Positions 1 through 64,000 of a stretch of 64,000 nucleotides of DNA are shown here, piece after piece. Under the pieces are notes generated by a model. It was not told the DNA's origin and did not search any database. It saw only the letters and a program-made list of their open reading frames with translations. Numbering within the stretch: position 1 is the first letter of the stretch; the number at the start of each line of letters is the position of its first letter. The position numbers and the translations under genes are program-made. The DNA comes from Croceicoccus sp. Ery15 (GTDB taxonomy: Bacteria; Pseudomonadota; Alphaproteobacteria; Sphingomonadales; Sphingomonadaceae): positions 1,593,501-1,657,500 of the forward strand of contig NZ_CP087588.1 in NCBI RefSeq assembly GCF_020985305.1, in the 5' to 3' direction.

Positions 1-2316
1 CTCGTCGCCGATGGCGATACCGATTACGGCCCGCTGACCGCCGATGTGGTGCTGGGCGTGGGCGACGTGACCACGCTGGACATTACGCGCGCCGATCTGG
101 GCGGGATCGGGTTTGCCGGATCGCTGCGCCAGACCCCTTCCGGCCCCTTTGCGGGACAGTTGACGGCCAATGGGCAGGGGCTGGGCGGCGTGGTCCGCCT
201 GTCGGCAGCGGGAGAATATCAACAGGCGCTGATCAACCTGCGCGCAAAGGATACGCAGCTTCCCGGCCCCGGCAATTTCGCGGTGGGATCGGCCATCGTG
301 GATGCGCGGGTCGTGCTGTACGACCAGCCACTGGTAAAGGCCGATGCCCAGCTTTCAGGCTTTACCTATGGCACCACGCGGCTGGCCGCGGGGCGGGTCA
401 AGGTCGATTACCGCGACGGACGCGGCAATGCGCAACTGCTGGCCGAAGGGGTCGCCGGCGTGCCGTTCAGGCTATCGGCAAATGCCGATCTGCAACCCGA
501 AATGTGGCGCATTGCCGCCAAAGGGCGCGCACGCGGGATCGATTTCGCAACCGCCAGCCCGCTGCGCATCGTGCCCGGTAAGGCCAGCTATGAACTGTTG
601 CCCGGCAAGATCGATGTCGGTGGCGGCCATATCCAACTGGCGGGCGAATATGGCACCGGCATGAAACTGCAAAGCCGGATGGAAGGGATCGACATATCGC
701 TTGCCAATGCATTCTCCCCCGCATTGGGCGTAGGCGGCAAGGCCAGCGGCAGTTTCGATTTCCAGCAAGCATCAAGCGGCGCATTCCCGCGGGCCGATGC
801 GCGCATGCGGATCGACGGTTTCACCCGCACGACCGCCGCCGCCGTCAGCCAGCCGGTCGATATCAATTTTGTCGGCAAGCTGCTGCCCGACGGGGGAGAG
901 GCACGCGCCGTCCTGCGCAGCCGTGGCACGGTGATCGGCCGCCTCGTCACCTCGCTTCGCCCGCTGCCCCCAGGTTCGGGAGATTGGGTCACACGGCTGA
1001 TGTCGGCTCCGCTGGGCGGCGGTTTCCGGTATAACGGCCCCGCGACTACGCTGTTCTCCTTCGCGGGCATGGCGGACCAGACGCTGACCGGACCTATCGC
1101 AGTCGCGGCCGATTTCTCGGGCCGGGTCAGCCAGCCGCAACTGGCAGGCATCGTGCGCGGCAAGGATCTGGTCTATGAAAACCACACCTATGGCACGCGC
1201 CTGTCGCGCATGGCCCTCAACGGACGGTTCACCGGCAGCCGGTTCGAGATCGAGAGCTTTAACGCGCGCGCGGGTGACGGGACGGTTTCGGCCAAGGGCT
1301 TTGTCAGCCTGGCCGAGGCAGAGGGCTATCCCATGGATATCGCGGTCGACATGGACCGCGCGCAACTGGCCGATAGCAATGCGCTGGCCGCGACGGCCAC
1401 GGGCAATATCGCGCTGACCAAGCAGGCGGGGCAATCCGCGCTGCTGGCGGGTACGATCCGCCTGCCCGAAACGCGTTACCAGATCGTCACGCAGGCCGCT
1501 GCCGAGGTGCCCACGTTAAAGGGCGTGCGTTTCAAACCACCGCGTGGTCCGGTGCGGATCACCGGCGACGAACCTGCCGAACCGCAGCCGGGCATGTTCG
1601 ATCTGGTGCGTCTGGACCTGTCGGTGAAAGCGCCCGAAAAGCTGTATGTCTCGGGCATGGGGCTGGAGAGCGAGTGGAGCGCCGATCTGAAGCTGTCGGG
1701 CACCAGCGCGGCCCCGCGCCTTGCCGGTAGTGTCGAGCTGGTGCGCGGCACATTGGGCTTTGCGGGCCGGTCGTTCGAGCTGGAGAACGGGGACATCGAC
1801 TTTACCGGCGGCACCACGATCGACCCGACGATCGACATCGCCGCCAGCGACGAGATCGAGGATGTGACCGTGCGCGTGAACGTTACCGGCCGCGCCTATG
1901 ATCCGCAGATCGCGTTCAGCAGCACGCCCGGCCTGCCGCAGGACGAGATCGTGTCGCGCATCCTGTTCGGAAGCTCGGTCGGGAACCTGTCGACCATACA
2001 GGCCGTGCAACTGGCCGCCTCGCTCAATTCGCTGCGCGGCGGGGGTGGCGGGCTGAACCCGCTGGGCACATTGCGGTCGGCCACCGGCGTTGATCGTCTG
2101 CGAATTCTGGGCGGCGACGACGATACCGGCCGCGGCACCGCGCTGGCGGCGGGGCAGTATTTGACCGACGACATCTATGTCGAGCTGATCACCGACGCAC
2201 GCGGCTTTACCGCGACCCAGCTGGAAGTGGCGCTGACCCCTGCCCTGTCGGTGCTGAGCCAGGCAGGCGGATCGTCGGCGGTCGATGTGTCGGTGCAATA
2301 TCGAAAGGATTACTGA
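1..2316 (+). CDS. tamB: TamB, translocation and assembly module subunit (C-terminal part, 5' end outside window)
   Basis: The reading frame is open from base 1, so the gene starts upstream of the window. TamB is an inner-membrane-anchored periplasmic protein that works with the Omp85-type TamA in outer-membrane protein insertion and lipid transport. About 770 residues are visible. They are rich in short beta-strand repeats, and the last 300 residues match the conserved TamB domain (DUF490), for example the region with LELENGDIDFTGGTTIDPTIDI, DEIVSRILFG and the terminal strand VDVSVQYRKDY. The stop codon overlaps the start of the next small gene by one base, so the two are probably co-transcribed. 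tamA would be expected just upstream. Confidence 0.9.
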   Translation, partial: LVADGDTDYGPLTADVVLGVGDVTTLDITRADLGGIGFAGSLRQTPSGPFAGQLTANGQGLGGVVRLSAAGEYQQALINLRAKDTQLPGPGNFAVGSAIVDARVVLYDQPLVKADAQLSGFTYGTTRLAAGRVKVDYRDGRGNAQLLAEGVAGVPFRLSANADLQPEMWRIAAKGRARGIDFATASPLRIVPGKASYELLPGKIDVGGGHIQLAGEYGTGMKLQSRMEGIDISLANAFSPALGVGGKASGSFDFQQASSGAFPRADARMRIDGFTRTTAAAVSQPVDINFVGKLLPDGGEARAVLRSRGTVIGRLVTSLRPLPPGSGDWVTRLMSAPLGGGFRYNGPATTLFSFAGMADQTLTGPIAVAADFSGRVSQPQLAGIVRGKDLVYENHTYGTRLSRMALNGRFTGSRFEIESFNARAGDGTVSAKGFVSLAEAEGYPMDIAVDMDRAQLADSNALAATATGNIALTKQAGQSALLAGTIRLPETRYQIVTQAAAEVPTLKGVRFKPPRGPVRITGDEPAEPQPGMFDLVRLDLSVKAPEKLYVSGMGLESEWSADLKLSGTSAAPRLAGSVELVRGTLGFAGRSFELENGDIDFTGGTTIDPTIDIAASDEIEDVTVRVNVTGRAYDPQIAFSSTPGLPQDEIVSRILFGSSVGNLSTIQAVQLAASLNSLRGGGGGLNPLGTLRSATGVDRLRILGGDDDTGRGTALAAGQYLTDDIYVELITDARGFTATQLEVALTPALSVLSQAGGSSAVDVSVQYRKDY

Positions 2317-2510
2317 TGCGCGCCGCTGCCTGCATCGCCCTGCTGGCCCTGTGCGCCTGTAGCGCGGAGCCCGACTTCGACGAACGCTTCGAAAAGGCCG
2401 ACGCCGAAACGCGACAGCTGGCGCAGGAGATCGACGGCCAGTTGGAGGCGTCGCCCGTGGAACCGGTCGGGGACGCGGAGGCGGCGCAATCCGGCCGAGG
2501 CTTGCGGTAA
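2316..2510 (+). CDS. small predicted lipoprotein (64 aa)
   Basis: This short protein begins with a hydrophobic stretch ending in LCAC, a plausible lipobox, followed by an acidic, helix-prone tail. Its start overlaps the tamB stop by one base (TGATG arrangement), which suggests translational coupling. I do not recognise a family. A small envelope lipoprotein made together with TamB is a reasonable guess, not a demonstrated role. Confidence 0.55.
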   Translation: MRAAACIALLALCACSAEPDFDERFEKADAETRQLAQEIDGQLEASPVEPVGDAEAAQSGRGLR

Positions 2511-2612
2511 AGCACACTGGCGGACAACAATTCCGGTCCCGGCAATCTAGACTGAGCTTGCCAAATCCGCCTGCACCCGTAAGCTTTCACAATGGATCCG
2601 GCAGGTCACAAA

Positions 2613-2993
2613 ATGCGGCGATCAGCTTACGACCAGCCCCCCGCCAAACGGGGGCTGTTGCTGGGCCTGTGGTTGATGGTCGCGGTGGTCGTGCTATCGG
2701 CCCTGCCGACGCAGGCGCAGCCGCGCAGCCGGATTGTCGGATCGGCATTCGACCCCGGTTCGGTGTCGGTCCTCGTCAAGACGCGCGACGAACATCCTGC
2801 CGCCAGATCCGAACAAAGGCGCAAGCAGGATCCCGATACGTCATCGGGTGCAGCGGTCCCCGTATCGTCGCGATCCGCAGCCCGGCCTTTTGCAGCGGGT
2901 CCGGTTCTCCATGAGATTGCCGCCGCAGCGCCGCCGCATACACCGCGCCTGACGGCCAATGCGCCGCGGGCACCGCCTTTCCGCAAAGCCTGA
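2613..2993 (+). CDS. hypothetical secreted or membrane-anchored protein
   Basis: The protein (about 126 aa from the ATG at 2613; another ATG lies at 2592) has basic N-terminal residues, then a hydrophobic segment (GLLLGLWLMVAVVVLSAL), then a possible cleavage site after TQAQ. This resembles a signal peptide. The rest is rich in Ala, Pro and Arg with no recognisable domain. It lies alone between the tamB unit and the antiporter gene. The low-complexity tail leaves real doubt that it is expressed. Confidence 0.35.
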   Translation: MRRSAYDQPPAKRGLLLGLWLMVAVVVLSALPTQAQPRSRIVGSAFDPGSVSVLVKTRDEHPAARSEQRRKQDPDTSSGAAVPVSSRSAARPFAAGPVLHEIAAAAPPHTPRLTANAPRAPPFRKA

Positions 2994-3148
2994 TACCGGC
3001 AAGACTGCACCGTCCTGCCGGATAGTCGCGCGCGGCCCGTTCCGGCCCCCGCGATGGCCCCCTTATATCCGCCGCACACTGTCCAAGGGGTTCGACGCCC
3101 CCTTACGGCAGTGGCGGCACCCCGTCTCCTATCTGGCAGGAGATTACA

Positions 3149-4786
3149 TTGCCCCATTATACGCCCCTGATCGGCACCATCGTGGCCGGTCTCGTCACTG
3201 CATTCATCATGGGTGCGCTTGCCCAACGCCTGCGTATCTCGCCCATCGCGGGCTATCTGTTCGCGGGCGTATTGATCGGCCCGTTTACCCCCGGCTTCGT
3301 CGCCGATATCTCGCTGGCGAACGAGCTGGCCGAAATCGGCGTGATCCTGCTGATGTTCGGGGTCGGGTTGCATTTCTCTTTGCGGGACCTGCTATCGGTC
3401 AGGAAGATCGCGGTTCCCGGTGCGCTGGTGCAAATCGTGACCGCCACACTGCTCGGCCTTGGCCTTTCGCACTGGATGGGCTGGCCGCTGATTGCGGGCC
3501 TGATCTTCGGCCTTGCGCTTTCGGTGGCCAGCACGGTCGTGCTGCTGCGCGCCATCCAGTCGCGCGACCTCGTCAACACCGATCGCGGACGGATCGCGGT
3601 GGGTTGGTTGATCGTCGAGGATCTGGCGATGGTCGTCGCGCTTGTCCTGCTGCCGCCCGTGGCGCAATTGATGGAGGGCGGCGGTTCGGCATCGGGCATT
3701 GTCGCCGTTCTGGGGCTGACCACCGTGAAGGTCGGCGGCTTCGTCGCCTTTATGCTGATCGTGGGGCGGCGACTGATCCCGTCGGGCCTGCACTGGGTCG
3801 CGCATAGCGGTTCGCGCGAATTGTTCCGTCTGGCGGTGCTTGCCATCGCACTGGGCGTGGCCTTTGGCGCGGCGCATATCTTTGGTGTGTCCTTTGCGCT
3901 GGGCGCGTTTTTCGCCGGCATGATCCTTGGCGAAACCCCGCTCAGCAAACGGGCCGCAGAGGAAACGCTGCCCCTGCGCGATGCCTTTGCCGTGCTGTTC
4001 TTCGTGTCGGTGGGCATGCTTTTCGACCCGTCGGTGATCGTGGAAAGGCCCCTGCCCTTGCTGGCCACGGTGGCAATCATCCTGCTGGGAAAATCGCTGG
4101 CTGCCTATGCCATCACCCGCGCCTTCGGCTATGAAAACCGCACGGCGCTGACAGTGTCGATCAGCCTTGCGCAGATCGGCGAATTCTCGTTCATTCTTGC
4201 CGGTCTGGGCACCGATCTTGGCGTCCTGCCTGATGAAGCACGCGACCTGATCCTTGCGGGCGCCATTCTGTCGATCTTTGCCAATCCGATCCTGTTTACG
4301 CTGGTATCGAACCACATTGCTGGCGGCGCGCATTCGCGGCGCTCTGCCAGCGGTGCACATGGCAAGCAGGTCGAACGGATCGTGCTTGTCGGCCATGGCC
4401 GCGTCGGCAGCCTGCTGGCCCGCGACCTGCGTTCGGCCGATCGGCACATGCTGGTTATCGAGGACCGGTCCGAAACCGCCGAGGCCGCCTCGCAAGAAGG
4501 GTATGAGGTGATCATCGGCAATGCCGTCAACTGGCAAGTGCTGGCCGAGGCCCGCATCGAAAGCGCCGACGTGCTGATCATCGCCATTCCCGAGGGATAC
4601 GAAGCGGGAGCCATCGCCGAAACAGCGCGCGGGATGAACCCCGCGATCACCATTCTGGCGCGCGCCCATTCGGAACAGGAAGTGAAACATCTGGAACGGC
4701 TGGGCGTCGATCACATCATCATGGGCGAGCGCGAGATCGCCCGTGGCCTGTTCGATCATATGCGACGGCGGCGCGAGACCGTCTGA
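3149..4786 (+). CDS. CPA2-family monovalent cation/proton antiporter with TrkA-N domain (KefB/YbaL type)
   Basis: At 545 aa the protein has the usual length for YbaL/KefB-type transporters. Residues about 1-385 form some 12 membrane helices of the Na+/H+ exchanger fold (LRISPIAGYLFAGVLIGPFTPG, then FALGAFFAGMILGETPLS). Residues about 405-530 form a cytoplasmic TrkA-N/Rossmann domain (RIVLVGHGRVGSLLARDL, GNAVNWQVL). The role would be K+ or Na+ efflux in exchange for H+, gated by a nucleotide-binding domain. The start is a TTG, chosen because AGGAG lies 6-7 bases upstream and the next in-frame starts would remove the first helix. A strong inverted-repeat terminator follows at 4821. Confidence 0.88.
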   Translation: MPHYTPLIGTIVAGLVTAFIMGALAQRLRISPIAGYLFAGVLIGPFTPGFVADISLANELAEIGVILLMFGVGLHFSLRDLLSVRKIAVPGALVQIVTATLLGLGLSHWMGWPLIAGLIFGLALSVASTVVLLRAIQSRDLVNTDRGRIAVGWLIVEDLAMVVALVLLPPVAQLMEGGGSASGIVAVLGLTTVKVGGFVAFMLIVGRRLIPSGLHWVAHSGSRELFRLAVLAIALGVAFGAAHIFGVSFALGAFFAGMILGETPLSKRAAEETLPLRDAFAVLFFVSVGMLFDPSVIVERPLPLLATVAIILLGKSLAAYAITRAFGYENRTALTVSISLAQIGEFSFILAGLGTDLGVLPDEARDLILAGAILSIFANPILFTLVSNHIAGGAHSRRSASGAHGKQVERIVLVGHGRVGSLLARDLRSADRHMLVIEDRSETAEAASQEGYEVIIGNAVNWQVLAEARIESADVLIIAIPEGYEAGAIAETARGMNPAITILARAHSEQEVKHLERLGVDHIIMGEREIARGLFDHMRRRRETV

Positions 4787-4820
4787 ACCCGATTGCGGCA
4801 GGCGGCCCCCACCTGTCGCA

Positions 4821-4867
4821 GGAACGGCGTGCCCGAACCCCTCCCCACCAAAAGGGCACGCCGTTCC
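4821..4867. terminator. bidirectional stem-loop terminator
   Basis: A perfect 14-bp inverted repeat (GGAACGGCGTGCCC and its complement) encloses a 19-base loop. It lies between the 3' ends of two convergent genes, so it probably stops transcription from both sides. It has no long T-run. Confidence 0.6.
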
Positions 4868-4874
4868 ATTCCCG

Positions 4875-5189
4875 TCAGCCGAAGCCGCTTCCCCACAACA
4901 GGAAGCACGCCAGAGGTATTCCGGCGATTACGCCCAGAAAGACCGCCGCGTTGCGCAGATCCCGCAGGCCAAAGCGGTCGATGTGGTCGCTGCGGAACTG
5001 GCGATATTGCGGGGCGATGTCCTCCTCGCAGGACAGCATGGCGACATCCATGGCAGTGGCTTCCTTGCGGAACCAGCGCAGCACGCGCTGCAACTCGGCG
5101 TCGGTCAGATCGGGGTAACGGGCAAGGATCGCGGCAATTTCCGCACGCAGCATTATGCACGCCGGTTGGCGCGTTGTTTCGTTGGTCAT
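4875..5189 (-). CDS. hypothetical protein with C-terminal membrane helix
   Basis: This 104-aa protein has a helical, charged N-terminal region (residues about 15-75) and one hydrophobic segment near its C-terminus (NAAVFLGVIAGIPLACFLLW). It is probably a small tail-anchored inner-membrane protein. AGGTGA lies shortly before the ATG. It converges on the antiporter gene across a stem-loop terminator. I do not recognise a family. Confidence 0.6.
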   Translation of the reverse strand: MTNETTRQPACIMLRAEIAAILARYPDLTDAELQRVLRWFRKEATAMDVAMLSCEEDIAPQYRQFRSDHIDRFGLRDLRNAAVFLGVIAGIPLACFLLWGSGFG

Positions 5190-5242
5190 ATTTCACCTGA
5201 TGAACGATGGGGATTATGGCCCGACCGTGCGGGCCCGTTCGA

Positions 5243-5602
5243 TCAGACGCGAGGGGGTGCCCGTGCCCGGTTGGCCTGTGCGGCGGACTGGCGCATGCCA
5301 GCCGCCGGTTTGCTGTGCCATCGGGTCGTCCCGGACATATCCGGCTGAGCGTGGTGCGATGCAGGCCAGACCGGCACCGGCGCTTTGCCGCCACCGCCCG
5401 TCTTGGAATCCCCGTCACGCCAAGCGTTCTGCAACGCAGGTATAACCGCCTTGCGCAATTCCAGAGGCCCGCCCGCCGCCGCGCTGCGTTCGCCGGTACT
5501 GGTGACCGAGACTGCTTGTCCGCCTTGCGCAGGGGCAGCCGACGCCAATGCCAGCGCGACCAGCGCAAGCAGCCGGAACATCAGGAGGGGCAGGATTCGC
5601 AC
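5243..5602 (-). CDS. hypothetical secreted protein
   Basis: From the GTG at 5602 the product starts MRILPLLMFRLLALVALALAS, a good signal peptide with probable cleavage near APAQG. An ATG at 5581 and a GTG at 5617 are alternative starts. The mature part (about 95 aa) has no recognisable domain. It is transcribed away from the TonB-dependent receptor gene and shares its upstream region. The coding call rests mainly on the signal peptide. Confidence 0.4.
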   Translation of the reverse strand: MRILPLLMFRLLALVALALASAAPAQGGQAVSVTSTGERSAAAGGPLELRKAVIPALQNAWRDGDSKTGGGGKAPVPVWPASHHAQPDMSGTTRWHSKPAAGMRQSAAQANRARAPPRV

Positions 5603-5715
5603 CTTTCGCCCATCCACCGAATCTCGCTGCGGCGCAAGATCGCATTGCGTCGCACGTCAAAAGCGAATGGCAGACTTCGCACCCCGGCGTTCTCGACAAT
5701 AGCCCAGAATGCCCC

Positions 5716-5739
5716 TTGCAAATGCGAATGCCTATCATT
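5716..5739. promoter_or_regulatory. candidate Fur box upstream of the siderophore receptor
   Basis: The stretch TTGCAAATGCGAATGCC followed by TATCATT contains NAT(A/T)AT-like hexamers, as expected of an iron-responsive Fur site. It lies 33 to 56 bases before the receptor start codon. Iron regulation is expected for this operon, but the match is imperfect. Confidence 0.35.
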
Positions 5740-5771
5740 AACGGGGTTCGCGCAAATCTTGAGGGGACCCC

Positions 5772-7898
5772 ATGCGACTGCTGAAATACTCCATCCTGAC
5801 GGCCACCATGCTTGTGCCGGTGACCGCTTTTGCCAACGACGATGCCGCCGGGGCAGAGCAGCCGCGCGACATCGTCGTGTCGGGAATGATGGAAGAAAGC
5901 GCGACGGCCACAAAAACCGATACGCCGGTGATCGAGGTTCCGCAGCCCGTGACCATCGTGGATGACGAAGTGTTCGAGGCGCAGGGCGCCGTGTCGGTTA
6001 GCGATACGCTGAACTATGTCGCGGGCGTGACTGCCAATCCCTATGGTCCCGACAGCCGCGTCGACGGCGCGCTGGTGCGCGGGATCAGCGCGCTGCAATT
6101 CCGCGACGGCATGCGCGATATCTTCAGCTATTACGCCAGCATCCGCGCCGACCCGTATAATTTCGACCGCATCGAACTGGTGCGCGGTCCCGCGTCGGTC
6201 CTGTTTGGACAGGGTTCGCTGGGCGGCATCGTCAATATGGTGTCCAAGACCCCGCAATTCGAAACCGGCGGCGAATTCTCGCTGCGCTATGGCTCTTTCG
6301 ATCGCAAGGAGGCGCTGGCCGACATTACCGGCCCCGTCACCGACACGCTGGCGGCGCGCGTCGTGGCGCGGGTGCGCGATTCAGGGTCGCAGACCGATCA
6401 CGTACCCGATGACCGCGTGATGTTCTCCCCCTCCGTCACCTTCGCGCCGGCCGACACCACGCAGATCACGCTGATCGGCCTGTATCAAGAGGACGATGGC
6501 GGTTCGACCTCGCAGTTCCTGCCGCTGGTCGGCACCATTCTGCCCAATCCCAACGGGCAGCTCGACAATGATCTGTTTATCGGAAAGCCCGGATGGGACC
6601 GCTATGACGGGCGCCTGCTGCAAGGCACGATCATCGCCAGCCACGAATTCTCGCCGGAGCTGACGGTGAATGCCAAGGCGCGCTATATCGACAGCGACCT
6701 CACCTATCTGACCCATTATCCCAACAGCTATTCCAACCCGCAGAACCCCTATGTCGATGCGGATCAGCGCCAGATCTATAATTATGCCAGCGGCAGCCTT
6801 GCCCGCATGGAGATCTTTTCGACTGACAATAATGTGCAATATGACTTCCGCACCGGCGACGCGATCGAACACACGCTGCTGGCGGGCATCGATTACAGCT
6901 GGAACCGCGTGCGCAAGGACAGCGGCTATGCGCTGGAGCTGATCAATATTTACGACATCGATTACGACAGCCTGTCGGATTTCAACGGCACCATCCCGAT
7001 GCCGGGCGATGCGGGCTATCTTTATGGCTTTGCCGAAGATGTGAAGCAGACGCAGATCGGCTTTTACCTGCAGGACCAGATCCGCATGTGGGACCGCGTG
7101 TCGATCGTGCTGGGCGTCCGGAGGGACGAGGCGCGATCGACCTCTTATGGCGAGGAAGTCTATGATCAGGGCGCGACCACGTTCCGCGCCGGTATCATCG
7201 GTGAAGTCGTCGACGGCGTATCGCCCTTCTTCAGCTATACCGAGAGTTTCGAGCCGATCAGCGGTTCCGACCTCTACGGCGACCCCTTCGTGCCCAAGAC
7301 GGGCCGCCAGTTCGAGGCGGGGGTCAAGTTCCATCCTGCCGACCAGATCATCGTGACCGCCACGGCCTATCACATCAAAGAGGCGAACCGCCCAGTCGCT
7401 GCGGTGGTGCCCAGCCCCGACGATCCGAACGTGATCCTGAACGGCCAGTTGCAAATCGGCTCGCTGACGTCGAAGGGCGTCGAGTTCGAGGCCAATGCCA
7501 CCCTGCCCGGCAATCTGCTGCTGATCGCCAACGCCAGCTATAACGAGGCGGAGATCGAGGATACGGGCCAGCAGCTCGACAATGTGCCCAAGTTCAATGC
7601 CTCGCTATGGGCGATGAAGGATTTCGCCCTGTCGGACAGCACCGGCGCGCGGATCGGCGCGGGCGTACGCCATGTGGGCAAGAACAAATCATACGGCGCG
7701 GCCTTCCCCGACGGGCTGACCACGCCTGCCTTCACACTGGTCGACGCGGTCGCCGAAGTCAGCTGGGAAAGCTGGAGCCTTGCGCTGAACGCCACCAACC
7801 TGCTGGGCAAGGACTATTATTCCGCCTGCCTTGCTCGGGGCGATTGCTTCATGGGAAGCGAACGCAATGTGTATGGCACGCTGAGCTATCGGTTCTGA
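5772..7898 (+). CDS. TonB-dependent siderophore receptor
   Basis: This 708-aa outer-membrane receptor has a signal peptide (MRLLKYSILTATMLVPVTAFA), an N-terminal plug domain (residues about 55-165, with LVRGISALQFRDGM and ELVRGPASVLFGQGSLGGIVN) and a 22-strand barrel ending in an aromatic strand (GTLSYRF). It should import a ferric siderophore using TonB energy; the ligand cannot be read from sequence. GAGGGGA lies just before the ATG. The stop overlaps the next start by one base, giving an operon with a membrane protein and a PepSY protein that are typical partners of such receptors. Confidence 0.92.
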   Translation: MRLLKYSILTATMLVPVTAFANDDAAGAEQPRDIVVSGMMEESATATKTDTPVIEVPQPVTIVDDEVFEAQGAVSVSDTLNYVAGVTANPYGPDSRVDGALVRGISALQFRDGMRDIFSYYASIRADPYNFDRIELVRGPASVLFGQGSLGGIVNMVSKTPQFETGGEFSLRYGSFDRKEALADITGPVTDTLAARVVARVRDSGSQTDHVPDDRVMFSPSVTFAPADTTQITLIGLYQEDDGGSTSQFLPLVGTILPNPNGQLDNDLFIGKPGWDRYDGRLLQGTIIASHEFSPELTVNAKARYIDSDLTYLTHYPNSYSNPQNPYVDADQRQIYNYASGSLARMEIFSTDNNVQYDFRTGDAIEHTLLAGIDYSWNRVRKDSGYALELINIYDIDYDSLSDFNGTIPMPGDAGYLYGFAEDVKQTQIGFYLQDQIRMWDRVSIVLGVRRDEARSTSYGEEVYDQGATTFRAGIIGEVVDGVSPFFSYTESFEPISGSDLYGDPFVPKTGRQFEAGVKFHPADQIIVTATAYHIKEANRPVAAVVPSPDDPNVILNGQLQIGSLTSKGVEFEANATLPGNLLLIANASYNEAEIEDTGQQLDNVPKFNASLWAMKDFALSDSTGARIGAGVRHVGKNKSYGAAFPDGLTTPAFTLVDAVAEVSWESWSLALNATNLLGKDYYSACLARGDCFMGSERNVYGTLSYRF

Positions 7899-8485
7899 TG
7901 GGCGGCGATGCCCCGCTGCTGACCGGCAGTGCGCTGGCGGTCCTCGGCGTTGTCATGCTGCGCTGGTCATGGGGGCGGCCCCGGCGGGCCACCTTGCCCA
8001 ATCTGGCGGGCTGGGCATCGCTTGCCGCTGCCGTGATCTGCGGCGCGGCTGCGGCGGGCGCGTGGGGCATTGCGGTCGCTTCGCTATGGGCGATGGGCGC
8101 GGCGTGCGCCTTGCTGGCATGGGCGGGCCTGACCGCTGCACCGCCCGCGACCAATGCGCGGCGCGCGTCCGATCGGCGCGCGGGCATGCTGCCGCAGGGT
8201 GACGAGCCCTTGCGCCTTGGCGGGCGAGTGCTGACCTTCCTGCTGGTGGCGGTGTTGTCGATGGCGGCGTCCATCGCCATCGCGCTTGGCATGCGCTGGA
8301 TCGCGCTGCTGTGCGGCACGGCAGAGGGCAATGCGTCGGTGCTGGCGCTGTTTGCGGCGCCGCTGGCGTGGACGATCCTTGCCTATGCGCTGCTGATGAC
8401 AGCCAGCCGCAAGCGGCAGTTCGCGATGATCGCGTGCAGCCTGCTGGCCGTCCTGCCCCCCGTTCTGACAGGAATCATGGTATGA
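7898..8485 (+). CDS. multi-pass membrane protein, apparent DUF3325-DUF3649 fusion
   Basis: The 195-aa protein has about three helices in the first 85 residues, a polar linker rich in Arg (residues about 88-108) and about three more helices. The first half resembles DUF3325 proteins and the second half resembles DUF3649 proteins. These are two small membrane families usually encoded as separate genes beside siderophore receptors and PepSY proteins. The assignment is from pattern memory and is tentative. Both ends overlap neighbouring genes (1 base with the receptor, 4 bases with the PepSY gene), so it belongs to the iron-uptake operon. Confidence 0.6.
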   Translation: MGGDAPLLTGSALAVLGVVMLRWSWGRPRRATLPNLAGWASLAAAVICGAAAAGAWGIAVASLWAMGAACALLAWAGLTAAPPATNARRASDRRAGMLPQGDEPLRLGGRVLTFLLVAVLSMAASIAIALGMRWIALLCGTAEGNASVLALFAAPLAWTILAYALLMTASRKRQFAMIACSLLAVLPPVLTGIMV

Positions 8486-9768
8486 GCCGGACAATCGAAG
8501 CGGGCACGGTCAAACGCGCCCTTTCCGCCCACGCCGCCACCGGGCTGATCGCGGGGGCCTTGCTCTATCTCGTCTCGCTGACGGGCACGATCGCGGTGTT
8601 CTATGCCGAATTACAGCGTATCGAGCAGCCTAACGCGCCTGAAATGACCGCAATTGCGCCCGAAGCGGTGCAGAACGGTGTCGAACATGCGCTGAAGCAG
8701 CCATCGGGCGATGCGCCGACGACGCATCTTTACGTGCATATGCCGGTCGACGATCTGCCCCGCACAACGATCACCACCGATAACGATGCGTGGCATCTGG
8801 ATATCGACGGCAATATCGCCATGCCCGAGGAAATCGCATGGTCCGACTTCCTCGTCGCGCTGCATTACACGCTGAACCTGCCCGCGCTGGTCGGCATCAC
8901 CATCGTCGGCATTCTGGGCGTGATGATGCTGGCATTGTCGCTGTCGGGCGTGGTCGCCCTGCCGCGCATATTCCGCGATGCGTTCCGCCTACGCGCGCGT
9001 AGTCCGGGCGGCGTGGCGCTGGCTGACTGGCATAACCGGCTGAGCGTGTGGACACTGCCGTTCGGCATCGCCATCGCACTGACCGGAGCATTGATAGGAC
9101 TGGCGACGGTCACGGCCTATGGCATTGCGGCCAATGATTACGGCGGCGATGTCGGGGCAGTTTACGAACCCATATTCGGCGGAGAACCGGTGGGCGACGA
9201 TGCGCCTGCCCCTGCGCCCGATGTCGCGGCGGCCTTGCGCTATATGGCCAGCCACTACCCGCAGGTCGAACCCAGCTATGCGATCCTGCACGATCCGCTG
9301 ACGCGCGGTCAGCATATTCAGATCGTGGGGCTGCACGATAAACGGCTGATCTTCGGCGAATATTACAGCTTCGACGCCAGCGGGAAATTCACCGGCACGG
9401 CGGGCCTGTCCGATGGCGACTGGGGCCAGCAGGCCGCCGCATCGACCTATCAGCTGCATTTCGGCACCTTTGGCGGAATCTGGGTCAAGATCGCCTATGC
9501 GCTGTTCGGCGCGGCGCTGACGGCGGTTTGCGCGACAGGCACCTATATCTGGCTGGGCAAACGGCGCCGCCGCGGGTTTGACGAACCGAAGCTGAGGGCA
9601 TTGTGGAACGGCGTGGTGATCGGCGCCCCGGTCGCGCTTGCACTTAGCTTCGCTGGCAGGCTGCTGATCGGCAATGCGGCCCCTCTCTTGGCGATTTTCT
9701 GGGTTTCCTATGCGCTTCTTATCGCCCTGTGCCTTGCGCGATGCCGCACGCGTGGCAGCATTGTCTGA
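8482..9768 (+). CDS. PepSY-associated transmembrane protein of siderophore uptake operon
   Basis: The 428-aa protein has the PepSY-TM layout: an N-terminal helix (ATGLIAGALLYLVSLTGTIAVFY), a periplasmic PepSY-like region, paired central helices (LVGITIVGILGVMMLALSLSG and IAIALTGALIGLATV), a second periplasmic region, and C-terminal helices ending near residue 425. Proteins of this type are thought to reduce or process siderophore iron in the periplasm or inner membrane. The ATG at 8482 overlaps the upstream stop (ATGA), which supports this start and translational coupling. Confidence 0.82.
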   Translation: MSRTIEAGTVKRALSAHAATGLIAGALLYLVSLTGTIAVFYAELQRIEQPNAPEMTAIAPEAVQNGVEHALKQPSGDAPTTHLYVHMPVDDLPRTTITTDNDAWHLDIDGNIAMPEEIAWSDFLVALHYTLNLPALVGITIVGILGVMMLALSLSGVVALPRIFRDAFRLRARSPGGVALADWHNRLSVWTLPFGIAIALTGALIGLATVTAYGIAANDYGGDVGAVYEPIFGGEPVGDDAPAPAPDVAAALRYMASHYPQVEPSYAILHDPLTRGQHIQIVGLHDKRLIFGEYYSFDASGKFTGTAGLSDGDWGQQAAASTYQLHFGTFGGIWVKIAYALFGAALTAVCATGTYIWLGKRRRRGFDEPKLRALWNGVVIGAPVALALSFAGRLLIGNAAPLLAIFWVSYALLIALCLARCRTRGSIV

Positions 9769-9862
9769 CAGCTAGACCCTGGGTTCAATCGTCGCGTTGC
9801 AAATCGGGCGGGGCGATGCAAATCGCTTGCCTCTGTCCATGCTGCGATGCAGTAGAGGGCGC

Positions 9863-10438
9863 ATGCGGATCGCCATCATCGACGAAAGCGCCTCGCGCGC
9901 ATCGATTATCGAAGAAGGCCTGTCGCAACTTCCCGATTGCCAGATTTCGGTGATCACCAGTCGTCACGGCCTGCTGGCCCGCATGGCCGAGATCGATCCC
10001 GAAATCGTGCTGATGGATCTGGGCAATCCGTCGCGCGACGTGCTGGAAGAATATTTCGCGGTCAGCCGCGCGCTGTCGCGCCCCATCGCCATGTTCGTCG
10101 ACCAGTCGGACGACGATGCCATCGCGGCCAGCATCGATGCGGGCGTATCGGCCTATGTCGTCGACGGGCTTGCCGCCAATCGCATCCGCCCGCTGATCGA
10201 AATGGCGGTGCGCCGGTTCAACGCCTTTGCCCGCCTGCAATCCGATCTGGACGAGGCGAACAGCAAGCTGGCCGAACGCGCCAATATCGACAAGGCGAAA
10301 CGCATATTGATGGACACGCGCGGCATTACCGAGCCCGAGGCCTATGCCGAATTGCGACGAAAGGCGATGTCGTCATCCAAGCGGATCGCCGATATTGCCG
10401 AGGCGCTTGTCACCGCCCATGATCTGATGCGCGAATGA
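9863..10438 (+). CDS. nasT: ANTAR-domain antiterminator, NasT
   Basis: The 191-aa protein has a receiver-like domain (residues 1-120, MRIAIIDES onward, with VLMDLGNPS in place of the usual phospho-acceptor loop), a coiled-coil segment and a C-terminal ANTAR RNA-binding domain (about 130-190, with AKRILMDTRGITEPEAYAELRRKAM). NasT binds paired hexaloop hairpins in nascent leader RNA and prevents termination in nitrate-assimilation operons. The start at 9863 matches the beginning of the receiver fold. nasS follows 34 bases downstream, and the two leaders at 11756 and 17658 are its likely targets. Confidence 0.9.
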   Translation: MRIAIIDESASRASIIEEGLSQLPDCQISVITSRHGLLARMAEIDPEIVLMDLGNPSRDVLEEYFAVSRALSRPIAMFVDQSDDDAIAASIDAGVSAYVVDGLAANRIRPLIEMAVRRFNAFARLQSDLDEANSKLAERANIDKAKRILMDTRGITEPEAYAELRRKAMSSSKRIADIAEALVTAHDLMRE

Positions 10439-10472
10439 AGCGGGGGATGGAGATGCAGACGGGGGCCGCCCT

Positions 10473-11687
10473 GTGACCGAGGAACTGAATGTCGGCTTTT
10501 TGCCGCTGGTCGATGCGTGCCTGCCGATCATCGCGCAAGAGGCGGGTTTCGCCGAAGAGGAAGGGCTGAACCTGCGCTTTGTGCGCGATGTCAGCTGGGC
10601 GACGGTGCTGGACCGGCTGTTATACGGGCATAGCGATGTCGCCCATATGCTGGCCCCGCTGGCGATTGCGACCACACTGGGACGGGGCCGCCCCGCCCAG
10701 CCGCTGGCCGCGCCTTTCGTGCTGGGCCTCAACGGCAATGCGGTCACATTATCGAACGAGCTGGCCGATATTCTGATACCGGACGAATCCGATAAATTAA
10801 GCGATCCCAAGGTCTTGGGCGCGCGACTGCGTGAGGAAGCGCTGCGGCGGAGCGCGGCGGGCAGGCCGATCCGCTTTGGCGTGGTGCATCGCTATTCCAG
10901 CCATAATTACATGCTGCGTTACTGGCTGGCGGGCTGCGGCATCCGGCCCGATTCCGATGTAGAAATCGTGACCGTCGCCCCACCCTTCACCGCCGATGCG
11001 CTGGCAGGCGGAGAGATCGACGGAACATGCGTGGGCGAGCCGTGGAATTCGGTCGCGGTGGACCGCGGGGTAGGCCGCATCGTACTGGCGACGGCGCAAA
11101 TCTGGCGCCGCGGTGTCGAAAAAGTGCTCGCCATGCGCGAAAACGTGCTGGAAGAGCGGCGCGACGCGGTCGAACGGCTGATCCGGGCGATGCGGTGTGC
11201 GGGCGAACATTTCACCGATCCCGCCCATTGGGAGGCCAGCGCCGAATTGCTGGCGCGGCCCGAATATCTGGCATCCGATCCCAAGCTGATCCTTGCCGCC
11301 ATTTCCGACCGTCTGGTGCTGCGTCAGGATGGCGCGCCGGTGCATTATTCGGACTTCATGTTCCAGTACCGCGAGGCCGCGAACTTCCCGTGGATCAGCC
11401 AGGCGCAATGGCTCTATACCCAGATGGTCCGCTGGGACGGCATGGCGTTCGACGCGGGCGATGCGGCAAAGGCCGCGCGCGTGTTCCGGCCCGATATCTA
11501 TCGCAGCGCCTTGCGCGGCGCCGATTCGCCGCTTCCCGGCGCAAGCAGCAAGGTCGAAGGCGCAGTCAGGGGCACCATCGGCGCGGGGACGGAGCAAGGC
11601 CGGTTGGTCATGGAACCCGACGCATTTTTCGATGGCAAAACCTTTGATCCAGAGAAACTTGAGGAATATCTGGCCAGCCAGAACTGA
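10473..11687 (+). CDS. nasS: cytoplasmic nitrate sensor NasS (NrtA-like)
   Basis: The 404-aa protein has the NrtA/CmpA substrate-binding fold (LNVGFLPLVDACLPIIAQEAGFAEEEGL, HNYMLRYWLAGCGI, GTCVGEPWNSVAV) but no signal peptide, so it should stay in the cytoplasm. In the known NasS-NasT systems NasS holds NasT inactive until nitrate or nitrite binds. The start is a GTG; an ATG a little upstream runs into a stop. Its place directly after nasT, and not with the transporter genes, fits the sensor role. Confidence 0.88.
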   Translation: MTEELNVGFLPLVDACLPIIAQEAGFAEEEGLNLRFVRDVSWATVLDRLLYGHSDVAHMLAPLAIATTLGRGRPAQPLAAPFVLGLNGNAVTLSNELADILIPDESDKLSDPKVLGARLREEALRRSAAGRPIRFGVVHRYSSHNYMLRYWLAGCGIRPDSDVEIVTVAPPFTADALAGGEIDGTCVGEPWNSVAVDRGVGRIVLATAQIWRRGVEKVLAMRENVLEERRDAVERLIRAMRCAGEHFTDPAHWEASAELLARPEYLASDPKLILAAISDRLVLRQDGAPVHYSDFMFQYREAANFPWISQAQWLYTQMVRWDGMAFDAGDAAKAARVFRPDIYRSALRGADSPLPGASSKVEGAVRGTIGAGTEQGRLVMEPDAFFDGKTFDPEKLEEYLASQN

Positions 11688-11755
11688 ACGAAATTTCATG
11701 GTGCAGTGCAAAAACCGCTTTACGCATCTGCCGCGAATCGGTTAGGACAAAGGCA

Positions 11756-11875
11756 CAGCGCACGGATCGCCGCCCACGGACGGGTGACCCAGCGAACCGC
11801 GCTGCACTTACGAAATTGCGTGGCAACGTCGCCGCCCGAACCTTCCCTGTGGGGATGTTTCGAGGCGGCTTTTTT
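11756..11875 (+). promoter_or_regulatory. NasT-responsive antitermination leader before nrtA
   Basis: An outer stem (CAGCGC at 11756, GCGCTG at 11799) encloses hairpin P1 (11771-11786) with hexaloop ACGGAC. After a 15-nt linker comes hairpin P2 (11820-11835) with hexaloop AACGTC. Both loops have A at position 1 and G at position 4, the known ANTAR recognition pattern. The 3' arm of P2 (GCCGCC at 11831) is also the 5' arm of a terminator whose other arm GGCGGC (11864-11869) is followed by six Ts. P2 and the terminator therefore exclude each other, as expected for NasT-controlled antitermination. Confidence 0.85.
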
Positions 11876-11907
11876 GCGTTGTCCGACGACAGAGGGATCG
11901 ATTGGCG

Positions 11908-13341
11908 ATGTTCGGACGTGATGGAAAGATTTCGGGTTTCAACCGGCGCTCTGTGATGGCGGCGATGCTGGCATCGGTCGCGCTGGCGGGGTGCGGCGGC
12001 GGCGGCGATAATGGCGCCAGCGACGCGGTCGTGGCCGCATCGGTCGACGGGCAGCCGGAAAAGCCGAACCTGAAGCTGGGCTTCATCAAGCTGACCGACA
12101 TGGCCCCGCTCGCCATTGCGAAGGAAAAGGGCTTCTTTGCCGAAGAAGGCCTGAACGTAGAGCTTGAACCGCAGGCGAACTGGAAGGTCCTGCTCGACGG
12201 GGTGATCGGCGGGCAGCTCGACGGCGCGCATATGCTGGCGGGCCAGCCGATTGCCGCGACCATCGGCTATGGCACCAAGGCCGATCTGATCGCGCCGATC
12301 TCGCTCGACCTCAACGGCAATGCGATCACCCTGTCGAACAAGACATGGGCCGCGATCAAGCCGACGCTTCCCGTTGAAGGCGGCAAGATCAAACACCCGA
12401 TCAGCGCATCGGCGCTGAAGCCGGTGGTCGACAGCTATGCCGCGCAGGGCAAGCCGTTCAACATGGGCATGGTCTTCCCCGTTTCCACCCATAACTACGA
12501 ACTGCGTTACTGGCTGGCGGCAGGCGGGCTGAACCCGGGTTATTACACCGACGGCGATGTGTCGGGCACGGTCGATGCCGATGTGAAACTGTCGGTCACC
12601 CCGCCCCCGCAAATGCCCGCCACGCTGGAAGCCGGCACCATCGAAGGATATTGCGTGGGCGAGCCGTGGAACCAGGCCGCTGTGCAAAAGGGCATTGGCG
12701 TTCCCGTCATCACCGACGACGAAATCTGGCACGACAATCCCGAAAAGGTCTTTTCGATCCGCAAGGATTTTGCCGAAAAATACCCCGCCACCACCGCCGC
12801 CATGCTGCGCGCCATCATCAAGGCGCAGCAATGGCTGGACGCCGACAATGGCGCGAACCGGGCCGAAGCGGTGAAGATCCTGTCGCAGCCCAATTACGTG
12901 GGTGCGGACGAAGAAGTCATTGCCGCATCGATGACGGGCAAGTTCACATTCGAAAAGGGCGACACCCGCGATGCCATGGGCTTCAACATCTTCTTCGATA
13001 AATATGCAGGCTATCCCTATTACTCGGATGCCGTCTGGTATCTGACGCAGATGCGCCGCTGGGGCCAGATCCCCGTCGATCATCCCGACGACTGGTATAT
13101 CGCACAGGCCAAGGCCGTGTACCGCCCCGACCTCTATCTTGCCGCTGCGCAAAAGCTGGTCGACGATGGCGTGATCCCCGCCGATGCCGTGCCCGAAACC
13201 GACGGTTTCAAGGGCGAACAGGCAGGCTTTATCGACAGCATCACTTTCGACGGTTCCGCGCCCAACGCCTATCTGGCGAAGTTTCCCATCGGCCTGAAGC
13301 AGGGCCAGCGGGTCACTGCATCGGGCGTGAGCAGCCAGTAA
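11908..13341 (+). CDS. nrtA: nitrate ABC transporter substrate-binding lipoprotein NrtA
   Basis: The product (477 aa from the ATG at 11908; a TTG at 11902 is also possible) starts with a twin-arginine type signal ([18 protein letters not shown]) ending in a lipobox. It should therefore be exported and lipid-anchored. The mature part is an NrtA/CmpA-type binding protein ([52 protein letters not shown]) and parallels NasS closely. It captures nitrate in the periplasm for NrtB/NrtCD. AGAGGGA lies upstream of the start. The gene sits directly after the antitermination leader. Confidence 0.9.
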
Positions 13342-13384
13342 TTCCGATCAAGACACCGATATGACCGCGAACAGGAGCGATCAG

Positions 13385-14446
13385 ATGGCGACCGTATTTG
13401 CAGACGAGTTCGAATCCGTGAATGATGCGAACATGCCCGACCAGACGGCAAAAACGGCGCCGGTCGCGGCGCCCGCTGCCCCCAAGGCGCAGGCAGCGAA
13501 GCAATCCGCTTCGCCGCTGGCGGGGATCATGGCGAAATGGGGTCAGACCATCATCGCGCCGGTTCTGGGCATTCTGGCCTTTCTGGGCCTGTGGGCGGCG
13601 CTGGCCCCGCAAGTCGATACCTCTCTGGGCGCGCTGCCCGGCCCGGTCGAGGTGGCCGAACAAGGCGTCAGCCTGTTCGAGGAATGGCAAGCCGCCAAGG
13701 CGACCGAAGCGCAATTCTATGCCGATCAGGATGCCCGCAACGCGGAGGCCTTGTCAGCGGGCAATCCGGCGGCAGTGCGCAATTTCGAATATGCGGGGCC
13801 GCCCACATTTCTGGACCAGATCTTCACCTCGCTGAAAACCGTGGCGCTGGGCTTTGGCCTTGCCACGCTGGTCGCGGTGCCGCTGGGGCTGGCGGCGGGC
13901 CTGTCGCCCCTGTTCAACGCGGCGATCAACCCGCTGATCCAGATCATGAAGCCGGTCAGCCCGCTGGCATGGCTTCCCATCGTGACCATGGTGATTTCGG
14001 CCACCATCACCAGCGCCGATCCGCTGCTGGCCAAGGCCTTCGTCATCTCCGCGCTGGTGGTGATGCTCTGCTCGCTGTGGCCCACGCTGATCAATACCGC
14101 CGTGGGCACGGCCAGCATCGACAAGGATTTGCTGAACGTGGGCCGCGTGCTGAAACTGGGCTGGTTTGCAAAGCTCACCCGCCTCGTCCTGCCTGCCTCG
14201 CTGCCCTATATCTTCACCGGTATGCGCCTGTCGCTGGGCGTGGGCTGGATGGTGCTGATCGCGGCGGAAATGCTGGCGCAGAACCCCGGCCTTGGCAAAT
14301 TCGTGTGGGATGAATTCCAGAACGGATCGTCGCAATCGCTGGCCCGCATCATGTTCGCGGTGGTGGTGATCGGCTTCATCGGCTTTGGTCTCGACCGGAT
14401 CATGATGGCGCTGCAGTCGCTCGTTTCCAAGAACCACAAGATCTGA
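13385..14446 (+). CDS. nrtB: nitrate ABC transporter permease NrtB
   Basis: The 353-aa inner-membrane permease has a disordered Ala/Pro/Lys-rich N-terminus, a first helix near residues 55-75, a periplasmic stretch, and the BPD_transp_1 core (residues about 145-345). The EAA loop is visible as INTAVGTASIDKDLLNVGRV. AGGAG lies seven bases before the ATG at 13385, which I prefer over an ATG at 13361. It follows nrtA by 43 bases and precedes the ATPase gene by 29. Confidence 0.9.
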   Translation: MATVFADEFESVNDANMPDQTAKTAPVAAPAAPKAQAAKQSASPLAGIMAKWGQTIIAPVLGILAFLGLWAALAPQVDTSLGALPGPVEVAEQGVSLFEEWQAAKATEAQFYADQDARNAEALSAGNPAAVRNFEYAGPPTFLDQIFTSLKTVALGFGLATLVAVPLGLAAGLSPLFNAAINPLIQIMKPVSPLAWLPIVTMVISATITSADPLLAKAFVISALVVMLCSLWPTLINTAVGTASIDKDLLNVGRVLKLGWFAKLTRLVLPASLPYIFTGMRLSLGVGWMVLIAAEMLAQNPGLGKFVWDEFQNGSSQSLARIMFAVVVIGFIGFGLDRIMMALQSLVSKNHKI

Positions 14447-14475
14447 GCCTGCGCGGCAAACAAGGAGGACAGGAC

Positions 14476-16155
14476 ATGCAGCCGATCCTTTCCCTGAAGA
14501 ACGTGACCAAGAGCTATACGGGTAAAACCGGCGGGACGACCGAGGTTCTGGGCGGCATCGACCTTGACGTCGAAGAGGGCGAGTTCATCGCGATCCTCGG
14601 CTTTTCGGGCGCGGGCAAGACCACGCTGATCAGCACGATCGCCGGTCTGGTAGAGGCCGATGGCGGCGAGGTTCTGCTGCGCGGCAAGCCCGTCGACGGT
14701 CCGGACCGCGACCGCGGGCTGGTGTTCCAGTCCTACTCTCTGTTTCCGTGGCTGAGTGTGCAGCAGAATGTCGCGCTGGCGGTGGATGCCGTGCACAAGG
14801 ACCGGTCCAAGGCCGAGCGCGCAGCCCTTGTGAAGCAAAAGGTCGAGCTGGTCGGTCTGGGCCATGCGATGGATCGCAAGCCCGCGCAATTGTCGGGGGG
14901 GATGCGCCAGCGCGTTTCGGTCGCCCGTGCGCTGGCGATGGAGCCGGAAATCCTGCTGCTGGACGAGCCCTTGTCGGCGCTCGATGCCCTGACCCGCGCG
15001 AAATTGCAGGACGAGATCGAGCGTATCCGCGAAGAGGAAAAGCGCACCATCATCCTCGTCACCAACGATGTGGACGAGGCCCTGCTTCTGGCCGATCGCG
15101 TGGCGGTCCTCTCTCCCGCGCCTGCCGCGACGATCGGCCGGATCTTCGACGTCGATATCGACCGCCCGCGCGAGCGCGAGGCGATGAACGACGACGATCA
15201 TTACAAGAGCCTGCGCGGCAAGATCGTCAACTATCTCGCCAATCTGAACGATGCGGCCTCCAGCGTGGGCGAAAGCGCGACCGAATTGCCCGGCGTGATC
15301 CCGCTCGACCTCGCCCCTCCCCCGCAGGCCTATCGCGAGGCGGGGCACAGCGCGGTCGAGAACCGCTATCTGGAATTCTTCAAGCTCGACAAGGTGTACC
15401 CGACGCCCAAAGGCCCGCTGACCGTGGTCGAGGATTTCAACCTGATCATGGACAAGGGCGAGTTCGTGTCGCTGATCGGCCATTCGGGCTGCGGCAAATC
15501 GACCGTGCTGACCATGGCGGCGGGGCTGAACGAGATTTCGAAGGGCGGCATCGTCCTCGACAATCGCGAGATCAGCGCGGCGGGGCCGGACAAGGCGGTG
15601 GTGTTTCAGGCCCCCAGCCTGATGCCATGGCTGACCGCACGGCAGAACGTGGCGCTGGGCGTGGAGCGGGTCTATCCGCATGCACAGCGCAGCGAACGCC
15701 GCGATATCGTCGATTATTACCTCGACCGAGTGGGACTGGCCGATGCCAGGGACAAGATGGCGGCGGAAATGTCGAATGGAATGCGCCAGCGTGTCGGCAT
15801 TGCGCGTGCCTTTGCGCTGTCCCCGCGCCTGCTGCTGCTCGACGAACCCTTCGGCATGCTCGACAGCCTGACCCGCTGGGACCTGCAGGACGTGCTGGTC
15901 GAAGTGTGGAACCGCACCAAAGTTACCGCGATCATGGTGACGCATGACGTGGACGAGGCGATCCTGCTGGCCGATCGCGTGGTGATGATGACCAACGGGC
16001 CACGCGCCACCATCGGCAAGGTGCTGAAGGTCGACCTGCCCCGCCCGCGCGACCGCAAGGCGCTGCTGGAGGATCCGAAATTCTACCAATACCGGCAAGA
16101 GGTGCTGCACTTCCTGGCCGAATATGATCACGGTCCCTCGGCCAAGGCGGCCTGA
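14476..16155 (+). CDS. fused tandem nitrate ABC transporter ATPase (NrtC-NrtD type)
   Basis: This 559-aa cytoplasmic protein carries two complete ABC ATPase domains. Domain 1 (about 1-240) has Walker A GFSGAGKTT (42-50), signature LSGGM (139-143), Walker B ILLLDEP, and Asn197 where the switch His is usual (TNDVDEA). Domain 2 (about 300-545) has Walker A GHSGCGKST, signature MSNGM (432-436), Walker B LLLLDEP and switch His490. It has no extra substrate-binding domain of the cyanobacterial NrtC kind. It should energise nitrate import through NrtB. GGAGGA lies before the ATG. The domain-1 His and domain-2 signature changes fall in the same composite ATP site. Confidence 0.9.
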   Translation: MQPILSLKNVTKSYTGKTGGTTEVLGGIDLDVEEGEFIAILGFSGAGKTTLISTIAGLVEADGGEVLLRGKPVDGPDRDRGLVFQSYSLFPWLSVQQNVALAVDAVHKDRSKAERAALVKQKVELVGLGHAMDRKPAQLSGGMRQRVSVARALAMEPEILLLDEPLSALDALTRAKLQDEIERIREEEKRTIILVTNDVDEALLLADRVAVLSPAPAATIGRIFDVDIDRPREREAMNDDDHYKSLRGKIVNYLANLNDAASSVGESATELPGVIPLDLAPPPQAYREAGHSAVENRYLEFFKLDKVYPTPKGPLTVVEDFNLIMDKGEFVSLIGHSGCGKSTVLTMAAGLNEISKGGIVLDNREISAAGPDKAVVFQAPSLMPWLTARQNVALGVERVYPHAQRSERRDIVDYYLDRVGLADARDKMAAEMSNGMRQRVGIARAFALSPRLLLLDEPFGMLDSLTRWDLQDVLVEVWNRTKVTAIMVTHDVDEAILLADRVVMMTNGPRATIGKVLKVDLPRPRDRKALLEDPKFYQYRQEVLHFLAEYDHGPSAKAA

Positions 16156-16381
16156 CCGTTTCGCCCGGACCGGAAACATCCGGCCGGGCCATTCCCCGCG
16201 TATGAGAGGATGACGCAGGGCGCGCGACACGGGCAAGGATGCCCGGCGCGGCAGTGATTTACACCGCAGGCCCGATGATGAGGGGGCCTGCCTTTCCAGC
16301 CACATTGGCGGGCGATGAAGCCTGCCCTTCGTTCACGGACACCGGACGCCCCCCATGCGTCCGGCAGGGAGGTCATGTTTG

Positions 16382-17611
16382 ATGAAGAAAATTGCTCTGC
16401 TTTGCGCCGCATCAGCCGCCGGCATCGCCGCGCCCGCATTTGCGCAGTCGTCCGGCCCGATCGAGATTGCCGATGCGACCACACTGGACGTGATCGTCGA
16501 TGGCACGCTGCGTTACGAAACCGTCAGCCAGCCTGACACCGCCGCCGACGATGCCGATGCGCTGACCTTTCGCATGCGCTCGGGCATCGAACTCGTCAGC
16601 CACGGGTTCTTTGCGCTGGGCGAAATGGAAGCGACAATGGCCATCGTCGACGATTACAACGATACTATTCCCGGCAATGGCATCGAACCCTATTCGGTGA
16701 TCCCCGACCCCGAGAATGTCGAGCTGAACCGCTTGCAGATCGGGTACAAGAGCAAGGCCGCCACCGTCACGCTGGGCCGCCAGCGGATCGCTCTCGACGA
16801 TCACCGTTTTGTCGGCAATGTCGGCTGGCGGCAAAATGAACAGACCTTCGATGCCGTGCGCGGACAGGGTAAAATCGGGCCGGTCGCGCTGGACGCCACC
16901 TATGCGATTTCGCAGCGCACGATTTTCGGCGTCGACAGCCCCAATGCGCATTTCGATGGCGACATGATCCTGCTGAATGGCGGGATCGATGTGAAATTCG
17001 CGCAGATCAAGGCATTCGCCTATCTGCTCGACTTTGACGACGAGAAGCCCCTGCGCCTCCCCTTCTCCAGCCAGAGCTATGGCCTGCGGGCGGCGGGCGC
17101 GATGCCGATCGGCGAGAGCTTCAAGATCAACTATGCCGCCAGCTATGCGCGTCAGAGCGATTATGGCGACAATCCGGTGTCCTATTCCGCCGATTTCATC
17201 AATGGCGAGGCGGGCTTTGCGATTGGCCCCGTCGGCCTGACCGGCGGCTATGAATTGCTGGGCAGCGACGATGGCATCGCCGCGTTCCAGACCCCGCTGG
17301 CGACGCTCCACAAGTTCAACGGCTTTGCCGATCTGTTCCTGACGACCCCCGCGAACGGTCTGCAGGACTATTACGGCACCGCCAGCATCAAGGCGGGCGA
17401 TGTGGCGATGATGAAGGGGCTGAACGCCAGCGTCACCTATCACCAGTTCGACAGCGATGTCGGCGGCATGGATTACGGCAGCGAGTGGGACGCGGCATTG
17501 GCGTTCAAGATAGGCAAGATCGGCCTGCTGGCGAAATACGCCAATTACAAGGCCGATGAATTCGGCACCGATACCGAGAAATTCTGGCTGCAGGCCAGCT
17601 TCGGCTTCTAG
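16382..17611 (+). CDS. outer-membrane porin, alginate-export (AlgE-like) type
   Basis: The 409-aa protein has a signal peptide (MKKIALLCAASAAGIAAPAFAQ) and an all-beta mature part with alternating strands, ending in Phe (WLQASFGF), as outer-membrane barrels do. GRQRIALDDHRFVGNVGWRQNEQTFD is typical of AlgE-like porins. The position between the nitrate transporter and nitrate reductase genes suggests a channel for nitrate or nitrite entry; that is inference. AGGGAGG nine bases upstream supports the ATG at 16382. Confidence 0.8.
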   Translation: MKKIALLCAASAAGIAAPAFAQSSGPIEIADATTLDVIVDGTLRYETVSQPDTAADDADALTFRMRSGIELVSHGFFALGEMEATMAIVDDYNDTIPGNGIEPYSVIPDPENVELNRLQIGYKSKAATVTLGRQRIALDDHRFVGNVGWRQNEQTFDAVRGQGKIGPVALDATYAISQRTIFGVDSPNAHFDGDMILLNGGIDVKFAQIKAFAYLLDFDDEKPLRLPFSSQSYGLRAAGAMPIGESFKINYAASYARQSDYGDNPVSYSADFINGEAGFAIGPVGLTGGYELLGSDDGIAAFQTPLATLHKFNGFADLFLTTPANGLQDYYGTASIKAGDVAMMKGLNASVTYHQFDSDVGGMDYGSEWDAALAFKIGKIGLLAKYANYKADEFGTDTEKFWLQASFGF

Positions 17612-17657
17612 GGGCAGGAGAGTCTTGCCGCAGTGCAATAAATCGCGTTATAATGCA

Positions 17658-17783
17658 GGGTCGATGCCGGGGAATCCATGGATGGATTCCGCAATCGCAA
17701 GGCATCGACCCGATATCGCAACTCGCGTGGCAAAGGCGCCGCCCGAACCTGCCCCATGGGCGCAGGATCGTGGCGGCTTTTTT
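17658..17783 (+). promoter_or_regulatory. NasT-responsive antitermination leader before nasA
   Basis: A perfect 11-bp outer stem (GGGTCGATGCC at 17658, complement at 17701) encloses hairpin P1 (17671-17690) with hexaloop ATGGAT. A 15-nt linker leads to hairpin P2 (17727-17742) with hexaloop AAAGGC. Both loops have A at 1 and G at 4. The 3' arm of P2 (GCCGCC) pairs alternatively with GGCGGC at 17772-17777, followed by six Ts. The architecture and linker length equal those of the nrtA leader although the P1 sequence differs, so the structure is conserved rather than just the sequence. Confidence 0.85.
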
Positions 17784-17814
17784 GCGTGCGCATGACGGAA
17801 AGGTTGGCGTGACA

Positions 17815-20379
17815 ATGTCCGAATTACGCACCACCTGCGCCTATTGCGGTGTCGGCTGCGGCATTGCCGCGCGCGTCACCGGCCCGCGCAGCATCGAGGT
17901 GAAGGGCGATCCCGACCACCCCGCCAACCATGGCCGCCTGTGTTCCAAGGGCACATGGCTGAGCGAAACCGTCGGGCTGGAGGGCCGGCTGCTGTACCCG
18001 ATGATCGGCGATGCGCGAGCCGATTGGGACGACGCGCTCGACCTTGTGGCGCAGAAGATGCGCGACACGATCGCCGAACATGGCCCCGACAGCGTGGCAT
18101 TCTACGTGTCGGGCCAGCTGCTGACAGAGGATTACTACGTCGCCAACAAGCTGCTGAAGGGCTTTGTCGGGACGGCGAATATCGACACCAATTCACGGCT
18201 GTGCATGGCAAGCGCCGTCGCCGCGCATAACCGCGCCTTTGGCGAGGATGTGGTGCCGTGCAGCTATACCGATCTTGAACAGGCCGATCTGGTCCTGTTG
18301 GTCGGTTCGAACACCGCATGGTGCCATCCCGTCATCTGGCAGCGGATCGAAAAGGCGCGGGAAGAGCGTGGCACAACGCTGGTGGTGATCGATCCGCGCC
18401 GCACCGAAACCGCCGAGCGGGCCGATCTGCACGTTGCGGTCGCGCCCGATGGCGATGTCGCGCTGTTCAATGCGCTGCTGGCCGCGATGCGGACACGCGG
18501 GGCGCTGGACGAAGCCTATATGGCCGAACATTGCGTCAGGCCCGACGGTTACATCGATGCGCTGAAAACGCAGGCACACGGAATCGACGACGCCTGTTTC
18601 GCGCAGCTTTGCGATCTGGTCGCCGCCCATCCGCGCATGGTGACCCTGTTCAGCCAGGGCGCGAACCAGTCCGTCTGCGGGACGGACAAGGGCAATGCGA
18701 TCATCAACCTGCATCTGGCGACGGGCCGGATCAATTGCGCGGGCAGCGGGCCGTTCAGCATGACGGGCCAGCCCAATGCGATGGGCGGGCGCGAAGTGGG
18801 CGGGCTTGCCAATATGCTGGCCTGCCATCTGGGGTTCGACGCGGACGAGCGGGCATCGGTCGCCGCGTTCTGGAACGCGCCGAACCTGTGCACCGGACCG
18901 GGCCAAAAGGCGGTGGAGATGTTTCGCGCCGTGCATGACGGCCGCATCAAATTCCTGTGGGTGATGGGCACCAATCCCGCCGTTTCCATGCCTGACGCGG
19001 GCTTTGTGCGCGAGGCGCTGTCACGGTGCGAAACGCTGGTCGTGTCCGAAGTGATGGCCGAAACCGATACCGCCCAATTCGCCCATATCCGCCTGCCCGC
19101 CATGGGCTGGGGCGAGAAGGACGGCACGGTTACCAATTCCGAACGCCGCATCAGCCGCCAGCGCCCGATCCTGCCCCCGCCGGGCGAAGCGCGGGCCGAT
19201 TGGCGGATCATAAGCGACGTTGCGCAGCGGCTGGGCCATGGCGCGGCCTTTGCCTTTGACCATCCGGCTGATATCTTTGCCGAATATGCGGCAATGACGC
19301 GGTTGAGCAAGAAGCACGGCAGGCTGCTCGACCTGACGCGTTGGGCCGGTTGCAGCCGCGCGGATTACGATGCGATGGAACCTTTCCGCTGGGGCGGCGA
19401 GCATCCGACGGCGGCGCGTTTTGCCCATGCCGATAGCAGGGCGCGCATCGTCGCGGTTCACACCCCCGCCCAGCCCCCCGTCGATCCCGATTTCCCTTTG
19501 CGGCTGAACACCGGACGCTATCGCGATCAGTGGCACACGATGACGCGCACGGGTCTAAGCCCGAAACTGTCGATCCACCGCCGCGAACCATTGGTCGAAA
19601 TCGCGCCGCAGGACGCGCAGGCATACGGGCTGACCGATGGCGGTTTCGCGCGGGTTTCGACGCCATGGGGTCACGCCGCCTTTCGCGTGGCGGTGACGGA
19701 CGGGCAGCGCAAGGGCGAGATTTTTGTGCCGATGCACTGGACCGACCTGACCGGCAGCGGGCGGACGGGCATGCTGGTTCATCCGGCGGTCGATCCGGTG
19801 TCGGGCCAGCCGGGGTTCAAGAATGTCGCGGCCCGCATCGCCCCCGTTACCCCCGACTGGCGCGGCTTTCTGGTCACGCGCGATGCCGTGCGCCCCGACA
19901 GCCTGTTCTGGGCTTTGGCCCGCGTCGAAGGGGGCTGGCTGACCGAGCTGGCGGGCATGGGCGCGGTCGATATCGATGCGCTGCTGCCCGGTGGCATCCG
20001 GTCGGAAGTTGCGGACAAGGCCCATGGCATGACCCGCATCGTCGTACGCGGCGATGATGGCGTTCTGGCTGCGGTGCTCTACCTCACCCGCAGCGGCACA
20101 CTGCCCGACCGCGACTGGATCGCGCGCCAGTTCGTAAGCGAGGATGCCAGCGCCATCGAATTGCTGGCGGGCCGCCCGGCGCAGCCCGCGCCCGATCGCG
20201 GGAAACTGGTGTGCCTGTGCCTTGACGTTGGCGAAACCACGGTGCGCGATGCCATCCGGCAGGGGTGCTGCAAGCTGAACGAGATTGCCGACAAGACCGG
20301 CGCGGGCAGCAATTGCGGATCGTGCCGCCCGCTGATCGCCCGCATGGTGGAGGAAGAAGCCGCAGCCAGCACCGCCTGA
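17815..20379 (+). CDS. nasA: assimilatory nitrate reductase catalytic subunit
   Basis: The 854-aa cytoplasmic molybdoenzyme reduces nitrate to nitrite. The N-terminal CAYCGVGC motif with a further Cys in RLCSKG binds a [4Fe-4S] cluster. The molybdopterin oxidoreductase domain follows (residues about 60-560), then a molydopterin dinucleotide-binding domain (LNTGRYRDQWHTMTRTGLSPKL) and a C-terminal BFD-like [2Fe-2S] domain (CLCLDVGETTVRDAIRQGCC, then CGSC). The ATG at 17815 lies just before the Fe-S motif; any upstream extension would run through the leader terminator. Regulation by NasT antitermination is expected. Confidence 0.93.
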   Translation: MSELRTTCAYCGVGCGIAARVTGPRSIEVKGDPDHPANHGRLCSKGTWLSETVGLEGRLLYPMIGDARADWDDALDLVAQKMRDTIAEHGPDSVAFYVSGQLLTEDYYVANKLLKGFVGTANIDTNSRLCMASAVAAHNRAFGEDVVPCSYTDLEQADLVLLVGSNTAWCHPVIWQRIEKAREERGTTLVVIDPRRTETAERADLHVAVAPDGDVALFNALLAAMRTRGALDEAYMAEHCVRPDGYIDALKTQAHGIDDACFAQLCDLVAAHPRMVTLFSQGANQSVCGTDKGNAIINLHLATGRINCAGSGPFSMTGQPNAMGGREVGGLANMLACHLGFDADERASVAAFWNAPNLCTGPGQKAVEMFRAVHDGRIKFLWVMGTNPAVSMPDAGFVREALSRCETLVVSEVMAETDTAQFAHIRLPAMGWGEKDGTVTNSERRISRQRPILPPPGEARADWRIISDVAQRLGHGAAFAFDHPADIFAEYAAMTRLSKKHGRLLDLTRWAGCSRADYDAMEPFRWGGEHPTAARFAHADSRARIVAVHTPAQPPVDPDFPLRLNTGRYRDQWHTMTRTGLSPKLSIHRREPLVEIAPQDAQAYGLTDGGFARVSTPWGHAAFRVAVTDGQRKGEIFVPMHWTDLTGSGRTGMLVHPAVDPVSGQPGFKNVAARIAPVTPDWRGFLVTRDAVRPDSLFWALARVEGGWLTELAGMGAVDIDALLPGGIRSEVADKAHGMTRIVVRGDDGVLAAVLYLTRSGTLPDRDWIARQFVSEDASAIELLAGRPAQPAPDRGKLVCLCLDVGETTVRDAIRQGCCKLNEIADKTGAGSNCGSCRPLIARMVEEEAAASTA

Positions 20380-20679
20380 CCCGAAATCCCCGCAATTACC
20401 GGCGCTTGCGCCCGCCGTCCTTTTTGCATTGCAGCAAAAGCCGAATCGCGGTAATAATAATGCATTGATGACAGGCGATCCGGTCATTCCGGGCCGTCCT
20501 CCGCGCCGAGGCGGAAATGTCATCATCCAGATCCAATCTGTAAACAGCAGCAATGGCGCTGCGCGGTCGATCAACCGGACATCCGGCTGATCGGGGAACG
20601 CGGTCGGCCAATGCTTCCTTCCGTGTTCCTGCTTCCCAGCAACCCGCAGCCTGACCGCTGCCGAACACGGAGAGCCGAC
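20380..20679 (+). promoter_or_regulatory. nirB upstream region with start-proximal hairpin
   Basis: This 300-base stretch has no convincing gene. It holds a stem-loop near 20568-20592 (GATCA/TGATC enclosing CCGG/CCGG). A perfect 9-bp inverted repeat TCCGTGTTC (20620-20628) and GAACACGGA (20663-20671) runs into the ribosome-binding site GGAGAG just before the nirB ATG. The second hairpin could limit ribosome access. I see no NasT-type A/G hexaloop pair with a T-run terminator here. Confidence 0.4.
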
Positions 20680-23154
20680 ATGGCAACCGAAAAACTGGTA
20701 ATCGTCGGAAACGGCATGGCCCCGGGCCGCATGCTCGAACATCTCTTCGAGCAGGCGCCGGGTCGCTATGACGTCACCATCTTCAACGCCGAACCGCGCG
20801 TGAATTACGACCGCATCATGCTGTCGCCGGTTCTGTCGGGCGAGAAATCGTTCGACGAGATCGTCATCCATGACGACGCGTGGTACGAAACCCACGGCGT
20901 CACGCTGCATCGCGGCGCGCGGGTCACCGAAATCGACCGCGCTGCAAAGACGGTGACTTCGGCCAATGGCATCACGGCGGAATATGACCGGCTGGTCATC
21001 GCCACCGGTTCCAACCCCTTCATCATCCCCGTCCCCGGCCATGATCTAAAGGGCGTCATGGCCTATCGCGATCTGGACGATGTCGAGGCAATGCTGGCAG
21101 CCACCAAAAAGCGCAGCGGCCGCGCCGTCGTCATCGGCGGAGGATTGCTGGGCCTTGAAGCTGCCGCCGGACTGAAGATGCGGGGCATGAAGGTGACCGT
21201 GCTGCACCTGATGCCCACATTGATGGAGCGCCAGCTGGACCAATCCGCCGGATTCCTGCTGCAGGAAGACCTGCGCGCCCGCGGCATTGGCGTATTATGC
21301 CAGGCGAATACGAAAAAGATCCATGGCGACGACTGCGTCACCGGCGTCGAGCTGGAAGACGGCACGCTGATCGATACCGACATCGTCGTCATGGCTGTCG
21401 GCATCCGGCCCAGCACCTCGCTGGCGCAACAAGCGGGTCTTGAAGTCAATCGCGGCATCGTCTGCGACGCGCAGCTGACCACCAGCGATCCCGCCATCAG
21501 CGCCATCGGCGAATGCGTCGAGGTCGATGGGCGCGTCTATGGCCTTGTCGCGCCGCTATACACCATGGCGAAGATTCTGGCGGCAAGGCTCGCCGATGCG
21601 CCGATCGACGATTACGTCCATGCCGAAACCCCGACCAAGCTGAAGGTCACCGGTGTGAACCTCTATTCCGTGGGCGATTTCGCGGAAGGCGACGACCGCG
21701 AGGAAGTGGTCCTGCGCGATGCCGCGCGCGGCACATACAAGCGGGTTCTGATCAAGGAAGACCGCGTGATCGGCGCGGTGCTCTATGGCGATGTGGCCGA
21801 TGGCGGATGGTACAACGAACTGCTGCGCAAGGGCGAGGATGTCCGCGACATTCGCGAGACGCTGATCTTCGGACAGGCGTTCCAGAACGCGGGAAATTCT
21901 GACCCCCTTGCAGCGGTCGCCAACCTTGCGGACGACGCGGAGATCTGCGGCTGCAACGGTATCTGCAAGGGGGCTATCACCGGTGCGATCAAGGACAAGG
22001 GGCTGACCACGCTGGATGAGGTGCGCGCCCATACCAAGGCTAGCGCCTCCTGCGGCACCTGCACCAATCTGGTCGAAAGCCTGATGGCGCTGACCCTTGG
22101 CGACGGTTTCGACGCCTCGGCCCCCAAGCCGATGTGCGGCTGCACCCACCTTCCCCATGGCGACGTGCGCCGCCTTATCAAGGCAAATGGGCTCAAGAGC
22201 ATTCCCGCCGTGATGCAGGAACTGGAATGGACGACCAGCGGCGGGTGCGCCAAGTGCCGTCCGGCGCTCAACTATTATTTGCTGGCCGACTGGCCCGGCG
22301 AATATGTCGACGACAACCAGAGCCGTTTTATCAATGAACGCGTCCACGCCAATATCCAGAAGGACGGCACCTATTCGGTAATCCCGCGCATGTGGGGCGG
22401 CATGACCAATTCCGACGAATTGCGCGCCATCGCCGATGTGGTCGACAAGTTCGACATCCCTACCGTCCACGTAACGGGCGGCCAGCGCATCGACCTGCTG
22501 GGCGTGAAGAAGGAAGACCTGCCCGGCGTCTGGGCCGACCTGAACAAGGCGGGCATGGTTTCGGGCCACGCCTATGGCAAATCGCTGCGCACGGTGAAAA
22601 CGTGCGTCGGCACGAACTGGTGCCGCATGGGCACGCAGGATTCGACCGGCCTTGGCGTCGCGCTGGAAAAATTCCTCTGGGGTTCGTGGACGCCGCACAA
22701 GGTGAAGCTGGCCGTATCGGGCTGCCCCCGCAATTGCGCCGAGGCGACCTGCAAGGACATCGGCGTGGTCTGCGTCGATAGCGGCTATGAACTGCATTAC
22801 GCGGGCGCGGCGGGCATCCATATTCAGGGTACCACCAAGCTGGCCACGCTGGAAAGCGAGGAGGAGGTGATGGAAGTCACCGCCGCCATGATGCAGATGT
22901 ACCGCGAGCAGGGCTTTTACCTCGAACGCATCTATAAATGGGCCGACCGCGTCGGGCACGACACGATCCGCGAGCAGATCCTCGACAATCCGGAAACCCG
23001 CCGCGCCTATTACGATCGCTTCGTATTCTCGCAGCAATTCGCGCAGACCGATCCGTGGTCCGAACGCGTGTCGGGCAAGGACAAGCACGAGTTCAAGCCG
23101 ATGGCGGACCTGTCGTCGCCCGGACTTTCCACCAGCATGGAGCCTGCCGAATGA
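20680..23154 (+). CDS. nirB: NAD(P)H-dependent nitrite reductase large subunit
   Basis: The 824-aa cytoplasmic enzyme reduces nitrite to ammonium. In order it has a flavin/NAD(P)H-binding oxidoreductase domain (residues 1-300, GNGMAPGRMLEHL, VVIGGGLLGLEAAAGL), two BFD-like [2Fe-2S] segments (CGCNGICKGA...CGTC and CGCTHLPHGD...CAKC) and the siroheme/[4Fe-4S] domain. The cluster-siroheme ligands are visible as C-x5-C (CVGTNWC) and C-x3-C (CPRNC). The ATG at 20680 is chosen because GGAGAG precedes it and the flavoprotein fold begins there. Its stop overlaps nirD by four bases. Confidence 0.94.
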   Translation: MATEKLVIVGNGMAPGRMLEHLFEQAPGRYDVTIFNAEPRVNYDRIMLSPVLSGEKSFDEIVIHDDAWYETHGVTLHRGARVTEIDRAAKTVTSANGITAEYDRLVIATGSNPFIIPVPGHDLKGVMAYRDLDDVEAMLAATKKRSGRAVVIGGGLLGLEAAAGLKMRGMKVTVLHLMPTLMERQLDQSAGFLLQEDLRARGIGVLCQANTKKIHGDDCVTGVELEDGTLIDTDIVVMAVGIRPSTSLAQQAGLEVNRGIVCDAQLTTSDPAISAIGECVEVDGRVYGLVAPLYTMAKILAARLADAPIDDYVHAETPTKLKVTGVNLYSVGDFAEGDDREEVVLRDAARGTYKRVLIKEDRVIGAVLYGDVADGGWYNELLRKGEDVRDIRETLIFGQAFQNAGNSDPLAAVANLADDAEICGCNGICKGAITGAIKDKGLTTLDEVRAHTKASASCGTCTNLVESLMALTLGDGFDASAPKPMCGCTHLPHGDVRRLIKANGLKSIPAVMQELEWTTSGGCAKCRPALNYYLLADWPGEYVDDNQSRFINERVHANIQKDGTYSVIPRMWGGMTNSDELRAIADVVDKFDIPTVHVTGGQRIDLLGVKKEDLPGVWADLNKAGMVSGHAYGKSLRTVKTCVGTNWCRMGTQDSTGLGVALEKFLWGSWTPHKVKLAVSGCPRNCAEATCKDIGVVCVDSGYELHYAGAAGIHIQGTTKLATLESEEEVMEVTAAMMQMYREQGFYLERIYKWADRVGHDTIREQILDNPETRRAYYDRFVFSQQFAQTDPWSERVSGKDKHEFKPMADLSSPGLSTSMEPAE

Positions 23155-23498
23155 ACGCCGTCATGAAAGTCGCATCCGATGCCGCGCGCTGGGTCCGCGT
23201 CGGCACGGTGGATGACATTCCGCGCCAAGGTGCGCGCTGCGTGAAGACCGATGGCACCACCATCGCGGTCTTTCGGACCCAGGATGACCGCATCTTCGCA
23301 ATGGAGGACAAATGCCCCCACCGCGACGGACCGCTCAGCCAAGGCATCGTCCACGGCAACTGCGTCACCTGTCCGCTGCACAGCTGGGTGCTCAGCCTTG
23401 AAACCGGGCTCGCGCAGGGGGCCGACGAAGGCAGCGTGCCGGTGTTCCCCGTCCGGCTGGAGGGGCGCGACATCCATTTGCAGGTCGGTGAGGCATGA
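23151..23498 (+). CDS. nirD: nitrite reductase small subunit NirD (Rieske type)
   Basis: The 115-aa protein is a Rieske-fold subunit that partners NirB. The cluster ligands are intact (CPHRDGPL and CPLHSW), unlike some enterobacterial NirD proteins in which they are lost. So this one may bind a [2Fe-2S] cluster. It overlaps nirB by ATGA at its start and overlaps cobA by ATGA at its end, showing tight translational coupling. Confidence 0.92.
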   Translation: MNAVMKVASDAARWVRVGTVDDIPRQGARCVKTDGTTIAVFRTQDDRIFAMEDKCPHRDGPLSQGIVHGNCVTCPLHSWVLSLETGLAQGADEGSVPVFPVRLEGRDIHLQVGEA

Positions 23499-24310
23499 CC
23501 GCGGTCATGAGAGGAAGCGAGCTGATCGCGCCAGGCGAAGTCTGGCTGGTGGGCGCAGGCCCCGGCGATCCCGACCTGCTGACGCGCAAGGCGGAGCGGC
23601 TTTTGAATGCATGCGACATCGTGTTCTATGACGCGCTGGTCGGCACGGGCGTGCTGGACCTGATCCCCGACCATGTCGAACGCGTCCCCGTCGGCAAACG
23701 GTCGGGCCGCCATTCGAAAGACCAGCGCACGATCGACGAGATGCTGGTCGGTGCCGCGCTGGAAGGCAGGCGCGTGGTGCGGCTGAAGGGCGGCGATCCG
23801 GCGATCTTTGCCCGCGCGGCAGAAGAAATCGCGGCGCTGCGGGCCGTGGGCGCAAAGGTGCGCGTGTGCCCCGGCATTACCGCTGCCAGCGCGGTCGCCG
23901 CATCGGCGGGTCTGTCGCTGTCGCTGCGCGGCACGGCGCGGCGGGTGCAATTCGTCACCGCGCACAGCCGCAATGGTCAGGCGCTCGACCTTGACTGGCA
24001 GGCGCTGGCCGATCCCGCGTCGACGCTGGCGGTCTATATGGGCAGGGAGGCCGCGCCGGAGCTGAGCGCAAGGCTGATCGCGGCGGGGCTGGCCGGTTCG
24101 ACCCCCGCGCTGATCGCCTGCGATGCATCGCTGCCCGCCGAACAGCAATTGCACACAAGGCTGGACCTGCTACCTTTGGTGGCGCGAGGTTTCGCAGCGG
24201 ACCGGCCCACGCTGATCCTGATCGGAGAGGCCGTGGCGCAGGCCGCGCCTGACCTATCTGCGCATCTCGCTGCCGTCGGCGCCGTCGGAGAGTTCGCTAT
24301 AGAAGGATAG
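23495..24310 (+). CDS. cobA: uroporphyrinogen-III C-methyltransferase (siroheme synthesis)
   Basis: The 271-aa enzyme methylates uroporphyrinogen III to precorrin-2, the first step toward siroheme needed by NirB. Family motifs are clear: VWLVGAGPGDPDLLTRKA near the N-terminus, VVRLKGGDPAIFARAAEE and VCPGITAASAVAASAGL. The ferrochelatase/dehydrogenase part found in CysG is absent, so another gene must complete siroheme. The ATGA overlap with nirD puts it in the nitrite reductase operon. Confidence 0.9.
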   Translation: MTAVMRGSELIAPGEVWLVGAGPGDPDLLTRKAERLLNACDIVFYDALVGTGVLDLIPDHVERVPVGKRSGRHSKDQRTIDEMLVGAALEGRRVVRLKGGDPAIFARAAEEIAALRAVGAKVRVCPGITAASAVAASAGLSLSLRGTARRVQFVTAHSRNGQALDLDWQALADPASTLAVYMGREAAPELSARLIAAGLAGSTPALIACDASLPAEQQLHTRLDLLPLVARGFAADRPTLILIGEAVAQAAPDLSAHLAAVGAVGEFAIEG

Positions 24311-24335
24311 CAGGGGTTTTGCAGGATAGATCGCC

Positions 24336-24845
24336 ATGACCGTGCTGGGTGCGATCATCGGCGGCGGAAAGTCGCGCCGCTTCGGATCGGACAAGGCTGC
24401 CGCGCTGGTCGATGGCGTGCCGCTGATCGATCACGTCCACGCAGCGCTGCGCCCACAAACCGCCGATATCGTCATTTGCGGACGCGAATGGCGGGCCTGG
24501 ACCAGCCTGCCCGATATGCCGCAGCCCGATCTGGGCCCGCTGGGCGGCCTGAACGCCGCGTTGGCCCATGCCAAGGCCCATGGATTCGATGCGGTGCTGA
24601 CCGTACCGGTCGACACAATGCCCCTCCCCGCCGATCTTTGCGCCAGACTCGATCCCGGCCCATCATTCATTGCCGATCAGTGGCTGATCGGCCTGTGGCC
24701 GGTGACCCTGGCGTCCGCGCTCAACAGGCATATCAAAGCCGGGCACCGCTCGGTCCGGTCCTGGATAGACGCCAGTGGCGCGCGGGCGGTGGACGGCAAC
24801 GGGCTGGGCCTGCGGAACGTGAACCGGAAATCGGATCTCCGCTGA
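24336..24845 (+). CDS. mobA: molybdenum cofactor guanylyltransferase MobA
   Basis: The 169-aa protein has the nucleotidyltransferase start GAIIGGGKSRRFGSDKAAALVDGVPLIDH and PDLGPLGGLNAALAHA. It attaches GMP to molybdopterin to give the bis-MGD cofactor of NasA. It is somewhat shorter than E. coli MobA. It lies 25 bases after cobA and completes the cofactor supply for the nitrate island. It is the last core gene before the integrated island. Confidence 0.88.
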   Translation: MTVLGAIIGGGKSRRFGSDKAAALVDGVPLIDHVHAALRPQTADIVICGREWRAWTSLPDMPQPDLGPLGGLNAALAHAKAHGFDAVLTVPVDTMPLPADLCARLDPGPSFIADQWLIGLWPVTLASALNRHIKAGHRSVRSWIDASGARAVDGNGLGLRNVNRKSDLR

Positions 24846-24984
24846 CAAGTTCTACTTAATGCCACTTGCTGTCGAAATTTTCCGCAGAGCTTAGTCTTGG
24901 CTTGTTTTTTCGCAGATTGTTGGCTTGTGGGCGGCCACGGTGGCGCCGGTGCATGAGGTTGGTGTTTTGAGGTGTTTTATGGTG

Positions 24985-25030
24985 TTGGTTGCGGGGGTTG
25001 GATTTGAACCAACGACCTTCAGGTTATGAG
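24985..25030 (-). repeat. attL: displaced 3' part of tRNA-fMet
   Basis: These 46 bases equal 62109-62154 inside the tRNA-fMet gene except for one base (G at 24996, A at 62120). Identity stops abruptly in the anticodon loop. Joining this fragment to the 5' half of the tRNA at 62110-62186 restores a tRNA with a better acceptor pair (G-C in place of G-U). This fits an attB that was split when the island integrated. Confidence 0.85.
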
Positions 25031-25143
25031 ATTTAAGAACTGCAAAATTCTCAACAACCTCCAACAATCAACAGTATATATTTCAATAGTTTATGAAATT
25101 TCAGTTACTGCGGCTTGTTGTGATTTATGGGCAATTTTTGGGG

Positions 25144-25169
25144 CTTACTGTGCCAAAATTGTGCCAAAT
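25144..25169 (+). repeat. 26-bp arm-type repeat, left copy
   Basis: An exact 26-base direct repeat, also at 62039-62064. It contains TGTGCCAA twice, and another TGTGCCAA lies at 62024. It lies about 115 bases inside attL. Such repeats flanking the core are what one expects for integrase arm-binding sites, as in lambda-type integration. Confidence 0.65.
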
Positions 25170-25240
25170 TTTCTTTGCGCCGCACCCCATAAGCAGTTAG
25201 AATATATCATAAATTTTAACTGACTGGAAAATATACGTAA

Positions 25241-26362
25241 ATGGCGACCATTCAAAAGAGAGATGGCAAGAACGGGCAAACTTACCGCGTGATGATCCGA
25301 ATGCACGGATATCCGCCAGTTCAGCGTACTTTTAAGCGGCTCACAGATGCAAAGGCGTGGGCTCAGGAGACTGAACTCAGCATGCGCCGTGGTGACATTC
25401 GGTCAACCGCCAGTGAAGCGAAGAAGCGCACTCTCAGTGATGTGATCGAAAAATACAAAGAGGACATCCTCCCCCATAAAGCCGTATCAAGCCAACGAGT
25501 GGAAACCACCTACCTGAACCACTGGGAGCGAGAGCTCGGCGAGTATGCGCTCTCCTTCCTGACCCATGAGATCATCAGCAAAAAGATTGCCCAGCTGACA
25601 CACGCGGGCGATCAGCGCGCACAGCTTGAGGAAGGTGAAAAGCCGACGAAACCGAAGTCGCGCAAGACGGTGAAGCACTACCGCGACAATCTGGAGATAC
25701 TGCTCAAGTTCGCCCAGAAGTGGGGATGGATCGGTTCAGCCAATCCGATGGAGGGTGTGAACAGGATTACGAAGGCGACCAAGGAGCGTGTTCGCTTCCT
25801 CGATGAAGACGAGCGCAAGGCCGTTTTGGCGGCGTGTAAGGCCAGCCCGAACAAGCAGCTCTTCGCAGTCGTCGTGTTTGCACTCTCGACAGGCGCTCGG
25901 AAGAACGAAATTTTGAAATTGACGCTCCGCGATCTCGATCTTGAGCGCCAGGTAGCGGTTCTGCGGGAAACCAAGAACCGCGAGACCCGCAAGGTGCCTA
26001 TTGTGAGCTTTCTCAAGGGGGTTCTGGAAGAGCACCTAGAGTGGCGCGAAAAGTATCTCGCGAAGCGCGAGATCAAGTCGGATTACCTTTTCCCGCGCAG
26101 CGACGGGAAAGGCCCGATTGATATTCGAAAAGCATGGGAGAACGCGCGTGAAAAAGCGGGCATCATTGACTTCCGCTTTCACGACCTACGCCACAGTGCC
26201 GCAAGCTACCTTGCGATGAACGGCGCAAGCCAGTTGGAGATTGCCGAGGTGCTAGGACACAAAACGCTTCAGATGGTGAAGCGATACTCGCACCTATCGG
26301 AAGACCACACTCGCGATGTGGTTGAAAAGATGAACGACAAAATCTTCGATATGGCTGACTGA
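25241..26362 (+). CDS. tyrosine recombinase, island integrase
   Basis: The 373-aa protein has an N-terminal AP2-like arm-binding region (QTYRVMIRMHGYPPVQRTFKR), a SAM-like core-binding domain (about 65-165) and the catalytic domain. Catalytic residues are Arg220 (STGARKNE), His314 and Arg317 (HDLRH), His340 (LGHKT) and Tyr349 (KRYSHLS). It sits at the left end next to attL, pointing inward, so it is the likely enzyme for insertion and excision at the tRNA. Confidence 0.93.
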   Translation: MATIQKRDGKNGQTYRVMIRMHGYPPVQRTFKRLTDAKAWAQETELSMRRGDIRSTASEAKKRTLSDVIEKYKEDILPHKAVSSQRVETTYLNHWERELGEYALSFLTHEIISKKIAQLTHAGDQRAQLEEGEKPTKPKSRKTVKHYRDNLEILLKFAQKWGWIGSANPMEGVNRITKATKERVRFLDEDERKAVLAACKASPNKQLFAVVVFALSTGARKNEILKLTLRDLDLERQVAVLRETKNRETRKVPIVSFLKGVLEEHLEWREKYLAKREIKSDYLFPRSDGKGPIDIRKAWENAREKAGIIDFRFHDLRHSAASYLAMNGASQLEIAEVLGHKTLQMVKRYSHLSEDHTRDVVEKMNDKIFDMAD

Positions 26363-26450
26363 ACGGCCTCGCGGCGTCCTTCATTGTCTGTTTAGCCGCC
26401 GTCGGTTATGCTGCCATCAGTCCGATTTTTCTTTTCTCGGCTTTTTCTAT

Positions 26451-26687
26451 ATGCCCATGGAGGAATGGCCGGTGGACTATACCGACCTTCGGACAGTGAA
26501 GCAGCTCGCCCAAGAGGCGCCGTTTGTGACCGAGAATACGCTCAGGTGGTGGATTTACCATGCGAACCGCAACGGTTTTGACACCGTTCTGATCAAAATC
26601 GGAGGCCGTGTTTACATCGATAAGCACGCGTTCAACAAATGGCTTGAAGGCCAACGCTTGGCTGCCCCTGACAGCGAAGCTGCCTAG
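26451..26687 (+). CDS. small helix-turn-helix protein, Xis/AlpA-like (left copy)
   Basis: The 78-aa protein contains a winged-helix style segment (NTLRWWIYHANRNGF, then IGGRVYIDKHAFNKWLEGQ). It is probably an excisionase or regulator of the integrase beside it. A clear paralogue lies at 61221-61469 at the other end of the island. The start may be at 26451 or the ATG at 26457. A terminator follows. Confidence 0.7.
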   Translation: MPMEEWPVDYTDLRTVKQLAQEAPFVTENTLRWWIYHANRNGFDTVLIKIGGRVYIDKHAFNKWLEGQRLAAPDSEAA

Positions 26688-26712
26688 CGAACAGTCCAAT
26701 TTTTTTGGACGG

Positions 26713-26743
26713 GAGCCCCGCCAGAGATGGCGGGGCTCTTTTT
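26713..26743 (+). terminator. rho-independent terminator after the Xis-like gene
   Basis: A 10-bp perfect stem (GAGCCCCGCC and its complement) with loop AGAGAT is followed by five Ts on the plus strand. It slightly overlaps the 3' end of the convergent metallopeptidase gene. Confidence 0.85.
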
Positions 26744-27458
26744 ATGCCATTACGCGCTCAAGCCTTCGTTTGCGCTTCGGCCAGTCCGACATGACACTCC
26801 CAAAAAGCTCGAAAAACGCTGCGCCATGATTAGGGTGCGCAATATGACACAGTTCATGTGTGATTACATAGTCAATGGCGTCCGTCGGTGCTTCAACTAA
26901 GCGGCGATTGAGCAGTAGCCTACGAGATGGGGACATCGAACCCCACCGCTGCTTGAGCTTCCGGACAATGATTTCCTTTGGCTGAAAAGCAGCCTTTTCC
27001 GGAAACCGTTCTAGACAAATTTTTAGGCGCTCAGCAAACTTGATTTTCGCGCGTTTCCGATACCACTCCTCCACAAGAGAGCGGGTCATTTCGGTCTGAT
27101 CTGGTGAAGGCGAAGCAACAAGAATGAAGCCACGAACGAGCTTAACTGACGCATGTTCGGCCAAGCGCACCTTTAGTCGATATTGGCGTCCAAGGTAGAG
27201 GTGGGTCTCACCTGACTCGTATTTTCGAACAGGCGTTCGCGGAAGGAATTGTGCGAAATATGCCTGCTGCTTTCGAATCCAGCCGGCGCGCTTCTTCACC
27301 TTCGCCTCGATATCAGCTTTGGTTGCATCGAGCGGAGCAGCGATAATGACTGACGTATCGGGCTCAACAGCAATTTCTAGCGTGCGTCGTTCACGCCGGA
27401 TAACCGAAAAGTCGATGAGATGCTTGCCATATTCAATGGCACCAAATTCATTCGTCAT
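26742..27458 (-). CDS. YgjP-like (DUF45) metallopeptidase
   Basis: The 238-aa protein carries the zinc motif HELCHIAHPNH in a C-terminal YgjP/WLM domain, with the preceding family hallmark LKQRWGSMSPSRRLLLNRRLVEAP. These putative peptidases are often found in type I restriction operons, as here: the ATG overlaps the hsdR stop by four bases. Its role in such operons is not established. It is the last gene of the operon. Confidence 0.85.
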   Translation of the reverse strand: MTNEFGAIEYGKHLIDFSVIRRERRTLEIAVEPDTSVIIAAPLDATKADIEAKVKKRAGWIRKQQAYFAQFLPRTPVRKYESGETHLYLGRQYRLKVRLAEHASVKLVRGFILVASPSPDQTEMTRSLVEEWYRKRAKIKFAERLKICLERFPEKAAFQPKEIIVRKLKQRWGSMSPSRRLLLNRRLVEAPTDAIDYVITHELCHIAHPNHGAAFFELFGSVMSDWPKRKRRLERVMA

Positions 27459-30400
27459 CCTGGAAATCTAGCCCGCGCCAGATCCATGATCTTACGTTCA
27501 AGCTCGTCCATCACATGGAGCGGCAAGTCGAGTGCCATTTCGTCTCGCAAAACATCAAAGAAGTAATCGTCAATTGCGTTCCGCATTTCGTTTTGGGCCA
27601 CATCGTTGGACCACACATCCACAATATGATGCTGCTTGATAATTTCGATGATCCTGAGCGCAATCGTCGCCACCTCATCTGGCGGCAAAGCACCCCCATC
27701 ATTACGGGCCAGTTTGCTGTTCAAAATGCCGAAGAATGCTTGTCCGTGATCATTGCCTTTGATGGGGTCAGGAACATCTTGTCCGCGATCCTTCCGAGCT
27801 ACCTTGCTCGCCAGATCGACAATGTTGCTAAGGTAGTCTCGCTCAGAAATTCGCTTGGCACGGTACTCCCGAATTGTCTCCTCCAGCAGCTCCGAGAACT
27901 GCCGGTAGAAGGTCGGGTCTTCCTCCATTCGTTCGGTGACGGTCTTGCGGGTCGCGCTTGCGATGCGGTCGGCCTTGGATGCATCTGATACGCCAGTTTC
28001 ATCAACGACTGCCTTTAAGGCGTCAGGGTCGTTGATGTTGACCACCTCGATAATAGTCTCGGCAGGGGTGGCGATTACATGGTCATCAAGGAGCTTTTGA
28101 ATCTTCGGCTCGAATTCTTTGACATCCACAGTCTCTTGGTACCTGAGCTGTACGGACCGCCGCAGCTCGGAAAACTGCTTCCAGTCCCGCTTCATGCTAT
28201 CGACTTTTGCCTCATCAAACACGTCGTACAGCTTGTCTGACGATAGAGAGATATGAAGGCAGCGACTGAACGCACGTAGTCGTCCATAAAAGTCCTGTCG
28301 GATAGCATCGTCAGCCAGGAACTGCTCAAACTGTTCCATATCCCGCTTGTTCTTCACAGGCTTGAACAAGTCCCAAAGTTGGTCGTGAAGCTGGGGCAAA
28401 CGCCGAATTTCTTCACGGACATCGTGGACAGTCCCTGTCAGATCGGATGACTCGTAACCATCAAATGCGCTGTATGTAGTGAGAGCCTGATCGAGCTCCC
28501 CCAGCAATCCTTCATAGTCGATGATAAAGCCAAACTGTTTCTCTTTGCCGTCCTCTTCGTAGAGCCGGTTGACACGCGCAATAGCTTGCAAAAGGTTATG
28601 TTCGCGCAGGGACTTGCACACATAAAGCACGGTATTTCGGGGGGCATCAAACCCGGTCAGGAGCTTTGACACCACGATTAGGATTTCCGGATCACCCGAA
28701 CCCTTGAATGCGTCGATTGTCTGGCGGTTATATTCTTCTTCGGTTTTGAATTGCGCCATCATCTTCGACCAGAAGACGCGCACCAGGTCTTTTGATTCCT
28801 TATCGACCTCTTCGTTGCCCTCATTGTCATCGGGGGGCGAGATTATGATCGCGCTGCTGACGTGGCCAATCTCATCCAATACCTCCTTGAAGCGGACCGC
28901 TGCCGCTTTCGAAGGCGCAACGAGCTGTGCCTTGAAACCTGTTCCTTGCCAGTGCTGACGAAAGTGCTCCGAGATGTCGAAGGCCTTGGCGCGGATAGCC
29001 TGCCCCGTCTTTGACAAAGCATCCATGCGCGAAAATTTGCGCTTCAAGTCTGCCTTTTGCTTTTCCGTGAGGCCTTCGCTGATTTTTTCGAACCAGCGGT
29101 CGATAACGTTTCCTGAGACCTGTTGTTCAACGAGGCGGCCTTCATAGAGCAGGGGCACAACCGCACCATCAGCCACAGCCTCGTCGATTGCGTACTTGTG
29201 GATCAGACCACCAAACGTCGAGAGTGTGTTTTTGTCCTTCTTAAGAAGTGGCGTACCGGTGAAACCTAGGTAGCATGCCTTCGGCAAAAGGCGGCGCATC
29301 TTCGTCGCAAACTGACTGTGACCTCCATATCGACCTGTTTGAGTCCGGTGGCTCTCGTCCACGAGAACAAAAATGTTCTCATCCTCATCAGCTGCCTCTT
29401 TTCCGCGAAGAGCAGTGTCGAACTTGTTGATGATGGTAGTGATGAGCGGTGTCTTATTTCGGATCAAGTCGATCAGATGCGAGCCACTGGTCGCGCGGAT
29501 TGGCTCAAGCTCGCAGGATTTGAATGTTCCCTTGATTTGCTTGTCTAAGTCGTCGCGGTCAGTCACGATGATGATGCGGGGATTTCGCACAGCTTTATCC
29601 AGCGCCAGCGCCCTTCCAAGCATGACCATAGTCAATGACTTACCAGAACCTTGTGTGTGCCAGATCACACCGCCTTTTCGGACTCCGTCGGTATCCTTCT
29701 GCTTCACTCTGTCGACGGCTTTGCGAATGCCGAAGAATTGCTGGTGGCGAGCCACCTTTCGAACGCCCCCATCAAAAACAGTAAAGCGGCGGATGAGGTC
29801 GAGCAGGCGTTCGGGGCGACAAAGCGCATAGATAAGGCGGTCTTGCTCTGAAACTGCTCGGTCGCCTTCAGAGACCATAGCATCAAAGAAGCGACGGGCA
29901 CCGGCGAAGTCACCGGAAAAGATGGCATCCTTCTCGACGACTGAGAGTGGTCGGTTCGCGACGGGCATTATCACCTCGTCGCTGTCCTCCTCGTCACGCC
30001 AATTCTGCCAAAACTTTTGTGGCGTTCCGACTGTCGCATAGCGCGCCTCAACGCGGTTCATCGTCAGGAGCAATTGCGCGAAATGAAAGAGTTGCGGGAT
30101 ATTATCTTCGTTCTGATAACCGATGAGTTGGCTACCTGCCTTTTTCAGACTTTCGGTTGGCCGCTTGTTCTCGATGATGAGGACAGGAATACCATTTACG
30201 AAGGCCACGACATCGCAGCGCTTGGTCTTTGTGCTACCAGTTCGTTCAACTGCGAACTCGGCGCTCACATGATAGGTGTTATTGTCAGGGTTTTCCCAGT
30301 CGATGAAACGGAACGAGTAGCTCTTCGAGTCTCCGTCAATCGTCTTTGTGATCGTGGTCCCAAGAACCAAGCTGTCGTAGATGTCCTGATTAGTGCCGCG

Positions 30401-30679
30401 CAGCCCCTTCATACGATCCGGCGTGGGCTTAAGCCGTCGCATGGCCTCATGAGCATCTTCAAGATCGAAAGCATACTCCTTGCCACGATGAGTGAAGCGG
30501 TTGATCCGCATCACACTCTCAGCAAGGACATCGTCAAGCACCACATTACGCAGACGTCCTCCGCGTAACGCTACTGTTTCAGCTTGGGATAGCGGCTTGA
30601 AGCCCAGCGCCACCAGCATTTGCAAGGCGGGGATTTGTGATTGCTGCTTTTCAGCAGCGTCGAATCCTTGTCCATTCAT
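27455..30679 (-). CDS. hsdR: type I restriction enzyme R subunit HsdR
   Basis: The 1074-aa motor and nuclease subunit has an N-terminal PD-(D/E)xK nuclease (CDVVAFVNGIPVLIIENKRP) and SF2 helicase motifs (WHTQGSGKSLTMVML, FVLVDESHRTQTGRYG, LLTGFDAPRNTVLYV), followed by a long helical C-terminus that binds the methylase. It cuts unmodified DNA after translocation. I prefer the ATG at 30679 because it overlaps the upstream stop as ATGA; a GTG/ATG 15 bases earlier is possible. Confidence 0.93.
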   Translation of the reverse strand: MNGQGFDAAEKQQSQIPALQMLVALGFKPLSQAETVALRGGRLRNVVLDDVLAESVMRINRFTHRGKEYAFDLEDAHEAMRRLKPTPDRMKGLRGTNQDIYDSLVLGTTITKTIDGDSKSYSFRFIDWENPDNNTYHVSAEFAVERTGSTKTKRCDVVAFVNGIPVLIIENKRPTESLKKAGSQLIGYQNEDNIPQLFHFAQLLLTMNRVEARYATVGTPQKFWQNWRDEEDSDEVIMPVANRPLSVVEKDAIFSGDFAGARRFFDAMVSEGDRAVSEQDRLIYALCRPERLLDLIRRFTVFDGGVRKVARHQQFFGIRKAVDRVKQKDTDGVRKGGVIWHTQGSGKSLTMVMLGRALALDKAVRNPRIIIVTDRDDLDKQIKGTFKSCELEPIRATSGSHLIDLIRNKTPLITTIINKFDTALRGKEAADEDENIFVLVDESHRTQTGRYGGHSQFATKMRRLLPKACYLGFTGTPLLKKDKNTLSTFGGLIHKYAIDEAVADGAVVPLLYEGRLVEQQVSGNVIDRWFEKISEGLTEKQKADLKRKFSRMDALSKTGQAIRAKAFDISEHFRQHWQGTGFKAQLVAPSKAAAVRFKEVLDEIGHVSSAIIISPPDDNEGNEEVDKESKDLVRVFWSKMMAQFKTEEEYNRQTIDAFKGSGDPEILIVVSKLLTGFDAPRNTVLYVCKSLREHNLLQAIARVNRLYEEDGKEKQFGFIIDYEGLLGELDQALTTYSAFDGYESSDLTGTVHDVREEIRRLPQLHDQLWDLFKPVKNKRDMEQFEQFLADDAIRQDFYGRLRAFSRCLHISLSSDKLYDVFDEAKVDSMKRDWKQFSELRRSVQLRYQETVDVKEFEPKIQKLLDDHVIATPAETIIEVVNINDPDALKAVVDETGVSDASKADRIASATRKTVTERMEEDPTFYRQFSELLEETIREYRAKRISERDYLSNIVDLASKVARKDRGQDVPDPIKGNDHGQAFFGILNSKLARNDGGALPPDEVATIALRIIEIIKQHHIVDVWSNDVAQNEMRNAIDDYFFDVLRDEMALDLPLHVMDELERKIMDLARARFPG

Positions 30680-31752
30680 GCTGCCGCCCCCCAAACCTGA
30701 GCAGAAACAGCGTCATAGAACGCTACCTCTAACGGGTGTGATCCCGAACGTGCTGATGCCAGCGCCTGAGCTGACGAGATAATTGCCTTATTATTCTCAC
30801 TATCGGCAGCTCCGTAGAGGCCGACATAAACTTTTGACACCTTGCCCTTCGCTATCTTCTTTAAAACGTGATGGTCGTTTGCAGCCAAACTATGGCCAAA
30901 AATAAAGAGAACCTGCTTTTGTTGCGCCATCTGTGACGTAAAGCTTTTGTAGGAGTGGTGTAAGTACGCACTGTGTTTGACTTTGGAGAGCTTCTGATTG
31001 CTCTTGCCCTCAGCCACAAACAGAGGAAATTTGGCCGCACTCATGGCTTCGCGCGCCTGCTCAAGAAGGGGCTTTCCAGTGTTTATCCATGTATATTTTT
31101 GGAGCTCCGAGCCTGCGTCAAAGAGATGTAGCGCGCCGTGAAGATAATGCACTCGTTGGCCATGCGAGCTGGTTTCACCCATCCAGTTTACATATTCTGG
31201 TTCAGTATCTTCATCTCTTCCGAAACCATCATTCGCGGCCAAAGGTATTGGATCCCCGAAAGGCATGTCTTCATGCATCAGCGTCCAATAAAGAAGTAGG
31301 TCATAGTTCAATGTGTATACTTGCCCGCCGCGCTCTCGGTCGGCCAAGAAATGAGCGAGAAATTTGCGACATGCCCAAAATTGTTCATCCGCAATATCGT
31401 TGGGAATGTTGGGATGATTGCTCGCTATTGTCTTAATCAAGATGTCCTTCAGAGTCTCTGAATCAGACGCCATATCTCGCGCAACGTCGCTAAGGTCGTC
31501 TCCATATACAGGGACTACCCGTGAAGCATCCTCCAGCATCCGAATGACATGTTCGAAATCAGTGCTTTTCACTGCCTCAAACACATCGCGAAGTCGAGGT
31601 GAAGCAGAAAAATCAGCCTGCTCGAACAGAGAGCCGTAGGTGAAAATTTTCGGGCGACACGCAATGCTAAAGCCGTTTCCGAGGAGCAAGTGGCGCTTCT
31701 TGAACTGCTTCGAATCTTCAATCGCTTGGTCGAATGATATGACGTCTACCAT
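30676..31752 (-). CDS. DUF4917 family protein with SIR2-like features
   Basis: The 358-aa protein begins with LLLGNGFSIAC (residues about 22-32) and later has VYTLNYDLLLYWTLMHED, YLHGALHL and VLFIFGHSLAANDHHVL. In SIR2-like proteins such blocks form the NAD-binding Rossmann site. The DUF4917 label is from pattern recognition; NADase activity is inference. The gene lies between a DUF2188 gene and hsdR (4-base overlap), so it is made with the restriction system and may act as a partner or back-up effector. Confidence 0.7.
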   Translation of the reverse strand: MVDVISFDQAIEDSKQFKKRHLLLGNGFSIACRPKIFTYGSLFEQADFSASPRLRDVFEAVKSTDFEHVIRMLEDASRVVPVYGDDLSDVARDMASDSETLKDILIKTIASNHPNIPNDIADEQFWACRKFLAHFLADRERGGQVYTLNYDLLLYWTLMHEDMPFGDPIPLAANDGFGRDEDTEPEYVNWMGETSSHGQRVHYLHGALHLFDAGSELQKYTWINTGKPLLEQAREAMSAAKFPLFVAEGKSNQKLSKVKHSAYLHHSYKSFTSQMAQQKQVLFIFGHSLAANDHHVLKKIAKGKVSKVYVGLYGAADSENNKAIISSAQALASARSGSHPLEVAFYDAVSAQVWGAAA

Positions 31753-31755
31753 GCA

Positions 31756-31986
31756 TCAGCCCTTTGGCGGGTACGGGTCTTTGCCGTAGGTGTTGCGTTC
31801 CCGAATTTCATTGTTACGACCTTTCAAGAAGGCTTCGCCGCCGCCCTCCTTTGCCTTGGATTTGGAGTAGGCCCATGCTTCGGCCTGGGTATCCGATACT
31901 TTTGAGGCACGTTCTCCGCCTTCGCGCTTACTTTCCCACCTCCCGTCGGGGCGCTTTTGGGTCCAATAGTTCTTGTCATTAGCCAT
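31756..31986 (-). CDS. DUF2188 family protein
   Basis: The 76-aa basic protein (MANDKNYWTQKRPDGRWESKREGGERASKVSDTQAEAW...) matches the small DUF2188 family, thought to form a compact beta-alpha fold of unknown function. The ATG at 31986 overlaps the hsdS stop by 8 bases, and the stop lies three bases before the DUF4917 start. A longer reading from 32034 lies wholly within hsdS and is unlikely. Confidence 0.7.
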   Translation of the reverse strand: MANDKNYWTQKRPDGRWESKREGGERASKVSDTQAEAWAYSKSKAKEGGGEAFLKGRNNEIRERNTYGKDPYPPKG

Positions 31987-33208
31987 GAGCGGCCTCCTTT
32001 CTGATGTTTTCCGTTTGATCCTGATTAAGTGCAACGCGCCATTCTCCCGTCAAAAGCTTCTGCATCAATCCGCGTTTCTGACGTTGAAGTGCCTCAATCT
32101 CTGCCTCGACACCTCGAACCAATTGCTGGTCAGCTTCAATGACCGCCGCTAGCGCTTGCTGCTCTTCCGGGTCTCGTGGGAGGTGTAGCTTACCTTCGAG
32201 AAAGCGCTTATTTGTAATAGCGATGGTGTTCTTCGCGCCCTTTTGCACCAAGGGATGTAGGTAGTTTCGTACAGTAACGGGGGACTCGAAAAATGCGTCG
32301 AGGATCACGCCCAAAGCCGGAGTTTCAGGGGTGAAAACTCCGTAGAGTGGCGAGACAATGACAGCCTTATCGATCTTGCTTTGCTTGATAATACCAAGTG
32401 GGAAGTCTCCCGTTGGACTTTTGGTGTAGACAATGTCACCCGGCAGTACTCGGTTATAGTGATCGGTGTTTGCAGCCGCGAAAGAACGGCCTAGGTGCTC
32501 AATCTGGTTGATGAGTCCTTTGTGAACAGAGACTGAGTAAACTTCGTCGTTACCATTGCTGCTTGTACCATGCTCGTAGAGGACGTCGCCTAGCTGAACT
32601 TCTTGCCATTCATCAGCAAAGCCAGGCAATCTGACGCAGCCACTTAAAACACTACTGCGGAACCATACTCGACGTTTGATGATAGCTTCACGAAGCGCCT
32701 CCAAATTCTCGATGGCCTCGTCCCATGTCCGCAGGATTTCGGCGATCTTGCGCTGCTCAGAAAGGGGGGGGAAAGGCGCCGTCACGTCCTCAAAGGTAGA
32801 CTTGTTAACGATGGGTACGGCCTGAGCGCCAGCCAGTCGCTTAATCTGCTCTGCACGCATATTGAGCAGATAATAAACGAACGTGCTATCTGCCTTTTGA
32901 GGACTGCATATGACAGCATTGACTTGTTGGTTGGTTGCCAGCTCTCGACCGGCAATGGCAGATTTTCCAATGGTTGCGCCTATGCAGGTGAAAAGTACTG
33001 CGCCCGCAGGGAGCGCTTTAGCTTTGGCTAAGCCTTCGGCCGTAAGCGTCCGCTCCGTAAAATTGACGAACAGATTTTTCCCAAGGTCGCCTGGCGCAAC
33101 AAACGGTATGTCCCCTCCATAGTACTCCGAATTGATGGTTGGCGGAGTAGTGCCAGTTACCACGTGGCCAATTTCACCAATTGACGTCCGCTTCCAGCCT
33201 TCAATCAT
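31979..33208 (-). CDS. hsdS: type I restriction specificity subunit HsdS
   Basis: The 409-aa protein has two target-recognition domains, each followed by a coiled-coil conserved region (PPLSEQRKIAEILRTWDEAIENLEALREAIIKRR and PEEQQALAAVIEADQQLVRGVEAEIEALQRQKRGLMQKLLTGEWRV). It sets the DNA sequence recognised by HsdM and HsdR; that sequence cannot be predicted from the protein alone. The ATG at 33208 overlaps the rhuM stop by 8 bases. Confidence 0.92.
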   Translation of the reverse strand: MIEGWKRTSIGEIGHVVTGTTPPTINSEYYGGDIPFVAPGDLGKNLFVNFTERTLTAEGLAKAKALPAGAVLFTCIGATIGKSAIAGRELATNQQVNAVICSPQKADSTFVYYLLNMRAEQIKRLAGAQAVPIVNKSTFEDVTAPFPPLSEQRKIAEILRTWDEAIENLEALREAIIKRRVWFRSSVLSGCVRLPGFADEWQEVQLGDVLYEHGTSSNGNDEVYSVSVHKGLINQIEHLGRSFAAANTDHYNRVLPGDIVYTKSPTGDFPLGIIKQSKIDKAVIVSPLYGVFTPETPALGVILDAFFESPVTVRNYLHPLVQKGAKNTIAITNKRFLEGKLHLPRDPEEQQALAAVIEADQQLVRGVEAEIEALQRQKRGLMQKLLTGEWRVALNQDQTENIRKEAAHG

Positions 33209-34217
33209 CGCCGCCCCCTTTTTTCCGCTCTTTGGCGGCTTTTTCCATGTGTTCCAATTCAGCAATATCGGCTTCGTCGGCGGCAAGCGCCTCAGCCCCT
33301 TTGCGTTGTGCGTCGAAAACCTCAAAGCGTTCCGCAGCCAATTTTTGTGCGACTGTCGCCTGGAGCTTGCCCGCATGGGTGAGCACATCTCGGTCATTGA
33401 ACGATAGAAATGCGTCGAGCTTATCCGCCCAATCCGCCATGGTGACGGGGCGGCGTCGCTTTGCCTGATCTTCTGCATAATCGAGATACATCACCACGAT
33501 GCGGTTGAGCTCTTCGACCTCCTCAGATTTCAGGTAGTTCTTGGCAGTGCCGACATCGCCCTTGCGAACGATTGCCCCCTTCCAGCTTGTCAGCCCCATG
33601 TTGGGTGCTTTCGGGTCACTGCGGGCTTCAATCAATTCTGCTGCGGTCTTCCCAGTGACCGCCCAGAGCATCTTATTCTGCACCTTCTTGAAGAAGGCTT
33701 GAGCCTGTTCAGACGTTTTGTCATAATCGATGGCGGTAGCGTAAAGATCGCGCACCTTTTGATAGAAGCGTTTCTCGGACGCGCGAATATCGCGAATGCG
33801 CGCAAGCCATTCGTCAAAATAGTCCCACTGCTCGGCTTGCTTTAGGCGCTCATCGTCCATGGCAAACCCCTTGACGAGGAACTCACGCAAGACGGTTGTT
33901 GCCCACCGGCGAAACTGCGTGCCGCGAGGTGAACGGACACGATAGCCGACCGCCAAGATTGCCTCTAGGTTGTAGACTTTAGTCCGGTAATCCTTGCCGT
34001 CAGCAGCAGTGGTCAAGGAATCCTTGACAACTGAATCCTCAGCCAGCTCCCCTTCAGAAAGGATGTTGTTGATGTGAAGGCTGACGTTCTGCTTGGTCGT
34101 ATCAAATAGCTCCGCCATCTCCAGCTGGGTCAGCCAGACAGTACCGTCCACTGCCCGAAGGCCAATGGTTGTAGTGCCATCTTCCGTTCTGTAGAGAATG
34201 AGCTCGCCCTTAGACAT
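33201..34217 (-). CDS. RhuM family protein within the restriction operon
   Basis: The 338-aa protein matches the RhuM family: an N-terminal DNA-binding-like domain (DGTVWLTQLEMAELFDTTKQNVSLHINNIL, then YNLEAILAVGYRVRSPRGTQFRRWAT) and a helical C-terminal region. RhuM genes are frequently inserted in type I restriction operons; the function is unknown. The ATG at 34217 overlaps the hsdM stop by 8 bases; a GTG six bases earlier is an alternative. Confidence 0.85.
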   Translation of the reverse strand: MSKGELILYRTEDGTTTIGLRAVDGTVWLTQLEMAELFDTTKQNVSLHINNILSEGELAEDSVVKDSLTTAADGKDYRTKVYNLEAILAVGYRVRSPRGTQFRRWATTVLREFLVKGFAMDDERLKQAEQWDYFDEWLARIRDIRASEKRFYQKVRDLYATAIDYDKTSEQAQAFFKKVQNKMLWAVTGKTAAELIEARSDPKAPNMGLTSWKGAIVRKGDVGTAKNYLKSEEVEELNRIVVMYLDYAEDQAKRRRPVTMADWADKLDAFLSFNDRDVLTHAGKLQATVAQKLAAERFEVFDAQRKGAEALAADEADIAELEHMEKAAKERKKGGGDD

Positions 34218-35730
34218 CGACACCTAGCTCCTTCAAGTAGCCGGCCATTTTGGCGCGCACGTCAATGAGCTCGCCCTCAATGCGGTTGATGTCCTTTTGC
34301 AGCGCGGCAACGTCGATTTCCTCTTCGGGCTCAAACGTATCCACATAGCGCGGGATATTCAGGTTGAAGTCGTTCTCCTTGATCTCGTCGAATGAGGCGA
34401 GATGAGAGTATTTTTCGACCTCAGCGCGGTCGGCATACGTCTCAAGGATCTTTTTGGCGTGATTTTCATCCATCACGTTCTGGGTTTTTCCAGGCGTGAA
34501 CTCCTTGCTGGCATCGATGAAAAGCACGTCCTCACGGGCCTCATTCGCACCGCCTTCCTCACGGGAGCGATCGAAGATGAGAATGGCCACTGGAATGCCG
34601 GTGGTTGTGAACAGGTTGGCAGGCAAACCGACAACTGCATCAAGCAGATTTTCTTCAATCAATGCCTGACGGATTTTACCCTCCGCACCTCCGCGGAAAA
34701 GAACACCGTGAGGCACAATCACCGCAACGCGGCCGCTTTGGCGCTTGGCGATCTCGATCATGTGCGTGATAAACGCATAGTCGCCCTTCGACTTGGGCGG
34801 GATACCACGCCAGTAGCGATTATATTGGTCGTTAGGCGCATCTTCCGCGCCCCACTTGTCGAGACTGAATGGCGGGTTCGCCACCACAACGTCGAACTTC
34901 ATCAAGTGGTCACCCTCAATAAGCGCAGGGCTGTTGAGCGTGTCGCACCATTCGATGCGGGCCGCATCCTTGGAATGTAGGAACATGTTCATGCGGGCGA
35001 GTGCCCACGTTGCACCATTGACCTCTTGGCCATAGAGCGCGAAGTTATCTGAACCCACTTCCTCAGCGGCGCGTATGAGCAATGAACCTGACCCACAAGC
35101 TGGGTCGCAGATCGTATCCCCGGCTTTAGGCGCAGCCAACTTTGCGAGCAGGCTTGAAACGGCAGTAGGCGTGTAAAATTCACCGGCTTTCTTGCCAGCA
35201 TCCGAGGCAAAACGTGAAATGAGGTAGATGTAACATTCACCGATAATGTCTTCGGTGACGCGCGACGGCCGTAGATCAAGAGCAGGCTTAGCAAAGTCCT
35301 CCAACACGTTTTTCAGACGGCGATTACGATCCTTGACGCGACCGAGATTGGCCTCCGAGTTGAAGTCGATATTGCGGAACACACCTTCGAGTTTGGCGCG
35401 GTTGGCGTCCTCAATTTTCTCCAGCGCAATGTTGATCAGCTCACCAATGTTGGGCTCGTTGCGCTTTTCATATAGGTCATAGAAGCTAGCCCCTTCCGGA
35501 AGCACGAAGCGCTCGCGTTCAAGACGACGCCGAATTCGGGCATCATCGTCGCCGTATTGCTTCTTGTATGTTTCGATGTGATCGTTCCAGAGGTCGGAAA
35601 TATATTTCAAGAACAACATCACGAGGATGTAGTCTTTATATTGGCCAGCATCGACAACACCCCGGAAGGTATCGCACGCTGACCAAGCCGTTTGGTTGAC
35701 TTGCTGCTGAGTTGTTTGATCAGTTGCCAT
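34210..35730 (-). CDS. hsdM: type I restriction-modification methyltransferase HsdM
   Basis: The 506-aa N6-adenine methylase has an N-terminal helical HsdM domain (residues about 10-150) and the catalytic domain with DPACGSG (209-215, AdoMet binding) and NPPF (285-288, catalytic). It protects host DNA and forms the core of the restriction complex. GGAGGG just upstream supports the ATG at 35730 over one at 35742. Its start overlaps the half-length HsdS gene by 11 bases. Confidence 0.94.
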   Translation of the reverse strand: MATDQTTQQQVNQTAWSACDTFRGVVDAGQYKDYILVMLFLKYISDLWNDHIETYKKQYGDDDARIRRRLERERFVLPEGASFYDLYEKRNEPNIGELINIALEKIEDANRAKLEGVFRNIDFNSEANLGRVKDRNRRLKNVLEDFAKPALDLRPSRVTEDIIGECYIYLISRFASDAGKKAGEFYTPTAVSSLLAKLAAPKAGDTICDPACGSGSLLIRAAEEVGSDNFALYGQEVNGATWALARMNMFLHSKDAARIEWCDTLNSPALIEGDHLMKFDVVVANPPFSLDKWGAEDAPNDQYNRYWRGIPPKSKGDYAFITHMIEIAKRQSGRVAVIVPHGVLFRGGAEGKIRQALIEENLLDAVVGLPANLFTTTGIPVAILIFDRSREEGGANEAREDVLFIDASKEFTPGKTQNVMDENHAKKILETYADRAEVEKYSHLASFDEIKENDFNLNIPRYVDTFEPEEEIDVAALQKDINRIEGELIDVRAKMAGYLKELGVDV

Positions 35731-36331
35731 TGTTCCCTCCATGGGTCTTTTTCATGTTAGTTTTTGTAGCTTGTGCCAGATACGCGCTCGCTAGCGCATA
35801 GCGCTTGTCTGACAATTCCATCATAAGTCGGCGCTCTTCTTCTGCGAGCGCCGACGCCGAGACAACGCTCTGCTGCATAGCCAAGTCCGGCAGGGCCAGT
35901 TCAAAGCTGGCAAGCGATGACTTTGAAATCATTCGCATGCTTGTGCCTTGAGCTTCAGTATCGAAGTATCGTTGCGCACCTGGCTGATTCAGCGCCCACG
36001 CAAGGTACTCGGGGAGAACCGTTTCCCTATTGGCGCGCAGCACAACGACGGGCAGAACCGCCAAGGCCTTCCATTTAAATTCCGATCCAAGAGCCGTAGC
36101 AGTGTTGCGCGTCCCACGTGATCGGAACAGCACATCTCCTGCGCCAACCAAGTAGCGATCATCCGCATCCTCAACCTGAATCGCCATAAGCGCCTCTGGG
36201 TCAATCGTGCCGTCGTCAGCGAAGTCGCGAAGCTGGATGATTGGCACACCGCCAACCTCAACAGCCTGAAGGCCGCGCTTGGCGGTGTACCCCATCTGTA
36301 TATCACAAATCGACTCGAGCTTCACGAACAT
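35720..36331 (-). CDS. half-length HsdS-like protein (single target-recognition domain)
   Basis: The 203-aa protein looks like one half of an HsdS: a single recognition domain (VKLESICDIQMGYTAKRGLQ, GDVLFRSRGTRNTATAL, ISKSSLASFELALPDLAMQQ) and one helical tail. It is the first gene of the operon, ahead of hsdM, while a full two-domain HsdS is encoded downstream. It could dimerise to form a second specificity or could control the operon. The gene is intact and overlaps hsdM, so it does not look like debris. Confidence 0.8.
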   Translation of the reverse strand: MFVKLESICDIQMGYTAKRGLQAVEVGGVPIIQLRDFADDGTIDPEALMAIQVEDADDRYLVGAGDVLFRSRGTRNTATALGSEFKWKALAVLPVVVLRANRETVLPEYLAWALNQPGAQRYFDTEAQGTSMRMISKSSLASFELALPDLAMQQSVVSASALAEEERRLMMELSDKRYALASAYLAQATKTNMKKTHGGNNGN

Positions 36332-36338
36332 TTTCCTC

Positions 36339-36409
36339 TGTAGGTTCTCCTACATAAAATCATGCAGAACTCGCTACGTCAAGAAAATTTTCTGTAGGTT
36401 GCTCTACAG
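36339..36409. promoter_or_regulatory. paired palindromic operators in a divergent promoter
   Basis: TGTAGG-TTCT-CCTACA (36339-36354) and CTGTAG-GTTGCT-CTACAG (36392-36409) are related palindromes whose centres lie 54 bases apart, about five helical turns. They sit between the restriction operon (leftward) and the first coupling-protein gene (rightward). A dimeric repressor binding both sites is likely; the regulator is not identified. Confidence 0.6.
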
Positions 36410-36555
36410 ATTTTTGAATTGCGGCGTCTCGGAGCTACTCTGGACAGGATAGACATTATGGACAGCAACCAGTCAGTCTGGCTGGTTCCGTCCAGTTTTC
36501 CGGTTCGGGTTGCGGTGCAGAAGTCTTCAGAAACAACAATCTGGAGGCTTTTGCC

Positions 36556-38097
36556 ATGGGCTTCATACGCACCCTGTTCCTGTCGCTTTACGCGACCCTG
36601 ACCCTTAGCTGGAAATTTCTGCCGATTGTCGGCGCATTGGTGGGGTATGCCCTTTTCGCCCCACCTGCGTGGGTTGGGGGCATCATGGCCGCCGTTCTCG
36701 GGATAGCAGGCTATCTGGCCAAGAGCACGGCAACGACGATATTCTATAAGCCGGACACGCATGGTTCGGCTCGCTTTGCGGGGCTTGCTGATGCTCGAAA
36801 GGGTAAGCTGCTCACGAGCAGAGGCCTTATCCTAGGCCGTAAGCATGGCCGGATGCTGCGCTATCGCGGTGAAGGCCACCTTCTGACTTTCGCACCGACA
36901 CGGAGCGGTAAGGGTGTCGGCTGCGTCATTCCCAATTTGCTCGACTACCCCGGCTCGGTGGTTGTGACGGACATCAAGGGCGAGAACAGCGACATTGCTC
37001 GCGCCTACCGCGCAATTCTCGGTCCGGTTTATGAGCTGGCACCGCTCGGCGGTGCGAAAGCCAACCGTGCGACATTCAACCCGCTCGACTTCATCCGTAT
37101 TGCCACCGCCTATGAGGTCGATGATGCGCGCCTGGTCGCGGAAATGCTGGTGGTGCCAGAACATGCCCAGCCAAACCACTGGGAGCGCGAAGCGCGAACA
37201 CTTATCACGGGCCTACTGCTCTATATCCGCCACCATTGGGATTTGCTGGAGCAAAACCTCGGCACACTGCGCGACCTGCTCATGCAGGACAGCGAGGAAT
37301 TCGAATTGCTACTGGCCAAGATGGCGGTCAGCCATCAAGAGAACGTCGCGCGCATTGCGCGCGGGTTCGGCCAGAAGGAACCAAAAGAACGCTCGGCGGT
37401 CATCTCAACTGCACAAGGGGCGACGGAGCTTTTTGAAAGCCCAGAACTGCGAGCGGTAACGGAACGCTCGTCCTTCAGCTTTGAGCGCCTGAAGGAAGAA
37501 GTGGCCTCGGTGTTCATCATCGTGCCGCCGGAATATCTCGAAGCCTACCGCCCCTTCCTGCGGCTGATGACCGGCCTGGCCACCGTGGCGATGACGCGGA
37601 ATATGGCCAAGCCTGCGCAACCAGTGCTTTTCATGCTCGATGAGCTGCCAGCCCTTGGCTACATGCGCCCGATCGAAGAGGGCATCGGTTATCTGGCTGG
37701 ATACGGCGCGAAGCTGTGGCTATTCGTGCAAGACTTGGATCAGCTCCAGAAAACCTATCCGAAAGCACGTTCTATGATCGCAAACTGCGCGGTGCGTCAG
37801 GCATTCAACGTGCAAGACCCCGAAACCGCAAAGCTGCTTTCGGACATGCTGGGCACAGCAACGGTGCGGATGCACTCAGAAGGCCAGAGCTCACCGCTGC
37901 CCTTCAATCTCGTCGCTGGTTCTTTCCATTCGGGCGCATTCGAAGGCGCGCGCCAGCTGATGACGACGGGCGAGATACTGACCATGAAAGCCAAAGAGCA
38001 GCTGGTGTTCGTTCAAGGCTTCCCGGCCTTCCGCGCCCGCAAAATCCGCTATTTCGACTGGTGGGAGCGTCGGCTGAAAAAGCGCGCCTCACAGTAA
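36556..38097 (+). CDS. VirD4/TraG-type coupling ATPase (first copy)
   Basis: The 513-aa protein has two N-terminal membrane helices (residues about 5-60) and a cytoplasmic ATPase with Walker A APTRSGKGV and Walker B LFMLDELPALG. Coupling proteins deliver the relaxase-DNA complex to a type IV secretion channel. GGAGG precedes the ATG. The relaxase and MobC genes lie just beyond on the opposite strand. No mating-pore genes are present, so a helper channel would be needed. Confidence 0.9.
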   Translation: MGFIRTLFLSLYATLTLSWKFLPIVGALVGYALFAPPAWVGGIMAAVLGIAGYLAKSTATTIFYKPDTHGSARFAGLADARKGKLLTSRGLILGRKHGRMLRYRGEGHLLTFAPTRSGKGVGCVIPNLLDYPGSVVVTDIKGENSDIARAYRAILGPVYELAPLGGAKANRATFNPLDFIRIATAYEVDDARLVAEMLVVPEHAQPNHWEREARTLITGLLLYIRHHWDLLEQNLGTLRDLLMQDSEEFELLLAKMAVSHQENVARIARGFGQKEPKERSAVISTAQGATELFESPELRAVTERSSFSFERLKEEVASVFIIVPPEYLEAYRPFLRLMTGLATVAMTRNMAKPAQPVLFMLDELPALGYMRPIEEGIGYLAGYGAKLWLFVQDLDQLQKTYPKARSMIANCAVRQAFNVQDPETAKLLSDMLGTATVRMHSEGQSSPLPFNLVAGSFHSGAFEGARQLMTTGEILTMKAKEQLVFVQGFPAFRARKIRYFDWWERRLKKRASQ

Positions 38098-38814
38098 TCA
38101 GCGCTTAATGAGGTCAAAGCTGAGCGCACGCTTCGCGCCAGGAAAATTCGACACACTGGCCTCATACTCCCCTGCATTCATGTGCGGCACGATCACACCA
38201 AAGTGGCGAGTGCTCAGCGCCGGAACGCTCCCCAATTTGCCGCTAGTGTATGTGATGCGCTGCGAACTCTCTCGATCTAGCAGAAACGCTTCGTCGTTGA
38301 GCAGCTCAAGGGCGTCGGAACTGAAAGTGGCATAGTCCACTCGGGCCCCGGCCTTCGTGACAAGCAGCACCTTAGCGGCGCTCGCGTCAACATCTTGGCG
38401 GCTATCGTTCTGGACCTTAAAGACGATCACCTCATTCAGCACGCTAAACTCATCTTCAAATTCCGCAGAGACCTTTGCCCATCTGGTGCGTTCAGGAATA
38501 TCCCCCGCGTCATGCGCTTGAATATATTTGTATTTCTGGGCTGAGCGGACGTCCGCTAATTGGGTTGGGGTTAGGACTTGCGGGACTGAGGCGGAAATAG
38601 CGACCTGACCAACTTGGTGAGAACCGGCTGCATCGACCTTACTGGTGTTCACAATCGTATTTTGGCTACGTACGCGCTCAGAAAAGCCCTCAATGCTGCT
38701 CGTCATTGATTGCAAACCTGATGAGAACGAGGTGCTGTTGCAGCCCGAAAGCACGCAGGCAGTGAGCATTATTGAAATTGCTGGCATTGATTTAGTAAGT
38801 CGAGATGGTTTCAT
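38098..38814 (-). CDS. predicted lipoprotein of the mobilization region
   Basis: The 238-aa protein has a lipoprotein signal (MKPSRLTKSMPAISIMLTACVLSGC) and a mature part without a known domain, containing a beta-rich region (EVIVFKVQNDSRQDVDASAAKVLLVTKAG). It converges on the coupling-protein gene with no gap. ATG 38814 is chosen over an upstream start at 38868 because it gives a clean signal peptide. Confidence 0.65.
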   Translation of the reverse strand: MKPSRLTKSMPAISIMLTACVLSGCNSTSFSSGLQSMTSSIEGFSERVRSQNTIVNTSKVDAAGSHQVGQVAISASVPQVLTPTQLADVRSAQKYKYIQAHDAGDIPERTRWAKVSAEFEDEFSVLNEVIVFKVQNDSRQDVDASAAKVLLVTKAGARVDYATFSSDALELLNDEAFLLDRESSQRITYTSGKLGSVPALSTRHFGVIVPHMNAGEYEASVSNFPGAKRALSFDLIKR

Positions 38815-38931
38815 CGCGCCCCCTGTTTTTGATTTTATTTTGCATATTTGCGCGAAATTTTTCCACAATTTCAGATTGCTGTCATCTATTTTGTCACGCG
38901 ACCTTATTGCCGGGTTGGCTGATCACACCTC

Positions 38932-40644
38932 CTACCAGTCCAGATAGTCGAGGCCCTGAGTGCGGTTGTAGTCTCGATCCCGCTCGCGTTCCCGCTTGCG
39001 CTCCATGTAGATGCGGCGGGCGCGAAGCAGCTCCATCTTGCGATCTTCGGCAAGGTTGCTGGCGAGGATGGCCTTATCGGTGGCACGGGTCAGCGCCTTG
39101 GCGCGGCGCATAGCCTTTTCTTTCATGATTTCGCGCAATTCGAAAGGCACGTCGGCTCGCAAGCGCATCATGGCGAAGTCATTCAGCGCGATCCGCAAGG
39201 CCCGGCGGTTGGCCTCGATGCGGTCTCGATGGTGGGCAAGTTTAAGCTTCTGCTCGCGCCAGCGGCGACGTTTCACATCAAGATAGCGAAATGCACGCTT
39301 GGCCCTTCGCCGAGCGGGGGTTTCTTTGCCGAAAGCACTATTGCCGTGCATGCGCCCCAGAAGATTGGGTTTTTCCTTCACCATGCGCTCGGCGTCGGCA
39401 ATGCCGAAGGTCTTTTCCAGTTTTCGCCAGCGTTTGGTCGCTTCTGCGGGGTTTCGGAAAATGTCGAACATCGCCTGTTTATAGGTCTCCGCAGAGGCCC
39501 GCTCGCGCAACACGTAGTTGCGCTCCGTGCCCTTCAGCCAAGCGCGGTCACGCTCCAGCCGCGAGATGCGACGTTCGCCCGCACGGTACACCGCCTCCAC
39601 GCCCTTCCAGTAGTGATAGTCTAGATCAGCGGCATCCACTTCCAGCACGGCGTCGGTGTTCTTCCGCTCGACGGCGAGCTGAGCTTCGCGAAGTCTTTTT
39701 GCACGACGCTGCTCGGCAGGCGTCATTTCTTCATAGCCTGGGATCTGCGCCTCGGGCGCGTCATCCCGCGCGAGGTCTTTCATGCGTTCGGCCATGAACA
39801 CGTCGAACCGCTCGCCGAAGCGATCCTCCAGCTCTGTCAGCCGCACACCCTTACCCATCTGGGACAGCTTGGCGAAGCGTTCGCCTTTGGCGAGCACAAG
39901 CCCCTGCCCCTTGCGCTGTAAGAATACGCCCTGAGCCCCCAGCCGCGCGGTCAGGTCATGCCAGTCTGTTGCGTTGTAGAAGTGCACTTGCACCTTCTCG
40001 CGAAGGGCTTTGACCTCGCCCTTGCCCATTGCAATCTGGGGTTCACGCTCCTCGCGCTTGGCCTGCCAGTATTCGCCCTCTGTTGGGGTATCGAGGCTTT
40101 CGACCAGGTCGAAGTCGTCCACCTTCTCGAGCTCGCCCATTCTAATTCGTTCGCGTTCTTTATCGCGGGGAATGTTGAGCTCACGCTCGCGGGCAATCTC
40201 TCGACACAGTTCCGTAAGACGGCGTCCATCATTGTGCCGGTCGAACGCTCTGCCGGTGGCCGGATGCACCCTGTTGATCAGGAAGTGCATGTGCGGATGC
40301 TTGGTATCCTTATGGGCATAGACAAGCATCTGATGCTCGGTCAGCCCCATACGTTCGATGGCTTCGGATGCGATCTCGCGCAGCACCTCGGGCGGTAATT
40401 TGCCCCGCTGCGCGTCCTTCGGATCGAAGGACAGGACGAAATGATAGACGGGTTTCCTACAGCGCAGGTTCTGGGCAGCCGTGGCTTCCATGATGGCGGA
40501 CGTGGCCAGCGGATCAGTGGTTTCAAGGTTGCGGGCTTCCATCCACGCCACACGATCGGTGGACAGCCCTTTGGTACGGCCTGCCAGATACAGCGCCGAT
40601 GACTTGAAGGCGGCAGGCTGCTTGGCTGGAATCTTGAACCGCAT
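38932..40644 (-). CDS. MOBP-type relaxase (VirD2/MobA-like)
   Basis: The 570-aa protein has the relaxase three-His motif HKDTKHPHMHFLIN (residues 111-124) and an N-terminal Tyr (Tyr19 in SSALYLAGR) that could nick DNA. The C-terminal half (residues about 300-570) is a long, very basic helical region. It would cut and pilot one DNA strand during mobilization. The gene follows mobC by nine bases in the same direction. Confidence 0.88.
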   Translation of the reverse strand: MRFKIPAKQPAAFKSSALYLAGRTKGLSTDRVAWMEARNLETTDPLATSAIMEATAAQNLRCRKPVYHFVLSFDPKDAQRGKLPPEVLREIASEAIERMGLTEHQMLVYAHKDTKHPHMHFLINRVHPATGRAFDRHNDGRRLTELCREIARERELNIPRDKERERIRMGELEKVDDFDLVESLDTPTEGEYWQAKREEREPQIAMGKGEVKALREKVQVHFYNATDWHDLTARLGAQGVFLQRKGQGLVLAKGERFAKLSQMGKGVRLTELEDRFGERFDVFMAERMKDLARDDAPEAQIPGYEEMTPAEQRRAKRLREAQLAVERKNTDAVLEVDAADLDYHYWKGVEAVYRAGERRISRLERDRAWLKGTERNYVLRERASAETYKQAMFDIFRNPAEATKRWRKLEKTFGIADAERMVKEKPNLLGRMHGNSAFGKETPARRRAKRAFRYLDVKRRRWREQKLKLAHHRDRIEANRRALRIALNDFAMMRLRADVPFELREIMKEKAMRRAKALTRATDKAILASNLAEDRKMELLRARRIYMERKRERERDRDYNRTQGLDYLDW

Positions 40645-40653
40645 GCCCGCCCC

Positions 40654-41163
40654 CTACTCCTTGCTGCCCTCACCCAGCGCGTCCTCCAGCGGTGCCAGGG
40701 CGAGCTTCAAACCTTGTATCGCCCACTTGCGATCTTCGGGGTCAAGGGCAGCACCTGAGTTGGCGCGGCGGGCGAGCCCGTTGATGGCATGGCCAGCACC
40801 GTTGAGCGGTTCCAGTTGCTCCTCAATCAGGCCAATCATGTCGTTTCGGCCAAGCAGCTTTTCCACCATATGCCCGCCCACATACCGCGCCATTTTCAGG
40901 TAGCGTTCGTCGCCAGTCGCATCGTGAAGCTGGCGAAAGTTCGTGGCGATGGATGAGAGCTCATAGAGCAGCTTCTCGAAGACCAGATTGGTGACGGGTT
41001 TGGAGCGCGGACGCTTGTCCAGAATGGTGGCACGGGCATAGGGGCCAGCCAGCATTCCAGCATCGCGCGCCATGGCCTCGACGCGGGCATATTCGTCAGC
41101 GGTCAGCCGCACGCTGAGGACGCGGGTGCGCTGGTCTTCCGGAGCCTTTCTCGGTCGCGCCAT
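40654..41163 (-). CDS. MobC-like relaxosome accessory protein
   Basis: The 169-aa protein opens with a ribbon-helix-helix region (TRVLSVRLTADEYARVEAMARDAGMLAGPYARATIL), the part that binds oriT DNA in MobC proteins, followed by a helical region. It should help the relaxase load at oriT, which by analogy lies just upstream in 41164-41690. Confidence 0.8.
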   Translation of the reverse strand: MARPRKAPEDQRTRVLSVRLTADEYARVEAMARDAGMLAGPYARATILDKRPRSKPVTNLVFEKLLYELSSIATNFRQLHDATGDERYLKMARYVGGHMVEKLLGRNDMIGLIEEQLEPLNGAGHAINGLARRANSGAALDPEDRKWAIQGLKLALAPLEDALGEGSKE

Positions 41164-41690
41164 GGGGCCACCTCCAGTGCCGTTTCACAAGGTGCCTGGG
41201 CTGCCTTTCAAGCCCGCTGCAAGCGCAAGATGACAGCTCGGCTTGAGACCCCCCAGAGGGGTGGTCGAATGCCATCTGAGTCTTTTCGCCAGAAAGCCCG
41301 AGGCTGTCAGGGCCGAAGGGTTTTCGTATGCGAAAATACATCTTGCCGTCAGCGTGAGCTGCAAAAGCACCTCCCTGCTGTATGGAAAACAGTAGAAACA
41401 CAAACGCTATAAGCCGCAGGACCACTCTATAATACGCATACGAAAACAGCAAGAGACAACAAAGCGCAACAAAAGCCAGCACCCGACAGAGCGCCACAAC
41501 ACCGTCAGGAGAAATCCTCAAGCCACGCCTGACACCTCAGAAATGAGCCCGAAAAGGCCGCGGCGAGCGAAACGATGCCGCCAAAAAACTGACGTGGTGG
41601 GGTTGAAATGAGCTAGAAGCGTGACCACACCTCTGAGGAAGTTGTAAGCTTCATTTCCTTTTTTTTGCGCGGCCAGCTGGCCATTTTTGC
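41164..41690. other. candidate oriT region upstream of mobC
   Basis: No credible gene is seen. The stretch holds a 13-bp perfect inverted repeat (41320-41332 and 41435-41447, TTTTCGTATGCG-type), a local palindrome TTTTCG-TATG-CGAAAA, a hairpin near 41241-41265 (GACC...GGTC) and AT-rich spacers. Its place before mobC and the relaxase gene is where oriT usually lies. I could not identify a nic consensus. Confidence 0.5.
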
Positions 41691-41785
41691 GCACAAAAAA
41701 GAACAATTTCACATGGATGATTCAAAGGCACGGAGGCGTAACATCTACGTCGTGGAGCCCCGCCAGCAATGGTGTGGATTTCGAT

Positions 41786-42127
41786 ATGTCGAACTTACTC
41801 GAAAAGGCACGCAATCTTTCACAGCAAGCTCAACAGACGAACCGAGAAGCGGTATTATCAACCCTAAGGACCGAGATGGAATTTTTCTTCAAGGGCTTAG
41901 AGGCTGAGATACTCCAACAGGCTGGGAAGGGATTTCATAATGTCCGGATTTGTATCAGCCGACCATTGTGGTTTGAACTGGCGGCGGATGCCGCGAAGAA
42001 CGTCATACAGCTGGAATTCTTGCAGCGGCTGGAAACTGAGTTTGGTATTTTCAGTTATCAGTTTGAGCTGGAAGCATCTGATAACAGGAAGGCCAACGCC
42101 GCATATTATGTGGTGTTCAAATTCTGA
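41786..42127 (+). CDS. hypothetical protein
   Basis: From the ATG at 41786 the product is 113 aa (MSNLLEKARNLSQQAQQTNREAV...), helical at first and then mixed. An in-frame ATG at 41714 and a TTG at 41687 would extend it. No family is recognised. A perfect palindromic terminator follows. Its position next to oriT suggests a small entry-region gene. Confidence 0.5.
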   Translation: MSNLLEKARNLSQQAQQTNREAVLSTLRTEMEFFFKGLEAEILQQAGKGFHNVRICISRPLWFELAADAAKNVIQLEFLQRLETEFGIFSYQFELEASDNRKANAAYYVVFKF

Positions 42128-42137
42128 TCCCTCGCGA

Positions 42138-42164
42138 AAGGCCGCCCCATGGGGCGGCCTTTTC
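42138..42164. terminator. bidirectional terminator
   Basis: A near-perfect palindrome (AAGGCCGCCCC and its complement) is followed by TTTTCGCTTTTT on the plus strand. It separates two convergent genes. Confidence 0.8.
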
Positions 42165-42170
42165 GCTTTT

Positions 42171-42659
42171 TCAGCCCAGCGCAATTTCAGCCGTTTCAAG
42201 CCCGTCCCAAGGACGCTCGGTGATGAAGTAGCCGAGGCGGTTCACGAAATGCCAACCGCTCAATATGACGAGCTCGTCTTCAGCCTGAACCAGCGTCCAA
42301 ATGCACTCACTGTTATGACGGAGGACATACTCCCGCTCAGCGCCGTAGGTCTCGAACATGAGCCCGTCGTAGGGCGCGCCCTGGCAAAGGTCATTGGCGA
42401 TGGGTCGATACTTTTCGCGCCACCGATCGTAGGTCAATGAAGGTTCGGCTTCTGGCTCGACAGGCCCAACAAAGTAGGTTGTGAGCTCGTGCTGCTCGCC
42501 CTCGGCGGGTCCAGCATCTGGCAGCTCGCCTGCACGGAAACGCTCTAACGCGATGGCTTCGGGGTCGCTTACATCATCCGTCATTTCGACGTGGTAGCGA
42601 TAGACCGTGAGCTGCTCGACGGTGATTTCAAAAATTTCAGGTTTCTGGTTTTTGGTCAT
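42171..42659 (-). CDS. hypothetical acidic protein of the leading region
   Basis: The 162-aa acidic protein (MTKNQKPEIFEITVEQLTVYRYHVEMTDDV...) has no domain I recognise. A clear Shine-Dalgarno (GGGAGGAA) lies before the ATG. It ends at a shared terminator. Similar small acidic proteins are common in plasmid entry regions, but the role is unknown. Confidence 0.65.
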   Translation of the reverse strand: MTKNQKPEIFEITVEQLTVYRYHVEMTDDVSDPEAIALERFRAGELPDAGPAEGEQHELTTYFVGPVEPEAEPSLTYDRWREKYRPIANDLCQGAPYDGLMFETYGAEREYVLRHNSECIWTLVQAEDELVILSGWHFVNRLGYFITERPWDGLETAEIALG

Positions 42660-42742
42660 GGTTCGGTTCCTCCCGATTATGTTTATTGGCCACGTCGCCC
42701 GCCGCTCCGATCAAGGTCGAGCGACGGGCCGGCGGCGGGTCA

Positions 42743-43036
42743 TTAGCGGTTCCAGATCAGCAGGTGCTGGCCGTCACGCTCGACGAGGTTGGCGTAAACC
42801 GGCGCGGTGAAGCTCGGGTCGTCGAGGCGGACTGAGAGGTAGGCGTTGCCGCTCTTGCTCTTGCGCTTCCAAGCGCCGCCGATCTCGATGCCGTCTTCAG
42901 CGATTACGCGGAAGTCGGGAGCTTTGCCCTTGGTATTGTCTGCGGGGCTTAGCGTCAGCCTCGATTTCAGAGCCAGCGTGTGGATTTCGCCGATGTAGCC
43001 GGTCTCGGTTTTCGTGAAGGTTGCGATGGTGGTCAT
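42743..43036 (-). CDS. DUF736 family protein
   Basis: The 97-aa protein closely follows the DUF736 pattern: IATFTKTETGYIGEIHTLALKSRLTLSP, APDFRVIAEDGIEIGGAWKRKS and YLSVRLDDPSF-APVYANLV. DUF736 proteins are common on alphaproteobacterial plasmids and integrative elements; their function is unknown. GGAGACA lies before the ATG. One of the three structured leader repeats lies about 140 bases upstream. Confidence 0.88.
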   Translation of the reverse strand: MTTIATFTKTETGYIGEIHTLALKSRLTLSPADNTKGKAPDFRVIAEDGIEIGGAWKRKSKSGNAYLSVRLDDPSFTAPVYANLVERDGQHLLIWNR

Positions 43037-43737
43037 GGTATGTGTCTCCTGTTTTGGTTCGGAAGCCCGCGACCGTCGCGGGCCTTTCCATGGCCAAAAT
43101 GAGAGACCGTCTCAGCCGGGCGCTGCACCCCCACGAGCATCAAGGGGGCCGAAACGCAGTGGAGGACGGCAAGCGGCCTGTTTCTTGTTCCGCGAGGAAT
43201 GACCGAAGGTCAGGGGAAGAAACTGGCAAGCGCGCCGTTGCGGCGACTGGCGACGGGATCAATGACTGGCCATGAGAGGAAAGGCCGCGATGGGATGCGG
43301 TCAGGACAAAACGCCTCAAGGAGTCACACCAGCACCGCCCGTCGTCCTGAATGCCAAGTGACTGAACTGCGCTGGCCTCGATTCAGCTATGAGGCACCCC
43401 AAGACCGCAAAGGGCAGTCAGTCGCCGCGTTCACGCAATTCGGGACGGCTGAGAGGTCGGCGCTGGAGCAGATAAGCAGCGCCCGCCTTATCGGAAAGCG
43501 CCGCGTGACAAGAGCTTTGCCTCTGTTCGTTTCCAACCTCGCACATATGGCGGTTCGCATGTCGCAGATATGCGATAGCCTCCCAGACCCGCCAACCCCG
43601 TTCCGCAGGCCCATTCGGGCGGCGGAGGGGTTCCCCGCTGACTGCATCATCGGTGTCGGGGCTGGACGACCATCCCCTGTTTCCTTGCGAGCGACCGCCA
43701 TGACGGAGGTTGCAGTAACGAACGAAGGGGTAAGCTC
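43037..43737. other. gene-free stretch holding leader repeat copy 1
   Basis: I see no convincing gene in these 700 bases. The first 200 hold the structured leader repeat (see 43161-43240). The remainder has a GATAAG...CTTATC hairpin near 43476-43497 and no clear promoter. Confidence 0.5.
43161..43240 (-). repeat. structured leader repeat, copy 1 (upstream of the DUF736 gene)
   Basis: On the plus strand GTTTCTT (43180-43186) pairs with AAGAAAC (43217-43223) around an inner hairpin TGACC-GAA-GGTCA (43200-43212). Read as RNA on the minus strand the inner hairpin closes on a C(UUCG)G tetraloop. Copies 2 and 3 keep the stems while changing bases. Confidence 0.7.
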
Positions 43738-44013
43738 ATGCCAATCCTCGGCACCTTCCTCAAAGACGGTGACTGCCTGACTGGCGTCATCCGCACCTCA
43801 ACCACTCAGGCCCGCTTGACCTTTACACCTGACAGCGATGGCATCTTGATCGCCAGCATCGACGGCCAGCCGGTCGGCCATGCCGAGCCTCGCCCGAGCG
43901 GCGACGGCATAACCTGCTTCGTGGTTTACCTCCGACCAGAGGTTCTGCCCGAAGCACCATTCGCTGCACTGGTCGCCAAAGCCTGTGTCTTTGTCCTGAC
44001 CACATGCCGCTAG
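43738..44013 (+). CDS. DUF736-like protein (divergent)
   Basis: The 91-aa protein (MPILGTFLKDGDCLTGVIRTSTTQARLTFTP...) lines up with DUF736 along its length but lacks the conserved APDFR and LSVKLDDPS blocks. It is therefore a distant or decaying relative of the gene at 42743-43036, encoded on the other strand. A terminator follows at once. Confidence 0.55.
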   Translation: MPILGTFLKDGDCLTGVIRTSTTQARLTFTPDSDGILIASIDGQPVGHAEPRPSGDGITCFVVYLRPEVLPEAPFAALVAKACVFVLTTCR

Positions 44014-44027
44014 CCACCGTTGCAAAA

Positions 44028-44057
44028 GAAAAGCCCTCCCGAACACGGGAGGGCTTT
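44028..44057. terminator. bidirectional terminator
   Basis: AAAGCCCTCCCG and its complement CGGGAGGGCTTT form a strong hairpin with A-rich and T-rich flanks between two convergent genes. Confidence 0.8.
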
Positions 44058-44071
44058 CATGCGGCAGAGCG

Positions 44072-44440
44072 CTACCACCAAGACGAGTAAAACACGGTCT
44101 TGCCTTCCTCGATCGCAGCACGAGCCTTGGCGACGAAGGCCAGGTCGTCGTCAGACTCGCTGCCGTCACTGGCGCCGAAAAAGAAGCCACTGGTCGGCGG
44201 CAGGTTGCCTGCTTCAATGTCGATCTCAAGCTGATGGATGTCATCAGCGCTGAGCGCGACCGAAACGCAGTTGAAGGTTTCTTCCTGACCGCCTTTTTCG
44301 CGGTACAGGCGCTCCATCCAACCGTGCAGGTTGGGATGTTTGCGCCAGTAATGGAGCTGGCTGGCATCATCCGGCTCGCTGAAATCCACGGGCGGTTTTG
44401 GTTTCTGGTTGGTGGTCAAGGCATACATATCGAGGCCCAT
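44072..44440 (-). CDS. hypothetical protein starting MGLDMYA
   Basis: The 122-aa protein (MGLDMYALTTNQKPKPPVDFSEPDDASQLHYWRKHPNLHGWMERLYREKGG...) belongs to a group I have seen on sphingomonad plasmids and islands but whose function I cannot name. Acidic and aromatic residues are frequent. AGGAGAG six bases before the ATG at 44440 fixes the start. Longer readings upstream enter non-coding sequence. Confidence 0.7.
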   Translation of the reverse strand: MGLDMYALTTNQKPKPPVDFSEPDDASQLHYWRKHPNLHGWMERLYREKGGQEETFNCVSVALSADDIHQLEIDIEAGNLPPTSGFFFGASDGSESDDDLAFVAKARAAIEEGKTVFYSSWW

Positions 44441-44708
44441 TGTCGTCTCTCCTTTTGATTGATTGTTGCTGTCCCGAAGGATGCCAACCAAAAGGCAGGC
44501 GGCTGAAGCCGCGGCTGTCCTGAGCAACACGGGCCATGGGCAAGCTCTGCTTGTCATGGCTGGCGCGGGCAGCTCATGGACAGCAAGGCGTCGCCTGCCA
44601 CAAGGGCGTTCATGGTGAGGGACTGCGACTTTCAAGGAGAGGCGGCGACATTTGCCGCTTGTCGCTTGAGCACAAACGCCAGCAGCCCTGCGTTAGTGCA
44701 AGATGATG
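44441..44708. other. intergenic stretch, no gene seen
   Basis: These 268 bases lie between two minus-strand genes. A GGCGGCTGAAGCCGC hairpin and the words CCAACCAAAAGGC resemble the flank of leader repeat copy 2, but the core stems of that repeat are absent. Confidence 0.4.
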
Positions 44709-45299
44709 CTATTGCCACATACGAGCAGCCAGTGTCCTTTCTTCCGGTCCCATAACATCGGCGTAAATGGCGGTGGTGCTGATCTGCGCATGGCCTAGCC
44801 AACGTTGGACCAGGTTGAGCGGAACGCCGGTGGAGACTGCGGCAACGCCAAAGCCGTGCCGAAGGCCTCGTGGCGTTGCGCGAGCACCCGCCACAATGCC
44901 TGCATCAGCCATAACCGCTTTGATATGCCGCCAAGCGACGGTGCGATCCATTGGCCACAACCGCCTTGAGCGGCCGCCACCTTCCTGTTTCCAGATGGTC
45001 GTCAACCCATGAACCCAGATAAGCTCGTTCATAAGGTCAGTAGGCACAGGAACAGCGCGAAAATGCCCCCGCCGCCGCTTCTTTAGACTTTCGAAGATGA
45101 GCATATTGTCAGTCGCATCGACCCTGTCCCCTGTAAGGGCTAGCGCTTCTGATATGCGGCACCCAGTCATTGCCAAAACTGCGCACAACGTCCGAATGCG
45201 TGGATTGCTATAGCGGGCCGCTGCGGCGAGAAATGCCTCGCGCTCCTGCTGGTTAAGATATTTGCGTTGTCCGTCACCTGCATACAATTGCCACGACAT
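44709..45299 (-). CDS. short tyrosine recombinase of FimB/FimE size
   Basis: The 196-aa protein is a catalytic domain only, close in length to the E. coli fim-switch recombinases. Catalytic residues are Arg48 (TGCRISE), Arg147 and His148 (RGLRHGF; Arg144 replaces the usual first His), His170 (LGHAQ) and Tyr179 (AIYADVM). CAGGAG before the ATG at 45299 fixes the start. The gene ends are free of other genes, and it begins only 104 bases from a segment bounded by perfect 22-bp inverted repeats, so it is the likely inverting enzyme. Confidence 0.85.
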   Translation of the reverse strand: MSWQLYAGDGQRKYLNQQEREAFLAAAARYSNPRIRTLCAVLAMTGCRISEALALTGDRVDATDNMLIFESLKKRRRGHFRAVPVPTDLMNELIWVHGLTTIWKQEGGGRSRRLWPMDRTVAWRHIKAVMADAGIVAGARATPRGLRHGFGVAAVSTGVPLNLVQRWLGHAQISTTAIYADVMGPEERTLAARMWQ

Positions 45300-45402
45300 G
45301 GTTTTTCTCCTGTTGTTATGAACAAGCAAAAACCACTTTCTCTATCAGTCTATGAAGGATTTAGGTGAGAGTCTATTGCGCCTTGCACGCCTTTCAGCGC
45401 CC

Positions 45403-45560
45403 GCAACAAAATCACCAATAATGTTGCAATCCAACAAGACGCTTATTTTTCATATACTTAACTAATGCATAGAGATTTTTCAGCAATTTTTTGTGGCCCG
45501 CTTCATAAAGTTATGTGTATATTATTATTAGTATAATCACATTATTGGTGATTTTGTTGC
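45403..45560. promoter_or_regulatory. predicted invertible promoter segment
   Basis: Perfect 22-bp inverted repeats (45403-45424 and 45539-45560, starting GCAACAAAATCACC) bound 114 AT-rich bases. A perfect TATAAT (45532-45537) just inside the right repeat faces the secreted-protein operon 50 bases away; its -35 element is weak. A short tyrosine recombinase gene lies next to the left repeat. Inversion would turn the promoter away from the operon, so the present orientation looks ON. Confidence 0.75.
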
Positions 45561-45587
45561 AAATAATAGGAGCAAACACATGAAATG

Positions 45588-46298
45588 ATGAATTTTAAAT
45601 CTTTACAAGAAAATGGCCTTTTACTTTCTTTATGTTTATTAGGTTCGACAAGCTTTAGCCACGCCACTCACGCACAGAGCAGTGCCCTCATCACCAGCGG
45701 AATGGGCGGTGGGGCATCAAGCACGGCGCGCCTCAGTGCGATCCAAGCACACCAGATGAACCGCCTCTACGCCGCCGAGAGCTGTGGCAGCCTGGGCCAA
45801 TTTTATGGTCCCGCTTTCGCAGGAGACAAGGATGCGCAAGACTGCTTGAATGACCTTCGCATCACAGCCGAGGGTAACATTGGCGTTGGCACGCCTGCCC
45901 CCGAAGAAAAGCTTCACGTCACCGGCAACGTGAAGATTGACGGGACGCTCGCTGCCAGCGTGGAAGCCCCGATCGAGAACACCGATATAGCTAACAAAGA
46001 GTACGTGGACACGACCATCGCCGCTGCGGGCGGAGGTGGAGGTCGCGGACTCGTTATATGGGGCTCTGCGGGCTGCCCGACCGACTGGACTCAAGCCTAT
46101 AGCGGAAGAGCAGTTGCTGCCCATATCGCGAAGTCCGACTTGGACCCCAATGCGTGGCAAACCGATCTGAGTAGCCTAATTTGCGTCGCGAACACCTTTG
46201 CTTTCGGGACTGGTTATGGCCCATCGCTAGTTTGGAACGACGGCTCCGGACGAGTTAAGAAATCACTATTGCTAGGCTGCGCGCTTTGCGTGCAATAA
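45588..46298 (+). CDS. secreted fibre-like protein with shared C-terminal domain
   Basis: The product (236 aa from the ATG at 45588; another ATG at 45585) has a signal peptide ending near SHATHAQ. Residues about 95-150 carry patterns common in phage tail fibres and pilus-tip adhesins (GNIGVGTPAPEEKLHVTGNVKIDG, NKEYVDTTI). A Gly run leads to a C-terminal domain (GLVIWGSAGCPTDWTQAYSGRAV ... GCALCVQ) that recurs in the next gene. It is probably exposed at the surface. It is the first gene behind the invertible promoter. Confidence 0.7.
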   Translation: MNFKSLQENGLLLSLCLLGSTSFSHATHAQSSALITSGMGGGASSTARLSAIQAHQMNRLYAAESCGSLGQFYGPAFAGDKDAQDCLNDLRITAEGNIGVGTPAPEEKLHVTGNVKIDGTLAASVEAPIENTDIANKEYVDTTIAAAGGGGGRGLVIWGSAGCPTDWTQAYSGRAVAAHIAKSDLDPNAWQTDLSSLICVANTFAFGTGYGPSLVWNDGSGRVKKSLLLGCALCVQ

Positions 46299-46313
46299 TG
46301 GTGAGGTGAAGAA

Positions 46314-46790
46314 ATGTCGTTATTTTTAAATGTCTTTTCGTTTCTTGCTTTCGCGCTTTTATTCGTATCGTTTCATTTTAATGAACGCGGGAACGAACGT
46401 CCGAATTCATACGCAGCCTTCGCCACATCTATCCCAGCTCCAGATGAAAGCAAGCCGACGATTCATGCCGTCGCGGCGGGCACCAATGGTGGAGCGGGCA
46501 TTACCATTTGGGGGACTACAAACTGTCCAGAGGACTGGTCCGCAGTCTATGTCGGAAAAGCGATTGTCGCATCTGGAGTTGCTGAATCGGGCTCAGGGAT
46601 ATCGATGCTTTACGGTTTGACCAACACAGTATGCGCCGCTGGTCTCGGAGCGTTTAACGAATTTGACTACCGCTCAAACTATAGCACTCAGAACGATTTG
46701 AGATGGCTGGACGGTATGGCAGATCGCCCATCGGCATCAAGCGGAAATACAGCGATCCCCTGCGCCCTTTGCATAAAACAAGTTGATTGA
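46314..46790 (+). CDS. secreted or membrane-anchored protein sharing the IWG-CPxDW domain
   Basis: The 158-aa protein has an N-terminal hydrophobic anchor or signal (FLNVFSFLAFALLFVSFHF) and then the same C-terminal domain as its upstream neighbour: GITIWGTTNCPEDWSAVYVGKAIV ... CALCIKQ. The conserved Cys residues (CPxDW, a central Cys, CALC) suggest disulfides. It lacks the fibre-like middle part. It starts 15 bases after the previous stop. No known family comes to mind. Confidence 0.7.
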   Translation: MSLFLNVFSFLAFALLFVSFHFNERGNERPNSYAAFATSIPAPDESKPTIHAVAAGTNGGAGITIWGTTNCPEDWSAVYVGKAIVASGVAESGSGISMLYGLTNTVCAAGLGAFNEFDYRSNYSTQNDLRWLDGMADRPSASSGNTAIPCALCIKQVD

Positions 46791-46798
46791 GGAGAATA

Positions 46799-47314
46799 AT
46801 GAAATACGACGCATTAATTATATCATTTTTTGTGGCTTTGTTAGTCTCAGCCCCGCCCTCTCTCTGGGCAGATGAGGTCTCGGCCTCTTGTATAATCTCT
46901 GACGCCAGAATTTTTGGCTCATCACTAGAGCCTATTGTAGAACGCGGATCCGTGCTGAGGGTTGCTAAGGGCGAATGCTCCATTGAGATCGAGCGAAATT
47001 CTCTAGTGCTTTTTCGCTCAGGCGCAATGTCGAAGCCTATCATCAAACAAGTGCGCGGTTTGGGTGGTGATACCCTTGAACTCAAAGATGGCAACGTTCT
47101 AGTTAATGAAAAAAAGCTAAGCACCGCGACCGGCAAGCCCTTCTCGCTATCTGAGGAGCGTCAAGCCGTGCTGCACATGTATGTGCGGGACTACAACGGC
47201 ATCATCCCCGAAAACACATTCTTGTTGCTGGGCACGAACCCGGCTGGTGCGCTTGACAGCACTCGCCTGGGCCTCATCCACCGGAATGACATTATCGGCG
47301 TTGTGAAGCCCTAG
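46799..47314 (+). CDS. signal-peptidase-like (S26/TraF type) exported protein
   Basis: The 171-aa protein has a signal peptide (MKYDALIISFFVALLVSAPPSLWA) and an S26-like core. The likely Ser-Lys pair is Ser42 (SSLEPIVERGS) and Lys83 (KQVRGLGGDTLELKDGNVLVN), matching the S-x-x-P and K-x-V-x-G-x-x-GD patterns of LepB and TraF. It may process the neighbouring secreted proteins in the periplasm. AGGAG precedes the ATG at 46799, eight bases after the upstream stop. Confidence 0.7.
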   Translation: MKYDALIISFFVALLVSAPPSLWADEVSASCIISDARIFGSSLEPIVERGSVLRVAKGECSIEIERNSLVLFRSGAMSKPIIKQVRGLGGDTLELKDGNVLVNEKKLSTATGKPFSLSEERQAVLHMYVRDYNGIIPENTFLLLGTNPAGALDSTRLGLIHRNDIIGVVKP

Positions 47315-47348
47315 GGGATAGGGCTGCGCACAGCCTCCAACAAGTTAA

Positions 47349-47387
47349 GGAATGGCGACGGAACCTCCAACCCGTCGCCTTCCACCA
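47349..47387 (+). repeat. stem-loop ending in ACCA (unit 0)
   Basis: GGAATGGCGACGG pairs with CCGTCGCCTTCC (one bulged T) and is followed directly by ACCA and then AATTGA. It lies between the peptidase-like gene and the Cys-rich gene and resembles the four units at 48231-48450. Confidence 0.6.
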
Positions 47388-47416
47388 AATTGAACCGAAA
47401 TAGGAAATCATATGCT

Positions 47417-48205
47417 TTGAAACTTCGCACGATCTTTATGGCAGCTTTCATACTCTCGACATGCTCACAAATGGCTCAAGCTCAGAGCATGAGCGCACGG
47501 GGCATTGGCAGCAGTAGCACTGAAGCGACCTTTGATCGCTGCGCACAGAGAGCGCCCAGCGTGAAACAGCGAGCGCTCCTAATTGAGCGGCGCATTCAGA
47601 TCATTCTCAACTGCCACAACCAAGGCCAGCTGTACGACCCGCAGCAAGACGTCTGCATTATGCCTGATTTCTCGCCAAATCACCGCTTCACTTCCCGTCC
47701 CTATGGGGACACTTTGGTTCTCCAGAACCCAGATGGTACATGGGGGGAGGAAGTAACCCTCGGAGGGAATGTCGGCGGCAGCGTGACATGTGTTGAACAA
47801 CCGGTAGCTGTTTCACCCGTGGCGGCACCTCCGGTCAGTGCGGCACCGCCGCCGATAACTCCGCCGTCGACAAAGCCGCCAGCGTGCTCATCAGATGAAG
47901 GAAGGTCTTGTTGCCCTTACACCTCTTGCAGCTCCAACGGCACGGTTCAGTGCAACGGGAGCTGTTCGGGAGCAGTCGAGCAACCCGCGTGCGCGGCAAG
48001 CACGGGCGGTTCATGTTGTCCCTATGACGCATGCAGCTCGAACGGCACGGTCCAATGCAATGGGAGCTGTGCGGGGGCTGTCGAAGACACTGGTCCGCCG
48101 TGTAGAACCATCACGATATGTCCGCCAATATGTGTGCCAGGGCCTCACGGCGAATGCCAATCCGAAGAACCCGGGCCATGTCATTCCTTCGAGATATGCG
48201 ATTAA
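47417..48205 (+). CDS. secreted Cys-rich protein with tandem repeats
   Basis: From the TTG at 47417 the product is 262 aa with signal peptide MKLRTIFMAAFILSTCSQMAQA; a TTG at 47390 would add nine residues. A Pro/Ala/Val linker (residues about 140-165) leads to two repeats of about 34 residues with the pattern CCPYxxCSSNGTVQCNGSCxGAVE, then a final Cys-rich tail ending CHSFEICD. The many cysteines indicate a disulfide-bonded extracellular protein. No known family is recognised. It is the last gene of the phase-variable operon. Confidence 0.65.
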   Translation: MKLRTIFMAAFILSTCSQMAQAQSMSARGIGSSSTEATFDRCAQRAPSVKQRALLIERRIQIILNCHNQGQLYDPQQDVCIMPDFSPNHRFTSRPYGDTLVLQNPDGTWGEEVTLGGNVGGSVTCVEQPVAVSPVAAPPVSAAPPPITPPSTKPPACSSDEGRSCCPYTSCSSNGTVQCNGSCSGAVEQPACAASTGGSCCPYDACSSNGTVQCNGSCAGAVEDTGPPCRTITICPPICVPGPHGECQSEEPGPCHSFEICD

Positions 48206-48651
48206 GGAGTAGGCCACTGAGAAGAGTTATGGAGAATGCGTTTGACTGCTCACTGTCGGGTACCTGTGCGCATTCTCCACCAAAATTACGAAGAGCGTGG
48301 AGGTTATGAGCGTCCCTGCGCTCTTCACCAGATTGATCTCTGTTATGGAGAATACGTCCCGAGCCACGGCGCGACCCCAAACGTGCCCGCGTATTCTCCA
48401 CCAATTTACCTATGAGGGCCGGTAACGCCTCCAACCTACCGCCCTCACCAGATTGAGTTGAAGCTGCTCATGCAGCGGCCTCAAAGAACAACAGACCGCT
48501 GCCTGTGTCGTCATCGTGGTGGCGACTATGCTGACGGTGATCATCATCATCGTCGGCAGCACTTATGATGGTGATGACGATCATCATCACGACAAAAGAA
48601 GAGCGCTCCAGTGGAGCGCCTTCTTGGTCGTGGTGGTGGACGGGCCGCCGA
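48206..48651. other. gene-free stretch with hairpin array and low-complexity tail
   Basis: The first half holds four stem-loops ending in ACCA (listed separately). The second half has ATCATCATCATCG-type low-complexity DNA and a hairpin at about 48597-48625 (GAGCGCTCC/GGAGCGCC) that probably terminates the minus-strand gene at 48652. Confidence 0.5.
48231..48450 (+). repeat. array of four stem-loops, each ending in ACCA
   Basis: Stems are GGAGAATGCG (48231) with 48269-48278; GAAGAGCG (48290) with 48319-48326; GGAGAATACG (48347) with 48390-48399; GAGGGCCGGTA (48414) with 48437-48446. Each 3' arm is followed at once by ACCA and then an ATT-containing word. Units 1 and 3 are near copies whose stems differ by a compensated G-C to A-T change. 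Unit 4 shares loop words with unit 0 (CCTCCAAC). Confidence 0.65.
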
Positions 48652-48906
48652 TCAGGCGGCCGCACCCACCGCAGGGGTGAAGCGGTAATCGCCGCCGATG
48701 TCGTCATCATATTCGATGCCGTAGAGGGTTTCGGCCATGACCGAGAAGACCTCGTCGGGCGCGACGCCGCGATTGTAGGCGGTGGTAATGTCGCAAAGCT
48801 GCTCGTGGGTGGCGGGCTCGCCGAACTCGGCGATCAGCATCATGTCCACTTCGTAGGTGTATTCGTCCCAGCTCATGTCGAGGGTGGTTTCGCGGGTGTA
48901 AGTCAT
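48652..48906 (-). CDS. hypothetical acidic protein
   Basis: The 84-aa protein (MTYTRETTLDMSWDEYTYEVDMMLIAEFGEPATHEQLCDITTAYNRGVAPDEV...) is acidic with no recognised domain. AAGGACGAG precedes the ATG at 48906. Structured leader repeat copy 2 lies about 130 bases upstream, the same layout as for the DUF736 gene and ardC. Confidence 0.65.
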   Translation of the reverse strand: MTYTRETTLDMSWDEYTYEVDMMLIAEFGEPATHEQLCDITTAYNRGVAPDEVFSVMAETLYGIEYDDDIGGDYRFTPAVGAAA

Positions 48907-49016
48907 TGGTCTCGTCCTTTCGTCTTTTCGGTTGAGGCCGGGGTCGTTCGGCCTTTCTGGCAACCAAAAGGCGGGGGCTTCAGGGGGACGAATGCACCCG
49001 CAGGGACGAAACGAAG

Positions 49017-49097
49017 TGGAGGACGGGAAGCTGGCTGTTTCTTGCTGCGCGAGGAATGGCCGAAGGCCAGGGGAAGAAACCGACCAGCGCACCGTTG
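49017..49097 (-). repeat. structured leader repeat, copy 2
   Basis: GTTTCTT (49037-49043) pairs with AAGAAAC (49074-49080) around TGGCC-GAA-GGCCA (49057-49069). Compared with copy 1 the inner stem shows a compensated A-T to G-C change. The flanks GGAGGACGG and GCGCACCGTTGC are also shared with copy 1. Confidence 0.7.
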
Positions 49098-49290
49098 CAT
49101 CGGACGCCGCCCCCGCAAGGGTGCCAGTGAGTAAAGGCCAGGACGGCACCGGCAGAGCGAGAAGAGCCGCGAAAGGATTTGCGAGAGACCAAGTTTCCCG
49201 CGAAACCGACGTGAAAAGCGGTAGGGATAACACGGTGGCCATAATGCGACCTCTTTGCCGCGCCCTCCCTACCCCTCGATTTGCGACATG

Positions 49291-49322
49291 AAAAACCCGC
49301 CTCAGCGAGAAGCTGAGACGGG
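49291..49322 (-). terminator. terminator of the 50108-49345 operon
   Basis: On the minus strand GCCCGTCTCAGC and GCTGAGGCGGG form a stem with one mismatch, followed by TTTTTC. It lies just beyond the 3' end of the gene at 49345-49686. Confidence 0.75.
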
Positions 49323-49344
49323 CGATTCAAATGGCTGCCATTCG

Positions 49345-49686
49345 CTAGAGCAGCGACATTTGCCGAGAGGCGGCTTCGAGCTCTTTCCATTTCGGCGACC
49401 GCGCTTCTTCATCCAACCAAGCGCGCGCAAATGCGACAGCGCCGCCTTGGTCGTCGATGAACTTGGCGGGGATGAAGTGTGAGCGATAGCCCGTCTCGGT
49501 GACGGGCAACGCTCGGCGGGGCTCCTCCAGCGACATCAGCTCCAGATGCGCCATGCACTCCCCGTAGATTTCCTCGTAGGATGGCGACCAGCTGGGGCAG
49601 TAGCGCACCTCGATGCGATACCCCTGCCAGTCTATCTGATGGATTTCGACCGCCCTTCGATTAGTCGTGCTCATGGTCTTACTCAT
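49345..49686 (-). CDS. hypothetical protein
   Basis: The 113-aa protein (MSKTMSTTNRRAVEIHQIDWQGYRIEVRYCPSWSPSYEEIYGECMAHLELMSLEEPRRALPVTETGYRSHFIP...) is compact with mixed structure and no family I can name. Its ATG overlaps the stop of the DUF2958 gene (ATGA), so the two are coupled. Similar gene pairs occur on alphaproteobacterial plasmids. Confidence 0.65.
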   Translation of the reverse strand: MSKTMSTTNRRAVEIHQIDWQGYRIEVRYCPSWSPSYEEIYGECMAHLELMSLEEPRRALPVTETGYRSHFIPAKFIDDQGGAVAFARAWLDEEARSPKWKELEAASRQMSLL

Positions 49687-50108
49687 GCCCGCGCCTCCTT
49701 TCTGAGGTCGTTCATGACTTGGTCGCGGGCGGCATTGAGCGCGCGCGTGTCCTCGGTGATGCGCCCTGCGACGGTTGCCGCGCGCGCATAAACCCAGAGG
49801 CAATCCTCGCCTTTGAAGTGGCGGTCGCGCTCGATGCGCAGCCCAGCAGGGCCGCGCACGCTTTCCAGCTCACTTAGGCGCACCGAGCCAAGCTCGGGGC
49901 AGCCCATGCCGAGGTCACACAGACCGAAGGCGATGTCTTCGTCTTCAGGGTCAAGCTCAGTCAGCAGCCAAGTGGCTGCACCCCATGGGGCAAAGAGCTT
50001 GACCACGGGGCTGAAATTGAGGGTTTCACCGTTCTCTTTCATCTGCTCGGCATTCATCCGACCGTTTATTTTCAGGTGCTTTCGCTGCAAGTCTGTCAGC
50101 AATTTCAT
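49683..50108 (-). CDS. DUF2958 family protein
   Basis: The 141-aa protein matches DUF2958 (MKLLTDLQRKHLKINGRMNA..., VVKLFAPWGAATWLLTELDPEDEDIAFGLCDLGMGCPELGSVRLSEL). These proteins are plasmid- and island-associated with unknown function. AAGGAGG upstream supports the ATG at 50108. It is followed by a coupled hypothetical gene and a terminator. Confidence 0.85.
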   Translation of the reverse strand: MKLLTDLQRKHLKINGRMNAEQMKENGETLNFSPVVKLFAPWGAATWLLTELDPEDEDIAFGLCDLGMGCPELGSVRLSELESVRGPAGLRIERDRHFKGEDCLWVYARAATVAGRITEDTRALNAARDQVMNDLRKEARA

Positions 50109-50701
50109 GGGGGCAGTCCTCCTTGATGGTTCAAGGCGAAAGACAGGTCGGCTCCATGCCGACCCGCCCAATCGGCAAAGCCGATCGCGCCTGACCCTCT
50201 GCCCAGCGGCGAGCGTCACAATCGGTGACAGCAGTATCCAAGGTGATGCGAGCGCCAGCCCAACGATAAGCGGCAAGAAAACCGCCCCGCACGGGGCAGC
50301 CATAAGCTGGCTCGAAGGGGTGAAATCCGCCGCCACCCGAATGGTGGCCTAAGCCACCCAGTCGATCACAGTCGCGGGCAGCGGCGGACGGCGACCTTGC
50401 AAGCGGTCGTGGCTGGCATAAGCTCGAAGGTGAGGGTCAAGCAAAGAACGCCGCAGCGCTCGCGCTGCGACCATCCCGTCCTGTATAATTTTTCGGCTTT
50501 AGTGCTGTACCGATTTTCGGTTTTGATGTCGAAATCCATTGGCACTGTAACAAACCGGGGGCGTTGCGGGGTCTCCCCGCTCGAAGGGGTGACGGAAAAC
50601 GGCGCAAGAATCTGCTTGCGGCGGTTGCAGGCAGGGGAAGGCGTTCCCCACCCCCAAAAGGCATCGGCAAAAGCATAATGTCAGCTTTTTTATCATATAG
50701 C
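50109..50701. other. hairpin-rich intergenic region
   Basis: No gene is supported. Several short perfect hairpins occur close together: GGTCGGC-TCCAT-GCCGACC, ATCGGC-AAA-GCCGAT, GTCAC-AATCG-GTGAC, and GCCCCGC/GGGGC near 50284. Near the right end TGTCAGCTT occurs twice (about 50680 and 50709), the second copy overlapping the promoter of the next operon. Confidence 0.45.
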
Positions 50702-50730
50702 TTGACTTTGTCAGCTTATACCCCCATATT
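50702..50730 (+). promoter_or_regulatory. promoter of the QueC-like cassette
   Basis: TTGACT (50702-50707) and CATATT (50725-50730) are spaced by 17 bases. The start codon with GGAGGG lies 20 bases further on. A repeated word TGTCAGCTT overlaps the spacer and could be an operator, perhaps for the XRE-family protein of the cassette. Confidence 0.55.
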
Positions 50731-50750
50731 GTAAACATAGGAGGGTGCAA

Positions 50751-51323
50751 ATGACTGACGGCCCATTCAAGAATCTAAAGCTCGACAGCCGCTCTAAGCG
50801 GTTTGCTGAAGCCGTTCAGACTGACGCCGTCGATCACGAAACCCGTTGTGCTCTTGCGAACGACGCAATCCTGCGTGGTATTCTGCGCGAAACCCAAGCG
50901 CTCATTCGGGCCCTCCGAGCATACGGCCAAGATGGCCAGCTTGACCTCGATCCAAAGGCGTCGATCAAAGCAATATTCGACGCCTGCCCGAAGTCAGAGT
51001 TTGGCGATCACCTACAACGTGAAATCGGACTTCGACTTCACGAGGGAGAGGTATCGCAGGCGGCAATAGATAACGGCCTCGGAGCGGCGCTCGAAAGCGG
51101 TATCGGGGAGCTTCGCACCCGTACTCATGAGGCTTGTCTAGAAGCTCACCAAAGCGGCGAAATGCGAAAAGATCAGTTCGATAGGTTTGTTGAGGGGAGC
51201 AATCAGGCTCTGCAAGGCATCGACCGAAATCGAATTTTGGAGGCTCTCAAGGAGGGCAACAGAGGCGCGTTCAAAGAGGACGTTAAGAAAAAAGAAGGTC
51301 TAGATGAAGGGCCCAAGTTGTGA
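50751..51323 (+). CDS. hypothetical helical protein, first gene of the QueC-like cassette
   Basis: The 190-aa protein is charged and mostly helical (MTDGPFKNLKLDSRSKRFAEAVQTDAVDHETRCALANDAILRGILRETQALIRAL...), with a Lys/Glu-rich C-terminus (FKEDVKKKEGLDEGPKL). No domain is recognised. GGAGGG before the ATG fixes the start. Its stop overlaps the QueC-like gene (GTGA). In the Qat defence system a QueC-like enzyme also sits beside a protein of unknown function (QatB), so this may be the partner or substrate; that is a guess. Confidence 0.7.
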   Translation: MTDGPFKNLKLDSRSKRFAEAVQTDAVDHETRCALANDAILRGILRETQALIRALRAYGQDGQLDLDPKASIKAIFDACPKSEFGDHLQREIGLRLHEGEVSQAAIDNGLGAALESGIGELRTRTHEACLEAHQSGEMRKDQFDRFVEGSNQALQGIDRNRILEALKEGNRGAFKEDVKKKEGLDEGPKL

Positions 51324-52705
51324 ATGTGATAAGTGATTTTCAGAAAGTTTCGGAGCGCCATCTCCATATTCTTGAGACTGGCAAGCAAGCGCCGCGTCGC
51401 GGGCGTAAAGAGTGCGTCTTCGCCACCATAGGATCGGAGATAAAGTGCGATAAGGACATCTTTGACAGCTACTCATATGAGGGCTGGAAAGACATTCATC
51501 ACGACTTGCTGATTGTTTGCGCGGCAGTCGAGTATGCTGACCGCCGCTGGGCGCGGAGCGCTCGTCAGTGGTCGCGGCCAATACACGCAACGATCCCGGT
51601 GTTAGAGCTTGCGACCTGGCTTGATGCTAATGTGCAGCAACATCTCCGCGATACCCTGCGGCATCTGACCGGCGATGATTGGCGATTTACCTTCGTGCAA
51701 AACGAAGCGCCCGCGAGTGACAAAGACCGTCAACCGCCCCTCTTCCCGAACCAGAGGAAAGAGTTCGCCATCGCTTATAGCGAGGGCTTGGACTCATGGT
51801 GCGTATCTGGACTGTACAACGAAAACGATGTGGCGGTGCGGGTTCATGTCTCGAAATACCGGGCGCGACGGCGCAGAGACGAGCAGCCTTTTGACCGGTT
51901 GCCGTTCAACGTGACTGTGAAGCCCAGTCAGGAAGACAGCGCCCGTTCTCGCGGCTTCAAATTCGCAGCGATCACCGCGATCGCGGCCCATCTGTCCAAG
52001 GTCAGCCGTATCATCGTGCCAGAAAGTGGCCAAGGGGCGCTTGGTCCCGTGCTGTTGCCCCTGCGGAATATCTACCCCGACTATCGCAATTACCCCACCT
52101 TCTTTCGTCGCATGGAGAAGTTCATCAAAGCCTTGCTGGGTGTTGACCTAACTTATGAGCAGCCTCGGCTGTGGCATACCAAAGGTCAGACGATAGCGGC
52201 ATTTCTGGCAAAACCGGGCGTGAGCGCTGAACAGGTCATCAATACCCGTTCATGCTGGCAGCAACGACACAATGTCCGTGTCGGTGGCGGTAAGCCGCGC
52301 CAGTGTGGTATATGTGCCGCTTGCCAGCTTCGGCGCATGAGCTTGCACGCCGCTGGCGTCGATGAGCCACCTGAGGCGTACACTGTCTCGGACCTTCGGG
52401 CCGCCCGATACGAGACTGCCCTACCGAAGCAGAACAGCTTCCAGCCGACTTCGACCCTGTACGAATACGGGTTTATGGGTACGCGGCATCTGCAACAACT
52501 TACGGATTTCGCGGCAGAGCCGGACGCGAAGCACAAGCCCTACGTGTGTGAGCTGGCGGAAGCTCTCGGAACATCGATGGCCGACGTTCAATCGAATCTC
52601 CGAGACATGCTGAACCAACATTCAGAGGAATGGGCGGCATTCGTCGCAGCCCAGGGGCATGAAAGTTTTCTAACACTATGGACGAAGGGAGGCCGTCATG
52701 GCTGA
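51320..52705 (+). CDS. QueC-like PP-loop protein (QatC-like)
   Basis: The 461-aa protein has a PP-loop in AYSEGLDSWC (Ser154-Ser159; the usual SGGxDS has become SEGLDS) and a C-terminal zinc site of the QueC kind (Cys312, then CGICAACQLRR with Cys329, Cys332, Cys335). QueC makes 7-cyano-7-deazaguanine; longer QueC-like proteins are known from the Qat and type IV CBASS defence systems. Being longer than housekeeping QueC and lying in a mobile island, it is probably a defence-type relative. It starts with GTG, overlapping the upstream stop by four bases. Confidence 0.75.
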   Translation: MNVISDFQKVSERHLHILETGKQAPRRGRKECVFATIGSEIKCDKDIFDSYSYEGWKDIHHDLLIVCAAVEYADRRWARSARQWSRPIHATIPVLELATWLDANVQQHLRDTLRHLTGDDWRFTFVQNEAPASDKDRQPPLFPNQRKEFAIAYSEGLDSWCVSGLYNENDVAVRVHVSKYRARRRRDEQPFDRLPFNVTVKPSQEDSARSRGFKFAAITAIAAHLSKVSRIIVPESGQGALGPVLLPLRNIYPDYRNYPTFFRRMEKFIKALLGVDLTYEQPRLWHTKGQTIAAFLAKPGVSAEQVINTRSCWQQRHNVRVGGGKPRQCGICAACQLRRMSLHAAGVDEPPEAYTVSDLRAARYETALPKQNSFQPTSTLYEYGFMGTRHLQQLTDFAAEPDAKHKPYVCELAEALGTSMADVQSNLRDMLNQHSEEWAAFVAAQGHESFLTLWTKGGRHG

Positions 52706-53888
52706 TCTCAATGATCTGACCGCACAAGAAATCGGTCGTCGCCTTCGCCTTGCCCGTGAAAACGTGAAAATACGTCAGGACGAGGCGGCTAAGGTGATTG
52801 GCATGTCTCGCCCGACTCTCGTTTCCATCGAGAAGGGCGACCGGCGGGTTCGCATTCAAGAACTTCAGGCTTTAGCCAACCACTACGGCGTTTCGGTCAA
52901 TGCCTTGCTCAGACGAGAAGCGGTGCACACCGATCTCGTGCCACGCTTCCGTCGCCTCCGCGAAACCGAGGAAGACCATACGGGCGAAGCCGTGAAGCTT
53001 CTGAACGACCTGGTGAAAGCGGAAGTCGAGCTCGAGAACATACTCGGTATAGAGCGTCCGAAAAATTACCCGCCGGAACGAGGTATCAATGACGGCGATG
53101 TGATTGAGCTTGCCGAGAGCCATGCGCAAGGACTGCGCGACTGGCTCGGCTTGGGCTCAGGTCCGATTGCGGACATCTTCACGCTGATGGAGCTGGATCT
53201 CGGCATCCGGCTGTACCAGCGACGGTTGTCATCTAAATCCAAAGTCGCAGGGCTGTTCACTTTTGACCAGAATTTGGGCGCGTGCATTCTCTTGAATGCC
53301 AATCATCCGTGGGAGCGTCGTGTCCAGTCAGCAGCACACGAGCTAGGACATTTCATTGGCACGCGGCAGGCCCCCGAAGTTCTCGAAGAGAACGAGCAAT
53401 TCCTGTCGCGGGAAGAGCGGTATGCGAACGCATTTGGGCGAGCATTCCTCACCCCCCGCAAGAGTTTCGAGCAGGCGTTTCGCCAGCTTATTGCTGGTTC
53501 GGACTCCCTCACTCGAAGGCATGTGATTTTGCTGGCCCATCAGCACAACATTTCGCGCGAAGCCTGCGTGCGCCGGCTGGAAGAACTGGGGCTGGTCAAA
53601 AAAGGCATTTGGGCGTGGTTTGAAGCCAACGGCGGGATAACTAATGCACAGGCGCGGGATGTGCTGGGCGATGTATGCACGAAAGCTGACCCGATAAAGG
53701 ACGACGCAGACCAACCGGTGTCGCATCGGATGGGCTTGATGGCATATGCTGCTTGGAAGCGCGAACTTATGTCGGAGGGGCAATTAGCGGAGCTGTTGAA
53801 CATTCGGCGTCTGGATTTGCGCGCCCTGCTCGATCAATTCGAACTGGAGGAGAGCGAAACGGATGACCTGTTCAAGCTCCCTCGCTGA
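52698..53888 (+). CDS. XRE-family regulator fused to an ImmA/IrrE zinc peptidase
   Basis: The 396-aa protein has an N-terminal helix-turn-helix (residues about 12-68, EIGRRLRLARENVKIRQDEAAKVIGMSRPTLVSIEKG) and an ImmA/IrrE peptidase domain with HELGH (His214, Glu215, His218) and a downstream Glu (SREERYANAFGRAFL). Such proteins cleave repressors or act as antitoxin-type regulators. The ATG overlaps the QueC-like stop by 8 bases, and the 3' end overlaps the PIN gene by 26 bases, which points to a functional pair with it. Confidence 0.88.
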   Translation: MADLNDLTAQEIGRRLRLARENVKIRQDEAAKVIGMSRPTLVSIEKGDRRVRIQELQALANHYGVSVNALLRREAVHTDLVPRFRRLRETEEDHTGEAVKLLNDLVKAEVELENILGIERPKNYPPERGINDGDVIELAESHAQGLRDWLGLGSGPIADIFTLMELDLGIRLYQRRLSSKSKVAGLFTFDQNLGACILLNANHPWERRVQSAAHELGHFIGTRQAPEVLEENEQFLSREERYANAFGRAFLTPRKSFEQAFRQLIAGSDSLTRRHVILLAHQHNISREACVRRLEELGLVKKGIWAWFEANGGITNAQARDVLGDVCTKADPIKDDADQPVSHRMGLMAYAAWKRELMSEGQLAELLNIRRLDLRALLDQFELEESETDDLFKLPR

Positions 53889-54504
53889 TGATTTAACGCC
53901 GCTGGTTCTTGATACGAGCGTACTGATAAACCTGCATGCCTGCTCCCAGGGCGTGCGGATTCTCACTGCCATTCCGAACGAAATTGCCATCCCTGACGTT
54001 GTGGTGCGGGAGTTAAGCCACGAGACGAGCCGTACCAATGGCGAGCATCAGTTCATCCAAGACATCCTCGCGCAGAATGTTGCGCGAGCTGTGTCTCTCG
54101 ACGACGCCGGATGGGAGGTTTTCGGAAAGCTGACGACTGCCTCGCCGTCTTTGGGTGACGGTGAGGCGGCTACGATTGCGCTAGCAGCCACGAGTGGATT
54201 CCGCCCCGTCATCGACGATGGCAAAGGCCGAAAAAGCGCTGCGACCTTGGTCCGCGAAAGCACGGCTGCATGGTCACTTGACCTTCTGCTGCATCCCCAA
54301 GTGCAGGCGGAATTGCCCAACGGCGGATACGTCGAAGCGGTCTATCGAGCGTTGAGCGAAGGCCGAATGAGAATTGATGAAGCCCGCTGCGATGCCGTCG
54401 TGAGACTCATCGGTGTCGAACGGGCGTTATGCTGCACGAGCCTGCCAGGGTTCAAAGTGCGCAGGGAGATGTGGCGGCGCTGGTCTCAAACAGACAAAAG
54501 CTGA
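53863..54504 (+). CDS. PIN-domain protein, probable toxin or RNase
   Basis: The 213-aa protein shows the PIN acidic residues in order: Asp17 (LVLDTSVLINL), Glu50 (VVVRELSHE), Asp99 (GDGEAATIALA) and Asp118/119 (VIDDGKGRKSA). PIN proteins are Mg-dependent RNases, often toxins. A C-terminal extension of about 60 residues goes beyond the compact VapC size. The 26-base overlap with the XRE-peptidase gene suggests a toxin and its controller. Confidence 0.82.
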   Translation: MTCSSSLADDLTPLVLDTSVLINLHACSQGVRILTAIPNEIAIPDVVVRELSHETSRTNGEHQFIQDILAQNVARAVSLDDAGWEVFGKLTTASPSLGDGEAATIALAATSGFRPVIDDGKGRKSAATLVRESTAAWSLDLLLHPQVQAELPNGGYVEAVYRALSEGRMRIDEARCDAVVRLIGVERALCCTSLPGFKVRREMWRRWSQTDKS

Positions 54505-54555
54505 ACGCCCTGCACGGAACGGAGGCATTGCGACAGCCGCCGCTTTAGTCCCCGC

Positions 54556-55710
54556 TCAAAAATCCATGTTGGCGTAGCGATCGTTCAGGTGCGCTTGGTA
54601 GTCCGCATAACTCTCCATGGCCTCGACTGAAGCCATAGCACGCGCATAATCGCCATTGACCACCTTGGTAAGGTTGAGCGGCAGTCCATAGTCCTGAATG
54701 TGGATTTTCGCAGGCTCACGCGGGCCGGACCAAAGATGGTCAATGAAATCACGGATGAGCGCGATGGCCTCGGCGGCCACGAAATCAACGCCCTGCCCAA
54801 ACTTCAAAGCGGCGCGATCACGCCGATGGGGCAACAGCATTGGCACAGCCCCGGCGGTGGAATGGAAATGAAACGCCTCGCCGTCTTTCCCGAATGCCCC
54901 ATGGGCAACGAAGTTGCGAAGCTGACGCCGTACGATGGCGAGCTGATCGTAAAATCGCTTCGTGGTCGGGTCTGCAATATCCAGCGCTGCCTTGAATTTC
55001 TCGGCCCATTCCGCCTTTGCGAGCTTGGCGACATCCTCCCCTGTCGCGCAGCTACCGCGAAGAATAGCGATGTGGATGAAGACGTGCTCAGTCCAACTGA
55101 AGAAGCACTCGATGGCAGAGAGTCCAAGCCATTTGGCTTCGCGGTAAAGTTCGGCAGATGGAAAAGCGATCGTGTAGCTCATTTTGCTGAGATCAGTGAC
55201 GACCTTCTCGGCCTTCCGTGCGTCCGCTTCCCGTTGCCGATCATCATAAAGATCGAGGTAGAAATTCAGCCGCTCAAACAGCTCTGGCGAGCGGTTGACG
55301 ACATTGAGTTTGGAGGCCTTTGCGGCCTGTTCGGCCCTCCAATCAAAATACGGTTGGGCCGCTTTGGTGGCCTTATGGATCAATCGGACAATTTCGGTCG
55401 CAGCCGCTTCGTCCTCGGGCACATTGGCTGCAAACACGCCCAGCCCAAATTTGCGGTGTTCCACGAGGAAGGGCCGTTCGTCGTATTCCACAGGGACGGA
55501 CCAGGCCACCTTTTCGAATTGGCCGAGATTCTTGAAGCCCAGCAAATCGACGAGAAGAAAATAGACCAGATAGTATGGTGGCAGCGAGCGTCCGGCGTCA
55601 GTGCGCTTGGCGTTGAAGAGAAATCCCTTCGGTGCGCGCGTGTTGGCATCCGCCGCTTTCAGCGGAGATATCGCCTTAAGGGCGCGTGCTCTTACAGTTT
55701 CGATATCCAC
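54556..55710 (-). CDS. HEPN-like protein in the hip operon
   Basis: The 384-aa protein is mostly helical and has RRQLRNFVAHGAFG near its centre, in which Arg265-x4-His270 fits the HEPN RNase motif R-x4-6-H. HEPN proteins are metal-independent RNases, common in defence and toxin systems. Assignment rests on this motif alone. It starts one base after the hipA stop, so it is the third gene of the hipBA operon, an arrangement I do not know from described hip systems. Confidence 0.6.
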   Translation of the reverse strand: MDIETVRARALKAISPLKAADANTRAPKGFLFNAKRTDAGRSLPPYYLVYFLLVDLLGFKNLGQFEKVAWSVPVEYDERPFLVEHRKFGLGVFAANVPEDEAAATEIVRLIHKATKAAQPYFDWRAEQAAKASKLNVVNRSPELFERLNFYLDLYDDRQREADARKAEKVVTDLSKMSYTIAFPSAELYREAKWLGLSAIECFFSWTEHVFIHIAILRGSCATGEDVAKLAKAEWAEKFKAALDIADPTTKRFYDQLAIVRRQLRNFVAHGAFGKDGEAFHFHSTAGAVPMLLPHRRDRAALKFGQGVDFVAAEAIALIRDFIDHLWSGPREPAKIHIQDYGLPLNLTKVVNGDYARAMASVEAMESYADYQAHLNDRYANMDF

Positions 55711-55711
55711 G

Positions 55712-57052
55712 TCAGGAGGTCGCTCCTTTCGCGAGCTCTAGGTGCTGCTCGATGCGACTGACCCGCGAGTGAGCCCCCTCAGCGATGGGTTCGACAATGG
55801 CGGGCGCAAAGCCCTTCGGCATTTGTGAGATGGCGCGATCAATCGCGTTGCCGGTTTCCTTGGCCATCTCTGAGAAGAGCGCCTCGACTTTCTCCTCCGC
55901 CACACCTTCGGCCCTCGCGTTTTGCAGGAAGTGGCGCGGCATGATTTCGTCGATATGATAATGGCGCTTGTCGCCGACGGCCATGGCGAGACGAAACTCC
56001 TTCCGCTGAAGTTGCTTTGCGGCGTAGTTCGGCTGCGTGGACATAATGTCGTAGAGCGGCGTCATGCGGTATCGCCCACCGGGTGTGAGGAAGAGGCTGA
56101 AGTTCTTCGCGTGGCCGTCGGGTGCACCAATCAACCAGAAGGCGACCTGCGCCTTGAGGAAAGCAAGGCGATCTTCTTCAGCATAGTCACTTCCGTTGAG
56201 CAGGTTGAGGCATTCCCGAATGCCAGGACCGCCATCGCTATTGTACTTGATGGTGGGCGGCACGGAGAGCGCCTGACAGAAGTCTTCCTGCGGCACGCGC
56301 AGCAAGCGGCCATCGCTGGCCTTCAAGCGATCGAAGCGCTCGACGGCAAGCACGCGCACATCGTCGAAAGTGACGATCTGGCTTTGCGCCACATCGAGCC
56401 CAAGCTCCCGACAGAGCGTCAGGCAAAAGTGCTCGTTCTCAACGCTAAGGGTCATATCCAGACCGTTGGGCAGCTTGCCCAGCTCGGGCTTCAGGATATG
56501 CGTGGTGGGTGTCGTCCCCTTGGGTAAACACCAGCCATTGTCCCAGAGCAGCGCGGTCTTCTCCTGAGCGCCGGCGATAGAGATACGCAGCTCGCGCTCG
56601 CCATCGGGACGAATGCCCAGCGGCGACGTGGCAAGGTTGCGAATGATGTCGGCTACGTCGGCATCGCTGAGAGGCGCACACTCCGGTGGCCCCGGTGGGG
56701 TAATCTCGCCCCCTTCGGGGACAAACTGCAAAGCGCCCACACAATCCCGGCCGATTTTGTTGAGCAGACTGAAGGCGTCAGTCCCTTCCGCCCCGACCTT
56801 CTCGGCGACCTTGCGTCGGATCTGGTCGTTGTCAGGAAGGAGATTGTCGAAAAAGGCCGAGACCTCCGCCCCTGAATAGCGTTCTTCCCGTAGTGGGAGG
56901 GAAAGCGAGACAGGAATGGCGCGGCGTTCGTCCGCAAGCCACTCCTTGTCATAGACAAACGAGATGGCGCCATTCGCTGCGCGGTCGAGCACGCCGACAG
57001 GCCGCCCGTTGAGAGCGACCGAAAGGCGAGCACTTTTGCGCGCGCGCGCCAT
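55712..57052 (-). CDS. hipA: HipA-family Ser/Thr kinase toxin
   Basis: The 446-aa protein has the HipA layout: an N-terminal subdomain (SARLSVALNGRPVGVLDR, FFDNLLPDN), the autophosphorylation loop (RISIAGAQEKTALL, Ser158), catalytic Asp312 with Asn317 (GAPDGHAKNFSLFL) and the metal-binding Asp335 (YDIMST). HipA kinases phosphorylate aminoacyl-tRNA synthetases or other targets and induce dormancy. It overlaps hipB by one base. Confidence 0.92.
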   Translation of the reverse strand: MARARKSARLSVALNGRPVGVLDRAANGAISFVYDKEWLADERRAIPVSLSLPLREERYSGAEVSAFFDNLLPDNDQIRRKVAEKVGAEGTDAFSLLNKIGRDCVGALQFVPEGGEITPPGPPECAPLSDADVADIIRNLATSPLGIRPDGERELRISIAGAQEKTALLWDNGWCLPKGTTPTTHILKPELGKLPNGLDMTLSVENEHFCLTLCRELGLDVAQSQIVTFDDVRVLAVERFDRLKASDGRLLRVPQEDFCQALSVPPTIKYNSDGGPGIRECLNLLNGSDYAEEDRLAFLKAQVAFWLIGAPDGHAKNFSLFLTPGGRYRMTPLYDIMSTQPNYAAKQLQRKEFRLAMAVGDKRHYHIDEIMPRHFLQNARAEGVAEEKVEALFSEMAKETGNAIDRAISQMPKGFAPAIVEPIAEGAHSRVSRIEQHLELAKGATS

Positions 57053-57303
57053 TAGAACATATCCTCAATGTCGCTGTGCGAGCCTTTGGTGCGCGGCTGA
57101 ATGACGACCTCAAGGTCGAGCGCGCGCAGCATGTCCATGACTGTGGTCAGCTTGACCGTTTCGAGCCCAGTTTCCACCTGAGAGATGGTGCCCTGCCGCA
57201 CCCCTGCCCGCTTGGCCAGTTCGGCCTGGGTAAGGTTGTGCGTGCGCCGAAAACGCCGCAATGCGACGCCTAACTGCTTTGGTGATCTGACGAGTTCCGC
57301 CAT
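57052..57303 (-). CDS. hipB: HipB antitoxin, XRE-family
   Basis: The 83-aa protein is an XRE helix-turn-helix (LGVALRRFRRTHNLTQAELAKRAGVRQGTISQVETG) with a C-terminal strand (LDLEVVIQPRT) as in HipB. It neutralises HipA and represses the operon. Three evenly spaced palindromes lie directly upstream. Confidence 0.9.
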   Translation of the reverse strand: MAELVRSPKQLGVALRRFRRTHNLTQAELAKRAGVRQGTISQVETGLETVKLTTVMDMLRALDLEVVIQPRTKGSHSDIEDMF

Positions 57304-57330
57304 GGCATAATTCCCACTTGTTTTGAGAAT

Positions 57331-57402
57331 TATACGTCATAGCGTATATGACGTCAATATGCGTTGTAGCGTATAAATTGATTTTATGCGCTGTAGCGTA
57401 TA
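57331..57402. promoter_or_regulatory. three HipB-type operators, 27-bp period
   Basis: TATACG-N6-CGTATA (57331-57348), TATGCG-N6-CGTATA (57358-57375) and TATGCG-N6-CGTATA (57385-57402) start exactly 27 bases apart. They lie between hipB and the divergent lipoprotein gene, so HipB may control both. Confidence 0.8.
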
Positions 57403-57510
57403 AATTGATACCCCTCAATTAAGGCAAATTACAACTTAAAAAGATTGCCACTTCTCGACATCCAATATAATATTCTTCCGTATTTGAAAAATAAAATAAA
57501 ATATTTTGCC

Positions 57511-58161
57511 ATGAAGTTATCGAGATTCCATTGTTCTTTGTTTTTAGCTTTTGTCGTTTTAGGCTGCACACACCAACCCCCACAGCCCAGAAGCATTGTG
57601 GTCCAAGACGGATGGCGAGTCGATGAGGTTCTCTTTGAGGCTGAGCATGACTCGCCCTTGGCAGCCATGAACCTCCCAGCGCACCGGACAGGGGTTACCG
57701 AAAATGGTTTTACATATACAATATACCCTGATGGCAGTGCAGGACTCAGACTAGGCCAAAATGCAGTAGCAGAGTGGAGCATAGATTGCAGTAAGGACAA
57801 AATGTCAGACCAACGGAATTGCACCGTCACTTCTAGTAAAAACAACATACAGATTATGTATGGTCCAGCAGGAGTCGCCAAACAGATTTGTATCATCGAT
57901 CATGATTTTCCTAATCGGTTGGGCGCAATAAGGATCGATAACGAAGAGCCGATAAGCACCGACACTGATGGCTGCATAAGCGGCAAATTCGAAAATAAAC
58001 TAACACAAGCCTCTTCCGTCACAACTCGGAGTGTAAAATGGCCTTACGACCACCATCGAGACCGGAAGAATCCTTTAAAAGGATTGAAAACTGCAATTGG
58101 TTTGAAAGACTACGTGCTCTCCAACATCGACGACATGTCATTTAATTTTCAAGAGAAATAA
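57511..58161 (+). CDS. predicted lipoprotein divergent from hipBA
   Basis: The 216-aa product has a lipoprotein signal (MKLSRFHCSLFLAFVVLGC) and a mature domain with several cysteines and no family I recognise (GFTYTIYPDGSAGLRLGQNAVAEWSIDCSKD...). Base composition is clearly more AT-rich than its neighbours. The ATG at 57511 is chosen because the lipobox follows it; an upstream start at 57445 would bury the signal. Confidence 0.6.
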   Translation: MKLSRFHCSLFLAFVVLGCTHQPPQPRSIVVQDGWRVDEVLFEAEHDSPLAAMNLPAHRTGVTENGFTYTIYPDGSAGLRLGQNAVAEWSIDCSKDKMSDQRNCTVTSSKNNIQIMYGPAGVAKQICIIDHDFPNRLGAIRIDNEEPISTDTDGCISGKFENKLTQASSVTTRSVKWPYDHHRDRKNPLKGLKTAIGLKDYVLSNIDDMSFNFQEK

Positions 58162-58170
58162 AGAGGCCGC

Positions 58171-59130
58171 CTAAGCGGCGGCCTCGAGCTGATCAGCTGC
58201 AGCAGCCTTATCCCGAAGCCCAGCCAGAAAGTCAGCGGCTTTCGAGGCCTGTGATGCGGCGGTGAAAATGGCCTTCTTGTCGGCCTTCAGCACCTTCAGC
58301 CAGTGATCCACATAGGCCGCATGATCGGGCCGCGGATGCGGTGAAATCCCGATATCAGCGCACAGGAACGCCGCCCCCAGCTCAGCGACCAGCTCTTCCA
58401 TGGCGTAGGCCTCGTCACCGAAGCGTTTGCCGAACTCCCGTTCGCAGCGGGTCTTGTGCCCCGTCCAGTGGGTCAGCTCATGCAGGAGCGTGCCGTAGTA
58501 GGCTTCGGTAGGCGTGCTGGTATCAGTGCCAAGAAAGCGGTCACGCTCGGGCATCTGGATGAAATCCTGATTGGGATTGTAGTAGGCACGCCCGCCGCCG
58601 TGACGCACAATAGCCGTGCTGGCGGCGACAAAGGCTTCAGCCTGCTCGATAGGCGTTGCGGGATTTTCCGGCGTAGGCAGCGGTTCACGCTCATAGCCAT
58701 CGACCTGTTCCGCGTTGAAGACGGTAGACGCGCGCGCCATCAGACGGGTTTCAGTCGAGGTCATGCCGGTGTCAGCATCCTGATCCTCGAACTCCAGTTC
58801 CTTGTAAAAGACCACAAGCGAGCCCTTCTCGCCTTTGCGGACTTGGCAACCACGGTTCTGCCACTGGCGATAGGTGCCCCAGACGCCTTCGGTATAGCCT
58901 CGCGCTTCGCCTGCGACCCAGAGATTGAGGATGTTGACGCCGCGATAGTGCGCGCGCGTGTCGATATTGACCGGGCGATTGAGCCCCTTCCCTGAGCGGT
59001 GCCAGGGCATCTGCCATTCGCCTGCGCCAGCTTCGATCGCGGCGATGATGTTATCTGTCACCTGCTGATGAACGTCGCGGCGTTCCACGTTGGTGCGTCG
59101 TGAGCGACGTGATTTCGTTTTGGTTGTCAT
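58171..59130 (-). CDS. ardC: ArdC-type antirestriction protein
   Basis: The 319-aa protein has the N-terminal ssDNA-binding domain (DUF1738: DVHQQVTDNIIAAIEAGAGEWQMPWHRSG..., GVNILNLWVAGEARGYTEGVWGTYRQW) and a C-terminal zinc peptidase-like domain with HELTHWTGH (His217, Glu218, His221) and a later Glu (AMEELVAELGAAFLC). ArdC protects incoming single-stranded DNA from restriction. GGAGGCAAGACC precedes the ATG at 59130. Structured leader repeat copy 3 lies about 110 bases upstream. Confidence 0.9.
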   Translation of the reverse strand: MTTKTKSRRSRRTNVERRDVHQQVTDNIIAAIEAGAGEWQMPWHRSGKGLNRPVNIDTRAHYRGVNILNLWVAGEARGYTEGVWGTYRQWQNRGCQVRKGEKGSLVVFYKELEFEDQDADTGMTSTETRLMARASTVFNAEQVDGYEREPLPTPENPATPIEQAEAFVAASTAIVRHGGGRAYYNPNQDFIQMPERDRFLGTDTSTPTEAYYGTLLHELTHWTGHKTRCEREFGKRFGDEAYAMEELVAELGAAFLCADIGISPHPRPDHAAYVDHWLKVLKADKKAIFTAASQASKAADFLAGLRDKAAAADQLEAAA

Positions 59131-59568
59131 TGGTCTTGCCTCCTTTGCTGTTGGAGGCCGCGCTTGATCGCGGCCTTTCGTGAGGCTCGACCAAGCGGAC
59201 GGGCTGGCTGCGCGCACCCGAAGGGCGGCAGCGAAGCGAACGAGGGCAAGAAGGCTGTTTCTTGAAGCGAAGCGGCGCGAGGAGCCGTTCTCGAACGGCG
59301 GGGAAGAAACTGCCGCCGCGCCTTTGCGCGCCGGAAGCCAACCGGACGCTAGACAGCCATCACAAGGGAAAGGCCGCCAAGCACGGCATCAGGCAAAGGG
59401 TGGGCGAAGATTTGCCAACCGCAACGGAATGCTTACGATTATCCCGGATGCTCAGCTGAGAAATTGTTTCAAGAAAGAGAGGCCATAGGCTTAAGCTAAA
59501 GGAGAATGTGAATGTGCCAATGCAAACTGCACCGCGAAGACTATTCAATGGCGCGGGCGTGTTGAACG
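59131..59568. other. intergenic region with leader repeat copy 3
   Basis: No gene is seen in these 438 bases. They carry leader repeat copy 3 for the minus-strand ardC, and, at the right end, the promoter region and a weak ribosome site for the rightward second coupling-protein gene. Confidence 0.5.
59241..59327 (-). repeat. structured leader repeat, copy 3 (upstream of ardC)
   Basis: GTTTCTT (59257-59263) pairs with AAGAAAC (59304-59310). The inner hairpin is GCCGTT-CTCG-AACGGC (59284-59299), different in sequence from copies 1 and 2 but at the same place. The shared words GCGCGAGGA and GGGGAAGAAAC identify the repeat. Confidence 0.65.
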
Positions 59569-61152
59569 ATGGACGGGCTCATTGTTCTGATCGTCATCGC
59601 AGCGATTGTCGCATTGGTGTTCCTCGCTCCCGCATACTTTCGAAGCCTTGGCGCTGTGTATAAAGACAGCTACAATCAAGCGAGACGGCAAGGTCTCGCT
59701 CGGAAGGCCGCTGAAGGACAGAAGCCCTTCGGCGCTCCGTGGGAGCAAACCTACGGCTCGGCATATTTCATGATCCCCGAGCAGATGATTGCTGCGGGTA
59801 TCGGCATGTCGGGGGAAACGTTCCAGCAACGGGTCGCCGCCGATGAACAAAGGACATTCCGGCTGCTGGGCTTGTCGGGCTTCAACGGGAAGTTCGCGGT
59901 CAATGTACTTGAGAGGGATGGCCATATTTTGACGATTGCGCCGACGCGATCCGGCAAGGGTGTGTCGGCCGTCATACCGAACCTCATGACCTACACAGGG
60001 TCGATGGTCGTGAATGACGTGAAGGGGGAGCTCTACGCTGTCACGTCAGATTGGCGTCGGCGACTAGGACACCGTGTGCTCAGGTTCGCGCCTTTTGAGA
60101 ATGATACGGATTTCTGGAACCCCTTCGATTTCATCGAAGAAGACGATGAAGACGCTTGGGAGGAAGCCAGAACCTTTGCTGAGCTGCTTTTGCCTGAGCG
60201 GACGCAGAATGAGGAATTCTGGAATAGCGAGGCGAAGAATCTTCTGAGTGGGGTGATCCTCCACATGGTGAACACGCTGCCCGAAGAAGAGCGGACCATG
60301 TGGCAGTTGCGTCATTTGCTGACCCAGGAACAGGAAGAATTCGACCTGCTGCTAGCGGAGATGGCCGCCAGCAATCAGGCGATGGTTCAGCGCGCGGCTT
60401 CGACGTTTCTTCGCGCCGATGTGAAGGTGCGCGATGGCATCATGAGTACGCTCAATTCCCATATGGGGATCTGGGACAGCCCGCGCCTGAAGCACATGAT
60501 GTCGAAAAACAGCTATCGGCTCCCAAGGATGCTGTTTGAGCCGATGACCGTCTATTTCTCAATCCCGCCTGGGAAGCTCGATAGCTACGCACCCGTCATT
60601 CGGTTGTTCATGGGAACGCTGATCAAGCACTTCTCGGGCTACAGTGGGAAATGCGATTATCCGGTCCAATTTATGTTGGATGAGTTCCCTGCCCTCGGGC
60701 GCATGAAAGTTGTCGAAGACGGCATCACCTACATGGCTGGGTTTGGCATCAATTTCTGGCTGTTCGCTCAGGATTTGAAGCAGCTGGTCGCCACCTATGG
60801 CGACAAGGCGGAATCGATCATTGCGAATTGCACGGTCAAGCAGTTCTTCGGCGTATCGGACTTCGAGACAGCACAGCTGGTGAGCCATATGTGCGGGTCA
60901 ACGACGATCCCGCATATCAGCTATTCCAGCGAGAGCGGTGTCGTCTTCAAGCCAGCCAGCTTGGCGACGGGCACGGGCGAGCGTCCACTGGTAACGCCGA
61001 ATGAGGTCATGAGCCTGCCTGCGGATACGCAGTTGCTATTCTATCAGGGGCAACAGGTGGTGAGCGCGGCTAAGATCAATTATCTGACCGACGATTTGTT
61101 CAAGGACGAGAACGGGCAGCCACACTATAATCCCAACCCTTACCATCGATGA
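59569..61152 (+). CDS. VirD4/TraG-type coupling ATPase (second copy)
   Basis: The 527-aa protein has one N-terminal membrane helix (GLIVLIVIAAIVALVFLAPAYF), Walker A APTRSGKGV, Walker B QFMLDEFPALG and conserved coupling-protein blocks (WNPFDFIEED, NEEFWNSEAKNLLSG, CTVKQFFGVSDFETAQ). It is only distantly similar to the copy at 36556-38097. Having two coupling ATPases without any mating-pore gene is unusual. It ends near the right end of the island. Confidence 0.9.
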   Translation: MDGLIVLIVIAAIVALVFLAPAYFRSLGAVYKDSYNQARRQGLARKAAEGQKPFGAPWEQTYGSAYFMIPEQMIAAGIGMSGETFQQRVAADEQRTFRLLGLSGFNGKFAVNVLERDGHILTIAPTRSGKGVSAVIPNLMTYTGSMVVNDVKGELYAVTSDWRRRLGHRVLRFAPFENDTDFWNPFDFIEEDDEDAWEEARTFAELLLPERTQNEEFWNSEAKNLLSGVILHMVNTLPEEERTMWQLRHLLTQEQEEFDLLLAEMAASNQAMVQRAASTFLRADVKVRDGIMSTLNSHMGIWDSPRLKHMMSKNSYRLPRMLFEPMTVYFSIPPGKLDSYAPVIRLFMGTLIKHFSGYSGKCDYPVQFMLDEFPALGRMKVVEDGITYMAGFGINFWLFAQDLKQLVATYGDKAESIIANCTVKQFFGVSDFETAQLVSHMCGSTTIPHISYSSESGVVFKPASLATGTGERPLVTPNEVMSLPADTQLLFYQGQQVVSAAKINYLTDDLFKDENGQPHYNPNPYHR

Positions 61153-61220
61153 GCGTGGAATCCCGCATCGGTGGTACATCCACCGATGCAGGCCAAGTTC
61201 CAATCATTGTGTGTGAAGGC

Positions 61221-61469
61221 CTATTCAATGGCTTCGAGCTCTTCCTCCGACTTCGAGAAGTCATCTGGGACATCTCGAACAGGACGGTGGCTCTTGATCC
61301 ATTCGATGAACCGGTTCCGATCGATGTAGATACGGGACCCGATACGAATGAGACAGGCCTCGAAACCATTGCTCTTGCCGTTGTAAATCCACCAGCGGAC
61401 AGTCTTTTCGCCAAAGGCTGGAAAGGCCGATACCAGCTGGTCAATTGTCAGGATGTTCTCTCCATCCAT
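61221..61469 (-). CDS. small helix-turn-helix protein, Xis/AlpA-like (right copy)
   Basis: The 82-aa protein shares the segment TVRWWIYNGKSNGF and IGSRIYIDRNRFIEWI with the gene at 26451-26687, so the two are paralogues. It has an acidic C-terminal tail (FSKSEEELEAIE). Each lies near one end of the island and both point inward. One may be the excisionase and the other a regulator. Confidence 0.7.
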   Translation of the reverse strand: MDGENILTIDQLVSAFPAFGEKTVRWWIYNGKSNGFEACLIRIGSRIYIDRNRFIEWIKSHRPVRDVPDDFSKSEEELEAIE

Positions 61470-61861
61470 GAGCAGACCCTTTCATTTGACATAATGGTCT
61501 TAATCTTATGGAGGTCGGCAGAAATCCGCCAAAGTTTGGCCTGACCCTGTAAGTTCTTACAGTGGAACGGACGAGCTCGCTGTGGATGGCGGCATCTGTC
61601 GATTGCTGCGAATGCCTGTGCAATCCCGTGAGCACTGCGTTGTTCGATGTCAGCGAGTCTGAAGATAAGCAATCTGCGCGTCTGCAAGTTTTTGGTGCTG
61701 TGCGGCTGCAAGTAGTTTCTGCGCGAATGCCCCTCGGTACAATCCGTAGGATCGCCTCGAATGACCGATGGATGAAGCAAATCGGGTAGATATGACCGCT
61801 CCATCGGTCACGTTGCCTCATACGCAGAAAGGGCCTGGCCGCGAGGCCAAGCCCTTGAAAA
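61470..61861. other. gene-free stretch near the right end
   Basis: I see no convincing gene. It should contain the promoter of the right Xis-like gene. At its right end lies a tRNA terminator hairpin (61829-61856). Confidence 0.5.
61829..61856 (-). terminator. terminator after the island-borne tRNA-fMet
   Basis: On the minus strand AAGGGCTTGGCC and GGCCAGGCCCTT form a stem with one mismatched pair and loop TCGC, followed by TCTGCG. It lies six bases after the tRNA 3' end. Confidence 0.65.
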
Positions 61862-61938
<77 letters not shown>

Positions 61939-62038
61939 TCATCAACAAAAATATGGGATGGTTTTGCAAAATTTTCAACCGTCTCAGCTCGTCCGCTGCG
62001 TGTTGAGATTTGCTGTCGGCAACTGTGCCAATTTTTCT

Positions 62039-62064
62039 CTTACTGTGCCAAAATTGTGCCAAAT
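62039..62064 (+). repeat. 26-bp arm-type repeat, right copy
   Basis: Exact copy of 25144-25169 in the same orientation, 45 bases from attR. Its place between the two tRNA genes indicates that the island end is at the tRNA at 62110, not at the one at 61862. Confidence 0.65.
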
Positions 62065-62073
62065 GCAAAAAAC

Positions 62074-62101
62074 AAGGGGCTAGCTAATCAGCTAACCCCT
62101 T
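62074..62101 (-). terminator. terminator after tRNA-fMet at 62110
   Basis: On the minus strand AAGGGG-T-TAGCT and AGCTA-G-CCCCTT form a stem followed by TGTTTTTTG. It ends transcription of the tRNA and is supplied by island DNA. Confidence 0.8.
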
Positions 62102-62108
62102 GATTTAT

Positions 62109-62186
<78 letters not shown>

Positions 62187-62218
62187 TCACCATTGCTGCT
62201 GGTTGCAGCGTAGAGACT

Positions 62219-62256
62219 AAAAAGCCGCCGCTCGGTTGTACAGGCAGCGGCTTTTT
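62219..62256. terminator. terminator between 5S rRNA and tRNA-fMet
   Basis: AAAAAGCCGC and GCGGCTTTTT form a symmetric hairpin with T-rich flanks on both strands. It could limit read-through from the rRNA operon into the tRNA. Confidence 0.75.
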
Positions 62257-62298
62257 GGTGTTTGTGAATGGGTTTTAGCTGATGACGTCGGCTGCAAT

Positions 62299-62414
62299 GC
62301 CTGGCGACGACCTACTCTTCCAATGCTTAGGCATTAGTACCATCGGCGCAGTCTGGTTTCACGGCCGAGTTCGAGATGGGATCGGGTGGGTCACAGACGC
62401 CATGGTCACCAAGC
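62299..62414 (-). rRNA. rrf: 5S ribosomal RNA
   Basis: On the minus strand the sequence runs from GCTTGGTGACCATGGCG to the paired 3' end CGTCGCCAGGC, about 116 nt. It contains the conserved loop words CCCGATCCCATCTCGAACTC. It follows the 23S gene by about 125 bases. Confidence 0.93.
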
Positions 62415-62540
62415 AATGAAGCCGGCGTATCAGCGGTTTTAAATCGATGCGCACCCTGGTGGGTGAAGATATATCTGGATGAGGATCGTCCTCATCAAGG
62501 ACATGCCAGGATCTGGCAGGACTGTCATTGATGATGTGGA

Positions 62541-64000
<1,460 letters not shown>

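Follow-up and report, generated by a model that had tools for sequence, protein, structure and literature searches.

A candidate inversion switch with paired recombinase core sites upstream of a PilV-like operon on a mobilizable element

Does the short inverted-repeat segment between a small tyrosine recombinase gene and a divergent operon of secreted proteins act as an inversion switch? The segment lies in the 64,000-nucleotide stretch of DNA analysed here, which we call the window, and an earlier note, made from its letters, had predicted an invertible promoter that turns the operon on and off. We compared the locus with regions around related recombinases, and these comparisons make it probable that the segment is part of a fim-like inversion switch, in which the adjacent recombinase, not itself of the Fim family, would invert the segment at two core sites and so control the divergent operon.

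The repeat that first drew attention to the locus is as the earlier note described it: the two 22-bp arms, at 45403-45424 and 45539-45560, are perfectly complementary (22/22) and lie 114 nt apart, and the segment between them has an AT content of 71%, compared with 41% for the window and 42% and 44% for the two flanking genes. It is the sole perfect inverted repeat of at least 18 bp in the 64-kb window at spacings of 20 bp to 1.5 kb. The segment is flanked on its left by the 196-aa recombinase gene, transcribed leftward, and on its right by the operon, transcribed rightward. No DNA-level relatives of the locus were found in plasmids or in phages, and the 22-bp arm was found in no viral contig. 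The features of the putative switch are as follows.

44709-45299, minus strand: gene for a tyrosine recombinase of 196 aa (PF00589), barely more than a catalytic domain; the proposed inversion enzyme
45402-45428, plus strand: recombinase-proximal core site, CGCAACAAAAT-CACCA-ATAATGTTGCA (11-5-11), a near-palindrome running on from the left arm
45418-45545, no strand: proposed invertible segment, measured spacer to spacer; presumed carrier of a putative promoter
45532-45537, plus strand: TATAAT hexamer, overlapping the distal core site, without a -35 hexamer
45535-45561, minus strand: operon-proximal core site, reading TGCAACAAAAT-CACCA-ATAATGTGATT on this strand, with a degenerate inner half-site

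The locus is carried by a mobile element. Two 34-bp direct repeats and an integrase gene mark an approximately 37-kb mobilizable element, integrated at a tRNA-Met gene and extending from 24997 to 62154.

24997-25030: 34-bp direct repeat, left end of the element
62121-62154: 34-bp direct repeat, right end of the element, inside the tRNA-Met gene at 62110-62186

A second direct repeat, of 26 bp, is present at 25144-25169 and 62039-62064, and the element's integrase (373 aa) is encoded at 25241-26362. Mobilization functions are represented by a MobA/VirD2-type relaxase, a NikA-like protein and two VirD4/TraG-type coupling proteins; a Pfam scan of 29 distinct proteins of the window showed no other type IV secretion components. 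The cargo includes type I restriction-modification genes, ArdC, DUF736 and DUF2958 proteins, and a HipA-like protein.

The 196-aa protein is a tyrosine recombinase, as had been proposed for the gene at 44709-45299: it matches PF00589 with an E-value of 1.5e-18 over residues 14-182, and residues R48, K73, R147, H148, H170 and Y179, which have catalytic roles in tyrosine recombinases, were invariant in 45/45 aligned rows, FimB and FimE included, so that the conserved catalytic residues of a tyrosine recombinase are intact. The suggested closeness to FimB was not borne out. Scores with the FimB/FimE models fell far below their cut-offs (PRK09871, 35.4 bits against 222; PRK09870, 32.3 bits against 221), and the K-12 FimB and FimE proteins form a long outside branch of the tree; membership of the FimB/FimE family was rejected on these grounds. 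In this tree, which was computed without the 18 recombinase loci added later, the window recombinase stands beside a plasmid clade (94/86, not starred), and the two together fall inside a group of plasmid rows and rows with both sites upstream of the recombinase gene (98/84, starred), apart from those in which the sites bracket that gene.

Of 397 genomes in the window's family, 18 had a member of the recombinase family (E <= 1e-25), as did 16 of 385 genomes of its class (E <= 1e-20); within its genus, the recombinase was present in 1 of 14 genomes. Each count includes the window's own genome. A tblastn search of plasmids gave 1758 records; the best among the matches listed were 57.5% identical and lay on Acetobacteraceae plasmids. 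Neither the recombinase nor the first operon protein was confirmed in any viral contig. The best-scoring relatives, at loci L108 (61%) and L109 (58%), are both in genome G580 of another family, and the third-best, L110, is also 58% identical. Neighbouring genes at various loci encode EAL, chaperone-usher, flagellin or PilV-like proteins. One locus, L052 (G169:C2:304000-323900), has two outward-pointing copies of the recombinase gene, 84% identical, one with an in-frame TAG; each copy has its own site pair, and the approximately 14-kb stretch that they enclose gives weak traG- and relaxase-like matches.

Inspection of the inverted repeat revealed that each 22-bp arm lies inside a 27-bp core site composed of two 11-bp half-sites and a 5-bp spacer. 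Read from left to right, the operon-proximal site is AATCACATTAT-TGGTG-ATTTTGTTGCA, and its spacer is identical to the CACCA of the other site in inverted orientation. Such paired, inverted sites with an identical spacer are characteristic of conservative site-specific recombination. The GCAACA half-sites of the recombinase-proximal site recur at L003, L053 and L120. A pattern for the full site (10-5-10) matched at one place in the 3.63-Mb genome and nowhere else.

It had been proposed that the repeat pair be sought beside homologous recombinases, and spacer-matched inverted core sites were indeed found at the same place in relatives. We examined 61 recombinase regions (43, and 18 more), which are not independent of one another (G391 and G144, for example, contain near-copies). 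Both sites lay upstream of the recombinase gene in 19 regions, the window included; they bracketed the gene in 20; and neither arrangement was seen in 22, these assignments being a judgement across several scans rather than the outcome of a single threshold, with L002 and L058 the weakest upstream members. The distance between sites is 99-127 bp in the upstream layout, and that between arms is 665-934 bp in the bracketing layout. The 22 regions with neither layout include 10 loci of the plasmid clade, and parA and/or rep genes adjoin six of these.

Palindrome pairs with identical inverted spacers and at least 18/27 identity were present in 6 of 43 upstream regions, at spacings of 131-147, compared with 1 of 1720 block shuffles; the site definitions used here were fixed after the first pairs had been inspected, and the 18/27 limit excluded two pairs of 12/27 identity (L041b, inverted; L067, direct). 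The window is absent from these six pairs, since the degeneracy of its distal site kept it from passing the filter. In a scan that disregarded the spacer, 12 of 61 regions, the window now among them, contained a partner in inverted orientation whose half-sites matched at 15/22 positions or more; the same was true of 6 of 1220 shuffles. The spacers matched at 5/5 positions in 11 of these 12 pairs, and mismatches were much rarer in spacers (4/60) than in half-sites (65/264, or 25%; Fisher p 0.0014), counts in which the misregistered pair of L002 is retained. Control ORF starts away from recombinases had a partner in 1 of 321 cases, with a spacer match of 2/5; this control was drawn from 25 loci after removal of ORFs within 700 bp of a recombinase (63 excluded), and before that exclusion, when ORFs adjoining the sites still contaminated it, the figure was 9 of 369, and spacers matched in 8 of the 9. 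At least 15/22 half-site identity was likewise reached by 11 of 61 regions in the direct register, since the sites are palindromic, but there the spacers matched at 2/5 positions at most. Spacers differ from locus to locus (CACCA, TCACA, GCACA, GGCGG, TACCA, TACTA, TCTGA and others) and yet agree within each locus, L002 being one base off, as would be expected if strand exchange preserved them.

Two sets of loci count against a switch. None of the 10 plasmid-clade loci has a spacer-matched inverted pair, although the window recombinase groups with them; at L065 the arms of an inverted repeat of 12 bp are 80 bp apart, and two palindromes with unlike spacers occur at L063 and at L064. Likewise, L110 has no inverted pair and one perfect palindrome, 402 bp upstream. 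Separately, weakly matching inverted sites were noted upstream of a recombinase gene in Methylobacterium radiotolerans (L058, NZ_CP090580.1:37232-45783); an HTH gene and a flagellin gene come after it.

The earlier note would have counted it as a refutation if no read or related genome ever showed the reversed orientation; among related loci, an inversion was seen in one of the two layouts. In the bracketing layout, comparison of L046 (G201:C1:131000-143000) with L048 (G242:C1:651000-663000) revealed an inversion of an approximately 850-bp segment around the recombinase gene, adjoining an EAL gene. The flanks of these loci are colinear (left, 403/473 identical, 0.85; right, 393/496, 0.79), and the inner segment aligns with 675/845 identities when reversed, versus 254/517 in 1178 columns when it is not; the half-sites inside the spacers are swapped between the two ends. 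Five homologous loci of this kind come from a single genus (g85); three of them, L045, L047 and L049, have the colinear arrangement of L048, leaving L046 as the inverted one. The genomes of L046 and L048 represent different species, and the inversion is therefore one between lineages, not within a culture. In the upstream layout, no flipped copy was found: all 9 of the 9 segment pairs with a best local-alignment score of at least 14 were in the same orientation, which counts against frequent flipping or would fit a biased switch. The window locus itself is known in one orientation, from one assembly. An apparent opposite orientation of the window segment relative to L052, L052b and L055, based on a shared TTTCAT..ACTTAACT motif, was set aside, since its summed score was reached by 175 of 2000 shuffles and is not significant; similarity in the same orientation to L108 and L109 reached a score matched by 29 of 2000 shuffles, but the best match was out of register and we give it no weight. 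EAL genes are neighbours of many recombinases of the bracketing layout, and chaperone-usher genes of a few; in Sphingomonas parapaucimobilis (L061, NZ_CP155750.1:690632-701207), where inverted 27-bp sites bracket the recombinase gene, an EAL gene and a pilus operon of the chaperone-usher/SCPU type both lie beside it.

Taken together, the matched inverted sites in relatives, the inversion between L046 and L048, and a distant locus of the same layout speak for the predicted switch; the single orientation at the window and the lack of a flipped upstream copy among the loci compared speak against it.

The promoter component of the earlier prediction fared less well. A TATAAT is present on the plus strand, facing the operon, but as a promoter it is no more than a letter match: the hexamers 15-19 nt upstream of it fit TTGACA at 0-2 of 6 positions, and a sigma-70 promoter scan of 45250-45650 gave 0 sites, versus a mean of 1.8 in shuffles, a result that counts against a switch. 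The position of the operon favours a promoter in the segment on other grounds. The first operon ORF starts at 45585 or 45588. With only 24-27 bases between this start and the outer arm, there is scarcely space for a promoter beyond the segment, and the operon promoter is therefore expected to lie in the segment or to fire out of it. Similarly, the target ORF begins about 11-27 bases beyond the outer site in the window and at L109, L122 and L055, so that the promoter should lie in the segment. About 150 bp separate the site from the start of the target ORF at L108, which could have a promoter of its own, and this counts against a switch. A TTGACT motif within the segment, facing the recombinase, was present at L003, L052, L052b and L055 (four loci in three genomes); the earlier note's suggestion that inversion may redirect the promoter toward the recombinase would fit these loci.

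The target had been described as a secreted-protein operon. Judged by eye from their N-termini, operon proteins are indeed secreted, and the operon proved to be more specific than claimed, in that it encodes PilV-like modular proteins. Its four genes, and the start region preceding them, are as follows.

45568-45572, plus strand: AGGAG, resembling a ribosome-binding site (by eye), preceding ATGs at 45580, 45585 and 45588
45585-46298, plus strand: PilV-like modular protein, 237 aa, secreted (by eye), with a constant N-terminal domain and an exchangeable C-terminal module
46314-46790, plus strand: second protein, 158 aa, with the same kind of C-terminal module, assigned by similarity to the first protein
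46787-47314, plus strand: S26 signal peptidase (PF10502; TIGR02227)
47390-48205, plus strand: Cys-rich protein, 271 aa, secreted (by eye), with a C-terminal module common to P0021

A two-codon ORF (ATG AAA TGA) at 45580-45588, behind the AGGAG, extends into the beginning of the first operon gene. The first operon protein itself gave no Pfam or NCBIfam match, Shufflon_N and PilV domains included, no plasmid match at E <= 1e-5, and a match in 1 of 397 family genomes, which is its own. Its N-terminal part was matched by 24 of 35 other family matches (a manual count), among them proteins with Shufflon_N and S74 modules; P0004, P0007 and P0018 share this N-terminus and carry PF04917, and NCBI names P0018 PilV. 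The second protein is 30% identical to the first over 127 aa (residues 122-237 of the first; E 2.6e-10). The Cys-rich protein is 78% identical over 32 aa (E 2.1e-10) to the C-terminal module of P0021, which bears the constant N-terminal domain; its own N-terminus fails against the constant-domain model (E 1.7). The signal peptidase scored 71.8 bits with TIGR02227 (cut-off 47) and 37.2 bits with TIGR02771 (TraF_Ti), under the cut-off of 100.25. At L108 and L109, where site pairs lie between recombinase and divergent gene as in the window, the proteins of the divergent genes match the constant domain with i-Evalues of 4.5e-7 and 1.6e-7 (in a space of 5000). No match to the PilV-like domain model was obtained with the secreted proteins encoded divergently at L003, L053 and L055, which counts against the switch. 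Matches to the PilV-like family also lie at the very beginnings of two G459 contigs, 19 bases into C18 and 16 bases into C23, which looks like an assembly interrupted by variable or repeated DNA.

Other readings of the paired sites must be weighed against a switch. The recombinase may simply bind both sites and loop the DNA, repressing its own promoter, that of the operon or both, without frequent inversion. Such a static operator would account for the uniform orientation of the 9 comparable upstream-layout pairs, for sites that adjoin the recombinase start, and for the TTGACT that faces the recombinase at L003, L052, L052b and L055. It would not account for spacers that are matched far better than half-sites, which strand exchange needs and binding alone does not, nor for the direct register, where 15/22 half-site identity in 11 of 61 regions goes with a spacer match of 2/5 or less; moreover, related enzymes are located in inverted segments with such sites. 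We regard this explanation as unlikely, though the strongest of the alternatives.

Considerably less probable is derivation of the recombinase from plasmid resolvases, with the repeat as a remnant of a res or att site for multimer resolution or integration. The nearest tree neighbours are indeed plasmid recombinases, with parA and/or rep genes beside six of them, but two sites in inverted orientation do not permit dimer resolution by deletion, a 373-aa integrase and direct repeats at both ends already belong to the element, and the spacer-matched inverted pair is found at 0 of 10 plasmid-clade loci. Least credible, and disfavoured by us, is a MITE-like insertion of 158 bp that has nothing to do with the recombinase: the segment is short and AT-rich, with perfect terminal repeats, as such an insertion would be, yet there is a single match in the genome, no target-site duplication is seen by eye in the flanks, and the equivalent sites of relatives surround other segments. 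A shufflon of the Rci type was also considered and rejected, there being one upstream non-coding site pair and no second 10-5-10 match in the genome.

We return to the inversion switch, for which we infer the following course of events. The two inverted core sites would serve as substrates of the adjacent recombinase, and recombination across the 5-bp spacer (CACCA/TGGTG) would invert the AT-rich segment of about 128 bp. A promoter in the segment, or firing out of it, would thereby be turned toward or away from the operon, switching it on or off, and the adhesin-like proteins of the operon would vary in phase. Because TTGACT faces the recombinase within the segments of L003, L052, L052b and L055, we also entertain, tentatively and with less than even confidence, a more elaborate arrangement: one invertible promoter may serve two targets, the recombinase in one orientation and the divergent PilV-like operon in the other, so that the enzyme would be off when the adhesin is on and the state would be latched. 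The outcome would be phase-variable recognition of mates or surfaces, by one branch of an uncharted, two-layout family of alphaproteobacterial switches. This two-target layout is a testable latch design, and the site anatomy provides a handle for discovery of such switches from sequence. Being on a mobilizable element, such a switch might govern mating or contact between cells.

Enteric and gut bacteria supply the best-known inversion switches. A genome-wide survey gives inversion signatures in 0 of its 4 alphaproteobacterial samples (PMC5903667). No system of the present kind was among the listed matches of our searches of open-access literature on invertible promoters and phase variation (sphingomonads, Methylobacterium, Alphaproteobacteria, conjugative elements, PilV, small plasmid resolvases), which is no proof of novelty. 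Several known systems nevertheless share parts of the arrangement. Like the window with its proposed inversion, the Rci shufflon of plasmid R64 flips DNA beside PilV-type genes carried by a mobile element; PilV is described as a tip adhesin deciding recipient specificity, and the asymmetric sfx sites (12-7-12) are where Rci swaps the coding segments for C-termini (PMC11852207). In the window, unlike R64, a single segment without coding sequence, bounded by near-symmetric 11-5-11 sites, lies upstream of the gene, an arrangement that points to on/off control. Bacteroidales integrative conjugative elements carry an invertase with an invertible promoter whose targets are antibiotic-resistance genes (PMC8748976). 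They resemble the window, with its proposed invertase and putative invertible promoter, in carrying such a pair on a mobile element, and differ from it in phylum and in target. The bracketing relatives (L036, L046, L048 and L061, for example) are like Hin in that the segment encloses the gene of its own recombinase. They use tyrosine recombinases, in contrast to Hin, which belongs to the serine recombinases, and the window itself has the upstream layout. A passage of the survey cites Hin as a case of a recombinase within an invertible segment (PMC5903667).

The closest comparison is with the E. coli fim switch, in which, according to a review, fimS measures 314 bp and has 9-bp repeats (PMC9820224). 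As in fim, a small tyrosine recombinase gene lies beside a segment with short inverted repeats, upstream of an operon for a presumably surface-located structure. Unlike fim, the window has one recombinase, not closely related to FimB or FimE, 27-bp core sites that share 22 perfect bases around a segment of about 128 bp, and a divergent arrangement of recombinase and target, the target being PilV-like rather than chaperone-usher and located on a mobilizable element. The candidate switch of the window would work like fim but is not a FimB/FimE member.
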